Part shown: piece by piece, positions 1 through 47,393 of the stretch
Position numbering within the stretch: the stretch's first letter is position 1
How the letters are laid out: the number at the start of each line of letters is the position of its first letter
Source: a virus
IMG/VR virus record: IMGVR_UViG_3300019458_000053
Location: 1 to 47,393 of that record
Reading direction: 5' to 3' (one strand)
DNA length: 47,393 bases
Position numbers and translations under genes: made by a program
Notes under the pieces: model-generated
The model's input: the letters and a program-made list of their open reading frames with translations, nothing else
Database searches by the model: none
What the model was told of the DNA's origin: nothing

Positions 1-362
<362 letters not shown>

Positions 363-363
<1 letters not shown>

Positions 364-722
364 TGGTAGAAGCGATAATACTGATGTCGGGCCTTATCGC
401 GACAATCGCGGCATGGTGGATCTCAGCATGCGGCCTGCCGTGGTGGCCGGGGCCGGAAGGTGTGCGAATGCCCGAACCCGATGACCCGCGATGGAAACGG
501 GTGTGTGACTCGTTGATGTTCGGGGATACCATCGCGATCAAGTTGCAATTTAATGGGGTCTATATCGACGGCCGTGAAATGGGGGCTGGATCATGGCTGT
601 ACGCGCACCGGGTCAAGCGGGCGTGGGCGCGCCGACTGGCACGCGAGGCCGTCCTTGATGTGCCGGTGCCGGGGATAGACGACGACGGCGAGGTAATTTC
701 GTTCAAGCGCCGGCTCAAATAA
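363..722 (+). CDS. Small membrane protein, unknown function
   Basis: This encodes 119 residues. The ATG at 363 shares one base with the TGA of the Ala-rich gene (TGATG), which suggests translational coupling; an in-frame GTG at 360 is the alternative start. Residues 1-27 (VEAIILMSGLIATIAAWWIS...) form one hydrophobic segment, so a single N-terminal transmembrane helix or uncleaved signal is expected. The rest is soluble and ends in a basic RRLK. I do not recognise a family. The position suggests an accessory early gene. Confidence 0.7.
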
Positions 723-741
723 ACCAAAGGGGAGAAACACA

Positions 742-768
742 ATGAACAAGGACGAGGCGAAACCATGA
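742..768 (+). CDS. 8-residue leader ORF (MNKDEAKP) coupled to the next gene
   Basis: ATG 742 follows a good ribosome site (AAAGGGGAG, 726-734). The ORF reads MNKDEAKP and stops at TGA 766-768, which overlaps the ATG at 765 of the next gene as ATGA. The downstream gene has no Shine-Dalgarno of its own, so ribosomes probably reach it through this leader. The upstream sequence AAATAAACCAA (717-727) recurs before the gene at 41468. It may be a coupling device rather than a functional peptide. Confidence 0.4.
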   Translation: MNKDEAKP

Positions 769-1127
769 CCGGCGGACAGTGTAAGTATTGCGGGTGCCCG
801 GCGACTGCACACGTAGCTGACGACGAGGAACTGCGCGGCTGCGAGCGATGCGGCTGCGAGCAATTCATCGTGGCCGAAGCGCTGACGCCAAATACTGACC
901 GACGGTGCCCGACCCCCACCATCGACCGAGTGAGCGAAGAACGAAAGGAACCGACGATGCCCAAGACCGACGCAGAGTCTCTATTGAAGCGCGTTGAGGC
1001 CGACCTGGAAACGGTATTGGCCGACCTGCAATCTTCGTTCGATGCTGTTAAATGCGTCGCGCAGGGCAGGCTTGAGGTCGCTCGCCATGCCGTGGAAGAA
1101 ACCCGCAACCTTCTTTACGGCGGCTAG
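765..1127 (+). CDS. Zinc-ribbon plus coiled-coil small protein
   Basis: This encodes 120 residues. The N-terminus carries CKYCGC (about residue 6) and CERCGC (about residue 27), a four-cysteine zinc-ribbon pattern. A linker contains the PTIDR motif shared with the two proteins encoded at 1131 and 1900. The C-terminal half (from MPKTDAESLLKRVE) is helical and heptad-like. An internal in-frame ATG at 957 with AAAGGAA six bases upstream could yield this 56-residue half separately. Function is unknown; a small nucleic-acid- or protein-binding factor is plausible. Confidence 0.65.
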   Translation: MTGGQCKYCGCPATAHVADDEELRGCERCGCEQFIVAEALTPNTDRRCPTPTIDRVSEERKEPTMPKTDAESLLKRVEADLETVLADLQSSFDAVKCVAQGRLEVARHAVEETRNLLYGG

Positions 1128-1130
1128 CCC

Positions 1131-1466
1131 ATGACCACTCCCACTATCGACCGAGGAACCGACAAGACAGTGGAGTTTGGGATGAACATGGTCATCCTGC
1201 TGCTGACTGCACCACATCTTCTGCTCGACTCTCTGGTGTGCAAGGTTCTGTGGAACTGGTTTCTCGTCCCGCTGGGCGTGCCGGCCGTAGAATGGGCACA
1301 CGCCCTTGGAATTGGGTTGCTGGTGTTACTAGTGTCACCGCATCCGTACCGTAACCCGAAGGCAACGGTGAAGGAGCGGTTAGATAAGTTCATCCAGGTG
1401 GGATTCGTGAAGCCGCTGTTCCTGTTGGGATTGGGATGGATTGCCTTGAGCCTGATGCGCCCATGA
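1131..1466 (+). CDS. Small multi-pass membrane protein with N-terminal PTIDR motif
   Basis: This encodes 111 residues, beginning MTTPTIDRGTDK. About three hydrophobic segments follow (near residues 19-45, 55-70 and 90-108: MVILLLTAPHLLL, ALGIGLLVLLVS, PLFLLGLGWIALSL), with a basic loop between the last two. Its stop overlaps the next ATG (ATGA at 1463). It is probably an inner-membrane protein. The location among early accessory genes argues against a holin, though one cannot be excluded. No family is recognised. Confidence 0.65.
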   Translation: MTTPTIDRGTDKTVEFGMNMVILLLTAPHLLLDSLVCKVLWNWFLVPLGVPAVEWAHALGIGLLVLLVSPHPYRNPKATVKERLDKFIQVGFVKPLFLLGLGWIALSLMRP

Positions 1467-1897
1467 CCGACGACATCAAGCAACGGGAAGCGCGGCTGCG
1501 AAGCGTCGCCGCAAAGTTACCTGGGCGTGGTCTTGAAATGGATCGACTGCCCGAGGTGCGCCGCGATTTGTATTGCGAATTGCTGTCCAGTGGCACGTTC
1601 GAAGTGGTGTTCCAGGTTCCGCGCGGTCCGCACGACTTGGAGGCGGACTTTGCCATGTTCGCGCGAAGCGACGCCCTCACCATCATCGACGCCTACCGGG
1701 CGGAACTGGCGGAAGCGAAGCGGGCGCACGCGGATACCAAACGTGGTCAAGCACTTTACTTGCGACTGCGCGACGTAGACCGGCTCGCCGAGTCATACGG
1801 CGTCGAAATTGCTACCGCGATCGAGGTGGAAGCCGATGCGCTAAAAGCTGAGGCCGACGCCCTGGATCGCGCCGCACCAGACGGTAAGGCGGTGTGA
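1463..1897 (+). CDS. Hypothetical protein, helical C-terminus
   Basis: This encodes 144 residues (MTDDIKQREARLRSV...). The start at 1463 is chosen because its ATG overlaps the upstream TGA; an in-frame start at 1436 would add nine residues inside the preceding gene. The second half (AYRAELAEAKRAHADTKRGQ; EVEADALKAEADALDRA) is strongly helical and likely coiled coil. There is no catalytic motif or membrane segment. Function is unknown. Confidence 0.65.
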   Translation: MTDDIKQREARLRSVAAKLPGRGLEMDRLPEVRRDLYCELLSSGTFEVVFQVPRGPHDLEADFAMFARSDALTIIDAYRAELAEAKRAHADTKRGQALYLRLRDVDRLAESYGVEIATAIEVEADALKAEADALDRAAPDGKAV

Positions 1898-1899
1898 CA

Positions 1900-2265
1900 A
1901 TGGGAAAACCAAGACACAGGGCGCTGTATTGCGACGCGCAGCGGATCAGCCGCGAGGCACTGGCCCCAACCATCGACCGAGAGACCACGAAGCCACCACA
2001 AGCATCATTCACAATCGAAAAGGCGATCGATGTGCTGCGACGTATGCTCAAGTTCTGGAGCAACCAGGACGACGACGGTCCGAGTAACGCCCAAGCCACG
2101 CAAGCCGTGTTCGTCATTGCGGCGATGGCCGATGACGTACGTGTTGCGGCTGGCGAGTGCCGCGTTTCGCTTCCCACGCCCGGCACCGATGCCGCCAGAC
2201 TGCTGACAGCCAATGCGATATTGCGCCGCGCGCTCCAGCGGGCGCTCGAAGCTCGTGCCGATTAG
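1900..2265 (+). CDS. Hypothetical protein with PTIDR motif
   Basis: This encodes 121 residues. ATG 1900 lies six bases after AAGGCGGT (1886-1893); GTG 1894, overlapping the upstream TGA, is the alternative start. PTIDR lies at about residues 24-28, after a short basic N-terminus. The remainder (IEKAIDVLRRMLKFW..., LLTANAILRRALQRALEA) is predicted helical. No known domain is recognised. The shared motif links it with the proteins at 765 and 1131. Confidence 0.6.
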   Translation: MGKPRHRALYCDAQRISREALAPTIDRETTKPPQASFTIEKAIDVLRRMLKFWSNQDDDGPSNAQATQAVFVIAAMADDVRVAAGECRVSLPTPGTDAARLLTANAILRRALQRALEARAD

Positions 2266-2342
2266 GACAAGTGGACCGGCTCTGCGCTCCGACTGGAATG
2301 TCCAATCTGCCACGCTGAATTACGCCCCAAGGAGCTTGCCCG

Positions 2343-2648
2343 ATGAACGAGTACCCCGAACACGACAAGCTGATGAAAGTCCAAGCCAATAGCCAAGCCT
2401 GCGGTGAATTTTTAGATTGGCTGCTGGGACGCTACACCATCGGCGAGTATCACGAGCACACGGATGCCTGTTGGCCCCCTGATGAGAATCACACCGAACG
2501 CCGCCGCACATGCGGCTACTCGGACGATGTCTTGTATCCGGCCGGCATCGACGTTCGGAAGCTGCTCGCTCAGTTTTTCGGAATCGACGAGGACAAGCTA
2601 GAAGACGAGAAGCGCGAGATGATTGACCAGTTGCGGAAGAATGTATGA
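2343..2648 (+). CDS. Conserved phage hypothetical protein
   Basis: This encodes 101 residues with a clear ribosome site (AAGGAGC, 2330-2336). The start MNEYPEHDKLMKVQANSQA followed by GEFLDWLL, and the end LLAQFFGIDEDKLEDEKR, resemble a small protein family I have seen in many phages and prophages, where it has no assigned function. The last third is acidic and helical. Its stop overlaps the next start at 2645. Confidence 0.7.
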   Translation: MNEYPEHDKLMKVQANSQACGEFLDWLLGRYTIGEYHEHTDACWPPDENHTERRRTCGYSDDVLYPAGIDVRKLLAQFFGIDEDKLEDEKREMIDQLRKNV

Positions 2649-3202
2649 TGCTGAAGCTTTATGACGAGTACAAAAGTGGTCGACGGGATTTCATCGGAGA
2701 AAATCTTGAAGGTGCAGTGATCCAACATGTCGATCTGTCTGGCATCAACTTGCGCGAAGCGAATCTGATGAACGCCGATTTCTCCGGCACCATCTTTCGC
2801 GGTGGCGATCTACAGCACGCGAATCTACGCGGAGCATCGCTCCTAGCCGCTGATCTCCGTGGAACTGACGTAAGAAACAGCCAGCTTCAAGGCGCTGTCT
2901 TGACTGATGCCGATCTTCGCGGAACGCTCTGGACTCAAAGCGCAGTGCCGCATCCGATCGATTTGCGGAGGAAGGTATTTGAGTATCTATCTAAGAATCC
3001 ACACATGTTCGATCCTTCTCTCATGTGCGACGGCTCGAGTAATCCGGCGTGTCCGCATCCAGGTTCCATCTTCGCCTGGGCTTGCCATCTAGGTGGCGGG
3101 GCGCGATGCGGACATTCGATCCACACGAGTGCGCATTTTTTATTGTGGTCTTACGGTCTACCGATGCCCGATGATGACTTGCTTGCGCTCGTTCATATGT
3201 GA
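2645..3202 (+). CDS. Pentapeptide-repeat protein with Cys/His-rich C-terminal region
   Basis: This encodes 185 residues. Residues about 15-98 are pentapeptide repeats of A(D/N)LXX type (LREANLMNADFSG..., LQHANLRGASLLAADLRG, TDADLRGTLW), which fold as a right-handed beta-helix. The last 75 residues are unrelated and contain CHLGGGARCGHSIHTSAHFL, suggestive of a metal site. Pentapeptide proteins include DNA mimics that act on gyrase, but many have no known role. ATG 2645 overlaps the previous TGA, and ATG 2648 is equally possible. It is probably an acquired accessory gene. Confidence 0.8.
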   Translation: MMLKLYDEYKSGRRDFIGENLEGAVIQHVDLSGINLREANLMNADFSGTIFRGGDLQHANLRGASLLAADLRGTDVRNSQLQGAVLTDADLRGTLWTQSAVPHPIDLRRKVFEYLSKNPHMFDPSLMCDGSSNPACPHPGSIFAWACHLGGGARCGHSIHTSAHFLLWSYGLPMPDDDLLALVHM

Positions 3203-3297
3203 CTTTACAAGATCCCGCACCATCGCCTCAGCCTGCATGATTGACGTTCTATCCTCTATAGAAATTGTTGCGTCCATTTCCACCTGACCGGCGCCAT

Positions 3298-3426
3298 GAG
3301 TTCGTGCAGCGGACCGAATGGGGAGCAATCTGCGCGGTCGAAATAGATCGGGCCTTTTGCGACGTCCAGGTCGAAAGGTGGGAAGCCTTCACCGGAAAAA
3401 AGGCTTCGCGTCGAGGATCTCGATGA
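3298..3426 (+). pseudogene. Remnant of a DNA methyltransferase C-terminus
   Basis: In the frame ending at TGA 3424-3426 the sequence reads CAVEIDRAFCDVQVERWEAF, then TGKKAS. This matches the end of many phage N6-adenine/N4-cytosine methyltransferases (typically ELDPxYCDVxVxRWExFTGKxA). Upstream the frame lacks an ATG and is closed by a TAG at 3259-3261, so no catalytic or SAM-binding motif remains. The remnant sits in a 300-bp stretch between the pentapeptide gene and the replication operon. I read it as the stump of a deleted or replaced gene. Confidence 0.6.
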
Positions 3427-3503
3427 GCACTGTGCCTTGGTGGGAAGGTCCTTGATTTTGCGTCCGCATATGATCGAAAGTAGTGGCTAGGAGGATCGAT
3501 CGA

Positions 3504-4049
3504 ATGCCAACGGTGCGCCTGGATCGCAAAGCCCTCGAAGCGCCGACGATCGCGAGTCTGCCGGCGCGACTCTGGCGGTTGTACGTATCGCTTCGGGTCC
3601 TAGCAAATAGTGACGGCCGGGTCTTCCAGCTCGGCATCGCGGCGGCGCTGGCCGGTGATCCACAGGGCCAGGCGACCCTGCACGAACTAGTCGGCCTTCG
3701 CCGGGCACGCTTGCTCGAAATGCTACCGGACAATTCCGTGCAGATGTTCTTGCGGCAAGCCAAGGATCGCAAACCAGGCAAAGATCAGTCCGGTCAAGTC
3801 ATCGCATCAATCCCGATCCAGGGCGGCGGATCATGGGATGTCAGGCAATCGCTGGCCGATGAATTGCGGCGAGCTTTCCCCGGCGTCGACATCATCACGC
3901 AGATCCGCCGGGCGGCGATTTATTTCGAATCGGTGCCGCAGAAGCGCAAGACCGCACGCGGGATGCCGCGATGTTTGTACACATGGATGCGGCGCGAATC
4001 GTCCGGCCAGCCGGCAGGTCCACGGGCAATCGGATACCCCGACCTATGA
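3504..4049 (+). CDS. Replication initiator / helicase-loader-like protein
   Basis: This encodes 181 residues. ATG 3504 follows a perfect AGGAGG (3490-3495); a GTG at 3483 lies upstream of that site and is rejected. The N-terminal half (LPARLWRLYVSLRVLANSDGR) looks like a winged-helix region. The C-terminus (AAIYFESVPQKRKTARGMPR, then CLYTWMRRE) resembles the end of DnaT/DnaD-like phage primosome proteins. It overlaps the DnaB helicase gene by 4 bp, which supports a role in loading that helicase on phage DNA. Assignment rests on context and this C-terminal pattern. Confidence 0.6.
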   Translation: MPTVRLDRKALEAPTIASLPARLWRLYVSLRVLANSDGRVFQLGIAAALAGDPQGQATLHELVGLRRARLLEMLPDNSVQMFLRQAKDRKPGKDQSGQVIASIPIQGGGSWDVRQSLADELRRAFPGVDIITQIRRAAIYFESVPQKRKTARGMPRCLYTWMRRESSGQPAGPRAIGYPDL

Positions 4050-5353
4050 ACGCCACGACAGACGCGGAAGACGCCGTGATCGGCGCGGTCTTGATTGCGG
4101 CTGATGTCGTGCTGGCGGAAGCGCGGGATCTGCGGCCCGACGATTTCCAGAATCCTCACAACCGGCAGACCTGGGAGCATGTTCTTGCCCTGGCCGATCT
4201 AGGCGAGCAGGTCACGCTGATTGCGGTCGCCGACCGAATTCGCCTGACTGGCCATGCCCAGGACGCGCGCCTGATGGCGCAAGCGGCGGCGGCGCCGTTG
4301 GTCGAAACGATCGGCCAGGCCGTTCGCTTGGTCCGTGAAGCATCCATTCGCCGTGCCGTAATGATGATCGGCGCAGATCTCGTAAAGCGCGCCCAGGGCG
4401 GCGAAAGCGTCGATACATTGTTAGCCCAGGCCCGCGAGGCGATAGCGGGCGTCGAAATTCAAGGGACTAGAACCGGGCCAGCACATGTCGCCGATATCAT
4501 GGGCGCAGGGCTGGATGCGATCGAAGATCGCCAACGCGCACCAGAGCGCCATGGGATCCAGACCGGGATCTGGAATTACGACGCCACGATCGGTCCGCTT
4601 GGGGCCGGCAACCTGATCACGATTGGCGGACCGCCTGGCGGCGGGAAAACTGGACTAGCGATCGCGTTTGCCGATCATGCGGCTGCCCTGGGGATTCCCA
4701 CCTGTTATTTTTCGCTTGAAATGGCAACCCAGGAAATCCTCGAACGATTCCTGGCGCGGCGATCGCGGGTCAACGGCTCGACCATCCGCCGGTCGACCAT
4801 GGATCAAAACGAATGGCGACAGGTCATGCAGGCCGGCATGGCGTTACGCGAGGCACCGCTTTGGATTGACGCGCGGCCGGCGACGGTTGGGCGGTTGGTC
4901 GCCGAGATCAGGCGATGGCACGCGAAACATGTCACCCGCACCGATCGGCGGTTGGGTCTGGTCGTTGTCGATTACGTCCAGCTATTGCAAGGCGATGATC
5001 CAAGGGAAGAACAATTCGAAACGGTATCGCGGGCGACCCGCCTGCTGAAACAGACCGCCGCGGAATTGGCGATCCCGATCGTCGAACTTTCGCAATTGAA
5101 CCGCGAATCACAGAAACGTGGCGATCGCCCGACGCTTGCGGCCCTGAAAGGATCGGGAACGCTCGAAGCGGATAGCGATGTCGTGATCTTTCCCTGGCGG
5201 GAACTAAAAAGCGAAGACGACCGCAATCAACCAGGATATGCGAAATTGATCGTTGCGAAGAATCGGTTTGGCCCAAGCGGCAACATCACCGCCTGGTGGC
5301 AAGCTGACTTGGCGACCTTCACCAGCGACGGCCAGGAGGTCTTGCCGGTATGA
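4046..5353 (+). CDS. dnaB: Replicative DNA helicase, DnaB family
   Basis: This encodes 435 residues, close to the family norm. It has an N-terminal DnaB-N helical domain (about 1-110) and a RecA-like C-terminal motor. Walker A is GGPPGGGKTG near residue 194 and Walker B is LGLVVVDYVQLL near residue 303. The typical FSLEM follows Walker A, and KGSGTLEADSDVVIF lies near the end. The hexamer unwinds DNA at the phage fork. ATG 4046 overlaps the loader-like gene's stop, so this start is preferred over one 25 codons upstream. No primase or polymerase is encoded nearby, so host enzymes are presumably recruited. Confidence 0.95.
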   Translation: MNATTDAEDAVIGAVLIAADVVLAEARDLRPDDFQNPHNRQTWEHVLALADLGEQVTLIAVADRIRLTGHAQDARLMAQAAAAPLVETIGQAVRLVREASIRRAVMMIGADLVKRAQGGESVDTLLAQAREAIAGVEIQGTRTGPAHVADIMGAGLDAIEDRQRAPERHGIQTGIWNYDATIGPLGAGNLITIGGPPGGGKTGLAIAFADHAAALGIPTCYFSLEMATQEILERFLARRSRVNGSTIRRSTMDQNEWRQVMQAGMALREAPLWIDARPATVGRLVAEIRRWHAKHVTRTDRRLGLVVVDYVQLLQGDDPREEQFETVSRATRLLKQTAAELAIPIVELSQLNRESQKRGDRPTLAALKGSGTLEADSDVVIFPWRELKSEDDRNQPGYAKLIVAKNRFGPSGNITAWWQADLATFTSDGQEVLPV

Positions 5354-5688
5354 GACACATGTCTTTCAGCCTGACAACGCGACAATTTCTGAACGGATCG
5401 AAGACCGTGACGCGCCGTTTAGGCTGGGCCTATCTCAAACCAGGCGATCGATTGCAGGCGGTTGAAAAGAATCAGGGACTCAAGCGTGGTGAAAAGATCA
5501 AGCGGTTGGGCGCAATCGAGATCGTAAATGTACGACGCGAACGAATTGATCAAGTGACGGGTCCAGACGTCCTTCTGGAAGGATTCCCCGATCTGTCGCC
5601 GCAGGAATTTTTAGTTTTTTTCTGCAAATCCATGCGCTGCGGTCCCGCGACACGTGTCACGCGGATCGAATTTCGTCGCCTCTCATGA
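5350..5688 (+). CDS. ASCH-domain protein
   Basis: This encodes 112 residues. MSFSLTTRQFLNGSKTVTRR followed by LGWAYLKPGDRLQAVEK is the typical opening of ASCH (PUA-like beta-barrel) proteins, in which the GSKTVTRR region lines the nucleic-acid or nucleotide binding cleft. ASCH proteins are often found beside phage replication genes. Some act on modified nucleosides or RNA, but the substrate here is unknown. It overlaps the helicase stop (ATGA) and so belongs to the replication operon. Confidence 0.8.
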   Translation: MRHMSFSLTTRQFLNGSKTVTRRLGWAYLKPGDRLQAVEKNQGLKRGEKIKRLGAIEIVNVRRERIDQVTGPDVLLEGFPDLSPQEFLVFFCKSMRCGPATRVTRIEFRRLS

Positions 5689-5999
5689 ATGACCAGATCG
5701 AAACCTATCGCGGCAAGAGCGGCTGGCGCTACCGGTACGCCGGCCGCGATGATGGACATTACATGAGTGAGGCGATGGCCCGGCAGGCCGCAGAATGCTA
5801 CGCCCGCGATCGCCCGACCGATCAAGAAATGCTGGACGATTGTGAAGCGGCCATCCGCGTTCCAGCCGAACGCGGCGGCCCGGGCTACACGGAATGGGAG
5901 CACGAATTCTTGGTCAACATCAACGCCCAGATGCTGGACGGAAAACTGCTGTCATCAGGGCAAAGGGCCAAGCTCGACCAACTTTGGAGGAAGCTATGA
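5685..5999 (+). CDS. Conserved hypothetical protein
   Basis: This encodes 104 residues, overlapping its neighbours by ATGA at both ends. The C-terminal 35 residues (WEHEFLVNINAQMLDGK, LSSGQRAKLDQLWRKL) form a helical motif that recurs in small proteins of phage replication modules. The middle has the phage-like SEAMARQAAECYARD. No enzymatic motif is visible. It is likely an accessory protein of the replication operon. Confidence 0.65.
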   Translation: MNDQIETYRGKSGWRYRYAGRDDGHYMSEAMARQAAECYARDRPTDQEMLDDCEAAIRVPAERGGPGYTEWEHEFLVNINAQMLDGKLLSSGQRAKLDQLWRKL

Positions 6000-6364
6000 A
6001 ACGAACACCGCTGGTTCGCAAGACGCCGCTACGGCGGACCTCGACGATGCCAAAAACAAACACCGAACGAAAGCGGTGGTTGCATGAAATCCAGTTCGGC
6101 GGCGGCATCGATCACGACCACTACGTCCGCGAGCGAGGATGTGCGCTGCTAGTATTGTCTCCTCATCACTGCATCGGTAGCATTCAGGCCGCGCATCTGA
6201 GCAGCCGCGGTGCGGGCGGGAAATGGTTTGATATCGTCGGCCTTTGCGACTTTGCGCACCGCTGGCTGGAACGTGGCAACGCATCGGATGAAACAAAAGC
6301 ATCTCTGCGGTCGATGGCGAAGACTCTTGTCGATAATCACCTGCGCGCAATCAGGGCGATATGA
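5996..6364 (+). CDS. Divergent HNH/DUF968-like nuclease
   Basis: This encodes 122 residues. The basic start MKRTPLVRKTPLRRTSTMPK and the segment AAHLSSRGAGGKWFDIVGLC with FAHRWLE resemble the small phage HNH proteins (Ref/DUF968-like) that read AHxxxxGxGGKxxDxxxxPLCxxHHxxxH. The second half lacks the full HH pair, and the usual CxxC before it is reduced to scattered C/H (ERGCALL, HHC). Metal binding and activity may therefore be altered. It could process replication or recombination intermediates. Start 5996 overlaps the previous TGA. Confidence 0.55.
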   Translation: MKRTPLVRKTPLRRTSTMPKTNTERKRWLHEIQFGGGIDHDHYVRERGCALLVLSPHHCIGSIQAAHLSSRGAGGKWFDIVGLCDFAHRWLERGNASDETKASLRSMAKTLVDNHLRAIRAI

Positions 6365-6621
6365 ATACGACCGTCGCACTGGTCAAATCACCGCCGGCAA
6401 CCCAGCACATCAAGGAAATACGAATCCAGCCGCGCTGGTGGCACAAGAATCGCGGACATTTGGTAGGCGAAGCCATCCAGCGGCTTGTCGACGACGAGAA
6501 TTTGCATCTTCTAGAAATCGCCGTCGATGCCGGCGGCCTGATCTTGGTCTTCGCCGACAAGCCGGATCCGATCGAGCTTGCCAGGGCCACGCGCATCATC
6601 AACGATCCGAGGAACCTATGA
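6361..6621 (+). CDS. Hypothetical protein at end of replication operon
   Basis: This encodes 86 residues; the ATG overlaps the upstream TGA. A basic centre (IQPRWWHKNRGHLVGEAIQR) is followed by two hydrophobic beta-like strands (LHLLEIAVDAGGLILVFADK). No family is recognised. It is the last gene of the run of overlapping genes that starts at 3504, before a promoter-bearing gap. Confidence 0.6.
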   Translation: MNTTVALVKSPPATQHIKEIRIQPRWWHKNRGHLVGEAIQRLVDDENLHLLEIAVDAGGLILVFADKPDPIELARATRIINDPRNL

Positions 6622-6679
6622 TGGGAATGATGGCAATTTAAGGCGATTTTGGTGGCAAAGCGCGGCCAGTCTTTCCCCT

Positions 6680-6709
6680 TTGCATATCCGGGGCGATTCG
6701 GGCTATTAT
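6680..6709 (+). promoter_or_regulatory. Promoter A: sigma70-like with CGATTCGGGC spacer block
   Basis: TTGCAT (6680-6685), an 18-bp spacer and TATTAT (6704-6709) lie 47 bp upstream of the DUF932-like gene. The spacer ends in CCGGGGCGATTCGGGC directly before the -10. The same block precedes the Ala-rich gene at 40615, and related blocks precede the genes at 42170 and 43017. The rest of the 135-bp gap (6622-6756) holds nothing else that I recognise. Confidence 0.6.
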
Positions 6710-6756
6710 ATGTCGGATGGCTGGGCACAACGCACAGCCAAAACAGGAGGATCGAA

Positions 6757-7842
6757 ATGGAACCCATCATCGCAACAACAATGGATCAGCGGGAACGCGC
6801 GACCAGCAGACTTAGCGAATACGTTGACAGCGCACGTGCTCGTTCGGCCGGCGCGCTCAATCGCATCATGAATGAGGTGCCGGTGGACCGAATCATGGCG
6901 ACCGGAGCCATGGAATTCGTCTCGACCGGCGGAGGCGTCGCGCTCGAGCTCGGACATGGCATTCAGTATTTGCATCCGAACGCGCTCGAACAGATCGCGC
7001 AGCGAATTGAGGTCCCGTCAAGCTACCTCAAGACGTTGGATCAAAACGGCAAGGCGGGCCAAGACTGGGCAACGGAATTGCTGGCGCGAACAATGCGCGA
7101 GCATTTCGCGCACCAGGACAACGCCCGCGTCCTGGTCCGTTCGATCGGCCAGAATGTGCGCGCGGTCCTGTCGGACAAATACCGGCGGATCGACTGCCGG
7201 CCCGGCCTGGATGCCTTGGCCCAAGCGGCTGAATCTCGCGGGGCGATTGTAGGAGATGCGATCGCGACCGATACGCGGGTCAGCGTGAAATGGATCACAC
7301 CGCGGGTCCTGGAACCGACGCCCGGTGAATTCATGGTCTTCGGTTTCGAGTGGTCGAACAGCGACTATGGGCGCGGCGCGGAAACGTTGCGGACCTTCAT
7401 CTTGCGCCTGCTCTGCTGGAATGGCGCGACCATGCAACAGGCGCTGCGTGAGGTCCATCTGGGACGGCGGCTGTCGGATGATGTCGAATACACCGATCGA
7501 ACATATCGGCTCGATCAAAAGGCCAGCGTCAGCGCCCTGACCGATACGGCGACGGCGCTGCTGTCAGACAGGTCAATCGACAAGGTCATGGGCGCGATCG
7601 CCTCGGCGGCTTCCGAGGGGATCGACGCGAAGGCGAAGCTTGTCGACCTGCGAAAAAAGGTCGGCAAAGGTCTGGCCGACCAGGTCGGCGAAGCCTTCAA
7701 TCGCCCGGATGTGGAAATGCTCCCGGCCGGGAACACGGCCTGGCGTTGGTCGAACGCGCTGTCCTGGGTTGCGGGCCAGGCAGAGAACACGGAAGATCGT
7801 TTGGATCTTGAGCGCCTGGCCGGCGCTGTGCTTGCGAACTGA
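6757..7842 (+). CDS. DUF932-like phage protein
   Basis: This encodes 361 residues. ATG 6757 follows AGGAGG (6745-6750); in-frame codons upstream lie in the promoter gap. The region near residues 124-147 (ARVLVRSIGQNVRAVLSDKY, RRID) resembles the core of DUF932 / TIGR03299 phage-plasmid proteins, whose biochemical role is unknown. The family is often carried by plasmids and phages near replication or recombination genes. It is transcribed from its own promoter and followed by a hairpin (7860-7882), so it appears to be a separate unit, likely expressed early and strongly. Confidence 0.6.
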   Translation: MEPIIATTMDQRERATSRLSEYVDSARARSAGALNRIMNEVPVDRIMATGAMEFVSTGGGVALELGHGIQYLHPNALEQIAQRIEVPSSYLKTLDQNGKAGQDWATELLARTMREHFAHQDNARVLVRSIGQNVRAVLSDKYRRIDCRPGLDALAQAAESRGAIVGDAIATDTRVSVKWITPRVLEPTPGEFMVFGFEWSNSDYGRGAETLRTFILRLLCWNGATMQQALREVHLGRRLSDDVEYTDRTYRLDQKASVSALTDTATALLSDRSIDKVMGAIASAASEGIDAKAKLVDLRKKVGKGLADQVGEAFNRPDVEMLPAGNTAWRWSNALSWVAGQAENTEDRLDLERLAGAVLAN

Positions 7843-7859
7843 CGTCGATCCAGCGCTCG

Positions 7860-7882
7860 CGCCCACCGTGCGATGGTGGGCG
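7860..7882 (+). terminator. Perfect 8-bp hairpin between genes
   Basis: CGCCCACC, loop GTGCGAT, GGTGGGCG forms an 8-bp GC-rich stem 18 bp after the DUF932-like stop codon. There is no T-tract, so it may protect the mRNA 3' end or pause polymerase rather than terminate it. The following gene has a strong AGGAGG. Confidence 0.45.
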
Positions 7883-7922
7883 TCATGGGCCGGATCGGAC
7901 GGAGCTCCAAGGAGGATCAAAC

Positions 7923-8534
7923 ATGGACGAAAAACAGGAAGAACGGGACATCGCGGATATCATCTGGAACCGGGATATCGCTGACGCGGTAGATCGCATC
8001 GAGAGCGGCGATGATTTCTCGGTGTATGCCTTCGAGAATTGGTCGCCGGCCGATTGGCACAACTTCGCCGCGCGTCTGGCGCGTGAGGGGTTGCGTGCGG
8101 TTTTCGACAGTTTGCCGGGCCGAATTTTGATCATCGAAAATGACGCCGATAGCTGCCCATCGGCAACGATCATCGGGCCGCGCGATGATCAGGCATCAGA
8201 CTCGCGTTTCGTCGAGTACGCCTGCGCCGATTGCGACGCTGATGGACGTTACGTCAAGCTCGTCCTTCAGCGAATCGATCCGGTGATCTTGCTTTGCGTT
8301 CCATGCATGGCCCGCCGCGCGAAATGTGACCAGACCCACGCGCTGATCAGAACTGGCGGCATCCCGCAGGGCGCGCGGTTCGTCGGCCTGCAAGAACAGA
8401 TCGATGGTGCATTTCCGCTGCGCCTGTTCGCGTGTCCATTTTGCACGACAACAGTCGCATACCAGACGCGTTGCGACGATCGCGCCCTGATGGATCCAGC
8501 CACCGGCGCATTTCCTCGGATGCAGGTAGGCTGA
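7923..8534 (+). CDS. Cysteine-rich (zinc-finger-like) hypothetical protein
   Basis: This encodes 203 residues with a strong ribosome site (AAGGAGG, 7909-7915). The first 65 residues are acidic and Trp-rich. The rest contains three Cys pairs: CADC (about residue 101), CVPC with a later KC (about 121-131), and CPFC with a later RC (about 179-191), consistent with two zinc-binding modules. No catalytic signature was seen. It starts the run of zinc-binding genes at 7923-9147. Confidence 0.65.
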   Translation: MDEKQEERDIADIIWNRDIADAVDRIESGDDFSVYAFENWSPADWHNFAARLAREGLRAVFDSLPGRILIIENDADSCPSATIIGPRDDQASDSRFVEYACADCDADGRYVKLVLQRIDPVILLCVPCMARRAKCDQTHALIRTGGIPQGARFVGLQEQIDGAFPLRLFACPFCTTTVAYQTRCDDRALMDPATGAFPRMQVG

Positions 8535-8890
8535 TGCCGACCCATCCAACAAAGCGCTGCGGTAAATGCTTTCATCCATTGCCCTATGGGCGGCGGACCT
8601 GGTCGCCCTTCTGGTCGTGGTACGAGGAGGCAGGAGGTCCGCGCCTGACCTACGCCGCAGACGGGCCGCCATTGGGTTACGTGATGCCGTTCACGGACCC
8701 ATACGGCACGCACTTCTACCGGGCTTATGCCCTTGTGTCTCGGCCGGAACGCGGGAAGGCGTGGCCGAATATGGGAGATGTCACCGTGGAAAAGGGCACG
8801 CTGGGATGCCGCACACGGCGTAATGCTATTCGGATCGTAGAAGCCGTCGTGCGTGAACGTGGACTGTGGCTCAGGAATGGGAAGCCATGA
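8534..8890 (+). CDS. Small protein with N-terminal CxxC
   Basis: This encodes 118 residues; ATG 8534 shares a base with the upstream TGA. It begins MPTHPTKRCGKCFHPLPYGR, a half zinc-ribbon. An aromatic central region follows (WSPFWSWYEEAGG, DPYGTHFYRAYALVS), then a basic helix. Function is unknown; context suggests a partner of the neighbouring zinc-binding proteins. Confidence 0.6.
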   Translation: MPTHPTKRCGKCFHPLPYGRRTWSPFWSWYEEAGGPRLTYAADGPPLGYVMPFTDPYGTHFYRAYALVSRPERGKAWPNMGDVTVEKGTLGCRTRRNAIRIVEAVVRERGLWLRNGKP

Positions 8891-9147
8891 CCTCGATTTG
8901 TCGTGCCTGCTCCGCGAAGATCATCTGGGCGGTCACGCCGGCCGGTAAACGGATGCCGGTCGACGCGAAGCCTTCCGCTGATGGAAAGCTTATTCTTTCG
9001 GCCCAGGTTGGGCCGCAAGGCATCAAGATCAATGATCCACCGCTGGTCATCGATGAGCGGACGGTTGACCAGGATGGCCCAAAGGGCGGGGATCGCTACA
9101 TCAGCCATTTCGCGACATGCCCGGCTGCAGATCGCTTTCGCCGCTGA
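8887..9147 (+). CDS. Small zinc-binding phage protein
   Basis: This encodes 86 residues. The start (MTSICRACSAKIIWAVTPAG, then KRMPVDA) and the end (HFATCPAADRFRR) are typical of a short phage protein that binds one zinc through CxxC plus a distal HxxxC. Such proteins are common in tailed phages and have no assigned function. The start is fixed by overlap with the upstream stop. Confidence 0.7.
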   Translation: MTSICRACSAKIIWAVTPAGKRMPVDAKPSADGKLILSAQVGPQGIKINDPPLVIDERTVDQDGPKGGDRYISHFATCPAADRFRR

Positions 9148-9166
9148 TCTGATATCCTATTCTGGC

Positions 9167-9250
9167 CGCCCGCGGCTGGTAGGCATCTCGACACCGTTGG
9201 AATTCGATCCTCCTGCGGGATGAATCGCAGATCAGCCGCGGGCGCTTTTT
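9167..9250 (+). terminator. Long hairpin with T-tract (terminator or attenuator)
   Basis: A 12-bp stem pairs CGCCCGCGGCTG (9167-9178) with CAGCCGCGGGCG (9233-9244), followed closely by TTTTT (9246-9250). The 54-base loop can itself fold: ATTC-G-ATCC pairs with GGAT-GAAT. The stem lies in the only sizeable gap here (9148-9253) and ends 4 bp before the next ATG. It could end the zinc-protein transcript or gate access to the gene at 9254. Confidence 0.6.
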
Positions 9251-9253
9251 CCC

Positions 9254-9637
9254 ATGCGAATCCTGCTGAAATTCACCGCCCCGATCTGGTGGTTGGTAGG
9301 CTTGATCTCGGGCGTGGCCTTCACGGCGATCACCTTCGCCCGCTGGCGTTGGTTTCAAAACGCCCTGATCGTCGATTGCAGCGCGACCTGGCTTGGTCGG
9401 TTGATGCGTCGGTGCGGCTGGGGCGGGCTGACCATCGGACGCACGATCATGCTTTGGGAAAACCATCGCGTGGTCATGGCGCACGAGTTTCAGCATGTCC
9501 GGCAGGGCGACGCCTATGGGATCGCGTTTCCGCTGGTCTATTGCTGGGAGCTAATCAACCGCGGGTATGAGGCAAATCGTTTCGAGATCGAGGCGCGCGA
9601 AGTCGGGGAAATCGAAAGGAAGCTGATCGATGGCTGA
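9254..9637 (+). CDS. Membrane-anchored HExxH metallopeptidase-like protein
   Basis: This encodes 127 residues. One or two hydrophobic helices lie at the N-terminus (APIWWLVGLISGVAFTAITF). The zinc motif HEFQH is at about residues 77-81, and the downstream YEANRFEIEAREVG supplies the likely third ligand (Glu). Proteins of this shape are annotated in phages as putative zinc proteases without a known substrate. There is no Shine-Dalgarno: the ATG follows the terminator-like T-tract at once, so expression may depend on RNA folding. Confidence 0.65.
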   Translation: MRILLKFTAPIWWLVGLISGVAFTAITFARWRWFQNALIVDCSATWLGRLMRRCGWGGLTIGRTIMLWENHRVVMAHEFQHVRQGDAYGIAFPLVYCWELINRGYEANRFEIEAREVGEIERKLIDG

Positions 9638-9917
9638 AACGATCGGAATCATCGTCGCGGCGATTGTTGGCCTTGCCTTGATCGTTTGGCGGGCAGCAAT
9701 CGGACGGATGCGCCCAGGCCCGCCACCGATCCCGCCCGAGGTACGCAAAGCCGCGGAAGGCGCGGTGCGGGCGAACATCGAAGCGGCGGCTGCGATCACG
9801 GAAGCCCGCACCGAGGAAAAAACGGTCAAGACTAGGATTGCCGAAGACCTCGCGATCAAGGACGAAGCCGAACGACTGCGCAGACTTGCCGATGGATTGA
9901 AGGATCGCGGACGTTGA
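9630..9917 (+). CDS. Membrane protein with coiled coil (inner-membrane spanin-like)
   Basis: This encodes 95 residues. There is one N-terminal transmembrane helix (IGIIVAAIVGLALIVW, residues about 5-20), then a proline stretch and a long charged helix (about 35-95). This is the layout of i-spanins such as Rz, but also of many small phage membrane proteins. It overlaps both neighbours. The next gene carries a lipoprotein-like start, which would fit a two-component spanin, although the endolysin is 28 kb away. The assignment is tentative. Confidence 0.55.
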   Translation: MAETIGIIVAAIVGLALIVWRAAIGRMRPGPPPIPPEVRKAAEGAVRANIEAAAAITEARTEEKTVKTRIAEDLAIKDEAERLRRLADGLKDRGR

Positions 9918-10372
9918 TGCGTCTTCTGATCGGCGTCCTCTCCATGGGCTGCGCGTCGGCCCCGATCACGCCGGTAATTCTGCCGCCCGCCCTGGATGCG
10001 GACGCAATAATCGGCAAGCCGTCCCCAGACAACGCGGTCATGGTCCCGGCAGAGCTTCCGCGTTTCGATCCTGTGCCGGTCCCGAGTGGGATGGCCTGCG
10101 GCCCGGGCCACGGCCCTGGAATCCTGGTCGACCAAGCGACGGCAGTCCAATGTCGCCTGGACGCCGCCGCCGCCCGCCGCTGGATGCAGGAAGCCGCCGC
10201 TTTGCGGGCGCTGCGCTCCCAGGAGCGCGCGGCCTGCCAAGCAGGGGATATCGCCTACCAACGCCAGGCCCAGGCCCTGCAGGCCCAGGCAGACCGCGCC
10301 CGCTGGGCCGGCCCGGCCGGGCTGGTCATTGGCCTGGCCCTGGGCGTGCTGGCCGCCAACGCCGCGCGCTAA
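9917..10372 (+). CDS. Signal/lipoprotein-like protein with C-terminal TM (possible spanin partner)
   Basis: This encodes 151 residues; ATG 9917 overlaps the upstream TGA (TGATG). It begins MRLLIGVLSMGCASAP, a short signal with a poor lipobox at Cys12. A Pro-rich middle, an Ala/Gln helix (about 85-125) and a hydrophobic end (GPAGLVIGLALGVLAANAA) follow. The two membrane-active ends with a helical middle resemble u-spanins. Its TAA and the TAG of the reverse gene overlap in CTAA, a tail-to-tail arrangement. Confidence 0.5.
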   Translation: MRLLIGVLSMGCASAPITPVILPPALDADAIIGKPSPDNAVMVPAELPRFDPVPVPSGMACGPGHGPGILVDQATAVQCRLDAAAARRWMQEAAALRALRSQERAACQAGDIAYQRQAQALQAQADRARWAGPAGLVIGLALGVLAANAAR

Positions 10373-10734
10373 GGGGCGGCTGGCGGCGGAAACATGCCGG
10401 ATCCGTCCCCTGACCTGCCGCCAGCCTTGGTGTGGCCGGTGGCCTTGCGGACCAGCCACTTGACGCCAAATTCGTAGATGAATGTGGCCGCCGCCGACGC
10501 CGCGAAGCCCCAGCGCAGGCGAATCCCATAACGGTCCCCATCCAGGAATCCCGGGAATGCCGCCAGAACGAACGGCAGCAGAAACGCGCCCAGCAGACCC
10601 AAGGCCACGTAGGACTTGGGGTATCTGGACTTCAGAAATCGCTGCCCGGTCGAATGCATAAAAAAGATCGCCACCGATGCGATCCCAAACGACGGGGTCA
10701 GGAATGCGAAGAAATCCGTCAGCACGTCAGTCAT
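10369..10734 (-). CDS. Reverse-strand membrane protein (holin-like)
   Basis: This encodes 121 residues and is the only convincing gene on the minus strand. Its start has a consensus GGAGGT seven bases upstream. Three hydrophobic segments are visible (near 10-27, 42-60 and 74-92: VAIFFMHS, VALGLLGAFLLPFVLAAF, FAASAAATFIYEFGV). The tail is short and Gly/Pro-rich. Size and topology fit a holin or other small phage membrane protein. The forward translation of the same bases is Arg/Gln-rich and unlikely. Confidence 0.65.
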   Translation of the reverse strand: MTDVLTDFFAFLTPSFGIASVAIFFMHSTGQRFLKSRYPKSYVALGLLGAFLLPFVLAAFPGFLDGDRYGIRLRWGFAASAAATFIYEFGVKWLVRKATGHTKAGGRSGDGSGMFPPPAAP

Positions 10735-10797
10735 GGCGGGGACCTCCAGGCCGAGGCTACACGCTTCCGATCGTATCGTGCTACATTCGCCGGACAG

Positions 10798-11034
10798 ATG
10801 GCCGCCAGGCCCGACTCAGATCCAGCGGTTCAGCGCGCCAAGGCGAAGCGGATGGCGCGCATGGACGCCGGTCAATACACGGGCGATGCGCGGGAAGGAG
10901 CGGCCCCGCGATCGCTGTGCTCGTGCCCGGACTGCGTGCGCAAAGATCCATCACGCGCAAGAATCCATCAGGCACGAGAAGCGGATAGGCGCGCGGTCGT
11001 AAGGGCGTTGGCGCGTCTGCGAGGGAACTGGTAA
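10798..11034 (+). CDS. Small basic protein with CxCxxC motif
   Basis: This encodes 78 residues (MAARPDSDPAVQRAKAKRMA..., then SLCSCPDCVRKDPS). The CSCPDC cluster suggests a metal site in an otherwise basic helical protein. It starts after the divergent 63-bp gap shared with the reverse membrane gene and stops 3 bp before the terminase small subunit gene. There is no strong Shine-Dalgarno. It may assist packaging, but that is inferred only from position. Confidence 0.55.
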   Translation: MAARPDSDPAVQRAKAKRMARMDAGQYTGDAREGAAPRSLCSCPDCVRKDPSRARIHQAREADRRAVVRALARLRGNW

Positions 11035-11037
11035 CGC

Positions 11038-11463
11038 ATGGCATCGAACGCGCCTGTGTACAGGCCCCGACCTAAGCGGCACGTCGGCGGGCGACCGTTC
11101 GTCAAGGACGATCCGCGAGGGAATAAAGCGACGCAATTTCAGCCGGGCGTATCGGGGAACCCCAGGGGCAGGCCATCCGATCGCGACTTTCGGGAGATGT
11201 GCCGCGAGCTTGCGATGACCGAAGCCCCGCATCTCGACGTGCGATTCCGCGCCGGCAAACTGACCACGGCCCAAGTTCGCGCATTCGAGGCGATGAGAGA
11301 TTCAGGCGGCTGGGCTCCACCTCGACGCGTGGAAATGTCAGGCCCGGATGGCGGGCCAATTCAAACGCAGGACACCGGCGATCTTGACTTCGATCTCCTA
11401 TCGGATGAGGAATTGATCGCCATGCGCGGGATGCTGGCGAAGGCGAGAAAGCGGGAACCATGA
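11038..11463 (+). CDS. Terminase small subunit-like protein (DUF5681 type)
   Basis: This encodes 141 residues. ATQFQPGVSGNPRGRP (about residues 31-46) is the hallmark of the DUF5681 N-terminus, found in genes placed before phage large terminases. The region after it is helical and ends in an acidic stretch (DLDFDLLSDEELIAMRGM). It probably recognises phage DNA for packaging. It is separated from the large subunit by four genes, which is unusual. Confidence 0.7.
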   Translation: MASNAPVYRPRPKRHVGGRPFVKDDPRGNKATQFQPGVSGNPRGRPSDRDFREMCRELAMTEAPHLDVRFRAGKLTTAQVRAFEAMRDSGGWAPPRRVEMSGPDGGPIQTQDTGDLDFDLLSDEELIAMRGMLAKARKREP

Positions 11464-11837
11464 ATTTTTCGTTGAAGCGGACGATCGACATCACCGCGTT
11501 CGTGGCCGATGATGATCCGAACGCCACGCCGCCGCCGGCAGGTGAAATCATCAACGTAGCTGCGCCGGCCCAGGGCCAAGGCTTGTATCTGGCGGCCTGG
11601 GACGACGACGGGAAAGCACTGGTCATACCGGCTGCGTCCTTCGATTTCGTCGGTTGGTGGCTGGATCAGGGAAGCGGTCTATGGGTCCGCATGTCACAAG
11701 AAACCGATGCGCCGGCCTTTCAGTCATTCAAGATCGGCCTGGCAGATCAGATGTGGATCCAGATTCTCGCCATCGATGATGCTAGCGGAACGTCGGAATA
11801 CGCCGAACTTTGGGCTGGTGCGCGTGACGTGATCTGA
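11460..11837 (+). CDS. Hypothetical structural protein
   Basis: This encodes 125 residues, with an ATGA overlap upstream and an ATG-sharing overlap downstream. The composition is acidic and rich in beta-prone, aromatic segments (LYLAAWDDDGKALVIPAAS, FDFVGWWLDQGSGLWVRM), typical of virion decoration or fibre-base proteins. No family is recognised. It is coupled to the collar-type gene that follows. Confidence 0.55.
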   Translation: MNFSLKRTIDITAFVADDDPNATPPPAGEIINVAAPAQGQGLYLAAWDDDGKALVIPAASFDFVGWWLDQGSGLWVRMSQETDAPAFQSFKIGLADQMWIQILAIDDASGTSEYAELWAGARDVI

Positions 11838-12814
11838 TGGCAGGCGAAGGCTATACGCGCGAAGGCAACGTCTCGGGCACAGGCGGGGGCGGCGGCGGCG
11901 CACCGACCGGCCCAGCCGGCGGCGATTTGACGGGGACATATCCTGATCCAGCGATCGCGGCTGGCGCGGTAAGCCTCGCGAAGATGGCCGCGCTTGCCAC
12001 CGATCGGCTGATCGGCCGGGATACGGCCGCAAGCGGCGATCCAGAATCATTGACTGTTGGTGGAGGCGTCGAGTTCACGGGCGCTGGTGGCATTCAGCGC
12101 AGTGCCCTCACTGGAGATGTAACGGCCAGTGCAGGCAGCAACGCCACGACCATCGCGGCGGGCGCGGTGACGGACACCAAATTGCGCGACGGCGCAGCCC
12201 GATCGCTCATGGGCCGCAGTGCAAATACGGCCGGTGATCCGGCAGACATCGCTGGCGCGGGAGATGGAACGGTTCCCCACGATGACGGAAGCACGGTTGC
12301 TTTCCGGCCAATTTTTCAAGATCAGCAATGGTTCGCGGATCAGTTCGACAACCCCAACAACAGCGATTGGGCGGTCAACGCGCTGGCGACCCTGGAAGCC
12401 GATAGCCTCAACGCTGGCGTCAAGAATCGCGCGTTTGACGACACGACGGCCGAAGGCGTTGGGATGTCGATCATCATCCCGGATACGTCCACCAGCCTCA
12501 AGTTCAAGATCAAATGCCGCCGCGCCACGGGCACGTCAGCGCAAAGCGCGGTCCTTGAAATCCGCGCTCGACGCTTGCAAGACGGTGCCGCGACCGCTTC
12601 CTGGACCTCGGCTGTCACGCTTGCAACGATCGCGATGCCGACGACCACGGCAAACTGGAAGGCACAGGAAGTCACGATCGCACATAGCGCATTCAGCACG
12701 GCACTCGTGGCCGGTGGCTGCTACCAGTTTGAGGTCACCAGGAATCCCGCGGCAGGCGGCGATGACCTCGTAGGTGATTTTCTCCTCAACAACATTCGTT
12801 TGCGGGCGGTCTAA
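11837..12814 (+). CDS. Fibre/decoration-like protein with GDLTGTYPDP motif
   Basis: This encodes 325 residues. A Gly-rich stretch (residues 14-24) leads to PAGGDLTGTYPDPAIAAGAV, a motif common in phage tail-fibre and collar proteins. A related line recurs at about residue 90 (RSALTGDVTASAGSNATTIA). The C-terminal 160 residues are beta-rich and may be a jelly-roll-like binding domain. It is probably a virion surface protein that contacts the host. Its place between the terminase genes is unexpected. Confidence 0.6.
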   Translation: MAGEGYTREGNVSGTGGGGGGAPTGPAGGDLTGTYPDPAIAAGAVSLAKMAALATDRLIGRDTAASGDPESLTVGGGVEFTGAGGIQRSALTGDVTASAGSNATTIAAGAVTDTKLRDGAARSLMGRSANTAGDPADIAGAGDGTVPHDDGSTVAFRPIFQDQQWFADQFDNPNNSDWAVNALATLEADSLNAGVKNRAFDDTTAEGVGMSIIIPDTSTSLKFKIKCRRATGTSAQSAVLEIRARRLQDGAATASWTSAVTLATIAMPTTTANWKAQEVTIAHSAFSTALVAGGCYQFEVTRNPAAGGDDLVGDFLLNNIRLRAV

Positions 12815-13528
12815 ATGTCGATCGAAACCAGCGGCGCAAATGGTGTGCGAATATTGTCGACGAATCTACTGCGCAACGTTGCCGGCGCGACGTTGATGGG
12901 CTGGAATATCCAGGACGTTGTCGAGGCCGTAAACCATTGTTTGATGGGCGTGTCCATCAACGGAGCGACGACCAATCGGGCGGTCATCGCAACCACGACC
13001 ACAACGTCCATGCGCTCGCGCGTTCGCGCCCTGGATGCGGATGCGGAATCTGTTACCACGCAGGCAGCATCACTCGCGGCAGGCGTACGACAGCATTTCG
13101 CGATCGTCTTCGATGCCACGAACGATGATGTCTACCACTACAAAAATGGCGTCCTCCAAGGATCTGCAGCCGACGTTGCGACGACACCGGGAAACACCAG
13201 CGACACGAGTTCAGATCGCACCGAACTTGGTCGACAACCTGGAGGCTCGCAGGGATGGGATGGAACGTTCGAGGATTTGCGCGTGTATCATGAAATCCTA
13301 TCGGCCGCGCGTATTCGATCGATTTACGAGGCCGATGGTCGAGACGGCGATATTCAAGGGCTCCATGCGCGCTGGCCGTTGGACGAAGCCGCGCCCGGCA
13401 CGACCGCGAGTGGCGCGGGCAATGCCAAGGATCACTCGGCCAACAAATACGACGGCGAGGCGCTGTCGAGCCCGGTTTATCGGGCATCGTTCGCATGTGC
13501 TGGATTCTCTAGACGGAGGGTTCACTGA
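12815..13528 (+). CDS. LamG / concanavalin A-like domain protein
   Basis: This encodes 237 residues. The core (HFAIVFDATNDDVYHYKNG, then ELGRQPGG... WDGTFEDLRVYHEILSAARI, RSIYEADG) is the classic LamG-like pattern: a beta-sandwich followed by the W(D/N)GxIDDVRIYNRALSxxEI-type strand. Such domains bind glycans or proteins. It is probably a virion adhesin working with the preceding fibre-like protein. The stop overlaps the next ATG. Confidence 0.7.
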   Translation: MSIETSGANGVRILSTNLLRNVAGATLMGWNIQDVVEAVNHCLMGVSINGATTNRAVIATTTTTSMRSRVRALDADAESVTTQAASLAAGVRQHFAIVFDATNDDVYHYKNGVLQGSAADVATTPGNTSDTSSDRTELGRQPGGSQGWDGTFEDLRVYHEILSAARIRSIYEADGRDGDIQGLHARWPLDEAAPGTTASGAGNAKDHSANKYDGEALSSPVYRASFACAGFSRRRVH

Positions 13529-13920
13529 TGGGTTTGATCATCGAAAAAATAACGAATCAGATACTTGCATTTTCCGGCAGTCCTGATCAGTTCGATCCGA
13601 ACCTGACCTATTACTTTGGCAAGGGCGACGAAGCCTGCATCGCGCAGATCGAGGCGCTCGTGGACACAAAGGTCCCGACCAAGTATTGGGTCATCGATGG
13701 CGAAAACAAGACGGCGCGCGAAATGGACGCGGACGAGAAGACAGCCAAGGATGCTGCAGTCGCGCTCGATCAGGCGGCGGCCCTTGCCGATCGAACAGCA
13801 GCAGCCGAGACGGCTTGCGTCGCCCTGATCGACAAGGCCAAGGGCCTGTCTGATCTCAGCAACGGAGCGACCGTCGAAGAACGTCTTCGCGCTCTCGAAT
13901 TGACGATCTTCGGGGCTTGA
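13528..13920 (+). CDS. Hypothetical protein, tail-associated type
   Basis: This encodes 130 residues. The N-terminal half resembles short beta-hairpin proteins near fibres (LIIEKITNQILAFSGS, YWVIDGENKTAREM). The C-terminal half is an Ala-rich helix (DQAAALADRTAAAETACVAL). It could be a chaperone or a helical bundle component of the adjacent fibre genes. It ends 6 bp before the large terminase gene. Confidence 0.55.
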   Translation: MGLIIEKITNQILAFSGSPDQFDPNLTYYFGKGDEACIAQIEALVDTKVPTKYWVIDGENKTAREMDADEKTAKDAAVALDQAAALADRTAAAETACVALIDKAKGLSDLSNGATVEERLRALELTIFGA

Positions 13921-13926
13921 CACGCC

Positions 13927-15456
13927 ATGGCCGCAGAAGCGGCAGCGCGGGCCGGGATCGAAGCCGCGCCTGATCTAACGATTCGCCACGATCGCGCCTA
14001 TGTCCGGCGGTTCGGGCTACACGGTTTCGTCGAAACTTGCTGGGGCCAGCTTGAGCCCGGTGCATTCGTCGATGGCTGGCACATCGAGGAAATGTGCAGG
14101 CACCTAGAAGCCGTCACGCGCGGACAGATCAAACGACTCATCATCAATGTGCCGCCAGGGTTTTCCAAGTCGCTGATCGTTTCCGTCTTCTGGCCGCTAT
14201 GGACCTGGATCGAGGACGCCGGCAAGAAATGGATCTTCGCGTCTTATGACCTCGGCCTGGCCTGGCGCGACGCCCGCAAGATGCGAAACGTCCTGCTATC
14301 GCAATGGTGGCACGACCGCTGGCCGCACGTCTTCCTGCCGCCGACAGAATCGAAGGCCGTTTCCGTCTTCGACAACAACCGAGGCGGATTCCGTTTCAGC
14401 ACCTCGGTTGCCGGTCCAGTGACGGGACGCCATGCCCATGTTCAGGTAGTCGACGATCCGCATAAGCCGCTTGATCTCGATGGGCTGCAGCCATCGGAAA
14501 AAAAGATCGAAATGGCGATCAACTGGTGGCGCGGCACGATGGCGACACGCACGGCAGATCCGCAAAGCATGGCCCGCGTGATCATCATGCAGCGTCTACA
14601 CGAGCGCGATCTTACCGGGGCGATGCTGGACGGCGCGCGGGAAGGTGGGGAACAATACGAGCATCTTTGCTTGCCGATGCGATACGAACCGGAGCGGCGA
14701 TGCAAGACGGCGATCGGTGGGGATCGCCGGGACGTGGTCGGTCAACTGCTATGGCCTGCACGCTTTGACGAACCAGCGGTCGCATCGCTTGAGGCGGGGC
14801 TGGTGACCGAACGAAACAAGGCAGCCCAGCTTCAGCAAAAGCCCGTTCCCGCCGGCGGAAACATCATCAAGACAGGTTGGATCAAACATTGGGGCCTGCC
14901 AGGATCCGAGGTCAACGAACTTCCGCCGATCGAGGACATGATGATCATGATGTCCTGGGATTGCCGCTTCAAGACGGAAGACACTGGTAGTTTCGTCGTC
15001 GGCCAGGTCTGGGGAATCCATCACATGATCCGGTTCTTCCTGCTCGACCAGGTCCGCGACCGCTGGGGCTTCACGGAGACATTGAGGGAATTCGAGAAAC
15101 TCTGGACGAAGTGGCGAACCGCCTGGGTCAAGCTCGTCGAGAACAAGGCAAACGGCGCGGCCCTAGCGAATGTTCTGCAGGGCCGCATCCCGGGGATCGA
15201 ACTCGATAACCCGGATGGGACCAAGGAAGAACGCCTGCAAGCCTGCGAGCCATTGTTCGAAGCCGGGGCTGTGTTCTTGCCGCCGCCCGGGCCGGCCTAT
15301 CCATGGGTTGACGGTTATGTGCATGAACTGACGAGCTTCCCGGCGGCAGCGAATGACGATCAGGTCGACGCGACCAGCCAGATCCTGAAACGCTTTGCAA
15401 AAGGGAGTAGGCTCAAGGAGTTGATGGCAGCTAATCAAGCGATGAGGGGTCGATGA
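13927..15456 (+). CDS. Terminase large subunit
   Basis: This encodes 509 residues, the usual length. The ATPase domain has a deviant Walker A, NVPPGFSKS (about residues 74-82), and Walker B VQVVDDP (about 172-178). The C-terminal nuclease has an Asp in MMSWDCRFKTEDTGSF (about residue 344) and the late DDQVDATSQIL motif (about 477), as in phage_TermL_C proteins. It cuts and pumps DNA into the prohead through the portal. It overlaps the portal gene by 4 bp. Confidence 0.95.
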   Translation: MAAEAAARAGIEAAPDLTIRHDRAYVRRFGLHGFVETCWGQLEPGAFVDGWHIEEMCRHLEAVTRGQIKRLIINVPPGFSKSLIVSVFWPLWTWIEDAGKKWIFASYDLGLAWRDARKMRNVLLSQWWHDRWPHVFLPPTESKAVSVFDNNRGGFRFSTSVAGPVTGRHAHVQVVDDPHKPLDLDGLQPSEKKIEMAINWWRGTMATRTADPQSMARVIIMQRLHERDLTGAMLDGAREGGEQYEHLCLPMRYEPERRCKTAIGGDRRDVVGQLLWPARFDEPAVASLEAGLVTERNKAAQLQQKPVPAGGNIIKTGWIKHWGLPGSEVNELPPIEDMMIMMSWDCRFKTEDTGSFVVGQVWGIHHMIRFFLLDQVRDRWGFTETLREFEKLWTKWRTAWVKLVENKANGAALANVLQGRIPGIELDNPDGTKEERLQACEPLFEAGAVFLPPPGPAYPWVDGYVHELTSFPAAANDDQVDATSQILKRFAKGSRLKELMAANQAMRGR

Positions 15457-16916
15457 AACCGACAGCGATGGATCAAATCAAGGGGACCGGCCTTTCGGTC
15501 CTGCGCCGTAGTGTCGAGCGCGTGGATTCATGGATCAACGCGATCACCGGTATGGGGACCTCGCGCGACAAGGTCACGGCGGCCTATTTCGGGATCACGT
15601 CGTTGCTGGACGACGGCACGCTTGAATCGCTCTACGACGACGATATCGCCGCCCGCATCGTCGATCAGCTTCCCGAGGATGCGCTTCGCCAGGGATTCGA
15701 TGTGAAGATCCCGATCGAAGACGATGCCGCGGATGTTTCGGCGACGTTAGAAACCGAACGGATGATCGCCACGGCCCTTGAAGATCTCCAGGCAACCATG
15801 CGGCTCGTCGAAGCCTGGTCCTGGGGCCGGCTATTCGGCGGCGGCGTAATCTACATGCTGACGGACGACGCAACCGCGATCGATCAGCCATTGCGGCCAG
15901 ATCAGGTTCGACGCTTGGTGTCCCTGGTCGTGATCGATAAGCGAGATATCATTCCGATGATTTGGGACTCGGATCCACGCAGCGCAACCTTCGGCGAGCC
16001 GCTGCTTTACCAGATAGTTCGGACCGGCGGCCAAGGCGTGGCATCTCAGACCATGCTTATCCATCGGTCGCGGCTGCTGATTTTCGAGGGAGCGCGCACG
16101 ACCTGGCGACGCCGGGCGACGAACAATGGCTGGGGAATGTCTGTCCTGCAACGTCCGCATGAGACGCTTCGGCAGTTCGGGATCTCCTGGCAGGCCGTCA
16201 GCCATCGGATGCAGGACTGGTCACAGGGCGTGTTCAAGATGGATGGTTTGATCAGCATGATCGCCAGCGGTGGGAAAGACGCGCTGAAGGATCGTATGGA
16301 AATCGTCGACATGGGGCGATCGACGGCTCGCGCGCTACTCGTCGATGCCGACAAGGAAGACTTTACGACCAACGAGACGACCTTCACTGGGGCAGCCGAT
16401 ATCCTGGAAAAGATGATGATCCGCATGGCGGCAGCGGCCTATATGCCAGCGACAATCCTGTTCGGGCAATCGCCGGCCGGGATGGATGCGACCGGCAAAT
16501 CCGATCAAGACATCTGGGACGATCGCGTAAAGGCCGCGCAGACACAGATTCTATTGCCGCGCATGAAGCAGCTTGTCTCGATCCTGCTTTCATCGCGCGA
16601 AGGCCCGACCCACGGCCAAGTTCCTGAAGGCTGGAACATCGTCTTTCGGCCGTTGAGGCAGATGACGGAAAAGGAGAACGCCGAGATCCGCAATTTGACC
16701 AGTCAAGCCGATGAGCGCGACATCGCATCCGGGATTCTGACGCCAGAGGAAGTCGCGCTTTCGCGCTATCGCCCGACCGGATATTCGACCGAAACGAAGA
16801 TCGACGTGGAGCTTCGGCGCGAGGTCCAGGAAGCAGATCGGGAACGGGCAATCAAAGCCGCCAACAACCCGCCCGAGCCGGCCGATCCAGAGCCAACGCC
16901 AGCCCCATCGGAGTAG
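15453..16916 (+). CDS. Portal protein, DUF1073 family
   Basis: This encodes 487 residues. The pattern of RGDxxVxxxVxxLPxxxxRxGF type appears as ALRQGFDVKIPIEDD after IAARIVDQLPED. SWGRLFGGGVIYML and the late MTEKENAEIRNLTSQADERD are also typical of DUF1073 portals. The ring forms the DNA channel at one vertex and docks the terminase and neck. The C-terminus is a Pro-rich tail (NPPEPADPEPTPAPSE). I looked for the paired HxT motifs of a fused Acb1 phosphodiesterase and did not find them. ATG 15453 overlaps the terminase stop. Confidence 0.92.
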   Translation: MKPTAMDQIKGTGLSVLRRSVERVDSWINAITGMGTSRDKVTAAYFGITSLLDDGTLESLYDDDIAARIVDQLPEDALRQGFDVKIPIEDDAADVSATLETERMIATALEDLQATMRLVEAWSWGRLFGGGVIYMLTDDATAIDQPLRPDQVRRLVSLVVIDKRDIIPMIWDSDPRSATFGEPLLYQIVRTGGQGVASQTMLIHRSRLLIFEGARTTWRRRATNNGWGMSVLQRPHETLRQFGISWQAVSHRMQDWSQGVFKMDGLISMIASGGKDALKDRMEIVDMGRSTARALLVDADKEDFTTNETTFTGAADILEKMMIRMAAAAYMPATILFGQSPAGMDATGKSDQDIWDDRVKAAQTQILLPRMKQLVSILLSSREGPTHGQVPEGWNIVFRPLRQMTEKENAEIRNLTSQADERDIASGILTPEEVALSRYRPTGYSTETKIDVELRREVQEADRERAIKAANNPPEPADPEPTPAPSE

Positions 16917-16919
16917 CCC

Positions 16920-17780
16920 ATGCCGTCCGCGGCGCTGGTCAGGGAAATCCGCGCACGTCGCCTGGTCCGCGAAGCCTCGACTGGCAGGCGGGCCAGGCGT
17001 CCAGCCAGGGTTCCGCGCCCGCGCGAACCACGGGCGGCCAGGACGGTCTATGCGGCGATCTTGAAAGCGCTGGCGCAGGAGATCGCCGCCCTGATTCGGG
17101 CGGAAATCATGCCGGTCTTGGAAACCATCGAGCGCGAAGCCGCCGTCGATCGGCCAATTAGACAGGACCAGGCTACCGATACGATCGAGCGCATCATCGG
17201 AAATGTGCGGCTTCAGATCGGTCGGCGATTCACGGCGGCGCGCATGGAAGACATCGCCCGCGACCAGGCGGACAGGATCAACCGCGCGAGTCGGGATGAA
17301 ATGGCGCGAATCTTCCGATCGGTCCTGTCGATTGATCTAGGCGCGGATCCGAATCTAGCCCCGCAGATCCGTGGCTTCATCCGCGAAAATATCCAGTTGA
17401 TCACCAGCATTCATGAGGATCTTTTGTTCGAGGTCGACGGCATTATCAGCCGCGGTGCGCGCCAGGGCCTGCGGGCGTCGACAATGGCCGAGCAAATCGA
17501 GGAGCGTTTCGGCGTGACGGAGCGTCGCGCCCAGCTAATCGCGCGGGATCAAACCGCAAGCCTCAACGGGGACTTGAACCAGGCGCGGCAGCAAGCCCTC
17601 GGCGTCGAATCGTACATCTGGCGCACATCGATGGACGAACGTGTCAGGCCAGAACACGCGGTGCGCGAGGGCGAGCAATTCCGCTGGGATGACCCGCCAG
17701 AAGATGGGCATCCGGGCCAGCCGATCAATTGCCGCTGCACTGCCGAGCCGGTTCTGGACGAGATTCTGGCAGCGCTGTAG
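16920..17780 (+). CDS. Head morphogenesis protein, Mu gpF-like
   Basis: This encodes 286 residues. The last third carries the family signature: RDQTASLNGDLNQARQQALG, YIWRTSMDERVRPEHAVREG, and GHPGQPINCRCTAEPV with the conserved CRC. The N-terminus is very basic. Proteins of this family are minor capsid components made next to the portal and are needed for proper head assembly. It lies 3 bp after the portal gene. Confidence 0.92.
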   Translation: MPSAALVREIRARRLVREASTGRRARRPARVPRPREPRAARTVYAAILKALAQEIAALIRAEIMPVLETIEREAAVDRPIRQDQATDTIERIIGNVRLQIGRRFTAARMEDIARDQADRINRASRDEMARIFRSVLSIDLGADPNLAPQIRGFIRENIQLITSIHEDLLFEVDGIISRGARQGLRASTMAEQIEERFGVTERRAQLIARDQTASLNGDLNQARQQALGVESYIWRTSMDERVRPEHAVREGEQFRWDDPPEDGHPGQPINCRCTAEPVLDEILAAL

Positions 17781-17789
17781 GGATCGATC

Positions 17790-19292
17790 ATGGTTGTCAA
17801 GGAAGGCGACAAATGGTGCGTCAAATCCGAAGACGGCAGTCGCGGATTCGGCTGCTATGATTCGGAGGATGCGGCGAAAGCGCGGCTGCGCCAGGTCATG
17901 GCCTTCAAGCACATGGACGGCGGCAAAACTGAGATCCGCTTCGACCGCGGCTCGATCGGCAAGATCAGCAAGACCGCGCAGGGCTTCCTTCGCATCGATG
18001 GCGCGCTGACCCGCGTTGGTGTTTTCACTTATCACAACGCCGATGGCAGCCAACGCCGCGAATATCGTCCGGCCGAGGAAGTTTTCAATAGCGATAGTTT
18101 GGCGACGATTCCCGGAGCGCCGATCACGGATCTACATCCGCCTGGATTGGTCACGCCAGCAAACGTGCGCGAATTGCAACGCGGCTTTGTCGCCGAAGGT
18201 GTGCGCAAGGATGGGCGTTTCGTATCTGCGCCGCTGGTGATCCAGGATGCTGCAATGATCGCAGCGGTAGAAAATGGCGAACGCCGAGAGCTTTCCTGCG
18301 GATACACCTGTCACCTGGATTGGCAGACCGGCGAATTCGAAGGCGAGCGGTACGATGCGATCCAACGTGGAATTATCGCGAACCATGTCGCCCTGGGTCC
18401 GCGTGGATGGGGAAGGGCCGGACCCGAGGTCGCGCTACGGATGGATGGCGCGAATCCGTTGCACCATTTCGTAACCCAACGCCTTGAATTGATGAACAAA
18501 ACCATGGAGGACATGGCCCTTGCAACGGGCGTCGACGGTTGGGCTTTGCACGGCTTTCTTTCGGGCTGGTGGGATGCGCTGAAGCCGGAAAGCGCGCCCA
18601 GGGTCGGTAAGGTCGCGCGATCAGAACTTGACGGCATCGCAAAATTCGTGGAGCAGGACGTATCGACACTGTTCGCCCTGGTCCCGGCTTCCGAGCGGCT
18701 GGACGGACAAAACGAACCGAGGAAACGAACCATGGACACAACGAAGATTCGGATCGACGGGATCGAGTACGACGTTGCCACGGTGGCAGCGCCGCACATC
18801 GGCAAGGCGATCGAAACCCGTGACGGTGCGGCCAAGGAATTGATCGCGCGCGTGGATGGCTTGCAGGCCAAGCTGGACGCGGCGATCAAGGAACGCGACG
18901 ACCTGAAAGGACGCCTGGACGCGGTGAGCGATCCGCAACGCCTGGCTGCTCAGGTTGCTTCACGCGTTGCCTTGGAGACCAAGGCCCGCGCGATTCTGGG
19001 CGATGACGCGGCCAAGTTCGACGGCAAGACGGACAAAGAGATCAAGCTTTCGGTGATCGCCCACACGGACAGCAAGTTCGATCCGGCGGGCAAGTCGGAT
19101 CCCTACATCGAAGCGCGCTTCGATGTGCTCGACGTCGAGACCGAAACCCAGCGGCGCAAGGACGCGGCGGCCCGCGAACTGGTCAACAAGCGCAACGACA
19201 GCACGGTCAACGCCGACGAATCTCGCCAGCGCATGATGGAAGCCAATCGCAAGCGCGCCAGCGAGCCATTGCTTTCCAGCGCGAAGCAATAA
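17790..19292 (+). CDS. DUF2213 prohead protease fused to scaffold-like C-terminus
   Basis: This encodes 500 residues. About 1-45 is a small domain (KEGDKWCVKSEDGSRGFGCY) and 55-230 is the DUF2213 protease. Candidate active-site residues are His in DLHPPG (about 115), Ser in ELSCGYTC (about 169) and His in IANHVALGPRG (about 198). From about residue 315 the protein turns into a charged, coiled-coil scaffold-like segment (LDAAIKERDDLKGRLDAV) ending KRASEPLLSSAKQ. It would cleave scaffold during head maturation, with protease and scaffold in one gene as in phage lambda C/Nu3. Confidence 0.85.
   Translation: MVVKEGDKWCVKSEDGSRGFGCYDSEDAAKARLRQVMAFKHMDGGKTEIRFDRGSIGKISKTAQGFLRIDGALTRVGVFTYHNADGSQRREYRPAEEVFNSDSLATIPGAPITDLHPPGLVTPANVRELQRGFVAEGVRKDGRFVSAPLVIQDAAMIAAVENGERRELSCGYTCHLDWQTGEFEGERYDAIQRGIIANHVALGPRGWGRAGPEVALRMDGANPLHHFVTQRLELMNKTMEDMALATGVDGWALHGFLSGWWDALKPESAPRVGKVARSELDGIAKFVEQDVSTLFALVPASERLDGQNEPRKRTMDTTKIRIDGIEYDVATVAAPHIGKAIETRDGAAKELIARVDGLQAKLDAAIKERDDLKGRLDAVSDPQRLAAQVASRVALETKARAILGDDAAKFDGKTDKEIKLSVIAHTDSKFDPAGKSDPYIEARFDVLDVETETQRRKDAAARELVNKRNDSTVNADESRQRMMEANRKRASEPLLSSAKQ
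18732..19292 (+). CDS. Possible nested scaffold protein (internal in-frame start)
   Basis: ATG 18732 is in frame with the DUF2213 gene and follows GAGGAAA (18719-18725) by six bases, a good ribosome site inside the coding region. Translation from it yields 186 residues: MDTTKIRIDGIEYDVAT..., then a coiled coil. This is just the part expected to act as scaffold. In lambda the scaffold Nu3 is made the same way from within gene C. This is inference from sequence layout. Confidence 0.5.
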   Translation: MDTTKIRIDGIEYDVATVAAPHIGKAIETRDGAAKELIARVDGLQAKLDAAIKERDDLKGRLDAVSDPQRLAAQVASRVALETKARAILGDDAAKFDGKTDKEIKLSVIAHTDSKFDPAGKSDPYIEARFDVLDVETETQRRKDAAARELVNKRNDSTVNADESRQRMMEANRKRASEPLLSSAKQ

Positions 19293-19313
19293 CAAGGAAA
19301 CAGGAGAACGACG

Positions 19314-19826
19314 ATGAGCCAGACGGTTTTCAACACGGTGGAAGCGGTCGCCCACGAAGGCATGATCGCCGACGCGGGACTGGACAACACGGTCTATACC
19401 GGCGTGGTCAATGACACGAACGGTGTCGTGAAGTTCGGCCGATTCGTGCGGATCCTGACGGCCGGCAATCCGCCGACCGTCGAATTGCCGAACGCAACCG
19501 GCGAGATCACCGGATCGACGGGCCTTGGGATCGTCGCGTCCGAGCCTTCGCTGGAAGGACCGGCTGGGACGTTCGCCGGCCATCCTGACGGTGCGGTCAT
19601 TCCGGTGCTGCGCAAGGGCCGGATCTGGGTCACGAGCGAGGATGCGGTCGCGGCGGCCCCACAGGCCGCATTCGTGCGTTTCTCTGCCGGGGTCGGCGAG
19701 GAGTTGGGTCGGTTCCGCACGGACGCCGATACCGCTGATGCCGTCGCCCTGCCGGGCGCGCGATTCATGACGAATTGCGACGCTGGTGGATTGACCCTGC
19801 TCGAATTGCAGATCCCGGTCAGCTAA
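19314..19826 (+). CDS. Head cement/decoration protein (DUF2190 / gp24-like)
   Basis: This encodes 170 residues with a good ribosome site (CAGGAGAACGACG before ATG 19314). MSQTVFNTVEAVAHEGMIAD followed by a beta-rich body (VVKFGRFVRIL, AVIPVLRKGRIWVTSEDAVA) fits the structural cement proteins encoded just before DUF2184 capsids. It is thought to bind the outer capsid and stabilise the filled head. Confidence 0.75.
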   Translation: MSQTVFNTVEAVAHEGMIADAGLDNTVYTGVVNDTNGVVKFGRFVRILTAGNPPTVELPNATGEITGSTGLGIVASEPSLEGPAGTFAGHPDGAVIPVLRKGRIWVTSEDAVAAAPQAAFVRFSAGVGEELGRFRTDADTADAVALPGARFMTNCDAGGLTLLELQIPVS

Positions 19827-19866
19827 CCGCTGGCATGAACGACCCAAGGCAATAGGAGAACGACAA

Positions 19867-20814
19867 ATGGATCCCATGCAGCGAATCGTCCAGGAGATGC
19901 TGGCGCGGATGAACCAGCGGTTCGACGCCCAGGAAACCGCGCACCTGGCCCGGCAACTGGAGCACATCAAGGCGCAGACCTACGATGTGCGTTACCCCGA
20001 GCTCAAGGCCCGCGGGTTCATCCCAACGGACAACAGCGCATCGCCGGGAGCGGATTCGATCACCTACCGGCAATGGGATCGGGTTGGCATGGCGAAACTG
20101 ATCGCCAACTACGCCGACGATCTCCCGCATGTGAATGTCCACGCCAAGGAATTCACACAAGCCGTGAAGTCCATCGGCGCGGCCTACACGTACAGCATCC
20201 AGGATCTGCGCCGGTCAGCCATGGCCGGATCGATGCTGGACGCGCGACTGGCGGCGATGGCGCGGCGGGCGATCGAACAGAAGATCGACGACTACGCATT
20301 CTCGGGCGATTCACAAGTCGGGATCACCGGCTTTGCCAACAACGCGAACGTGCCGCTGGTCGTCCTGCCGAATGCGGGATCGTGGGATACGCTGACATCG
20401 GCCGAGATCCTGGCGAACCTGAACTTCCTGGCTGCGTCGATCGTGATCGCGACGAAGGAGCTTTATACGCCCGACACGATCATCCTCGACAACGCTTCGT
20501 TCAACCACATCGCGCAGGCCCAGGTCGGCGTCGACAACCAGATGACGATCCTGCGATCGTTCCTGGCAAACAACCCATACATTCGCAACATCGACCAGTG
20601 GCATCGCCTCAACACGGCGGGCGCGCTTGGCGTCAAGCGAATCGTCGCCTACCAGCGGACGTCCGAAGTCCTGGTGATGAACATCCCGCAGGAGTTCGAA
20701 CAATTCCCGCCACAGGCGCGAAACCTTTGTTTCGAGATCCCGTGCCATGCGCGGGTCGGCGGCTGCGAGATCCACTATCCGCTGGCGATCGCCTACGCGG
20801 ACGTGGCCCTGTAA
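19867..20814 (+). CDS. Major capsid protein, DUF2184 family
   Basis: This encodes 315 residues; ATG 19867 follows AGGAGAACGACAA. Features are the N-terminal arm (MQRIVQEMLARMNQRFDAQE), VRYPELKARGFIPTD, SITYRQWDRVGMAKLIANYA, and the C-terminal CHARVGGCEIHYPLAIAYAD typical of DUF2184 capsids. It should adopt the HK97 fold and form the icosahedral shell. It is likely the most highly expressed late gene, consistent with its clean ribosome site. Confidence 0.9.
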   Translation: MDPMQRIVQEMLARMNQRFDAQETAHLARQLEHIKAQTYDVRYPELKARGFIPTDNSASPGADSITYRQWDRVGMAKLIANYADDLPHVNVHAKEFTQAVKSIGAAYTYSIQDLRRSAMAGSMLDARLAAMARRAIEQKIDDYAFSGDSQVGITGFANNANVPLVVLPNAGSWDTLTSAEILANLNFLAASIVIATKELYTPDTIILDNASFNHIAQAQVGVDNQMTILRSFLANNPYIRNIDQWHRLNTAGALGVKRIVAYQRTSEVLVMNIPQEFEQFPPQARNLCFEIPCHARVGGCEIHYPLAIAYADVAL

Positions 20815-20847
20815 AGCGGTGGTCGGACGGTCGACGGCAGGTTCAAC

Positions 20848-21270
20848 ATGGGCGAAGCGGCAACTATCAAGATCGAAAACGGCCGGGATTCTCTGGTCGT
20901 TCTGCCGCCGGCCAAGGCGAAAGGCGGCAGCTTTGCGGCTGTTCGCCTCTTGCCAGGGATCAACGTCGTGCCCAAGGCATATTACGAAGCCATCAAGGAA
21001 CGCGTCGACATCAAGGCCATGTTCGGCCCGGCCGGCATCCTGAAGATCGCAAAAGGTGGGACACCGATTCTACCGGCGGATTCGAAGGATACCCTGGCAA
21101 GCCTCGGCGAAGGCGAAGCAATCGCGCTGGTGCATGGCTGTGATGGCCTTGATCAATTGCAACGCTGGGCCAGCAAGGAAAAACGCAAAGCCGTGCTGGA
21201 CGCCTTGGTCGCGCAGATCGCCGCAGTCGAAGCCGCGGGCAAACAGGAGGGCGGCGACGTGGCCGCATAG
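20848..21270 (+). CDS. Hypothetical head/neck protein
   Basis: This encodes 140 residues. The first 60 residues are beta-prone (TIKIENGRDSLVVLPPAKAK, SFAAVRLLPGINVVPKAYYE). The C-terminus is helical (DQLQRWASKEKRKAVLDALV). It lies between the capsid and DUF4054 genes, where related phages have a small conserved protein of unknown role. It could be a capsid-associated or neck component. Confidence 0.6.
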   Translation: MGEAATIKIENGRDSLVVLPPAKAKGGSFAAVRLLPGINVVPKAYYEAIKERVDIKAMFGPAGILKIAKGGTPILPADSKDTLASLGEGEAIALVHGCDGLDQLQRWASKEKRKAVLDALVAQIAAVEAAGKQEGGDVAA

Positions 21271-21273
21271 CCG

Positions 21274-21549
21274 GTGACGGTCGCCGAATTCAAGACCCAA
21301 TATCCCGAGTTCATCGAAGCCGGCGATGTATTGATCCAGGCTAAGCTGGACGATGCGACCGCCCAGGTCGATGCGGATATCTGGGGAGCGAAGTCGGAAA
21401 TCGGGATCGGTCTTACGACCGCGCACCTGCTGTCCCTTTCCCCGTACGGATCGAACGCCAGGCTGGAAAAGGAGCCATTTCGAACCATCTACGGCGAGCG
21501 TCTGAGGAACATGCAATCGGATGTGGCGTCAGGACATCGGGTGATCTGA
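21274..21549 (+). CDS. DUF4054 head-tail connector-like protein
   Basis: This encodes 91 residues with a GTG start. It has the DUF4054 layout: VAEFKTQYPEF, then IQAKLDDATAQVDADIWGAK, a mid AHLLSLSPYG, and a terminal YGERLRNMQ. Proteins of this family occupy the head-completion or connector position in this phage group. The stop overlaps the next ATG. Confidence 0.8.
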   Translation: MTVAEFKTQYPEFIEAGDVLIQAKLDDATAQVDADIWGAKSEIGIGLTTAHLLSLSPYGSNARLEKEPFRTIYGERLRNMQSDVASGHRVI

Positions 21550-22019
21550 TGGCATCACGGGCAACGTTTCGCTTCACGGACAAGGATCGCGGCTTGCTGG
21601 CAATGCGGCGACGCCTGGCCGAGGCGGGCCGTCGAGTCGTCAAGGTCGGCATCTTTGGCGCTGCAGCATCGGCCGATCATGATGGCCTGTCGAATGTCGA
21701 TGTCGCCAGCTTCCATGAATTCGGGACCGAGAACATCCCACAGCGGTCCTTCATCCGGGCGACGGTCGATCAGAATCGCCAGTCCATCAGCAAGACCCAG
21801 GGCCAGGTTGCGCGTGGAATCTTGAAGGGACGAATCAGCGAAACACGCGGCTTGGGGCTGATCGGCGCACAAGTCCAGGGGATGATTCAGAAGGCGATCA
21901 GCGATCGGATCCCGCCGCCATTGAAGGCCGCGACCATCGCCGCGAAGGGCTCGTCCGTTCCGCTGATTGATACGGGCCAGCTTCGGCAATCGATCGCCTG
22001 GGAGGTCGTGCCGCGATGA
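21549..22019 (+). CDS. Neck / tail-completion protein (gp10-like virion morphogenesis)
   Basis: This encodes 156 residues. VVKVGIFGAAAS, VASFHEFGTENIPQRSFIRA and PLIDTGQLRQSIAWEV are hallmarks of the HK97-gp10-like / tail-completion family, which joins the neck to the tail. It overlaps the flanking genes by a base or four. The family is recognised by motif order; its exact partner here is inferred. Confidence 0.82.
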   Translation: MASRATFRFTDKDRGLLAMRRRLAEAGRRVVKVGIFGAAASADHDGLSNVDVASFHEFGTENIPQRSFIRATVDQNRQSISKTQGQVARGILKGRISETRGLGLIGAQVQGMIQKAISDRIPPPLKAATIAAKGSSVPLIDTGQLRQSIAWEVVPR

Positions 22020-22639
22020 TTCTTCTAGCTGCTGCCCAGGCGGCGATCATGGCCTGGTGGACGACCATCGAGATCGGCGGGACGCCAATTCAGGCGGTCA
22101 TGGTCGATTCAAAGCAAGGCGGGATCTTCGTCAAACCCGAGGTCCGGGCGATCGTCAAGATCGACATTTCAGCGATCCGCAAGATCGGCCAGGACGAAAC
22201 TCGATTCGAGATGGGCATAGATCCTGACGAATTGATCCCGACCATCAACGGCAACCGTGTCCTGACAGTCTCCTGCCGCGTGGATAGTTTCACGCAAGAT
22301 GACGGAAACACGGCCGAGCATATCTGCGAGATTGCCCGCACGCGGCTGATGTTTCCGGTGATTTTGGCTGCCCTGAAGTCGGCCGGCCTTGCCCTGGTCG
22401 ATACCTTTGCGACAGTGTCCCTGCCGTTCAAAGTTGATGATCGGGTTAGATCGCGCGCGGCGTTCGATGTGCAATTCGGGATCAAGGCCGAGGAAACCGA
22501 CGCCACGAACGTCCAGGATACGATCGGATCGGTCGAGCTCCAGTCAGATGTAGATGACATGCTGCCACTGACCGGCCTGACGAATATTGACGGCACGCCC
22601 GCCAGCACGCAGATTGATCTGACCGTTACCGAACCATAG
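22016..22639 (+). CDS. Neck terminator-like protein (LIC_12616 family)
   Basis: This encodes 207 residues. It is beta-rich, with PIQAVMVDSKQGG early and IDPDELIPTINGNRVLTVSC, then RVDSF, in the middle, matching LIC_12616 / phage neck terminator proteins encoded just before DUF3383 sheaths. It probably terminates the tail tube and sheath or joins them to the neck. The hydrophobic, Ala-rich first 12 residues may be dispensable. Confidence 0.72.
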   Translation: MILLAAAQAAIMAWWTTIEIGGTPIQAVMVDSKQGGIFVKPEVRAIVKIDISAIRKIGQDETRFEMGIDPDELIPTINGNRVLTVSCRVDSFTQDDGNTAEHICEIARTRLMFPVILAALKSAGLALVDTFATVSLPFKVDDRVRSRAAFDVQFGIKAEETDATNVQDTIGSVELQSDVDDMLPLTGLTNIDGTPASTQIDLTVTEP

Positions 22640-22649
22640 GGGATCAACC

Positions 22650-23978
22650 ATGAGCCTTTCTGAAATCGTCAACGTCACGATCACAGCCGAAACGACAAGC
22701 CCGACGAGGGCAGGTTTCGGCGTTCCTCTGATTGCCGGCTACCACACCGCATGGCTGAACCGCGTACGCGAGTACACGGATCTGACGGGTCTGGTGGACG
22801 ATGGGATCGCGGCGACACATCCGATCTACCGCTGCGCGGCGAAGATCCTCGCGCAGAACCCGCGTGTCACGAAATTCAAGGTCGGGCGGCGCGGCCTGGT
22901 CCATACGCAGAAATGGCGGCTGATCCCGACGAATACAACGGAAGGCTTGGTCTACACGCTCGATTTCGTCAAGCCGGATGGAACCGCAGCGCAGGCGACC
23001 TACACGGTCGCGCCAGCGGACACGGTTGCATTGATCATCGATGGACTTGTCGCGGCGATCAATGCGCTTGCCAGCTTCGCCATGACAGCGGTCGACAACA
23101 CGACCAACATGGACCTCACCGTCGACACGCCGGGAGAGCTTTTCGATGTCGTTGTCAACAAGGAGTTGACCATCAAGGACACGACCACCGATCCTGGAAT
23201 CGCGACCGACCTCGCCGCGATCTTGACCGAAGATCCCACTGATTGGTACGGGCTGGTTCTGGACAGCAACAGTGAGGCGGAAGGCTTGGCCGCAGCCGCC
23301 TGGGCCGAGTCGAACGGAAAACTGTTGGCGGTCAACAGCTACGACAGCGAGATCCTGGATTCGATTGTCACGAGCGACTTTTTCAGCGACGCTCAAGCCG
23401 CCGGCTATGCCCGGACCTTCGGCATATGGGCCAAGGGGATCCTGTCCTACGCGGGAGCGGCGTGGATGGGCAAGCTGTTCCCGTTCGATCCGGGCACCGA
23501 GACATGGGCATTCAAGACGCTCGCCTCTGTCGTTGTCTCAAGCAACGCCGATCTGACCAGCGGCCAGCGGACGACGATCCTCAGCAAAGGCGGCAACTAC
23601 TACCATGCGGTTGCCGGCGTCTCGATCACCCGCTTCGGCAAGACGTTTGCCGACGAGTTTATCGACATCACGCGCTACATCGACTTTCTCCAGGCGCGTT
23701 TGCAGGAGAACATCTTTGGCCTGCTCGTGAATGCGCTCAAGATCCCATACACGGATGGTGGCGTGGATCTGATCAAGTCCGAGATCCTGGCGCAGTTGAA
23801 CCGCGGGATTGCAGCCGGAGCAATCGCAGCAACGCCGGCTCCGACTGTCACGGCTCCGCTTGTCGCCGATGTCGCGGCAGTGGACCGCGCCGCGCGCCTG
23901 CTGCCGGATGTGAAATTCACGGCGCAACTGGCCGGGGCGATCCACACGATTACGATCACCGGCACCTTGACGGTTTGA
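22650..23978 (+). CDS. Tail sheath protein, DUF3383 family
   Basis: This encodes 442 residues. MSLSEIVNVTITAETTSPTR, then AGFGVPLIAGY, is the standard opening of DUF3383 sheaths. WYGLVLDSNSEAE and the C-terminal tail (VKFTAQLAGAIHTITITGTL, TV) also fit. The protein polymerises around the tube and contracts at infection, so the virion is a myovirus. The tube, chaperone and tape-measure genes follow directly, the usual order. Confidence 0.9.
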   Translation: MSLSEIVNVTITAETTSPTRAGFGVPLIAGYHTAWLNRVREYTDLTGLVDDGIAATHPIYRCAAKILAQNPRVTKFKVGRRGLVHTQKWRLIPTNTTEGLVYTLDFVKPDGTAAQATYTVAPADTVALIIDGLVAAINALASFAMTAVDNTTNMDLTVDTPGELFDVVVNKELTIKDTTTDPGIATDLAAILTEDPTDWYGLVLDSNSEAEGLAAAAWAESNGKLLAVNSYDSEILDSIVTSDFFSDAQAAGYARTFGIWAKGILSYAGAAWMGKLFPFDPGTETWAFKTLASVVVSSNADLTSGQRTTILSKGGNYYHAVAGVSITRFGKTFADEFIDITRYIDFLQARLQENIFGLLVNALKIPYTDGGVDLIKSEILAQLNRGIAAGAIAATPAPTVTAPLVADVAAVDRAARLLPDVKFTAQLAGAIHTITITGTLTV

Positions 23979-23991
23979 TAAGGAGATCACC

Positions 23992-24441
23992 ATGCCAGGC
24001 TTCAAGATTTACGACGCGTCGGAAGTCTCGGTCAGCGTGGCCGGAATTCCGATCGATCCAGGAACCGGGCCGGGCGGCTATGCTGACGGCGAATTCCTGA
24101 CGATCGAATGGGAAACGGATCAATTCGTCGACGTGGTCGGGACGGACGGCGAAGTCACGCGCTCGAAGACTAGCGATCTGCGGGCGACCGCGACCCTACG
24201 CCTGATGCAATCTTCGGCAGCGAACGCGACGCTATCGGCCCTCGCTTTGCTGGATCAAAAGACGCCGAACGGTGCGGGCGTCGGTGCATTCCTTGTCCGC
24301 GATCGATCGGGCCTATCGATCCATGAAGCCGCGGAATGCTGGATCGCCCAGACGCCCAACGTGACCTATGGCCGCGAAGCCGGGCCGCGGGAGTGGAAGA
24401 TCCGCATCGCCAAACTGAATAGCGTGATCGGTGGGAACTGA
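23992..24441 (+). CDS. Tail tube protein, DUF3277 family
   Basis: This encodes 149 residues with a strong ribosome site (AAGGAGATCACC before ATG). FKIYDASEVSVSVAGIPID, then FLTIEWETDQFVDVVGTDGE and TRSKTSDLRATATLRLMQSS, is the DUF3277 pattern. The protein forms the inner tube through which DNA passes. Position after the sheath supports it. Confidence 0.88.
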   Translation: MPGFKIYDASEVSVSVAGIPIDPGTGPGGYADGEFLTIEWETDQFVDVVGTDGEVTRSKTSDLRATATLRLMQSSAANATLSALALLDQKTPNGAGVGAFLVRDRSGLSIHEAAECWIAQTPNVTYGREAGPREWKIRIAKLNSVIGGN

Positions 24442-24444
24442 TAG

Positions 24445-24906
24445 GTGCTCGCGTCCGAGGAACTGACGATCGGCGGGCGGGGCTACCGCCTGACGCAGCT
24501 TCAGGCGGGACGTGCGCGCCGAATCCTTTTCCGGCTATTCAAGACCTGCGGCCCAGCGCTCGCGATGTTGGCCGGCAAGGAAGGCGGGCTCGCCGCGTTG
24601 AAGGGCGATGGTCTGGCCGATGCGGCCAAGCGGCTGGCATTGGACCTGTCCGAGGACGAATTCGAGAGCATCGTCACCGACCTGCTGTTCACCGGCCATG
24701 TCGAGGAACGGCAGGATAATGGCGGCTTGCTACATCTGACGAAGGAACTGGCCGACCTGAAATTCGCCGGGCGGTTAGACGATTTTTTCAAGCTGATCGG
24801 CGCGATGTTGAGGTTCAATTTCGGCAATTTTTTAGGCGGTTTGGAGTCGATGGCGGCAAGCCTCGGCGGGGCAGGAGCCGCAAAGGTTCCGGCGTCGTCG
24901 CAATAG
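24445..24906 (+). CDS. Tail assembly chaperone, short (G) product
   Basis: This encodes 153 residues from GTG 24445, soon after the tube gene's stop. The sequence is helical and charged (TIGGRGYRLTQLQAGRARRI, LDLSEDEFESIVTDLLF) and ends VPASSQ. It is placed between tube and tape measure, where phages carry a G/GT chaperone pair. Two T-rich slippery sites lie near the 3' end, and a conserved-looking -1 frame follows (see the fused product). It should bind the tape measure during tail assembly. Confidence 0.85.
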   Translation: MLASEELTIGGRGYRLTQLQAGRARRILFRLFKTCGPALAMLAGKEGGLAALKGDGLADAAKRLALDLSEDEFESIVTDLLFTGHVEERQDNGGLLHLTKELADLKFAGRLDDFFKLIGAMLRFNFGNFLGGLESMAASLGGAGAAKVPASSQ

Positions 24907-25070
24907 AGATCCCTGGCGATGTGGATTGGTTCATCTGGAGAATTGTCGTGGCCGAAAGGTTCAAAGCAAGCCTGGCGGAAATCGAGGGCGCATGGTCCCT
25001 TGATGATCTTGTCGACGCACACGCGCTGCTAGACGCCCTGGAAGCGGCGCGGCCGGAAGGCGATCAATGA
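24445..25070 (+). CDS. Tail assembly chaperone, -1 frameshift (GT) product
   Basis: After slippage at 24828-24834 the -1 frame is open to TGA 25068-25070, which overlaps the tape-measure ATG as ATGA. The extension reads RRFGVDGGKPRRGRSRKGSG... then DVDWFIWRIVVAERF, SLAEIEGAWSLDDLVDAHAL and LDALEAARPEG. It begins with a basic linker and ends in a helical domain, typical of a T domain. The T frame has no good start codon of its own near its beginning, so frameshifting is the simplest way to express it. Confidence 0.8.
24828..24834 (+). other. Programmed -1 ribosomal frameshift site T TTT TTA
   Basis: In the chaperone frame the codons are AAT TTT TTA GGC. The heptamer T_TTT_TTA fits the canonical X_XXY_YYZ rule for -1 slippage. 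A second heptamer, T_TTT_TTC, lies 45 bases upstream (24783-24789, codons GAT TTT TTC), and the -1 frame is open from there too. The 24828 site is preferred because TTTTTTA is the stronger sequence and the GC-rich sequence just after it could form a stimulatory structure. Confidence 0.8.
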
Positions 25071-26500
25071 CGCCGCTTCGAGAACTTCTGGCGATATTCG
25101 GCATCGAGGTTGACGACAGTCAAATCAAGCGCGCCGACAAGACGATCGGCGGCTTGATCGGAACGATCAAGAATTTCGCTGGCGTTGTCGCCGGAAGTTT
25201 CATCGCGCGCGGGATTGCGCGGATGATCGGATCTACAACCCAGGCCGCCGATCGAATCGGCGAGATTTCGACGCAGATCGGCGTCAACGCGCAAGCGTTG
25301 CAAGCCTGGTCATTTGCCGCACAGATGGCAGGGGTCGAGCAGGAATCGCTTGCCCAGGCATTCGGTATCCTTGCGCGCAATGCCAACGCGGCAGCACGTG
25401 GAAGCACGGAGATGCGCGAGACGTTCGCACGCCTGGGCGTACAGACGACGGACGCAAATGGACAGCTACGCGCGGCAGACGCGATCATGCTGGATGTTGC
25501 GGACGGGCTTTCGCGCGTCGAAAGCGACGCCGAGCGCACGGCCCTGTCGCTGCAAGTCCTGGGACGCGGCGGGAGGCAGTTGCTTCCGCTGTTCAAGCAA
25601 GGGGCCGCTGGCATCGAAGCCGCCAGCAAGGAGTTCGAGGAGCTTGGAGGCGGTTTTACGGACGAGGATATTGCCGCTGCGGATCAATATCAGGACAGCA
25701 TCGTCAAACTGAACCTGGCATTGACCAAGCTAAAGATCCTTTTCGTCCGGGAAATTCTGCCCAGCATCCAGCGGTTCGTGAACTGGTTGATCCGAACGAC
25801 AAAGGGCGTCCTTGCTTCGGGCCGGGCGGTCCAATTGATGAAGGTCGCCCTGGTCGCGCTGGCAGGAGCCGCCGCCTTGATGGCTCGATCCTTCGTCAAA
25901 TTGCTTCTGCCTTTCGCGCCGGCCCTGGCGAAGATCGCCCTGCTATTTCTTTTCGTCGACGATCTGATCACACTTTTCCGTGGCGGCAAGTCCGTGATCG
26001 GAGAATTCATCGATGCAGTTTTCGGTCTTGGCGCGGCCGAAAAGTTCGTTCGCGAGGTCAAGTTCGCCTTTGAGGGGATGCTGGAAGTCATCAAAGAGAT
26101 TGCCAACGGGATTGCCTTCATCACGGGCCAAGATCCGGTGTTCAAGACTCGCGCCCGTCAGCCTAGCCTCCAGGAAGAAATCGATATCGCCCGCGAAAAG
26201 GAGCGGGTAAAACAGTTTCGCGCCGGGCAGGATGTCGCCGGCACCGCGACGGCGACTTCGGGAAATCGCGTGCTTTTGAAGCCGCGCATAGGCCCGCGCT
26301 TCGTGAGCCTGCCAGGGACGACGCCGGTTCCGCAAGACGTCAAGGACCTGGCGGCCCGTAATATCACTGTCAACGTCAATGCGCCGAACGCCGATGCGAA
26401 GGAAGTCGCGCGAAAAGTTGTCGAGGAAATCGATGGGCGGCGACGCAAGGAATTGACGGCAACCCAGGCGGCGATCAAGCCACTGGCAGCGACGCCATGA
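25067..26500 (+). CDS. Tail tape measure protein
   Basis: This encodes 477 residues, which is short for a tape measure and implies a short tail. The N-terminus is helical (LLAIFGIEVDDSQIKRADKT, GVVAGSFIARGIARMIGSTT) with the common QIGVNAQALQAWSFAAQMAG motif. A hydrophobic region lies at about residues 258-305 (LMKVALVALAGAAALMARSF; IALLFLFVDDLITLF). The C-terminus is basic and disordered-like. The gene is coupled to the chaperone -1 frame through ATGA. Confidence 0.88.
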   Translation: MTPLRELLAIFGIEVDDSQIKRADKTIGGLIGTIKNFAGVVAGSFIARGIARMIGSTTQAADRIGEISTQIGVNAQALQAWSFAAQMAGVEQESLAQAFGILARNANAAARGSTEMRETFARLGVQTTDANGQLRAADAIMLDVADGLSRVESDAERTALSLQVLGRGGRQLLPLFKQGAAGIEAASKEFEELGGGFTDEDIAAADQYQDSIVKLNLALTKLKILFVREILPSIQRFVNWLIRTTKGVLASGRAVQLMKVALVALAGAAALMARSFVKLLLPFAPALAKIALLFLFVDDLITLFRGGKSVIGEFIDAVFGLGAAEKFVREVKFAFEGMLEVIKEIANGIAFITGQDPVFKTRARQPSLQEEIDIAREKERVKQFRAGQDVAGTATATSGNRVLLKPRIGPRFVSLPGTTPVPQDVKDLAARNITVNVNAPNADAKEVARKVVEEIDGRRRKELTATQAAIKPLAATP

Positions 26501-26509
26501 GGATCCGCC

Positions 26510-27265
26510 GTGGCTGAAATAAGCTTTACACGAGAGAACGGCGAAGCTGTCGTCATTTCGATCGACGCGACGATCGAGGAAGTCCATTCGGCTGCCGCAA
26601 GCGTGACCGAATTCGCCGTCGAAAAAGGCGTCGCGATCAGTGATCACGTTCGCGCGGAGAATGCCTTTATTTCCATGGAAATCGTGATCAGCAATACGCC
26701 GATCCGGGACCAGGGGACGCTATCGCATACCGATGGCGCGGCCGGCTTGATCCAGCCGGTGGAATTGCTGGTCGAGCGAAAACGCAGCCTTCGTGATTTG
26801 GCGCGCGGCGTTCCTGTATCGGCATTGCTGCCGTTCCCGGTTTCGGTTGGCGCGAATTTTGCCGGGGCTGTATCCCAGAAGATCATCGAGCCGGTTGGGG
26901 CGGTCATCCTGCAATTCCCACAGGAAATGAATCGCGTGGGCGTCGTCTACCAGGAACTGCTGGACATGATGAACGCTGGGACGCTTTGCACGATCGGTAC
27001 GCGCCTGCGTGAATACGAAAACATGGTCCTGGAGATGATCGAAACGCCGCGGACGGCCGAAGATGGATCGGCCATTCGAATGCGTGTCCAGGCCCGCCAG
27101 GTCCGCGTGGTCGAAACCGAAACCATTGAAATCACCGAGCCACTTCAGACGCGCGGGGAGAAGACGCAACGTCGTGGTGCGCAGAAGCCAACTGTCCCCA
27201 CGACGGGTCAGACGGAAAAGTTGCGATCGATTGCGCATTCGCTGGTCTTCGGAGCAGGGGGATAA
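26510..27265 (+). CDS. Baseplate protein, Dit-like N-terminal type
   Basis: This encodes 251 residues with a GTG start. It is beta-rich at first (AEISFTRENGEAVVISIDAT, AFISMEIVISNTPIRDQG), then has a region (TLCTIGTRLREYENMVLEMI) typical of the Dit_N-type phage tail proteins encoded after the tape measure. The C-terminal 35 residues are basic and low-complexity. It probably sits at the tail tip or baseplate hub. Confidence 0.7.
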   Translation: MAEISFTRENGEAVVISIDATIEEVHSAAASVTEFAVEKGVAISDHVRAENAFISMEIVISNTPIRDQGTLSHTDGAAGLIQPVELLVERKRSLRDLARGVPVSALLPFPVSVGANFAGAVSQKIIEPVGAVILQFPQEMNRVGVVYQELLDMMNAGTLCTIGTRLREYENMVLEMIETPRTAEDGSAIRMRVQARQVRVVETETIEITEPLQTRGEKTQRRGAQKPTVPTTGQTEKLRSIAHSLVFGAGG

Positions 27266-27622
27266 ATGCCGCTTTTGATTCCGACATCAACCGCGTTTTC
27301 CAGCTACGTCCAGCGGACGACCCTTGATGGCGTTGATTACCTTCTGCGCTTTCAGTTCAATCAGCGCCTGGGGCGATGGTTTTGCGACGTCAGGGATGTG
27401 ACCGAATCGCCGATCGCCATGGGCCTGCCAATCGTCGTCAACTATGAAATCGGGCGCTGGGTCATAGACGAAAGATGGATCGCCGGCCGGATTGCGACGC
27501 TGGATCAAGAGGCTGCCGACGACCAGGCGGCGATCGATCCCGGGCTTCGGGATCTTGGCGCGCGTGTCTTGATGACGTACCTGGAAGCTGAAGAATTGGC
27601 CGAGATCGAAGCCGCAGGTTGA
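27266..27622 (+). CDS. Baseplate plug protein
   Basis: This encodes 118 residues. Residues 12-60 (SYVQRTTLDGVDYLLRFQFN, QRLGRWFCDVRDV) and the downstream PIAMGLPIVVNYEI match the phage baseplate plug family: a strongly typed F(R/Q)xNxRxxRWxxDV pattern. It lies between the Dit-like and hub genes as usual. The protein closes the bottom of the tube before injection. Confidence 0.78.
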   Translation: MPLLIPTSTAFSSYVQRTTLDGVDYLLRFQFNQRLGRWFCDVRDVTESPIAMGLPIVVNYEIGRWVIDERWIAGRIATLDQEAADDQAAIDPGLRDLGARVLMTYLEAEELAEIEAAG

Positions 27623-27626
27623 AACC

Positions 27627-28472
27627 ATGCCGCAATTATTCCGTCGATCTTATGCGTTGACCGTTGATCAGCTTCGGATCACCGATCTGGACGTAGCCTT
27701 CGGCGTCCATCGGACCATGAAACCAGAGCCGAACACGGCGGAAATTACGATTCGAAATCTGCATCCCGACAACCGCAAGCGCACGGAAGAAAAACGGCAT
27801 GTCGGTGTCGTGCTTGAAGCGGGGTATGCGCCACCCGGGGAAATGTCGTTGATCTTTGCGGGCGATCTTCGCGAGGTCCATACGATGCGGGACGGGCCGG
27901 ATCTGCTGACCGTCTTATCGTCAGGCGACGGTGAGGAGCAGCATCGAAAGGCGCGGGTCAATCGATCATTCCCACCCGGGATCAGCATCCGCAAAGTCAT
28001 CGAAGCCGCCGCCGAGGCGATGGGCGTAGGTGTCGGGAATCTCAACGCACTTTCACAGGTCGAATTCCCAGGGGCCGGTGCGGTGTTCCCTGGCGGGACG
28101 GTCCTATCGGGCAACGTGGCCCAGGAACTGGCTGATGTACTGCGATCGGCGGGCCTGGAATATTCGATCCAAGGCGGCGTGCTTCAGATTCTAACCAGGC
28201 GCAAGGCCCTGGAAGGGACCGCCCTCGTTCTATCATCGGATTCTGGGATGGTAGGAACGCCAAGCGTCTCCAGCGATGGCACCGCACGCGCTTCGCTGCT
28301 GATGGCACCTGATATTTTTCCCGGCCGAAAAGTCGAATTTCGCGCCGAGAATCTCATCGGCGTCTATCGCGTCGAAACCGCGCGCTATTCCGGCGATACG
28401 GCCGGGGCGGACTGGACGATCGAAATCGAATGTCAGCCGATCAAAGGCGCGACCGTAATTTTCCAGACGTGA
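27627..28472 (+). CDS. Baseplate hub protein (gp27/gpD-like)
   Basis: This encodes 281 residues. LDVAFGVHRTMKPEPNTAEI followed by TIRNLHPDNRK is the opening of the phage hub family related to late control D and gp27. The middle (SFPPGISIRKVIEAAAEAMG; LEYSIQGGVLQILTRRKALE) fits the hub's second barrel. The hub holds the central spike encoded next. Assignment is by motif and order. Confidence 0.8.
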   Translation: MPQLFRRSYALTVDQLRITDLDVAFGVHRTMKPEPNTAEITIRNLHPDNRKRTEEKRHVGVVLEAGYAPPGEMSLIFAGDLREVHTMRDGPDLLTVLSSGDGEEQHRKARVNRSFPPGISIRKVIEAAAEAMGVGVGNLNALSQVEFPGAGAVFPGGTVLSGNVAQELADVLRSAGLEYSIQGGVLQILTRRKALEGTALVLSSDSGMVGTPSVSSDGTARASLLMAPDIFPGRKVEFRAENLIGVYRVETARYSGDTAGADWTIEIECQPIKGATVIFQT

Positions 28473-28475
28473 CCC

Positions 28476-29063
28476 ATGCCGGAAACCCCGACCCTAGCCG
28501 ATGTGATCCAGGAAGCCATCGAGGCGCGTATGACAGAATTGCGCGTTTCGATCCCAGGGCGGGTCACGAAATACAACGCAAGCCGGGAAACGGTCGATGT
28601 TCAACCGCAGATCCGCCGGATTCTCGAAACCGAGGATGCCGACTTCGTCCAGGAGGATCTGCCAGTTATCCAGGACGTGCCGATCGCCTGGCCGTCAGGA
28701 TCGGGCGGCAGCGTCTTTATAACCTGGCCCCTTGCGGATGGGGATCCGGTGTTGCTGGTCTTCTGCGATTTCGATCCGTCGATGTGGCGCGAAACTGGCC
28801 AGCCCGGCACGCCCGGAGATTTGCGATCGCACAGCCTGGGCAATGCCGTGGCCTATCCGGGCCTTCGGGCCAACAATGATGCTCTAGGGGCGTCCAGGCG
28901 CGATTCAACGCACGTCGTCATCGGTGATAAGGTCATGTTGGGAGAGGGCGGATTGAGCGGGCCGTTGACCGGGGCACTGAACGGAGAAGCAACGGATCCA
29001 TATACCGGCCTAAAGCACTGGCAACTCGGGAACGCGTCGGCGTTCGTGCGCGTGAAAAAATAG
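28476..29063 (+). CDS. Baseplate spike protein, Gp138 N-terminal type
   Basis: This encodes 195 residues. TELRVSIPGRVTKYNASRET and VDVQPQIRRIL, then IAWPSGSGGSVFITWPLADG and DPVLLVFCDFD, match the Gp138_N OB-fold of membrane-piercing spikes. The C-terminal part (THVVIGDKVMLGEGG) would begin the beta-helix or tip. It forms the central needle of the contractile tail. Confidence 0.85.
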   Translation: MPETPTLADVIQEAIEARMTELRVSIPGRVTKYNASRETVDVQPQIRRILETEDADFVQEDLPVIQDVPIAWPSGSGGSVFITWPLADGDPVLLVFCDFDPSMWRETGQPGTPGDLRSHSLGNAVAYPGLRANNDALGASRRDSTHVVIGDKVMLGEGGLSGPLTGALNGEATDPYTGLKHWQLGNASAFVRVKK

Positions 29064-29073
29064 GGAGAATCGC

Positions 29074-29358
29074 ATGGCATTAGTTGGCAGTGAAATAGCG
29101 GCATGGAGTGCAATTCAGACGGCAAAGATCGCCGCACGCGACGCCTATATCACAGCGAACCCGCCACCGCTTTCGCCATCGCAGATTGCAGCTATGGTTG
29201 ATGACATGGAAGAAGCCGCGCTGGGCGCGCTGTTCACGCACATTGCGGCGAATGCCGTGGTTAGCACAACCGTTGCAGTTACCAGCGTTTCCGGTGTTAC
29301 CCCTGGCGGCGGCATATCAGGGCCAGGCGCTGGCACTGGCACCGGCACTGTTGGTTGA
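29074..29358 (+). CDS. Small hypothetical baseplate-region protein
   Basis: This encodes 94 residues with a good ribosome site (AGGGAGAATCGC). The helical N-terminus (GSEIAAWSAIQTAKIAARDA) is followed by a Ser/Thr/Val then Gly-rich tail (SGVTPGGGISGPGAGTGTGT). It lies between spike and wedge genes. The Gly-rich end is typical of a spike-tip or structural accessory protein, but the function is not established. Confidence 0.6.
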   Translation: MALVGSEIAAWSAIQTAKIAARDAYITANPPPLSPSQIAAMVDDMEEAALGALFTHIAANAVVSTTVAVTSVSGVTPGGGISGPGAGTGTGTVG

Positions 29359-29388
29359 CGGATCGCTCAAAAACGCGGAAAGATGAAC

Positions 29389-29793
29389 ATGCCCACGATC
29401 GCTTGCACGCAATCGGTCACCCTGGAAAACCCGGTCCAGAATGATCTGCATCTGATCAATGGAACGATCGTCCTGATTGAAGGTCCCGCCGAGGTCGCGC
29501 AGGCGATTCGATCGCGACTCCTGTTTTTCAAGGGCGAGTGGTTCTTGGACCAGCGCGAGGGGACGCCTTACTATCAGGAAATCCTCGGGAAGAAAGCGGT
29601 CGATCTAAACGTGATCCGCAGCATCTATCGCCGGATCATCGCCGGCACGCCCGGTGTTGAAGCCGTGCCAAAGCTGGACATCAGCCTGGATGGGCCGACG
29701 CGAGCGGCGACGCTGGTCTTCCAGGCAGTCCTGGAAAATGGTGGGTTCATTGATTCGCGTGACTTCGCGCCCTTCGTTGTCGAACTGCCATGA
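29389..29793 (+). CDS. Baseplate wedge protein, gp25/gpW-like
   Basis: This encodes 134 residues from ATG 29389, which has GGAAAG six bases upstream; ATG 29383 is too close to that site. VAQAIRSRLLFFKGEWFLDQ, then REGTPYYQEILGKK, is the typical gp25-like motif (RLxxxxGEWFLDxxxGxPxYxxILG). It nucleates sheath assembly at the baseplate. The gpJ-like gene follows as usual. Confidence 0.85.
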   Translation: MPTIACTQSVTLENPVQNDLHLINGTIVLIEGPAEVAQAIRSRLLFFKGEWFLDQREGTPYYQEILGKKAVDLNVIRSIYRRIIAGTPGVEAVPKLDISLDGPTRAATLVFQAVLENGGFIDSRDFAPFVVELP

Positions 29794-29806
29794 ATGGAGG
29801 TGAATC

Positions 29807-30991
29807 GTGCCTGGTCCTTTCGGTGTAGTCCCAACCGGATTCAACAGCAAGACGCTGGAAGAAATCATGACGGAGATCCAGGATAGCCAGCTTGCGAACA
29901 TTTCGCCGACGTTAGATCTGGCGACCGAATCTCCGCTGGGCCAGATCAACGGGATCTTCGCGTCGCAGCTTCGAGAATTATGGGAGCTCGCCGAAGCTTG
30001 CTATCACGGGTTCAACCCGGACGGTGCGGTCGAAGCGCAGTTGACGGTCCTGGCGCTGCTGACGGGAACGCAGCGCCGGGCCGCGACGAAATCAACCGTG
30101 CTTTGCAATTGCACGTTGGCCGTTGGAACCTACAACGCTGGCGATCTGATAGCGCATGTCAATGGCAGCCCAGATTCGCGCTTCACGAACACGTCCGATG
30201 TGACCAGCCCTGGCGGGTTGGTGTTAGACATACCGTTCGAGGCCGAAGATACCGGCCCGATTGCCGCAGCGGCCGGGCAGCTTACCGTCATTGCCGAGCC
30301 AGTTTCTGGCTGGACGACGGTAACGAACCCATTGGACGCAGAGCTTGGGGCCGATATCGAATCAGATGCGGCGTTGCGAAATCGCCGGCTGATCGAGCTT
30401 TCAACGGCCGGCAGCGAAAGCGTCGGTGCGATCCGTGCGGAGGTTTCGGGGATCGATGAGGTCTTGAGCGTTCAAGTTCTCGAAAACGTCACGGATGCGA
30501 CCGACGCAAATGGACTGCCGCCGCATTCATTCGAGGTTTTGATCTGGGACAATGCCGCGGATGACGACGCAATCGCCCAGGCGATATGGGATAGCAAGCC
30601 GGCCGGGATCCAGGCTTACGGCACGGGCGAATCAGGCACGGCAACGGATGACACCGGCGATGATCAAATCGTCGAGTTCAGCCGCATCACCGTGCGGGAT
30701 GTGTACCTTGAAATCGATCTCGATGTAGACGCGACAACCTATGGGGCGGGCGGCGACCAGGCGGTCAAGGACGCTGTTGCAACATTCGGGGATCAGGAAT
30801 TCGGGATCGGCGAAGATATCATTCTGGCCGCGCTCTATGCTGCGATCTTCTCCGTCTCGGGCGTCAATGACGTGCTGGAAATCCGCGCTGGTTTCAGCGC
30901 AAGCCCGACCGGGACGGTGAATCTAGGGATCGCATTGCGCGAGGTCGGCGACCTGGACACCAGCCGGATCGTCGTTGATTCGACGCCATGA
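29807..30991 (+). CDS. Baseplate wedge protein, gpJ-like
   Basis: This encodes 394 residues with a GTG start after GGAGGTGA, an excellent ribosome site. Features are FNSKTLEEIMTEIQDSQLAN, then LGQINGIFASQLRELWELAE and DAALRNRRLIELSTAGSESV, the common gpJ core pattern. The C-terminal beta-domain (LEIDLDVDATTYGAGGDQAV) follows. It joins other wedge proteins to the fibres. The stop overlaps the giant fibre gene. Confidence 0.85.
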   Translation: MPGPFGVVPTGFNSKTLEEIMTEIQDSQLANISPTLDLATESPLGQINGIFASQLRELWELAEACYHGFNPDGAVEAQLTVLALLTGTQRRAATKSTVLCNCTLAVGTYNAGDLIAHVNGSPDSRFTNTSDVTSPGGLVLDIPFEAEDTGPIAAAAGQLTVIAEPVSGWTTVTNPLDAELGADIESDAALRNRRLIELSTAGSESVGAIRAEVSGIDEVLSVQVLENVTDATDANGLPPHSFEVLIWDNAADDDAIAQAIWDSKPAGIQAYGTGESGTATDDTGDDQIVEFSRITVRDVYLEIDLDVDATTYGAGGDQAVKDAVATFGDQEFGIGEDIILAALYAAIFSVSGVNDVLEIRAGFSASPTGTVNLGIALREVGDLDTSRIVVDSTP

Positions 30992-33756
30992 GCTACGAAG
31001 TAAGCCAGCTTCCCGTCCGATCGAGGATCCGCGATACCGCGGTGTCGTCGGTTTCGGTTGGTCTTTCCGCGCGCCATGAAGCGGCCAGTGGAACGCCCGC
31101 GATCGGGATGGGCGTGTCGGCGATCTTGGAATTGCCGGATGCGGCCGGCAACTATACGGTCGCCGGCAAGATCCAGTCCGTTTGGACCGACGCGACGAAT
31201 GGCAGCGAAGACGCGGCGACTTCGATCTGGTCAGTCACGGCCGGAGCGATTCAGGAATACGCAAGGTTCAGCGCAAATCAGATCCGCCTCTATGGAGCCA
31301 ATCTGCATTGGGGCGTAGGTGATTCGGATACAGTCTATTGGGACGCGCAGTTTCAGGCGACGCAATCAGGCGCGGCGTTTTCACTTGGGCTCTACAACAC
31401 CGCTGACGATGGTCTTGCGTCCATGCAGGTCAGTGGAGACACGGCCTGGCTTGCACTTGAGAACTATGGATCGGCTTCCGCGGGAAACTTTTTCGCGGCC
31501 CATGCGCCACTAGCCGATCTTTCCACGGTGTACTCGAACTTTGGATCGCTCGTTGTGTCGTCTGCGTCCGCGAGTGCGAGCTTATTTTTAGGCTACGGCA
31601 ACAAGGCGCTTGGTTTACTGATCGATGGAAACGGCAACATCGTCCCGAAGACAGCGGCGTTGACCGCCGCTGCGACCCAGGGGTTTTTCCATATGCTGGG
31701 CTTCGAGAACCGGCCAACTGGCGTGCCTGGCACGACCTTCAGCGGTCGGCAGCCGTTCGGCTGGGATGTGACCAATGACGAGCTTTGGGTCTACCGTGGC
31801 GGCTGGAATCTAGCGAACGCGTTGAAGGTTCGGAAAAACTCCGGCGCGGTCGTTGGTACGCGCCGCCAGATCAATTTGATCGAGGGCAGCAACATCACAT
31901 TGACTGTCGTTGATGATGCCGGCACGGACAAGGAAGTCGACATCACGATTGCCGCAGCGGCAAGTGGCGTCACCGACCATGGTGCATTGACCGGCCTGGC
32001 CGATGATGATCACACGCAGTATCTACTCCTGGCCGGTCGGGCGGGTGGCCAGACAGCGATCGGCGGGACGGCGGCCAGCGAAAATCTGACGCTGCAATCG
32101 ACCGCTCACGCCACGCGTGGAAACATCGTTCTGTCAGACGTAACCACGATCCCGGTTGGCGCGGCGGCGACTCCATCGCTTGTCTTCGCAGGCGATACCA
32201 ATACAGGCATCTGGCAGATTGCGGCCGACAACATCAGCATGTCGACGGGTGGAGCCGAACGATTCCGCCTGGCATCGACGCAGCTTTATTCGATCGTGCC
32301 TGTTCGGACTGATGCCGGGACAGCAGCTTCGCCATCGTTCGGATTCAATGCCGACACAAACACCGGAGTCTTTTCGCCGGGCGCTGACCAGTGGGCCGTA
32401 TCGACCGGAGGCACTGAACGATTCACGGTTTCCACGACAATAGTCCGGTCAAGCTTGCAGATCCAGGGTCCGACCGGAAGCGCGGGCACGCCGAGTTTTT
32501 CGTTCAGCGGCGATGTCGATACCGGGATTTTCAATTCGTCCGCAGACGTCATCGCGTTTGCGACGGCAGGCGTGCAACGCGCCTCGATTTCCAATTCAAG
32601 CTGGGTTGCAACCCAGGCAACCTCTGGCGGAAACGTCAAGTACCTGACCTTCACCAGCGCCGGACATGGAGCCGTTACCGCGAGCGCCGAGCACATCACG
32701 GCGGATTTCGCGTTCAACGCGACGGTCACGCATTCGACCGGCGCAATCTCGATGAACCGGACGGTGCTGTTTCGCGCGCCCACGCACGCATTCGCGGGCG
32801 CGAGCACGATCACCGACGCGGCTACGGTTGCGATAGATGCAGCCCCAATCGCTGGGACGAATGCGACGATCACCAGGGCGTGGGCGTTACTGGCACAGAG
32901 CGGATCCATTGGCGCTGGATCCGGCAGCGTCAGTCTCCCCGGCTATGCTTTTGCAAGTGATCCAGACACGGGATGGTACGTCGAGGGCGCGAACACGCTG
33001 AAGCTGGCGCTGGGCGGGTTGAACAAGGTCGTTTTCGATTCGAGTGGCGATGTGCGATTCACCGACAATATCGAAACCTTCGATCTGGATTTTGCGGCAA
33101 GCCAAGTCAGGCTCGAAAGTTCGACGCAGACGTTGTTCGAGAGCGGGCTGGCGGCTGGATCAGGGGCTGTCGATTATCTTGTGCGACCGTTGAACACGCG
33201 GACAGCGGGTTCTCTGTTTCAGATCGACAACAACACAGCAGGTGCATGGAACTTCAGTGTCGAGTTCCATGGCGGCGCATCAATTCAGCAGACAACCCGA
33301 ACCGGCATCGTTCTTCCAGCGACGGAATCCACCCGTAGTTTTACGGTGACTGCCGGCGCGCTTGCCGATCTGACCAGCACCGGAAGCGGCCAGGATGTCT
33401 ATTTCAACGTCAATCGCACGATCAACTACGCGACCAGCGGCACGACTCCGCAATGGTCAGGCTTTGCAATTTCATCGGGTGCTGCATTCACTGGAGACGT
33501 AGCGACCAGAACGATCACCGATGCTTCGACGATGTATATCGAAGGCCCGCCGACTGCCGGATCAAACGCCGCCATCACCCGCGCCTACAGCCTGTGGATC
33601 GATTCGGGTTACTTGCGCTACGACCAGACGATTGCCGCTGGATCTGACGTGCTGACCTTCACGAATGGACCTGCTGGCACCGCTGGAAATCCTGACGTTT
33701 ATCTGCATGTCTACAGCGGCACGACAACCTACGCGATCCCGGCATTCGCCGTGTGA
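30988..33756 (+). CDS. Long tail fibre / structural protein with repeated DTNTG motifs
   Basis: This encodes 922 residues, the longest gene of the window. DHGALTGLADDDHTQYLLLA at about residues 330-350 is common in tail fibres. It is followed by at least four related blocks: PSLVFAGDTNTGIWQ (about 398), PSFGFNADTNTGVFS (about 450), PSFSFSGDVDTGIFN (about 505) and YAFASDPDTGWYVEG (about 652), each with a hydrophobic strand near 20 residues later. This suggests beta-stranded fibre repeats. There is no peptidase or chaperone signature at the C-terminus. It probably forms the side or central tail fibre. Confidence 0.8.
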   Translation: MSYEVSQLPVRSRIRDTAVSSVSVGLSARHEAASGTPAIGMGVSAILELPDAAGNYTVAGKIQSVWTDATNGSEDAATSIWSVTAGAIQEYARFSANQIRLYGANLHWGVGDSDTVYWDAQFQATQSGAAFSLGLYNTADDGLASMQVSGDTAWLALENYGSASAGNFFAAHAPLADLSTVYSNFGSLVVSSASASASLFLGYGNKALGLLIDGNGNIVPKTAALTAAATQGFFHMLGFENRPTGVPGTTFSGRQPFGWDVTNDELWVYRGGWNLANALKVRKNSGAVVGTRRQINLIEGSNITLTVVDDAGTDKEVDITIAAAASGVTDHGALTGLADDDHTQYLLLAGRAGGQTAIGGTAASENLTLQSTAHATRGNIVLSDVTTIPVGAAATPSLVFAGDTNTGIWQIAADNISMSTGGAERFRLASTQLYSIVPVRTDAGTAASPSFGFNADTNTGVFSPGADQWAVSTGGTERFTVSTTIVRSSLQIQGPTGSAGTPSFSFSGDVDTGIFNSSADVIAFATAGVQRASISNSSWVATQATSGGNVKYLTFTSAGHGAVTASAEHITADFAFNATVTHSTGAISMNRTVLFRAPTHAFAGASTITDAATVAIDAAPIAGTNATITRAWALLAQSGSIGAGSGSVSLPGYAFASDPDTGWYVEGANTLKLALGGLNKVVFDSSGDVRFTDNIETFDLDFAASQVRLESSTQTLFESGLAAGSGAVDYLVRPLNTRTAGSLFQIDNNTAGAWNFSVEFHGGASIQQTTRTGIVLPATESTRSFTVTAGALADLTSTGSGQDVYFNVNRTINYATSGTTPQWSGFAISSGAAFTGDVATRTITDASTMYIEGPPTAGSNAAITRAYSLWIDSGYLRYDQTIAAGSDVLTFTNGPAGTAGNPDVYLHVYSGTTTYAIPAFAV

Positions 33757-33779
33757 TACGCTGACGCCGAGGAGGTCTA

Positions 33780-34109
33780 ATGGAACGCACACTTGCCAAG
33801 GAAATCGCCGCCGCGCCTCTGACGAAGTGGAAGTTGCGCGCGTTCGAGCACCATTTCACGACCGGACGCACTTTCGTGACATACGCCACACTGTCCGACG
33901 ACGGCAGCCGCGAAGTCTTGACGTCCATCACGATCGAAGGACCCGTCATCGATTGCACGGTCGATGAAAAACGGATCACGATCACCGATGCCGTCAAGGC
34001 TGACGCGATTCTTGCCGAAGCCACTGATGGCCTGGAAAACGCCGTGCTCGATGCTCTGACCTCGGCCGGCGTCGATCCCGGTGGCGCGGCTCTTGAGGAG
34101 AAGCCATGA
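33780..34109 (+). CDS. Hypothetical protein after tail fibre
   Basis: This encodes 109 residues with a GAGGAGG-type ribosome site upstream. The N-terminal half is beta-rich (KLRAFEHHFTTGRTFVTYAT) and the C-terminal half helical and acidic. Its position directly after a fibre suggests a fibre assembly or structural partner. No family is recognised. Confidence 0.6.
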   Translation: MERTLAKEIAAAPLTKWKLRAFEHHFTTGRTFVTYATLSDDGSREVLTSITIEGPVIDCTVDEKRITITDAVKADAILAEATDGLENAVLDALTSAGVDPGGAALEEKP

Positions 34110-34630
34110 GCGACGCCCAGACCGCCAAGATCGCCCTGAAGCCAAGCCAACGCCTGGCCCTGATCAACTGGTTCACGGGCAAGAAATGGAAGGGCTACGA
34201 CGATCGGCGCAAACGGCGACGACTACGCGAAGCCCTGCGGATCCAGCCAGATCGTGATTATCGAATTGTCACCGAACCGGCCGGCGAGAACGAGCGCGGC
34301 GAGAAGATGTACCGGCACATCATCGAGCTTGGCCGCTTCGTCGGCGACGATGACGAAAAGAAATTCCAACGGCTGACGCTCGCTGAAGGCCGCCACGCGC
34401 ATCTGTTCGATGTCACCATGGATCAGGTCGACTACATGATCGGCCGGCTGAAAGACGAGGAAACTGTCGACGGTCAGGCGGATACGATCCTCGACATCGA
34501 AGACGCGCTTCATGCGATCAAATCGGACACCTACCAATGTCCGCCCGTCCAGGCATGGGCGGATCTGCCGGATGAAGCCTTCAAGGCGGTGAAAGATCCC
34601 GAAACGAACGCGGACGAAGCCGACGAATGA
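34106..34630 (+). CDS. Hypothetical protein, charged helical
   Basis: This encodes 174 residues. It is very basic near residue 30 (FTGKKWKGYDDRRKRRRLRE), then acidic towards the end (DDEKKFQRLTLAEGRHAHLF; DPETNADEADE). No membrane segment is present. It overlaps both neighbours by 4 bp, so it belongs to the fibre operon. The composition would suit a chaperone or scaffolding role. Confidence 0.6.
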   Translation: MSDAQTAKIALKPSQRLALINWFTGKKWKGYDDRRKRRRLREALRIQPDRDYRIVTEPAGENERGEKMYRHIIELGRFVGDDDEKKFQRLTLAEGRHAHLFDVTMDQVDYMIGRLKDEETVDGQADTILDIEDALHAIKSDTYQCPPVQAWADLPDEAFKAVKDPETNADEADE

Positions 34631-34962
34631 TCAGCCAGCGACGATTCGAGATCGACGACGGAGCCGAGCGAATCGTGCGCGAATGGCAGCACGACTTTTC
34701 CGCTTACGGTCCTGGCGCACTTGATTGCCGGATGGGCGTCGTCGGATCTGGATCTCTGCGTGTCCGTCTTCGGGTTGGCGGATCAGTCGATGGAATCGAT
34801 GGATCGATCGTTGCGGATGCGACTTTCGCTGGTACGGAATCCGTGATCGTCGATGTTGGCTCGATCGCCAACCCGAATAGCCTCCAGCCGGTCAAGCTGA
34901 CCGCGCAACTACTTGGCGGTGCATTGGCGGAATTTCGGGCGAGCCGTGCGGAGTTCGGCTGA
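34627..34962 (+). CDS. Beta-rich protein sharing a domain with the next gene
   Basis: This encodes 111 residues. LRVRLRVGGSVDGIDGSIVA, later QPVKLTAQLLGGALAEFRAS, closely parallels VRVRLRLGGTSGVADGTIAV and APIKLTAQVVAGAGIAGVRG in the next gene. The pair thus comes from duplication of one beta-sandwich-like domain. It is likely a virion surface component. Its TGA shares a base with the next ATG. Confidence 0.65.
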   Translation: MISQRRFEIDDGAERIVREWQHDFSAYGPGALDCRMGVVGSGSLRVRLRVGGSVDGIDGSIVADATFAGTESVIVDVGSIANPNSLQPVKLTAQLLGGALAEFRASRAEFG

Positions 34963-35651
34963 TGCCTGGCCAGCCGTATCCCTATGACGGCGAGTGGGAA
35001 ATCGCGAGCGGCGAAGGCGAGGTCCTGCTGGCCGAACTTGCCGATGATCTTGACGTGTATGCGTCCTCGATCCCATGCAAGCTGGCGGGCGAGGTCCAGG
35101 TCGCGGCGGGCGTCACGGTACGCGTGCGCCTACGTCTAGGCGGCACATCTGGTGTTGCGGATGGGACAATCGCCGTGACAGCCGATCTTACGTCGACAAC
35201 ATGGACGGCATTTCTTGCCTCCGGCACGCCGGTCAATCCGGGCGGTAGCGCGCCGATCAAGCTCACGGCCCAGGTCGTCGCTGGTGCGGGAATAGCTGGT
35301 GTTCGTGGCGTCGTCGCAAGCCTGGATCCCTTGGTGGCGGGCGCAGACGTGACGGATCCGGTCGTGGTTTTCAATCCGCCCGACATGACCGAGATCGCGG
35401 CAGGGACCACGATCCATGTGACCGTGACGGATAACATCGGCCTGCGCGTGTCGTTTCTTTGGGCGACCTTCGATTCCGGCTTCTGGGAGGTCATCCATGA
35501 TGGCGATGACTACAGCCCGACCTACGCGAGCGAGTCGACGCGAGACGTTGTGCCGGGCGGATTCGCGTACCACCTGAAGCGCCGTGGCGGCTGGCCTTCG
35601 GCTCCAACGATTCGCGCGAAGCCGCTTGATCTCTCGGGAAATGAACCATGA
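34962..35651 (+). CDS. Beta-sandwich protein with C-terminal Ig-like domain
   Basis: This encodes 229 residues. Residues about 1-120 repeat the domain of the preceding gene. Residues about 128-229 (DPVVVFNPPDMTEIAAGTTI, then HVTVTDNIGLRVSFLWATF...) look like a bacterial Ig-like / fibronectin-type domain. Ig-like domains on phage virions bind host surface sugars weakly. The gene is probably part of the adsorption apparatus. Confidence 0.65.
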   Translation: MPGQPYPYDGEWEIASGEGEVLLAELADDLDVYASSIPCKLAGEVQVAAGVTVRVRLRLGGTSGVADGTIAVTADLTSTTWTAFLASGTPVNPGGSAPIKLTAQVVAGAGIAGVRGVVASLDPLVAGADVTDPVVVFNPPDMTEIAAGTTIHVTVTDNIGLRVSFLWATFDSGFWEVIHDGDDYSPTYASESTRDVVPGGFAYHLKRRGGWPSAPTIRAKPLDLSGNEP

Positions 35652-36331
35652 CGGTAGACGCTACATATCCGCTCGCGGGTCCGGCAGCGCCGGATGATGA
35701 AGTCGATTCCGGCCAGCCCGTTCAGATCACGCAGAACACGGCGCACGTCGCCGAAGGGATTGACAGATTCATCGAACAGTACAAGCAGCGGCCACGGATG
35801 GCCGCCTGGCTCACGTCCTATCTTGACCAGGTCCAGGAAATCGAGAATGCGCTGTGGGATGTGCTGATCGCGCGCGGCATCGATCAGGCAACCGATGCGC
35901 AGCTTGATATCCTGGGCGCAATCGTGAATCAACCACGACGCGGTCTGACCGATGACGACTATCGGACATTCATCCGTGCCAGGATCGCAGTCAACCGATC
36001 AAATGGCCGGCCCGATGATCTGATCGAAATCTTGCAACTGATAACGATCGATTTGCCCGAATCGATTATCGTGTACCAAGACCGCCCGGAAGCTGGAATC
36101 TTCATTCAGATCGCATCTGATATCGGAACGCTGGTTCCGGCGCACATCATCGAACTTCTCAATGACGCACGGCCGGCCGGCGTCGAACTTCAGTTCAGCT
36201 ATCTGCTTGGCCTATCATCCGAGGCGTTTTCGTTTGCATCATCGACTGCTTACGAAACCGACATCGATACCGGATTCGGGAACACGCTCGATGCTGGAGA
36301 CGGCGGCGAACTTGCCAGCGTTACGGGATAA
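35648..36331 (+). CDS. Baseplate / fibre-joining protein (gpI / DUF2612-like)
   Basis: This encodes 227 residues. IENALWDVLIARGIDQATDA, then LDILGAIVNQPRRGLTDDDY and RTFIRARIAVNRSNG, follow the pattern of gpI/DUF2612 phage proteins that link baseplate wedge to fibre. In most related phages this gene sits directly after gpJ; here the giant fibre and four small genes intervene. The C-terminal 45 residues are Ser/Thr-rich. Confidence 0.75.
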   Translation: MTVDATYPLAGPAAPDDEVDSGQPVQITQNTAHVAEGIDRFIEQYKQRPRMAAWLTSYLDQVQEIENALWDVLIARGIDQATDAQLDILGAIVNQPRRGLTDDDYRTFIRARIAVNRSNGRPDDLIEILQLITIDLPESIIVYQDRPEAGIFIQIASDIGTLVPAHIIELLNDARPAGVELQFSYLLGLSSEAFSFASSTAYETDIDTGFGNTLDAGDGGELASVTG

Positions 36332-36349
36332 TGCGAGGGAAATGGAGCC

Positions 36350-37522
36350 ATGGCTGATCGACCCTTGCTGAATCCGCTGACCTGGGCGACGGATGACGAC
36401 TATACCGGCGGGGCTGAACCAGCAACGCCGACGAAGGTAACGCCTTCGACCGGCAAGCGGGCTCAGGGATGGGAACCGATCGAGAAGCCGGCCGCGCAGC
36501 ACATGAACGCGCTGCTGGGAAATCTTGCGGGATGGGCCGACTACTACCGAGACCTCGATTGGCTCAACACGCAACTGATCACGGATGCGGCGGTCACGAA
36601 CAGCGAGATCCTGCGGGCCATGGCTTCGCTTCCCGAAGTCCTGTCGCCAAGCGGACCTTATCTGACCGCGGTCGGCGAGACTGGAAACGTCTTTTTCAGC
36701 TACGACGGGATCTCATGGGGACACAACGCCGGTGTCGGTGTGGTTGTGTCCCACCACAAAGCCCTTGTTTGGTCGCCACTGGCGAGTCTTTGGATTCTTG
36801 GCGCGGCGGCTTCGGATGCCGATGAAATCATGACGGCCGCGGAATCGGACGCAACCTGGACAGCGCGCAACGATCCGGCGGCTGACGCCAATCGCAACGG
36901 CATTGCCGAGTCAGGATCGATCATCGTCATGTGTCGTGGCGCTGGCGGGTTCGTCACCAGTCCTGATGGAATCACCTGGACGGAGCGCACGCATCCGGCC
37001 ACGAACAAGAACTTGCTTTCGGTTGTCTGGACCGGAAGCCAGTTCGTTGCGGTCGGCGAGCTATCGACGATCTTGACTAGCTCTGACGGAATCACCTGGA
37101 CCGATCGCACGGGCAGCGCGCCAACGGGGATGCGTTTCAATGACGTCGCGTGGGATCCGAATGCCTCCCTGCTGTGCGCGGTCGGGCAGGAAACCGGCCC
37201 GGAAAACGGGGAAATCTTCACCAGCCCGGATGGGATCACCTGGACCCAGCGGCTTTCATATACATCCAGCGAAATCTTCTCGATCGTCCGAGTCGGCGGC
37301 GCGCTGTTCGCCTGCGGCTACAACACGATCAACGGCGTGGCGAGAAATTTCGTGGCGAAATCCCTTGACGGCGGGATCAATTGGGAGCGCCAGGGGATTC
37401 CAGGCAACACGGCCGATGCGACAACGGCTCGCTGTGTTTTCGAGGGCGGGCGCTTTGTCATCTTCTGGGATGACGGCGGATCCGATTTGTTCTATCGCGC
37501 GGGGCCGCGCGTCTCCCTGTAG
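36350..37522 (+). CDS. Receptor-binding-like protein with SPDGITW repeats (beta-propeller-like)
   Basis: This encodes 390 residues. The N-terminal 80 residues (LNPLTWATDDDYTGGAEPAT; GWADYYRDLDWLN) resemble fibre anchoring regions. Then a repeated block appears: SYDGISWGHN, TSPDGITWTERT, TSSDGITWTDRT, TSPDGITWTQRL, SLDGGINWERQG. Each lies about 40-55 residues from the next and is followed by a hydrophobic strand pair. This is an Asp-box-like beta-propeller pattern, known in sialidases and carbohydrate binders. It is probably the distal, receptor-contacting protein. Confidence 0.7.
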   Translation: MADRPLLNPLTWATDDDYTGGAEPATPTKVTPSTGKRAQGWEPIEKPAAQHMNALLGNLAGWADYYRDLDWLNTQLITDAAVTNSEILRAMASLPEVLSPSGPYLTAVGETGNVFFSYDGISWGHNAGVGVVVSHHKALVWSPLASLWILGAAASDADEIMTAAESDATWTARNDPAADANRNGIAESGSIIVMCRGAGGFVTSPDGITWTERTHPATNKNLLSVVWTGSQFVAVGELSTILTSSDGITWTDRTGSAPTGMRFNDVAWDPNASLLCAVGQETGPENGEIFTSPDGITWTQRLSYTSSEIFSIVRVGGALFACGYNTINGVARNFVAKSLDGGINWERQGIPGNTADATTARCVFEGGRFVIFWDDGGSDLFYRAGPRVSL

Positions 37523-37535
37523 TTCTGGGGAGCAC

Positions 37536-37913
37536 ATGGGACCAAGCCAAGACAGCCACGCCGAACGGCACCGGATCGATATCCGCGATCTCCGTGTCCC
37601 GTTCGTCATGGTCCTGACGATGATCGTTTGCTTGGGGACGCTCTTGGCCGGCATCATCGCATCCTGGTATCGGACCAGCAGCCATGCGGACGACGCGGTC
37701 AAGCATCTGGACGTCGCCCAGGTCGCGCGCCAGGGCGGGCCGGTCTACAAGCAAGATCTTGTTGAGGCGAGGGCGGCAATTACTGGCAAGATCGAAGATG
37801 TCGATCGGAAGCAGGAGCGCCGATTGCATGCCTTGCAGATGCAATGTCGATCGACCCGCACTGGACTTAACTGCAGGGTCGCGCAGTTTGCCGATGAAGC
37901 CGACGATCGTTGA
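37536..37913 (+). CDS. Membrane protein with coiled coil (holin or spanin candidate)
   Basis: This encodes 125 residues; ATG 37536 follows GGGGAG. One strong transmembrane helix is present (VPFVMVLTMIVCLGTLLAGI, residues about 25-48) followed by a helical region with KIEDVDRKQERRLHALQMQ. It is encoded two genes before the M15 endolysin. It is a candidate holin-like or i-spanin-like lysis protein, but one membrane helix alone cannot decide. Upstream in-frame starts lie inside the receptor-binding gene and are rejected. Confidence 0.6.
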   Translation: MGPSQDSHAERHRIDIRDLRVPFVMVLTMIVCLGTLLAGIIASWYRTSSHADDAVKHLDVAQVARQGGPVYKQDLVEARAAITGKIEDVDRKQERRLHALQMQCRSTRTGLNCRVAQFADEADDR

Positions 37914-38109
37914 TCCGCCTGGCAGCCCAGCTACCCAGCGCAGGGCCTTGTTTCACGCCCGAGATCAACTGATCCAGGCACAACGCATGGCCGCCCAGGC
38001 GCAAGGGTTGATCGCCCGTTGGTCACATGAGATCGCCAGGCTAGATGCTGCCCTTTATGGCGCGGGTGATGGGACGATTGACAAGACGCCGACGCCAACC
38101 GATTCTTGA
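37894..38109 (+). CDS. Small coiled-coil protein in lysis cluster
   Basis: This encodes 71 residues and overlaps the preceding gene by 20 bp. The sequence HARDQLIQAQRMAAQAQGLI, then ARWSHEIARLDAALYG, is amphipathic helix, ending in a Thr/Pro-rich tail. No good ribosome site is seen, so translation may depend on the overlapping upstream gene. Its position before the endolysin suggests a lysis-related role. Confidence 0.5.
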   Translation: MKPTIVDPPGSPATQRRALFHARDQLIQAQRMAAQAQGLIARWSHEIARLDAALYGAGDGTIDKTPTPTDS

Positions 38110-38112
38110 TCC

Positions 38113-38604
38113 ATGGGTCTGATCATCCCGGCCGGCATCGATGCGATCCGGCTGACCTACGGGGACGCGCGGGCTGCATTGGATCATGATGGCGAAATGT
38201 CGCCGGCCTTGGAAGTCGCGTGGCGAAAAAAGATCCTCGCGCCCTTGAAACTTCCGCGTCCGATTCCACTACGGACGGGCAAGACCCTATCGACGATCTG
38301 GGTCCACGCCAAGGTCGCGCAGGTTTTCGGCGCGGCCTTCCGGGCGATCGATGATGCTGGACACTGGCCGTTGCTGGTGACGTTTGACGGTTGTTACGCG
38401 TTTCGCGCGAAGCGCGGGCTGGACAAGTTATCGACGCACTGCTGGGGAATCGCGGTGGATCTGAATGCCGCAACAAATCGCCTCGGGGCCACGCCAACAA
38501 TACGATCTGAAATCGTCGCGGCCTTCGAGGTACAGGGTTGCCGCTGGGGCGGGCGCTGGAGACGACCGGACGGGATGCATTTTCAAGCATGTACGGGATA
38601 TTGA
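38113..38604 (+). CDS. Endolysin, M15-type (VanY-like) peptidase
   Basis: This encodes 163 residues. The zinc-peptidase signature STHCWGIAVDLNA places His109 and Asp116 as ligands, and DGMHFQ near the end gives His156. This SxHxxGxAxD...MHF set is typical of M15_4 L-Ala-D-Glu or D-Ala-D-Ala peptidases of phages. It would cut peptidoglycan cross-bridges at the end of infection. There is no signal peptide, so it needs a holin-type exit. Confidence 0.88.
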   Translation: MGLIIPAGIDAIRLTYGDARAALDHDGEMSPALEVAWRKKILAPLKLPRPIPLRTGKTLSTIWVHAKVAQVFGAAFRAIDDAGHWPLLVTFDGCYAFRAKRGLDKLSTHCWGIAVDLNAATNRLGATPTIRSEIVAAFEVQGCRWGGRWRRPDGMHFQACTGY

Positions 38605-38605
38605 C

Positions 38606-39085
38606 GTGCTGATCATCGGGATCGACGCAGCCACGCAATTGACCGGCTGGGCCGTCGTCCAGCCAGGCCCGGGGATCCCGAAATTGATCGCTTCGGGGAT
38701 CGTGGCCGGCACTGGCGCACAGCAGATCCTCGCTCTGGCCCAGGCGTGGGGACCCAAGATCCATGCGGCGGCGGTCGAGGAGCCGTATCTGGATCCGGCG
38801 AAGGGCGTCGGCACGATGCGCAAATTGGCGGGCGCGACAGAGCGCTGGTTGATGGCCTGGGACCTCGCCGGCGTGCCATGCCGTGCCATTCGCGCGCAGG
38901 AATGGCAGACGGGCGTACTAGCGGGCCTGGCAGGCCCGCGGGCCGATAGGGCGACGCGGAAACGTGCTGCAGGCATCTGGACGCGGTCGCAGTTCGGCGT
39001 GGCGCTCTCAGAGGATGTCGCCGACGCCGCGTGCCTGGCCTTCTGGGAAGGTCGCCGGCTGGCGTTCGGCCGGCGGGCTGCATAA
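38606..39085 (+). CDS. RuvC-like Holliday junction resolvase
   Basis: This encodes 159 residues from GTG 38606, one base after the endolysin stop. The RNase H-like fold is marked by IIGIDAATQLTGWAVV (Asp7), AAAVEEPYL (Glu about 58-59) and LSEDVADAACLAFWEG (Asp about 140). This is the acidic-triad order of RuvC-type crossover junction nucleases, known in phages for resolving replication and recombination branches before packaging. It is followed by a long non-coding region. Confidence 0.75.
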   Translation: MLIIGIDAATQLTGWAVVQPGPGIPKLIASGIVAGTGAQQILALAQAWGPKIHAAAVEEPYLDPAKGVGTMRKLAGATERWLMAWDLAGVPCRAIRAQEWQTGVLAGLAGPRADRATRKRAAGIWTRSQFGVALSEDVADAACLAFWEGRRLAFGRRAA

Positions 39086-39356
39086 CGAGGTCTGGGGCGG
39101 CTACCATCGCAGCCGAGGGCTGCCAGGGGCCAGCCCGGGCGGATCTAGCCCGATCCCTTCTGGGCTCTGATCTGTCCGTCGGTCCGCGCGCTCGCCGGCA
39201 AATGCCGCAGCTTGCTCGCTATGTCGCCGCCCGGCGTCGACTGGGCCAGCGGTATGTCGCCCGGCCGAAACCGGGGTGCTGGATCGGGCGATCCTCACCG
39301 GGAGGATCCGGCCTATCGATCGCCCATCCCAAGACGCAGCGCACAGTGGCCGACCG

Positions 39357-39408
39357 ACGAACGCTTTGACCTACGGGCTGTCTGCTGTAGACTCTCATCA
39401 GCGTTCGT
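39357..39408 (+). promoter_or_regulatory. Promoter flanked by 9-bp inverted repeat
   Basis: TTGACC (39366-39371), a 16-bp spacer and TAGACT (39388-39393) form a plausible sigma70-type promoter. It lies within an inverted repeat, ACGAACGCT (39357-39365) and AGCGTTCGT (39400-39408). The arms could be the binding site of a repressor that covers the promoter, or simply form a stem-loop. Transcription would start near 39400 and cross the 17-bp hairpin into the lipoprotein gene. Confidence 0.5.
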
Positions 39409-39430
39409 TCGGTTGGCACCGCGACGTTAC

Positions 39431-39470
39431 ACGGCCCTGGGTCTGGATCGCAAGATCCACCTGGGGCCGT
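39431..39470 (+). ncRNA. 17-bp hairpin with GCAA (GNRA) tetraloop, candidate RNA element
   Basis: ACGGCCCTGGGTCTGGATC (39431-39449), loop GCAA, GATCCACCTGGGGCCGT (39454-39470) pair along 17 positions (two of them G-U) with only a two-base bulge (CT, 39442-39443). The closing pair and tetraloop match the very stable GNRA class, which also makes tertiary or protein contacts. There is no T-tract after it, so a simple terminator is unlikely. Confidence 0.5.
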
Positions 39471-39631
39471 GGCATATTTGGGCGAAAGAGCGCGTGTTTT
39501 TCGATGGCTGCGACATAGAAGGTTGCGACTAGAACCACCGGGTGGCGCGCGATGGCCGCGCAGACGACGGCCCCGCGCGCCCAGCATCCAGGACTCTTGA
39601 TTCTCAGGAACGAATCGCGCACGGTGATCGT

Positions 39632-40198
39632 ATGCGATCTCGTATAGGATCTGCGCGTTGGTTTCTGGCGCTACTGATGGGATGCGCGCCGGCCGCGTCG
39701 ATTTTGCCGCCGCAGGATGGTAGCGGGATTTCCGATGCGCTCAACGAAACGATCGAAGCGGACGCGGACCAGGCGGAAACGCCGGCCGCAGATCGTGATA
39801 TCGAATCCTCTGGAGACGCTGCTTCCGGTGATGCGCCGGCTAACGACTCTGATCGAGAATTACCTGGAAGCGAAAGCCAGCGGGACGGATCCGCAAGCGA
39901 ATTGATCGCGGCCGATCCATGCGCAGGTTTCGAGCAACGCCTGGTGTCACCTGGTTTCTGTTTGCGCGTTCTGGGCCAGCACGAAACACGCATCGATCTT
40001 GACGCCTGCGAACCAAAGGCAATGCGCGGCTGCGAGATCATTCGCAATATGGGCCAATGCAGCGGATCGTTCCCCGCGCCGAATTGCGTGAACGGTTCGC
40101 TGTCATTCTATTTGCGCGCGCCGATCGATGGATCGATTGCGGTCCAGGTTGGCCGCCTGCTGGACGACGGTCAGACCTGTAGCTGGTCCTGCAACTAA
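39632..40198 (+). CDS. Cysteine-rich secreted lipoprotein
   Basis: This encodes 188 residues. A basic start and hydrophobic stretch end in a lipobox: RSRIGSARWFLALLMGC (Cys at about residue 17). An acidic, disordered-like linker (about 30-88, rich in Asp, Ser and Ala) follows. A globular end has about nine cysteines (CAGFEQRL, GFCLRV, DACEPKAMRGCE, MGQCSGSFPAPNCVNG, TCSWSCN), likely disulphide-bonded outside the cytoplasm. It resembles the layout of phage-encoded superinfection-exclusion lipoproteins, but no family is recognised. The leader appears long and structured. Confidence 0.65.
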   Translation: MRSRIGSARWFLALLMGCAPAASILPPQDGSGISDALNETIEADADQAETPAADRDIESSGDAASGDAPANDSDRELPGSESQRDGSASELIAADPCAGFEQRLVSPGFCLRVLGQHETRIDLDACEPKAMRGCEIIRNMGQCSGSFPAPNCVNGSLSFYLRAPIDGSIAVQVGRLLDDGQTCSWSCN

Positions 40199-40214
40199 TC
40201 GGGACCAGGACCCC

Positions 40215-40532
40215 GTGGCGAGGCGATTCGCGATCGTCGATGTCTACGACGAAACGTCCGGCGCGTGCACGCGCCTCGCAGGACCGTGCGAATCAACCGT
40301 CTGCCGGCACGCCCTGGTCGAGCGCACGAGCCTGGGACGATTGCGCGATCGACATCGCTCGCAGGATCTGGCGACGAATTGTTCGATCCGCGAGGCGCGC
40401 GCGAATCCTGATGGGATGACGTTGGAAATCGTCGCCGGCAAGATCGGGCTAACCCGGGAGCGCGTCAGACAGATCGAATCGCAGGGCCTACAAAAATTGG
40501 CGTTTTTAGGCCGAAAAATGGGCCGTTTTTAG
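40215..40532 (+). CDS. Sigma-70 region 4-like regulator
   Basis: This encodes 105 residues from GTG 40215 (AGGA five bases before). The C-terminal NPDGMTLEIVAGKIGLTRER, then VRQIESQGLQKL, is a sigma region 4 helix-turn-helix. The N-terminal part has GPCESTVCRHAL and TNCSIREA, the Cys/His pattern seen in the phage region-4-only proteins that read RPCPYxSCRxHL. It has no region 2, so it cannot melt DNA alone. It may redirect host RNA polymerase to phage promoters or act as an ordinary repressor/activator. Promoter B lies just after its end. Confidence 0.75.
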   Translation: MARRFAIVDVYDETSGACTRLAGPCESTVCRHALVERTSLGRLRDRHRSQDLATNCSIREARANPDGMTLEIVAGKIGLTRERVRQIESQGLQKLAFLGRKMGRF

Positions 40533-40535
40533 GAG

Positions 40536-40564
40536 CTGACTCCCGGGGCGATTCGGGCGAATAT
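40536..40564 (+). promoter_or_regulatory. Promoter B with CGATTCGGGC spacer block
   Basis: CTGACT (40536-40541), a 17-bp spacer and GAATAT (40559-40564) precede the Ala-rich gene by about 50 bp. CCGGGGCGATTCGGGC (40543-40558) is identical to the block of promoter A at 6688-6703, also directly before the -10. A weak GGCC/GGCC stem with TTTTT at 40509-40531 overlaps the stop of the upstream gene and may end its transcript. Confidence 0.55.
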
Positions 40565-40614
40565 GTGTCCATGGCAATCGAAATCAGCCCGAAACCAGAC
40601 AGACAGGAGACACC

Positions 40615-40887
40615 ATGAAAACCAACGAAACGACCGATTACGCCGCCCGCGCTGCCGTCGTCGCCGCCGCCGCCTACGCCCGCGTCGCCGCCGTCGCCGC
40701 CAACGCCGCCAACGCCGCCCGCGTCGCCGCCGTCGCCGCCTACGCCGACGCCACCGACGCCGCCCGCGTCGCCGCCGATGTCGCCCGCGCCGCCGCCGCC
40801 CGAGCATGCGCCGACGCCACCGACGCCGCCCGTGCCGCCGAGGTTGCCGCCGCCCATGCCGCCCGCGTCGCGTCGCGTAGCTCGTAG
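40615..40887 (+). CDS. Alanine-rich helical repeat protein
   Basis: This encodes 90 residues, about half of them Ala; CAGGAGACACC precedes the ATG. After MKTNETTDY the sequence is AAxAA-type helix: ARVAAVAANAANAARVAAVA, then ADATDAARVAA and ADATDAARAAE, two 11-residue lines set 22 residues (66 bp) apart. The spacing 11 is that of ideal Ala-rich single helices such as type I antifreeze proteins, though no such role is claimed. It is driven by promoter B and ended by a strong hairpin. It is related in style to the split gene at the window ends. Confidence 0.65.
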   Translation: MKTNETTDYAARAAVVAAAAYARVAAVAANAANAARVAAVAAYADATDAARVAADVARAAAARACADATDAARAAEVAAAHAARVASRSS

Positions 40888-40893
40888 CGCCTC

Positions 40894-40917
40894 GGGGCCG
40901 GTGACAGCACCGGCCCC
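40894..40917 (+). terminator. Perfect 10-bp GC hairpin after Ala-rich gene
   Basis: GGGGCCGGTG, loop ACAG, CACCGGCCCC gives an uninterrupted 10-bp stem starting six bases after the stop codon. No T-tract follows, so it may act as an mRNA-stabilising or partial-termination hairpin between two genes with near-identical starts. Confidence 0.5.
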
Positions 40918-40958
40918 GCACGCTGCGCACTACCGCACAGCAAACCAAAGGAGACACC

Positions 40959-41378
40959 ATGGAAACCAAGACCAACGAAACGACCGAACCCAAGAAAACC
41001 CGCACCATCACGTTGACCGGCCGCCGGCCGGTGCGCATCATCGAGGAGGACTGGCCCATCGTCGCGCGCGGCAAGTACCGCGACTGGGACACCGAGCACG
41101 AATGCCAGGCCAACCGCACGACGGATCTCAGGATCGTCGTCCGCCAGCACGCGGACGGTCGCGCGGTTGTCTATGGCGTGTACCTGTACGATACGACGTA
41201 CGCGAACGCGCGCAACGTCGAGGTGAAGATCGGGCATCTAATCCCGGCCGGCGGTAGCCTGCCGGACGCGATCCGCGAGGTCGCGGGCGACCTGTCGTCG
41301 CACGATGAGATCGACGGCGAGATCATCCGCGAGGTCACAGCCAGGTGCATGGCCGATTTGCCCGCCGAGGAAATCTAG
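40959..41378 (+). CDS. Conserved phage hypothetical protein
   Basis: This encodes 139 residues with an AAAGGAGACACC leader. Its start METKTNETTEPKKTR shares the TNETT line and leader with the Ala-rich gene before it. The body (ITLTGRRPVRIIEEDWPIVA, RGKYRDWDTE; IVVRQHADGRAVVYGVYLYD) is a compact alpha/beta domain that I have seen in many metagenomic phages without function. The acidic end (DLSSHDEIDGEIIREVTARC) is helical. Confidence 0.7.
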   Translation: METKTNETTEPKKTRTITLTGRRPVRIIEEDWPIVARGKYRDWDTEHECQANRTTDLRIVVRQHADGRAVVYGVYLYDTTYANARNVEVKIGHLIPAGGSLPDAIREVAGDLSSHDEIDGEIIREVTARCMADLPAEEI

Positions 41379-41384
41379 GCGAAA

Positions 41385-41432
41385 CGGCGGCGCGATTGTG
41401 CGTCGCCGTCTCGCGGGGCTGGCCGCCCGCGA
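41385..41432 (+). other. Two adjacent hairpins in intergenic gap
   Basis: CGGCGGCGC (41385-41393) pairs with GCGTCGCCG (41400-41408) with one G-U, loop GATTGT. It is followed directly by TCGCGGG (41411-41417) pairing with CCCGCGA (41426-41432). No T-tract is present. They lie six bases after the preceding stop codon and before the AAATAAACCAA leader of the next gene. Confidence 0.45.
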
Positions 41433-41467
41433 CTGACGAGCTAGGCCGGAAATAAACCAAGGTGACC

Positions 41468-41773
41468 ATGACCCAGATAATCCTGACCAACCCGATCGCG
41501 CGTACCAGCGATCCGGCGTCATCCCATGCCGCAGCCGTCGCAATCACACGCGACGGAACACGCGGCGAACAGGCAGCGGAAGTTCTCGCGGGGCTCCAGC
41601 GCCATCCCGGCCTGACATCGCGTGAGCTTGCCGTCCGGGTCGGGCTTGATCGCTATGTCGTCGCTCGCCGCCTGCCCGAGCTCGCCCAGGCGACGCCGCC
41701 GCGCGCGCGAAAGGGCGATAGCCGGTTGTGCCATCAGTCGGGACGCCTGGCTTGCACGTGGTGGCCGCTGTGA
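41468..41773 (+). CDS. Winged-helix DNA-binding protein
   Basis: This encodes 101 residues. ATG 41468 follows AAGGTG; GTG 41462 is the alternative. EQAAEVLAGLQRHPGLTSRE, then LAVRVGLDRYVVARRLPELA, is a MarR-like winged helix, and the C-terminus (KGDSRLCHQSGRLACTWWPL) resembles the wing of a phage wHTH family in which a Cys/Trp line ends the protein. It may be an early regulator. Confidence 0.7.
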   Translation: MTQIILTNPIARTSDPASSHAAAVAITRDGTRGEQAAEVLAGLQRHPGLTSRELAVRVGLDRYVVARRLPELAQATPPRARKGDSRLCHQSGRLACTWWPL

Positions 41774-41907
41774 TCCTCGTTCGATCGCCGGCCTTCGATA
41801 CGTTGGCAGAATTGATGGACTGGTTTGCCGCGCGCGGTGCAGTCCAGGTCGTGATCTTCCGCGGCCCGGATCAAAGCTGGCGGGGCAGCGCGAGGTTGCC
41901 ATGGTGA
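41770..41907 (+). CDS. 45-residue hypothetical protein
   Basis: A short gene starts with GTG 41770, overlapping the upstream TGA (GTGA), and ends at TGA 41905-41907, where it overlaps the next start by seven bases. It reads MILVRSPAFDTLAELMDWFA, then RGAVQVVIFRGPDQSWR. The alternating strand/helix pattern is protein-like, and the overlaps on both sides favour a real gene. Function is unknown. Confidence 0.5.
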   Translation: MILVRSPAFDTLAELMDWFAARGAVQVVIFRGPDQSWRGSARLPW

Positions 41908-42122
41908 AATTTCAGGTCGAGCCGGTTCGGCTGGTCGATGGCACTGGATACCGGGTCATGTTTACGATCGACGATCAGCACGTTTTCCTGCTGTCCGCGG
42001 CCATGGCCCGCGATGTCCTGGCAGCCTGGCAGCGTCGAGGCGAGCCGATGCCGGACAGCGCAATTGCCGCGATTAAAGAGGCGGCGGCCCTGGTCGAACG
42101 CGAAGGCGCAGCGGTCAGTTGA
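41901..42122 (+). CDS. Small hypothetical protein
   Basis: This encodes 73 residues (MVKFQVEPVRLVDGTGYRVM...). A beta-hairpin-like first half (RVMFTIDDQHVFLLSAAMAR) is followed by a helix (AIAAIKEAAALVEREG). It overlaps the preceding short gene by seven bases. Its stop codon coincides with the -35 box of promoter C. Confidence 0.6.
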   Translation: MVKFQVEPVRLVDGTGYRVMFTIDDQHVFLLSAAMARDVLAAWQRRGEPMPDSAIAAIKEAAALVEREGAAVS

Positions 42123-42148
42123 CATCTGGCTACGATTCGGACGATAAG
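42119..42148 (+). promoter_or_regulatory. Promoter C with related CGATTCGG block
   Basis: A perfect -35, TTGACA (42119-42124), is followed by an 18-bp spacer ending TACGATTCGGAC and a -10-like GATAAG (42143-42148). The gene at 42170 follows 22 bp later with AGGAGG. The core CGATTCGG matches promoters A and B. Confidence 0.55.
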
Positions 42149-42169
42149 GGCAATTAGGAGGATTCAAAC

Positions 42170-42751
42170 ATGCAAGTCCACAGCCGCTATGAGATCGACC
42201 GCGCAGCTTCACCCGAAGATCAAGAGCACCCGGAAATGGAATGCGTTAAGCTTGACGCCAAGGCCAAGACCCTGCGCGCCAGCAATGGGAAAATTCTGGC
42301 GGTCATCCCGATCGAGCGCATCGAGAAGACCGAGCGCAACGCGCTGATCGCGGCGAAGGTTTTTCGCTTCGCCCGCGCCGAACAGACCGAACGCGACAAC
42401 GACATGCTGGATATCGAGATCGGAAAGCATGACGTGAAGGTCGGCGGCGGCGTTCAGATCAGGCTTCCGGGTCAGCAGGAGGAATTGCCAGCCCTGGGCG
42501 ACGCAATCCCGAAGTATCGGCCGGGTCATAAGGCGATGCATACGGTCGCGCTGGATGTGGCGCTGCTCTCCCAGCTTGCCGCCGCGATCGGGGCGAAAGA
42601 CGGCAAGACCAAGATCGTGCGGTTGACGATGCCGACCGGCGACGCGACAGCGCCAATCGTGGTCCAGACGGAACACGGCGATGCGGCGATCGGTGTTTTG
42701 ATGCCCGTGGCGATGGCGACGAGTGTCCCCGATCAAACCAAGGAGGAATAG
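42170..42751 (+). CDS. Sliding-clamp-like protein (DnaN-type, phage)
   Basis: This encodes 193 residues; AGGAGG lies eight bases before the ATG. CVKLDAKAKTLRASNGKILA, then VIPIE, and the C-terminal HTVALDVALLSQLAAAIGAK ... APIVVQTEHGDAAIGVLMPV resemble phage proteins related to beta-clamp domains (the VLMPV end is like the MPM(R/V) clamp end). Its length is about half a bacterial clamp, so it may use fewer domains or be only clamp-like. It precedes RecT and exonuclease genes. Moderate confidence. Confidence 0.55.
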   Translation: MQVHSRYEIDRAASPEDQEHPEMECVKLDAKAKTLRASNGKILAVIPIERIEKTERNALIAAKVFRFARAEQTERDNDMLDIEIGKHDVKVGGGVQIRLPGQQEELPALGDAIPKYRPGHKAMHTVALDVALLSQLAAAIGAKDGKTKIVRLTMPTGDATAPIVVQTEHGDAAIGVLMPVAMATSVPDQTKEE

Positions 42752-42970
42752 ATGGCACGCGTGACAGAAATCAGGCGGCGAGCGATGGCGGCCAAGGGAT
42801 TCTTGACCCTGCCAGATGCAGCCGCAGCCACGAAACACGGACGCAATACGCTGGATCATTGGCGGCGCGCGGAAAAATTGCGCGCTATTTTCGAGGGCGG
42901 GGCCTGGTGGACGCGCGTCGCGTGGGTCGAAGCCGTCGACAAACGACATGCGCGAGCGGCTGGTGGTTGA
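42752..42970 (+). CDS. Small helix-turn-helix protein (excisionase-like)
   Basis: This encodes 72 residues, starting at the base after the previous stop with GGAGGA upstream. FLTLPDAAAATKHGRNTLDH, then WRRAEKLRAIFEGG, is like a MerR/excisionase winged helix that reads helix, turn, recognition helix, wing. It may be a regulator or DNA architectural factor. No integrase is seen, so excision itself is not implied. Confidence 0.65.
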   Translation: MARVTEIRRRAMAAKGFLTLPDAAAATKHGRNTLDHWRRAEKLRAIFEGGAWWTRVAWVEAVDKRHARAAGG

Positions 42971-42996
42971 CAGATCGGGACGTTTCGGGCAAAACA
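42967..42996 (+). promoter_or_regulatory. Promoter D with related GACGTTTCGGGC block
   Basis: A perfect -35, TTGACA (42967-42972), overlaps the stop codon of the HTH gene. An 18-bp spacer ends GGGACGTTTCGGGC, then a poor -10 (AAAACA, 42991-42996). The layout is that of promoters A-C, with a poor -10 that would need help from an activator or alternative sigma. Confidence 0.4.
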
Positions 42997-43016
42997 AGAC
43001 CGCAGGAGGATCGATG

Positions 43017-43760
43017 ATGGACAACAAGCAACTAATCCCGGCAGGCAGCAGCTTGCCGGAAATCAAAGAGATGGCGAACGCGGTCGTGCGATCGGGGTTG
43101 TTTCCCGCGCTAAAAACGCCAGAAGCAGCGGTCACGTTGATGATGCTTTGCCAGGCGGAAGGCTTGCATCCGATCATGGCGCTGCGCCGCTATCACATCA
43201 TTCAGGGATTACCGTCGATGAAATCGGACGCGCTGCTGGGCGAATTCCAGAAGCGCGGCGGAAAGGTCCGCTGGATCAAGACCACGAACGAAGAATGCGA
43301 AGCGATGTTTTTCGCACCAGGCATCGATGGCGAGCCACCGCCCGTTCACTGGACGATGGACGACGCCAAGCGCATCGGCCTAGCCGGGAAGGACATCTGG
43401 AAACATTATCCGCGGGCGATGTTGCGCGCGCGCGTGATCAGCGAGGGGATTCGGATATCGATGCCCGAAATCATCGCAGGGATTCCGACCAGCGAGGAAG
43501 CCCAGGATATGCCGGCATCAGTCTACACGCCGCCCGCACAAGACGCCGAAGCGCCAGCCGAACGTGCGCAGGTCGATCCGGCGACATTGGCCCAGGTTGT
43601 CGATGCCCTGAAAAAGGCCGGGTTCCAAACCAAGGATCAACAGACGGCGGAACTTGTCGCGCAAACTAGACGCACGATCGAACGCGGCAGGGATCTATTC
43701 CAGGATGAAGCCCAGGCGATCATCGAGAAGCTGACGATCGGTCCCGGCGCGGAAGGTTAA
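43017..43760 (+). CDS. RecT-like single-strand annealing protein
   Basis: This encodes 247 residues. ATG 43017 lies seven bases after AGGAGG; ATG 43014 is adjacent. LPEIKEMANAVVRSGLFPAL, VTLMMLCQAEGLHPIMALRR, HIIQGLPSMKSDALLGEFQK and KRIGLAGKDIWKHYPRAMLR, then ARVISEGIRI, fit the RecT/RedB-like fold of phage annealing proteins. The C-terminal 60 residues form a flexible then helical tail. It would pair single strands during phage recombination, with the nuclease encoded next. Confidence 0.78.
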   Translation: MDNKQLIPAGSSLPEIKEMANAVVRSGLFPALKTPEAAVTLMMLCQAEGLHPIMALRRYHIIQGLPSMKSDALLGEFQKRGGKVRWIKTTNEECEAMFFAPGIDGEPPPVHWTMDDAKRIGLAGKDIWKHYPRAMLRARVISEGIRISMPEIIAGIPTSEEAQDMPASVYTPPAQDAEAPAERAQVDPATLAQVVDALKKAGFQTKDQQTAELVAQTRRTIERGRDLFQDEAQAIIEKLTIGPGAEG

Positions 43761-43764
43761 TCCC

Positions 43765-44700
43765 ATGATTCGCCCGTCTGCCTTGGCGCTGGCCGAGAAG
43801 TGCGGCCTATCAGTCCAGCTTGCCGATCAGTTTCCCGAACAGGGACCGTGGGCCGAAGCCGGCAAGATGATCCATGCCGAGATCGAAGCGTGGGTCAAAG
43901 ATAAAGCAGAGCCGATCAGCCCGGCCGCGGTCGCAGCCTGCGATATTTTACGTGCTTATGACGATTGGATCATCCGCTGCGAGGAACGAATTGCCCTGCG
44001 CGATCCTGAGACCGGCGAGGAAATCACGAGCGGGACACCGGACATCGTCGCGATTGGACCGGAAAACCAGATCGTCATCATCGATTGGAAGACGGGTTGG
44101 GCTGGTCACGTCCCAGAGCCTGATCAGAATCTGCAGTTGCTGGCATATGGTGCGGCAGCGATGGTCGAATGCAATGGGTCGAGCCTGCAAGTCGTGATCG
44201 CAAAGCGGCTGTTTGACCCGGCGAAACGCAAGATCGAGCATTCGCGGATCTATCGGCCGGATGAAATCTGGCCAATCATAGATCGTATCCAGGCGATCCA
44301 GACGAAGGCTGCGCGTAAAGCCGAGGCGACACGCGGCGTGCATTGCCGCGATTGTTTCAGCCGCTCGCACTGCTACGCCTGGGTTTTGCCAGCCCATGAA
44401 GGTCCTGGCGCATTGGTTCCATTCACGCAGCCGGCCGCGGAATTGACGAATGATCAACGGGTCCGAGCCTTGCTTGCCTGCGATGCGATGGAAGAAATCG
44501 TCGACCTGGTCCGCGCCAGAATTCGCGCTGATGTTGAATCCGGCGTTGACGTGATCGCTGATGGCAAAACCTATCGGCCAGTTTCGGCGAAGGGCAAAGA
44601 ATCAGCGTCAATCAAGGAACTACGAGCGGCCGGAATGGAACAGTTCATTCGGCGTGGTGCTGATTACGTGCAATGGCGCTGGGTCAAGGACAAGATATGA
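43765..44700 (+). CDS. PD-(D/E)XK exonuclease (DUF2800 / Cas4-like)
   Basis: This encodes 311 residues. SGTPDIVAIG (Asp about 92) and IVIIDWKTGWAG (Asp107, Lys109) are the PD-(D/E)XK core. A QLLAY-type motif (NLQLLAYGAAAMV) follows. The Cys group (HCRDCFSRSHC, about 193-203) resembles the iron-sulphur or zinc site of Cas4/AddB-like and DUF2800 nucleases. Working with the RecT-like protein encoded just before, it should resect DNA ends to make 3' overhangs. Confidence 0.85.
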   Translation: MIRPSALALAEKCGLSVQLADQFPEQGPWAEAGKMIHAEIEAWVKDKAEPISPAAVAACDILRAYDDWIIRCEERIALRDPETGEEITSGTPDIVAIGPENQIVIIDWKTGWAGHVPEPDQNLQLLAYGAAAMVECNGSSLQVVIAKRLFDPAKRKIEHSRIYRPDEIWPIIDRIQAIQTKAARKAEATRGVHCRDCFSRSHCYAWVLPAHEGPGALVPFTQPAAELTNDQRVRALLACDAMEEIVDLVRARIRADVESGVDVIADGKTYRPVSAKGKESASIKELRAAGMEQFIRRGADYVQWRWVKDKI

Positions 44701-45131
44701 TCGCCCAGCTTCTGATCGCGCTATGCCCATGGGTTCCAGGGGCCGAATCTTTGGCCGAGCATATCGAGCGCTACATGGCGGATGTCCCTGGGCCGATCGC
44801 GGCTGCGATCGCCCGCGAAGAGTCGACCTGTCGGCGCGGCCTGATTAGCGCGAAGGGCGCAGTCGGACCATGGCAAATAAAACCAGATGGCCAGGCACTC
44901 TATCGCTGCCCGGCATGGATGCTTCGACGCCTGGCAATACCGGCGATCAACGCTCGCTGCGCGGCCAGGATCATCCGACATCTGAAACGCATCTGCGGTG
45001 ATCATCCGCGGCGCTGGTTGGCGGCCTATCATGGATCACGTGGATGCCGAGAAACCGCATATACGCGGCGCGTTCTGGGGCGGCTTTGTCGAATTGATGG
45101 ACAGACGGAAACTACATTCTGCCGAGGATAG
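44697..45131 (+). CDS. Lytic transglycosylase (SLT-like)
   Basis: This encodes 144 residues; ATG 44697 overlaps the exonuclease stop. The catalytic Glu is probably in IAREESTCRRGLISAKGAVG (about residue 41), followed by PWQIKP and later WLAAYHGSRGC and ETAYTRRVL. This is the ES...GA.GxxQ...AYxxG...Y order of soluble lytic transglycosylases. It is extra to the M15 endolysin and sits in a DNA-metabolism block, so it may be virion-associated or act early. Confidence 0.75.
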   Translation: MIAQLLIALCPWVPGAESLAEHIERYMADVPGPIAAAIAREESTCRRGLISAKGAVGPWQIKPDGQALYRCPAWMLRRLAIPAINARCAARIIRHLKRICGDHPRRWLAAYHGSRGCRETAYTRRVLGRLCRIDGQTETTFCRG

Positions 45132-45233
45132 AGAGAAACCCATCAACCACGAGAGCGGGCCATTGGTCATCAGATGCCCGAGGGGTCCGAGCGAGCCATC
45201 AAGAGCGAGAAAACCGTCCATGAGGAGCGAGCC

Positions 45234-46037
45234 ATGAACATAGAGAAACCCATACTGGGCGAGCGAGCCAAACCACCAAGCGACCGCGCGGCCCTGCGCC
45301 GGTATGTCCGAATATTCTACGACCTGCAGCGCATCCGTCTCCAGGTCGGCGGGAGGAATCGAGCGCAGAAAATCGAACTGCACGAGATAGACCTGGCCAG
45401 GCTCGCGGCCCGCGAAGCCGAGCTACGCAAGGTCGAGCGCGACGCGCTCCATGACGTCGAGGAATGCCTGCGGCGTTTCCCGTTCTACACGAATGTCCTC
45501 AAGGGCCGCTACAGGGGCCTGGGGCCGACAATGGCCGGCGTCATCATGGCCGAGTTCGACGTCGAGAAGGCGACCACGGTTAGCAAGATGTGGGCGTTCG
45601 CTGGTCTGCACACCGAAATCGACCCGAAGAATCCCGAACTGCGGCGCGCACCGCGACCACGGCGCGGCGAGAAGCTGCCGTACAACGCATGGCTGCGCAC
45701 GAAGCTTGTCGGCGTGCTGGCCGAGTGTCTGATCAAAGCGAAATCGCCAGTCACGAAATTCTACTACGACTACAAGCACCGCAAGGCGACGGCAGGCTGG
45801 GGAAAATCAGACGGCCACCGCCACAACGCGGCCAAGCGTTACATGATCAAGATGCTACTCGCTGACCTGTGGGCCGCATGGCGCGAGTTCGCCGGGCTGC
45901 CTATTCGGCTAACGTATCACGAAGAGTATCAGGGGCACATTCACGGCGCGGGACCGGCAGTCGAGTCCGCGCCGCTCGATGGCGAACTATCCGACGAGGT
46001 AGATGCCGAGATGGAATTACTGGAAGGTGCGGCATGA
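45234..46037 (+). CDS. IS110 transposase C-terminal-like (Transposase_20 / HhH) protein
   Basis: This encodes 267 residues. ATG 45234 follows GAGGAGCG; an upstream ATG at 45174 would add 20 repeat-like residues (SERAIKSEKTVHE). An N-terminal long helix is followed by YRGLGPTMAGVIMAEFDVEK, MWAFAGLHTEIDP, YNAWLRTKLVGVLAECL, SPVTKFYYDYKHRKA and HRHNAAKRYMIKMLLADLW. These lines match the C-terminal domain of IS110-family recombinases (helix-hairpin-helix, AGL, LR, Y, Rxxxx motifs). The DEDD RuvC-like N-domain and the catalytic Ser region are absent. It is probably an exapted phage DNA-binding protein. The 102-bp gap before it (45132-45233) holds imperfect repeats (GAGCGAGCC, ATAGAGAAACCC). Confidence 0.65.
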   Translation: MNIEKPILGERAKPPSDRAALRRYVRIFYDLQRIRLQVGGRNRAQKIELHEIDLARLAAREAELRKVERDALHDVEECLRRFPFYTNVLKGRYRGLGPTMAGVIMAEFDVEKATTVSKMWAFAGLHTEIDPKNPELRRAPRPRRGEKLPYNAWLRTKLVGVLAECLIKAKSPVTKFYYDYKHRKATAGWGKSDGHRHNAAKRYMIKMLLADLWAAWREFAGLPIRLTYHEEYQGHIHGAGPAVESAPLDGELSDEVDAEMELLEGAA

Positions 46038-46075
46038 TGAACAGGAAATCGAAGCGCGTGAAGGAGCGATCATGA
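46034..46075 (+). CDS. 13-residue basic leader ORF
   Basis: ATG 46034 overlaps the IS110-like stop and the ORF MMNRKSKRVKERS ends at TGA 46073-46075, overlapping the next ATG 46072. The ribosome site of the next gene (AAGGAGCG, 46060-46067) lies within this ORF. It probably couples translation of its neighbours. Confidence 0.4.
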   Translation: MMNRKSKRVKERS

Positions 46076-46395
46076 GTGATACGGACACGATGGGCGGAAC
46101 TATTAAAGTCGGCTGGCAGATCAGCGAACGCGGACTTGGAATCGAGCACATCCAGCGCGAAATGACGAAGGATGAACTGGCAAAACTCTACGAGAGAATC
46201 GAAGAGTTGGTTTGCGCCGCCTTTCATCAGCGCGTCACCGTCTGGATCGATGGCGAAGACAAGCCGGGCGTGGATGTATTTTTGGAGGCACCTTACATGG
46301 GCGATTGCGACATCGAGATCGATGATGGCCTGGTGAATGGCAGTCTCGAAGACCTACGACGGGACTTGGAAAACGCTAAGAAAGATGGTGACTAA
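46072..46395 (+). CDS. Hypothetical acidic protein
   Basis: This encodes 107 residues with AAGGAGCGATC before the ATG. The sequence IEHIQREMTKDELAKLYERI, EELVCAAFHQRVTVWIDGED and DCDIEIDDGLVNGSLEDLRR is rich in acidic helix. No domain is recognised. The start at 46072 is chosen for its ribosome site; a longer in-frame start at 46003 lies inside the preceding gene. Confidence 0.65.
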   Translation: MSDTDTMGGTIKVGWQISERGLGIEHIQREMTKDELAKLYERIEELVCAAFHQRVTVWIDGEDKPGVDVFLEAPYMGDCDIEIDDGLVNGSLEDLRRDLENAKKDGD

Positions 46396-46962
46396 ATGAT
46401 CCCGCTGTGGAATGCGACCACCTTGCGCAAGATCAAGAAACTACCTGCGTGCGACAGGTGCCGCAGAGCGCAGGCGAATTCAAGTCCAGCGCGCATGGGT
46501 GCCGCCTTGCAACAAGCAGATGGATCTTGCTTCGCGATCGGTAATGTCGATTGGTGCAACGGGTGTTTGCGCGAAATCCTGGCGGCCGGTTGGCGAGGGG
46601 CGATTGTTGTTGGCCGAGAAGAGGAGCGTGAACCGCTCACGGACAACATGCACGACGAAACCATCCGGCGCTGGTGTCACAACGAGATGCGCGCGCACGT
46701 TGACAGTGTGGCCTATCGTCGAGCAAAGGCCATCCTCGCGATGGTCGATTGCGCCGTTGCGCCGCCATGGCTTGCTGATGCCGCTGAGGCTCTCGGTCGA
46801 GTGCGCCCGTGTGACGGCGCTCCGCTCGCGCTCAACTGGAATCAGGTACTCCAAGAGATCCACGAACTGCGCGACGAGCGCGACCATTGGAAGAAGCGTG
46901 CCGAATCGGCCGAGTACGCGCTCACGCCATTCCTTGACGAGAGCGGCCAGGTGGCACGATGA
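46396..46962 (+). CDS. Zinc-finger-like protein with C-terminal coiled coil
   Basis: This encodes 188 residues, starting immediately after the upstream TAA. CDRCRRAQ (about residue 19) and WCNGCLREI (about residue 53) give a four-Cys pattern, with a further WCHNEM near residue 94. The C-terminus (QVLQEIHELRDERDHWKKRA) is coiled coil, a common ending of early phage proteins. Function is unknown; DNA or RNA binding is plausible. Confidence 0.6.
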   Translation: MIPLWNATTLRKIKKLPACDRCRRAQANSSPARMGAALQQADGSCFAIGNVDWCNGCLREILAAGWRGAIVVGREEEREPLTDNMHDETIRRWCHNEMRAHVDSVAYRRAKAILAMVDCAVAPPWLADAAEALGRVRPCDGAPLALNWNQVLQEIHELRDERDHWKKRAESAEYALTPFLDESGQVAR

Positions 46963-46989
46963 ATCACTAGAACAGAAAGAAGATCCCCG

Positions 46990-47393
46990 ATGACCTACGA
47001 AACAATTCTCCCGAAGCTGACCGAAATCATCGACCGTGGGCTGTGCTCTGGCGCGGGCAAAAACCCTGACGGCCAGGTGTGCATCCAGCAGGCGATTGCT
47101 CTCGCCTGCGACCTGCCGTTCGACGACAAGCCGTCCTGCGTCGCTGCCGCTGTGCGATCAGGCTCGCTGCACCTCAACGAGGCTCGCTGGTCGGACGAGA
47201 AAGCCCGCGCCGACGGTATGCGCAAGCTGGCGATTGCGCAGCTAGGCTCTGCTGGCGACGGATTTGACGGGATCAAATTCGCGGAAACCGTGGCACTGGA
47301 ATGCGTGCGGCAGGTGTTGCCGATTTGTTTGCGCGCGGCAGTAGGGATCGAAGAAAAACTGATCGACGCGTGCCAAAACGCGGCCGATCTCCC
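46990..47393 (+). CDS. N-terminal domain of Ala-rich repeat protein (3' end cut by window edge)
   Basis: At least 134 residues are open to the window end. MTYETILPKLTEIIDRGLCS, then GAGKNPDGQVCIQQAIALAC and KARADGMRKLAIAQLGSAGD, form a compact helical domain. It ends DACQNAADLP just where Ala becomes frequent. I take bases 1-363 to be its repeat and C-terminal cap. Direct joining would leave the frame off by one base, so about 1 (mod 3) bases are missing or the last few bases are wrong. Function is unknown. Confidence 0.7.
   Translation, partial: MTYETILPKLTEIIDRGLCSGAGKNPDGQVCIQQAIALACDLPFDDKPSCVAAAVRSGSLHLNEARWSDEKARADGMRKLAIAQLGSAGDGFDGIKFAETVALECVRQVLPICLRAAVGIEEKLIDACQNAADL

Follow-up and report, generated by a model that had tools for sequence, protein, structure and literature searches.

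A structured non-coding gap at the late/early gene junction of a phage contig: a probable early promoter/operator region with a structured leader

The 546-nt gap at positions 39086 to 39631 of the phage contig analyzed here is probably an early promoter/operator region with a structured leader. Read in this way, it would control transcription where the late and early genes of a myovirus meet. The host's RNA polymerase would initiate at ca. 39400 from a TTGACC-16-TAGACT promoter and head right, and the transcript would cover a lipoprotein gene, then the gene of a small protein with sigma-70 region 4 and, probably, other early genes downstream. The repeat arms that abut the -35 hexamer and the transcription start would serve as operator half-sites, at which a regulator switches the promoter on or off, and a leader of ca. 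230 nt would place stable hairpins at the 5' end of the RNA. For a phage with an early region that lacks close relatives in the collections searched, this would provide a concrete control region made up of a promoter, a candidate operator and a leader. A leader with a function of its own as RNA would count as a new phage RNA; failing that, the gap would be an ordinary phage control region from an unstudied lineage.

Gene order and the non-coding gap

The window, that is, the whole stretch of DNA that was analyzed, is a contig of 47,393 bases from a single virus record, with a GC content of ca. 61% and almost all of its genes on the + strand; it ends without a terminal repeat, so its completeness is not proven. 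The genes run from a DnaB-like helicase (3971-5353) through the large terminase (TerL, 13927-15456), the portal and capsid genes, the tail sheath (starting at 22650), the tape measure, baseplate J (starting at 29807), a DUF2612 baseplate protein (starting at 35648) and an M15 endolysin (38113-38604), and the late run closes with a RuvC-like Holliday junction resolvase (38603-39085, + strand; PHROG 1770, E 2e-8). Past the gap, the early/replication side begins with a lipoprotein gene (39632-40198, + strand), whose translation displays a signal peptide and an LLMGC lipobox and for which family searches gave no match, followed by a small sigma-70 region 4 protein (40215-40532, + strand; PF04545, E 4e-8, above cutoff), a winged-helix protein (41468-41773), RecT (starting at 42816), an exonuclease (starting at 43765) and replication genes. 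As the gap has lysis and RuvC genes before it and the lipoprotein, regulators, RecT and DnaB on its far side, we place it where the late genes give way to the early/replication genes.

Other features were observed on both sides of this junction. The sigma-70 region 4 protein, a helix-turn-helix product of the second gene past the predicted promoter, is a candidate regulator of host RNA polymerase. Further downstream, an alanine-rich and repetitive 90-aa ORF (40615-40887, + strand), which had no Pfam match, is followed by an 11-bp perfect hairpin (40893-40918). The strongest local RNA fold of the contig (25041-25200, + strand; z about -7 in a 160-nt scan and -4.5 against 200 shuffles) spans the start of the tape measure gene, is overlapped by a 49-aa ORF (24921-25070), and is possibly a translational control or frameshift signal.

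The coding potential of the gap was scored with a codon model trained on this phage's own genes, which themselves score 0.04-0.49 per codon. All ORFs that occupy a large part of the gap (39031-39369 and 39212-39532 on the + strand, 39219-39587 on the - strand) scored below zero, while two shorter ones were weakly positive (31 aa, 39552-39647, + strand, 0.13; 74 aa, 39398-39622, - strand, 0.15); a protein-coding frame was rejected on the basis of this model. With its main ORFs negative, and as the longest stretch of the contig without a plausible gene in the gene model, the gap is indeed the gene-free half kilobase that a preliminary description had pointed out. The accompanying remark that genes elsewhere abut holds mainly for the late module, as the gene model has further gaps of 120-460 bp, chiefly in the early region.

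Folding of the gap and readings at the DNA level

Compared with dinucleotide shuffles of the same sequence, the folding energy of the whole gap is lower by 36 kcal/mol (z -4.8 on the + strand, equalled by none of 100 shuffles; z -4.1 on the - strand). Among consecutive 546-nt segments of the contig, it has an excess of -39 kcal/mol where the mean is -3.7 (sd 9.3), and the next-best non-overlapping segment reaches -24, making the gap the most structured of its length; some coding stretches of the contig also fold over-stably. The inverted repeats noted earlier are present: hairpins tile the gap almost fully, and the four whose arms contain 8 or more perfect bp are the maximum for any 546-nt segment. 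The folding excess is located in 39341-39670 (z -6.1 on the + strand, -3.35 on the - strand), and the three strongest elements are an inverted repeat at 39350-39416 and two hairpins, at 39430-39471 and 39604-39668, the latter extending beyond the interval first described (39086-39631). Folded by itself, the first half of the gap shows no such excess (z about -0.9).

Two hairpins were examined in the upstream half. Hairpin B (39136-39178, + strand; 10 + 7 bp, z -4.9), located 50 nt past the RuvC stop codon and lacking a U-tract, possibly marks the end of the late transcript. A wider version of this idea is that the gap is mostly a terminator region of the late operon, in which hairpins end late transcription and the remainder is relaxed sequence with remnants. 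The position and strength of hairpin B, directly past RuvC, agree with it, but U-tracts are absent and the promoter inside the repeat would be left unexplained; we consider it very unlikely. The other hairpin, GGGCGATC/GATCGCCC (39286-39325, + strand), is not significant alone (z -1.8). It had been depicted as nested around GATCCTC/GAGGATC; the two pairings share a GATC and are thus mutually exclusive alternatives.

Dense palindromes had also led to the proposal of a replication origin, a DNA-level element with the palindromes as initiator sites. The inverted repeats are dense and fold on both strands (z -4.1 on the - strand), and a distant relative, G004, likewise has gaps rich in inverted repeats. 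Against this, the DnaA-box pattern had no match anywhere in the contig, and neither a GC-skew switch nor a clearly AT-rich stretch was found (local AT is at most 48%); a GATC/Dam-type origin was rejected, as GATC is frequent genome-wide (14 per kb) and not enriched in the gap. The proposal is thus unsupported, and an origin here seems very improbable indeed, although iterons of a phage-specific initiator could conceivably be present. A packaging site (cos/pac), also suggested earlier, fared no better: the palindromes do lie close to a phage module boundary, but the gap is ca. 24 kb downstream of the TerL gene in the contig and ca. 22 kb upstream of it if the contig is circularized. It also lies away from the contig ends, which argues against a contig-end artefact. 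That either of these explains the gap is extremely improbable.

Promoter, surrounding repeat and predicted leader

The sigma-70-like site TTGACC-16-TAGACT (39366-39393, + strand) scores higher than any other such site in the window, whichever strand is considered. It carries only nine of the 12 bases of the sigma-70 consensus, which counts against the promoter reading; its -35 and -10 hexamers fall within a spacing of 16-18 bp, and it is one of two such sites in 3.3 kb, against 0.5 expected. The site exactly fills the 34-bp loop of the imperfect long inverted repeat at 39350-39416 (z -5.2 on the + strand, -4.0 on the - strand), the arms of which lie at 39350-39365 and 39400-39416. A search that required 8 perfect pairs, a score of 15 after extension, no more than one bulge and a loop of up to 60 returned this single repeat in the window, in comparison to 0.08 expected per shuffled contig, and further copies of the arms were found at chance level only. 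A repeat above chance therefore adjoins the promoter, the arrangement sought for a promoter with an operator repeat. With one arm just 5' of the -35 hexamer and the other at the predicted start, the arms are most simply read as a pair of regulator sites, a candidate operator pair. Because the 5' arm would be missing from a transcript that starts at ca. 39400, the repeat would work at the DNA level, or else in RNA only when transcription reads through from upstream.

Downstream of the promoter, the predicted 5' leader RNA of ca. 230 nt (39400-39631, + strand) was assessed over 39400-39660 (z -3.1, one of 200 shuffles being as good). It comprises an 18-bp hairpin with a 2-nt bulge and a GCAA (GNRA) tetraloop (39430-39471; z -7.0 on the + strand, -4.8 on the - strand), a direct repeat, GATGGCTGCGAC / GAAGGTTGCGAC, that forms a weak hairpin (39503-39529, + strand; z -1.95), a GC-rich hairpin (39540-39590, + strand; z -2.9), and a 24-bp interrupted hairpin that holds the sequence GGTGATC together with the ATG of the lipoprotein gene (39604-39668; z -4.2 on the + strand, -2.6 on the - strand). 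The GC-rich element had been reported as a 13-bp stem at 39543-39583; its stem is in fact interrupted, with 8 plus 5 to 7 bp. GGTGATC, which we take to fit the sequence complementary to the extreme 3' end of 16S rRNA, is possibly a ribosome-binding site. Since the first gene would have its start codon enclosed in the last hairpin, translation of the lipoprotein is probably regulated or kept low.

The three elements that were folded on both strands (39430-39471, 39346-39420 and 39604-39668) all had a better z on the + strand. The wobble-type mismatches in the stems, which give a strand-neutral count, were unbiased (13 G-T vs 11 A-C); the better folding of the + strand thus supports RNA only mildly, and a function as RNA rather than DNA is not proven. 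Judged from the sequence, the best promoter-like site of the contig, the unique repeat around it and the downstream hairpins favoring the + strand argue for the mid-gap promoter with a long regulatory leader envisaged in the preliminary description. The independent small RNA offered there as an alternative is less likely: from 39400 to the lipoprotein gene, the + strand contained no site resembling an intrinsic terminator, which favors a leader over a separate transcript.

A related scenario is that of a free-standing structured non-coding RNA, produced from the internal promoter or by late read-through, which would act as a ribonucleoprotein, decoy or regulator. That no other stretch of this length in the contig folds as strongly, that hairpins nearly tile the gap and that no Rfam family matches it would fit such an RNA, but the same missing terminator, the continuation of the last hairpin into coding sequence, the ordinary folding of the first half by itself and the lack of homologues in the collections searched all speak against it, and we find it fairly unlikely. 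Likewise unlikely is a new class of structured phage RNA, 230-550 nt long, that the gap would encode and that would be made at the late/early switch as a riboregulator or ornate RNA.

None of the Rfam covariance models (including GOLLD, ROOL, OLE and ribozymes) reached its gathering score in the gap, and permissive thresholds returned just two weak chance matches to animal miRNAs (E 0.43 and 9.6). Rfam families and self-cleaving ribozymes were accordingly rejected as candidates there, as was a hammerhead-like core seen by eye (CTGATGAG, minus strand, 39394-39401), which no Rfam family match backs. Elsewhere in the contig, a Type II hammerhead ribozyme was matched at 41377-41450 on the + strand (RF02276, 46.2 bits, E 2e-6; core CUGACGAG); it begins at the stop codon of 40959-41378, upstream of the winged-helix gene and downstream of the promoter. 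Type II hammerheads have been reported in bacteria, and hammerheads in phage intergenic regions (PMC3088659).

Homologues were sought by scanning viral contigs with the RuvC, lipoprotein, DUF2612, RecT, TerL, major capsid, DnaB and endolysin proteins and genomes with RuvC and the capsid protein, and by DNA searches of phages and plasmids. The collections searched held no homologues of RuvC or the lipoprotein, no close relatives of RecT or DnaB, and no convincing match to the gap sequence. Relatives share the structural module only, with a capsid identity of 38-89% (89% in a 15.7-kb contig that ends before the gap region, 38-59% in the others). Over-folded gaps, with no sequence similarity to the one described here, were also present in the relatives G004, G008 and G007. 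In the distant relative G004 there are two gaps with strong inverted repeats, 38157-38687 and 27463-27938 (coordinates of the contig after reverse-complementing and rotation to terminase), both unlike the gap of the window in sequence. Their z-scores range from -4 to -7 on either strand, and a 32-bp direct repeat, CTAGTGGATTTCATTGGTCAAAGTGGGACCCA, lies in one of them.

Comparison with known systems

GOLLD and ROOL are large phage RNAs often found near tRNA islands (PMC12286853). As in the gap, they are phage-encoded, hundreds of bases long and dense in helices (PMC12286853), whereas the gap has no Rfam match, the 47.4-kb window has no tRNA genes, and no homologues were found in the collections searched. 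Ordinary 5' leaders that hide a start codon are comparable in that, here too, the start codon and part of the possible ribosome-binding site would lie in a stable hairpin; they differ in that no ligand or binding protein is known for the predicted leader, the function of which would follow from structure prediction alone.

The early/late control region of phi29 has the promoters A2c-A2b-A3 with inverted-repeat sites for p4 (PMC3100819). As read here, the gap resembles it as a phage early promoter region with inverted repeats, which in phi29 are bound by a phage regulator to switch transcription (PMC3100819). The repeats bound by p4 are A-tracts separated by spacers of 15 bp and arranged around early and late promoters, whereas the gap described here has a single predicted promoter that fills a 34-bp loop in GC-rich sequence. 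The parallel with phi29 is an analogy of working and not one of membership.
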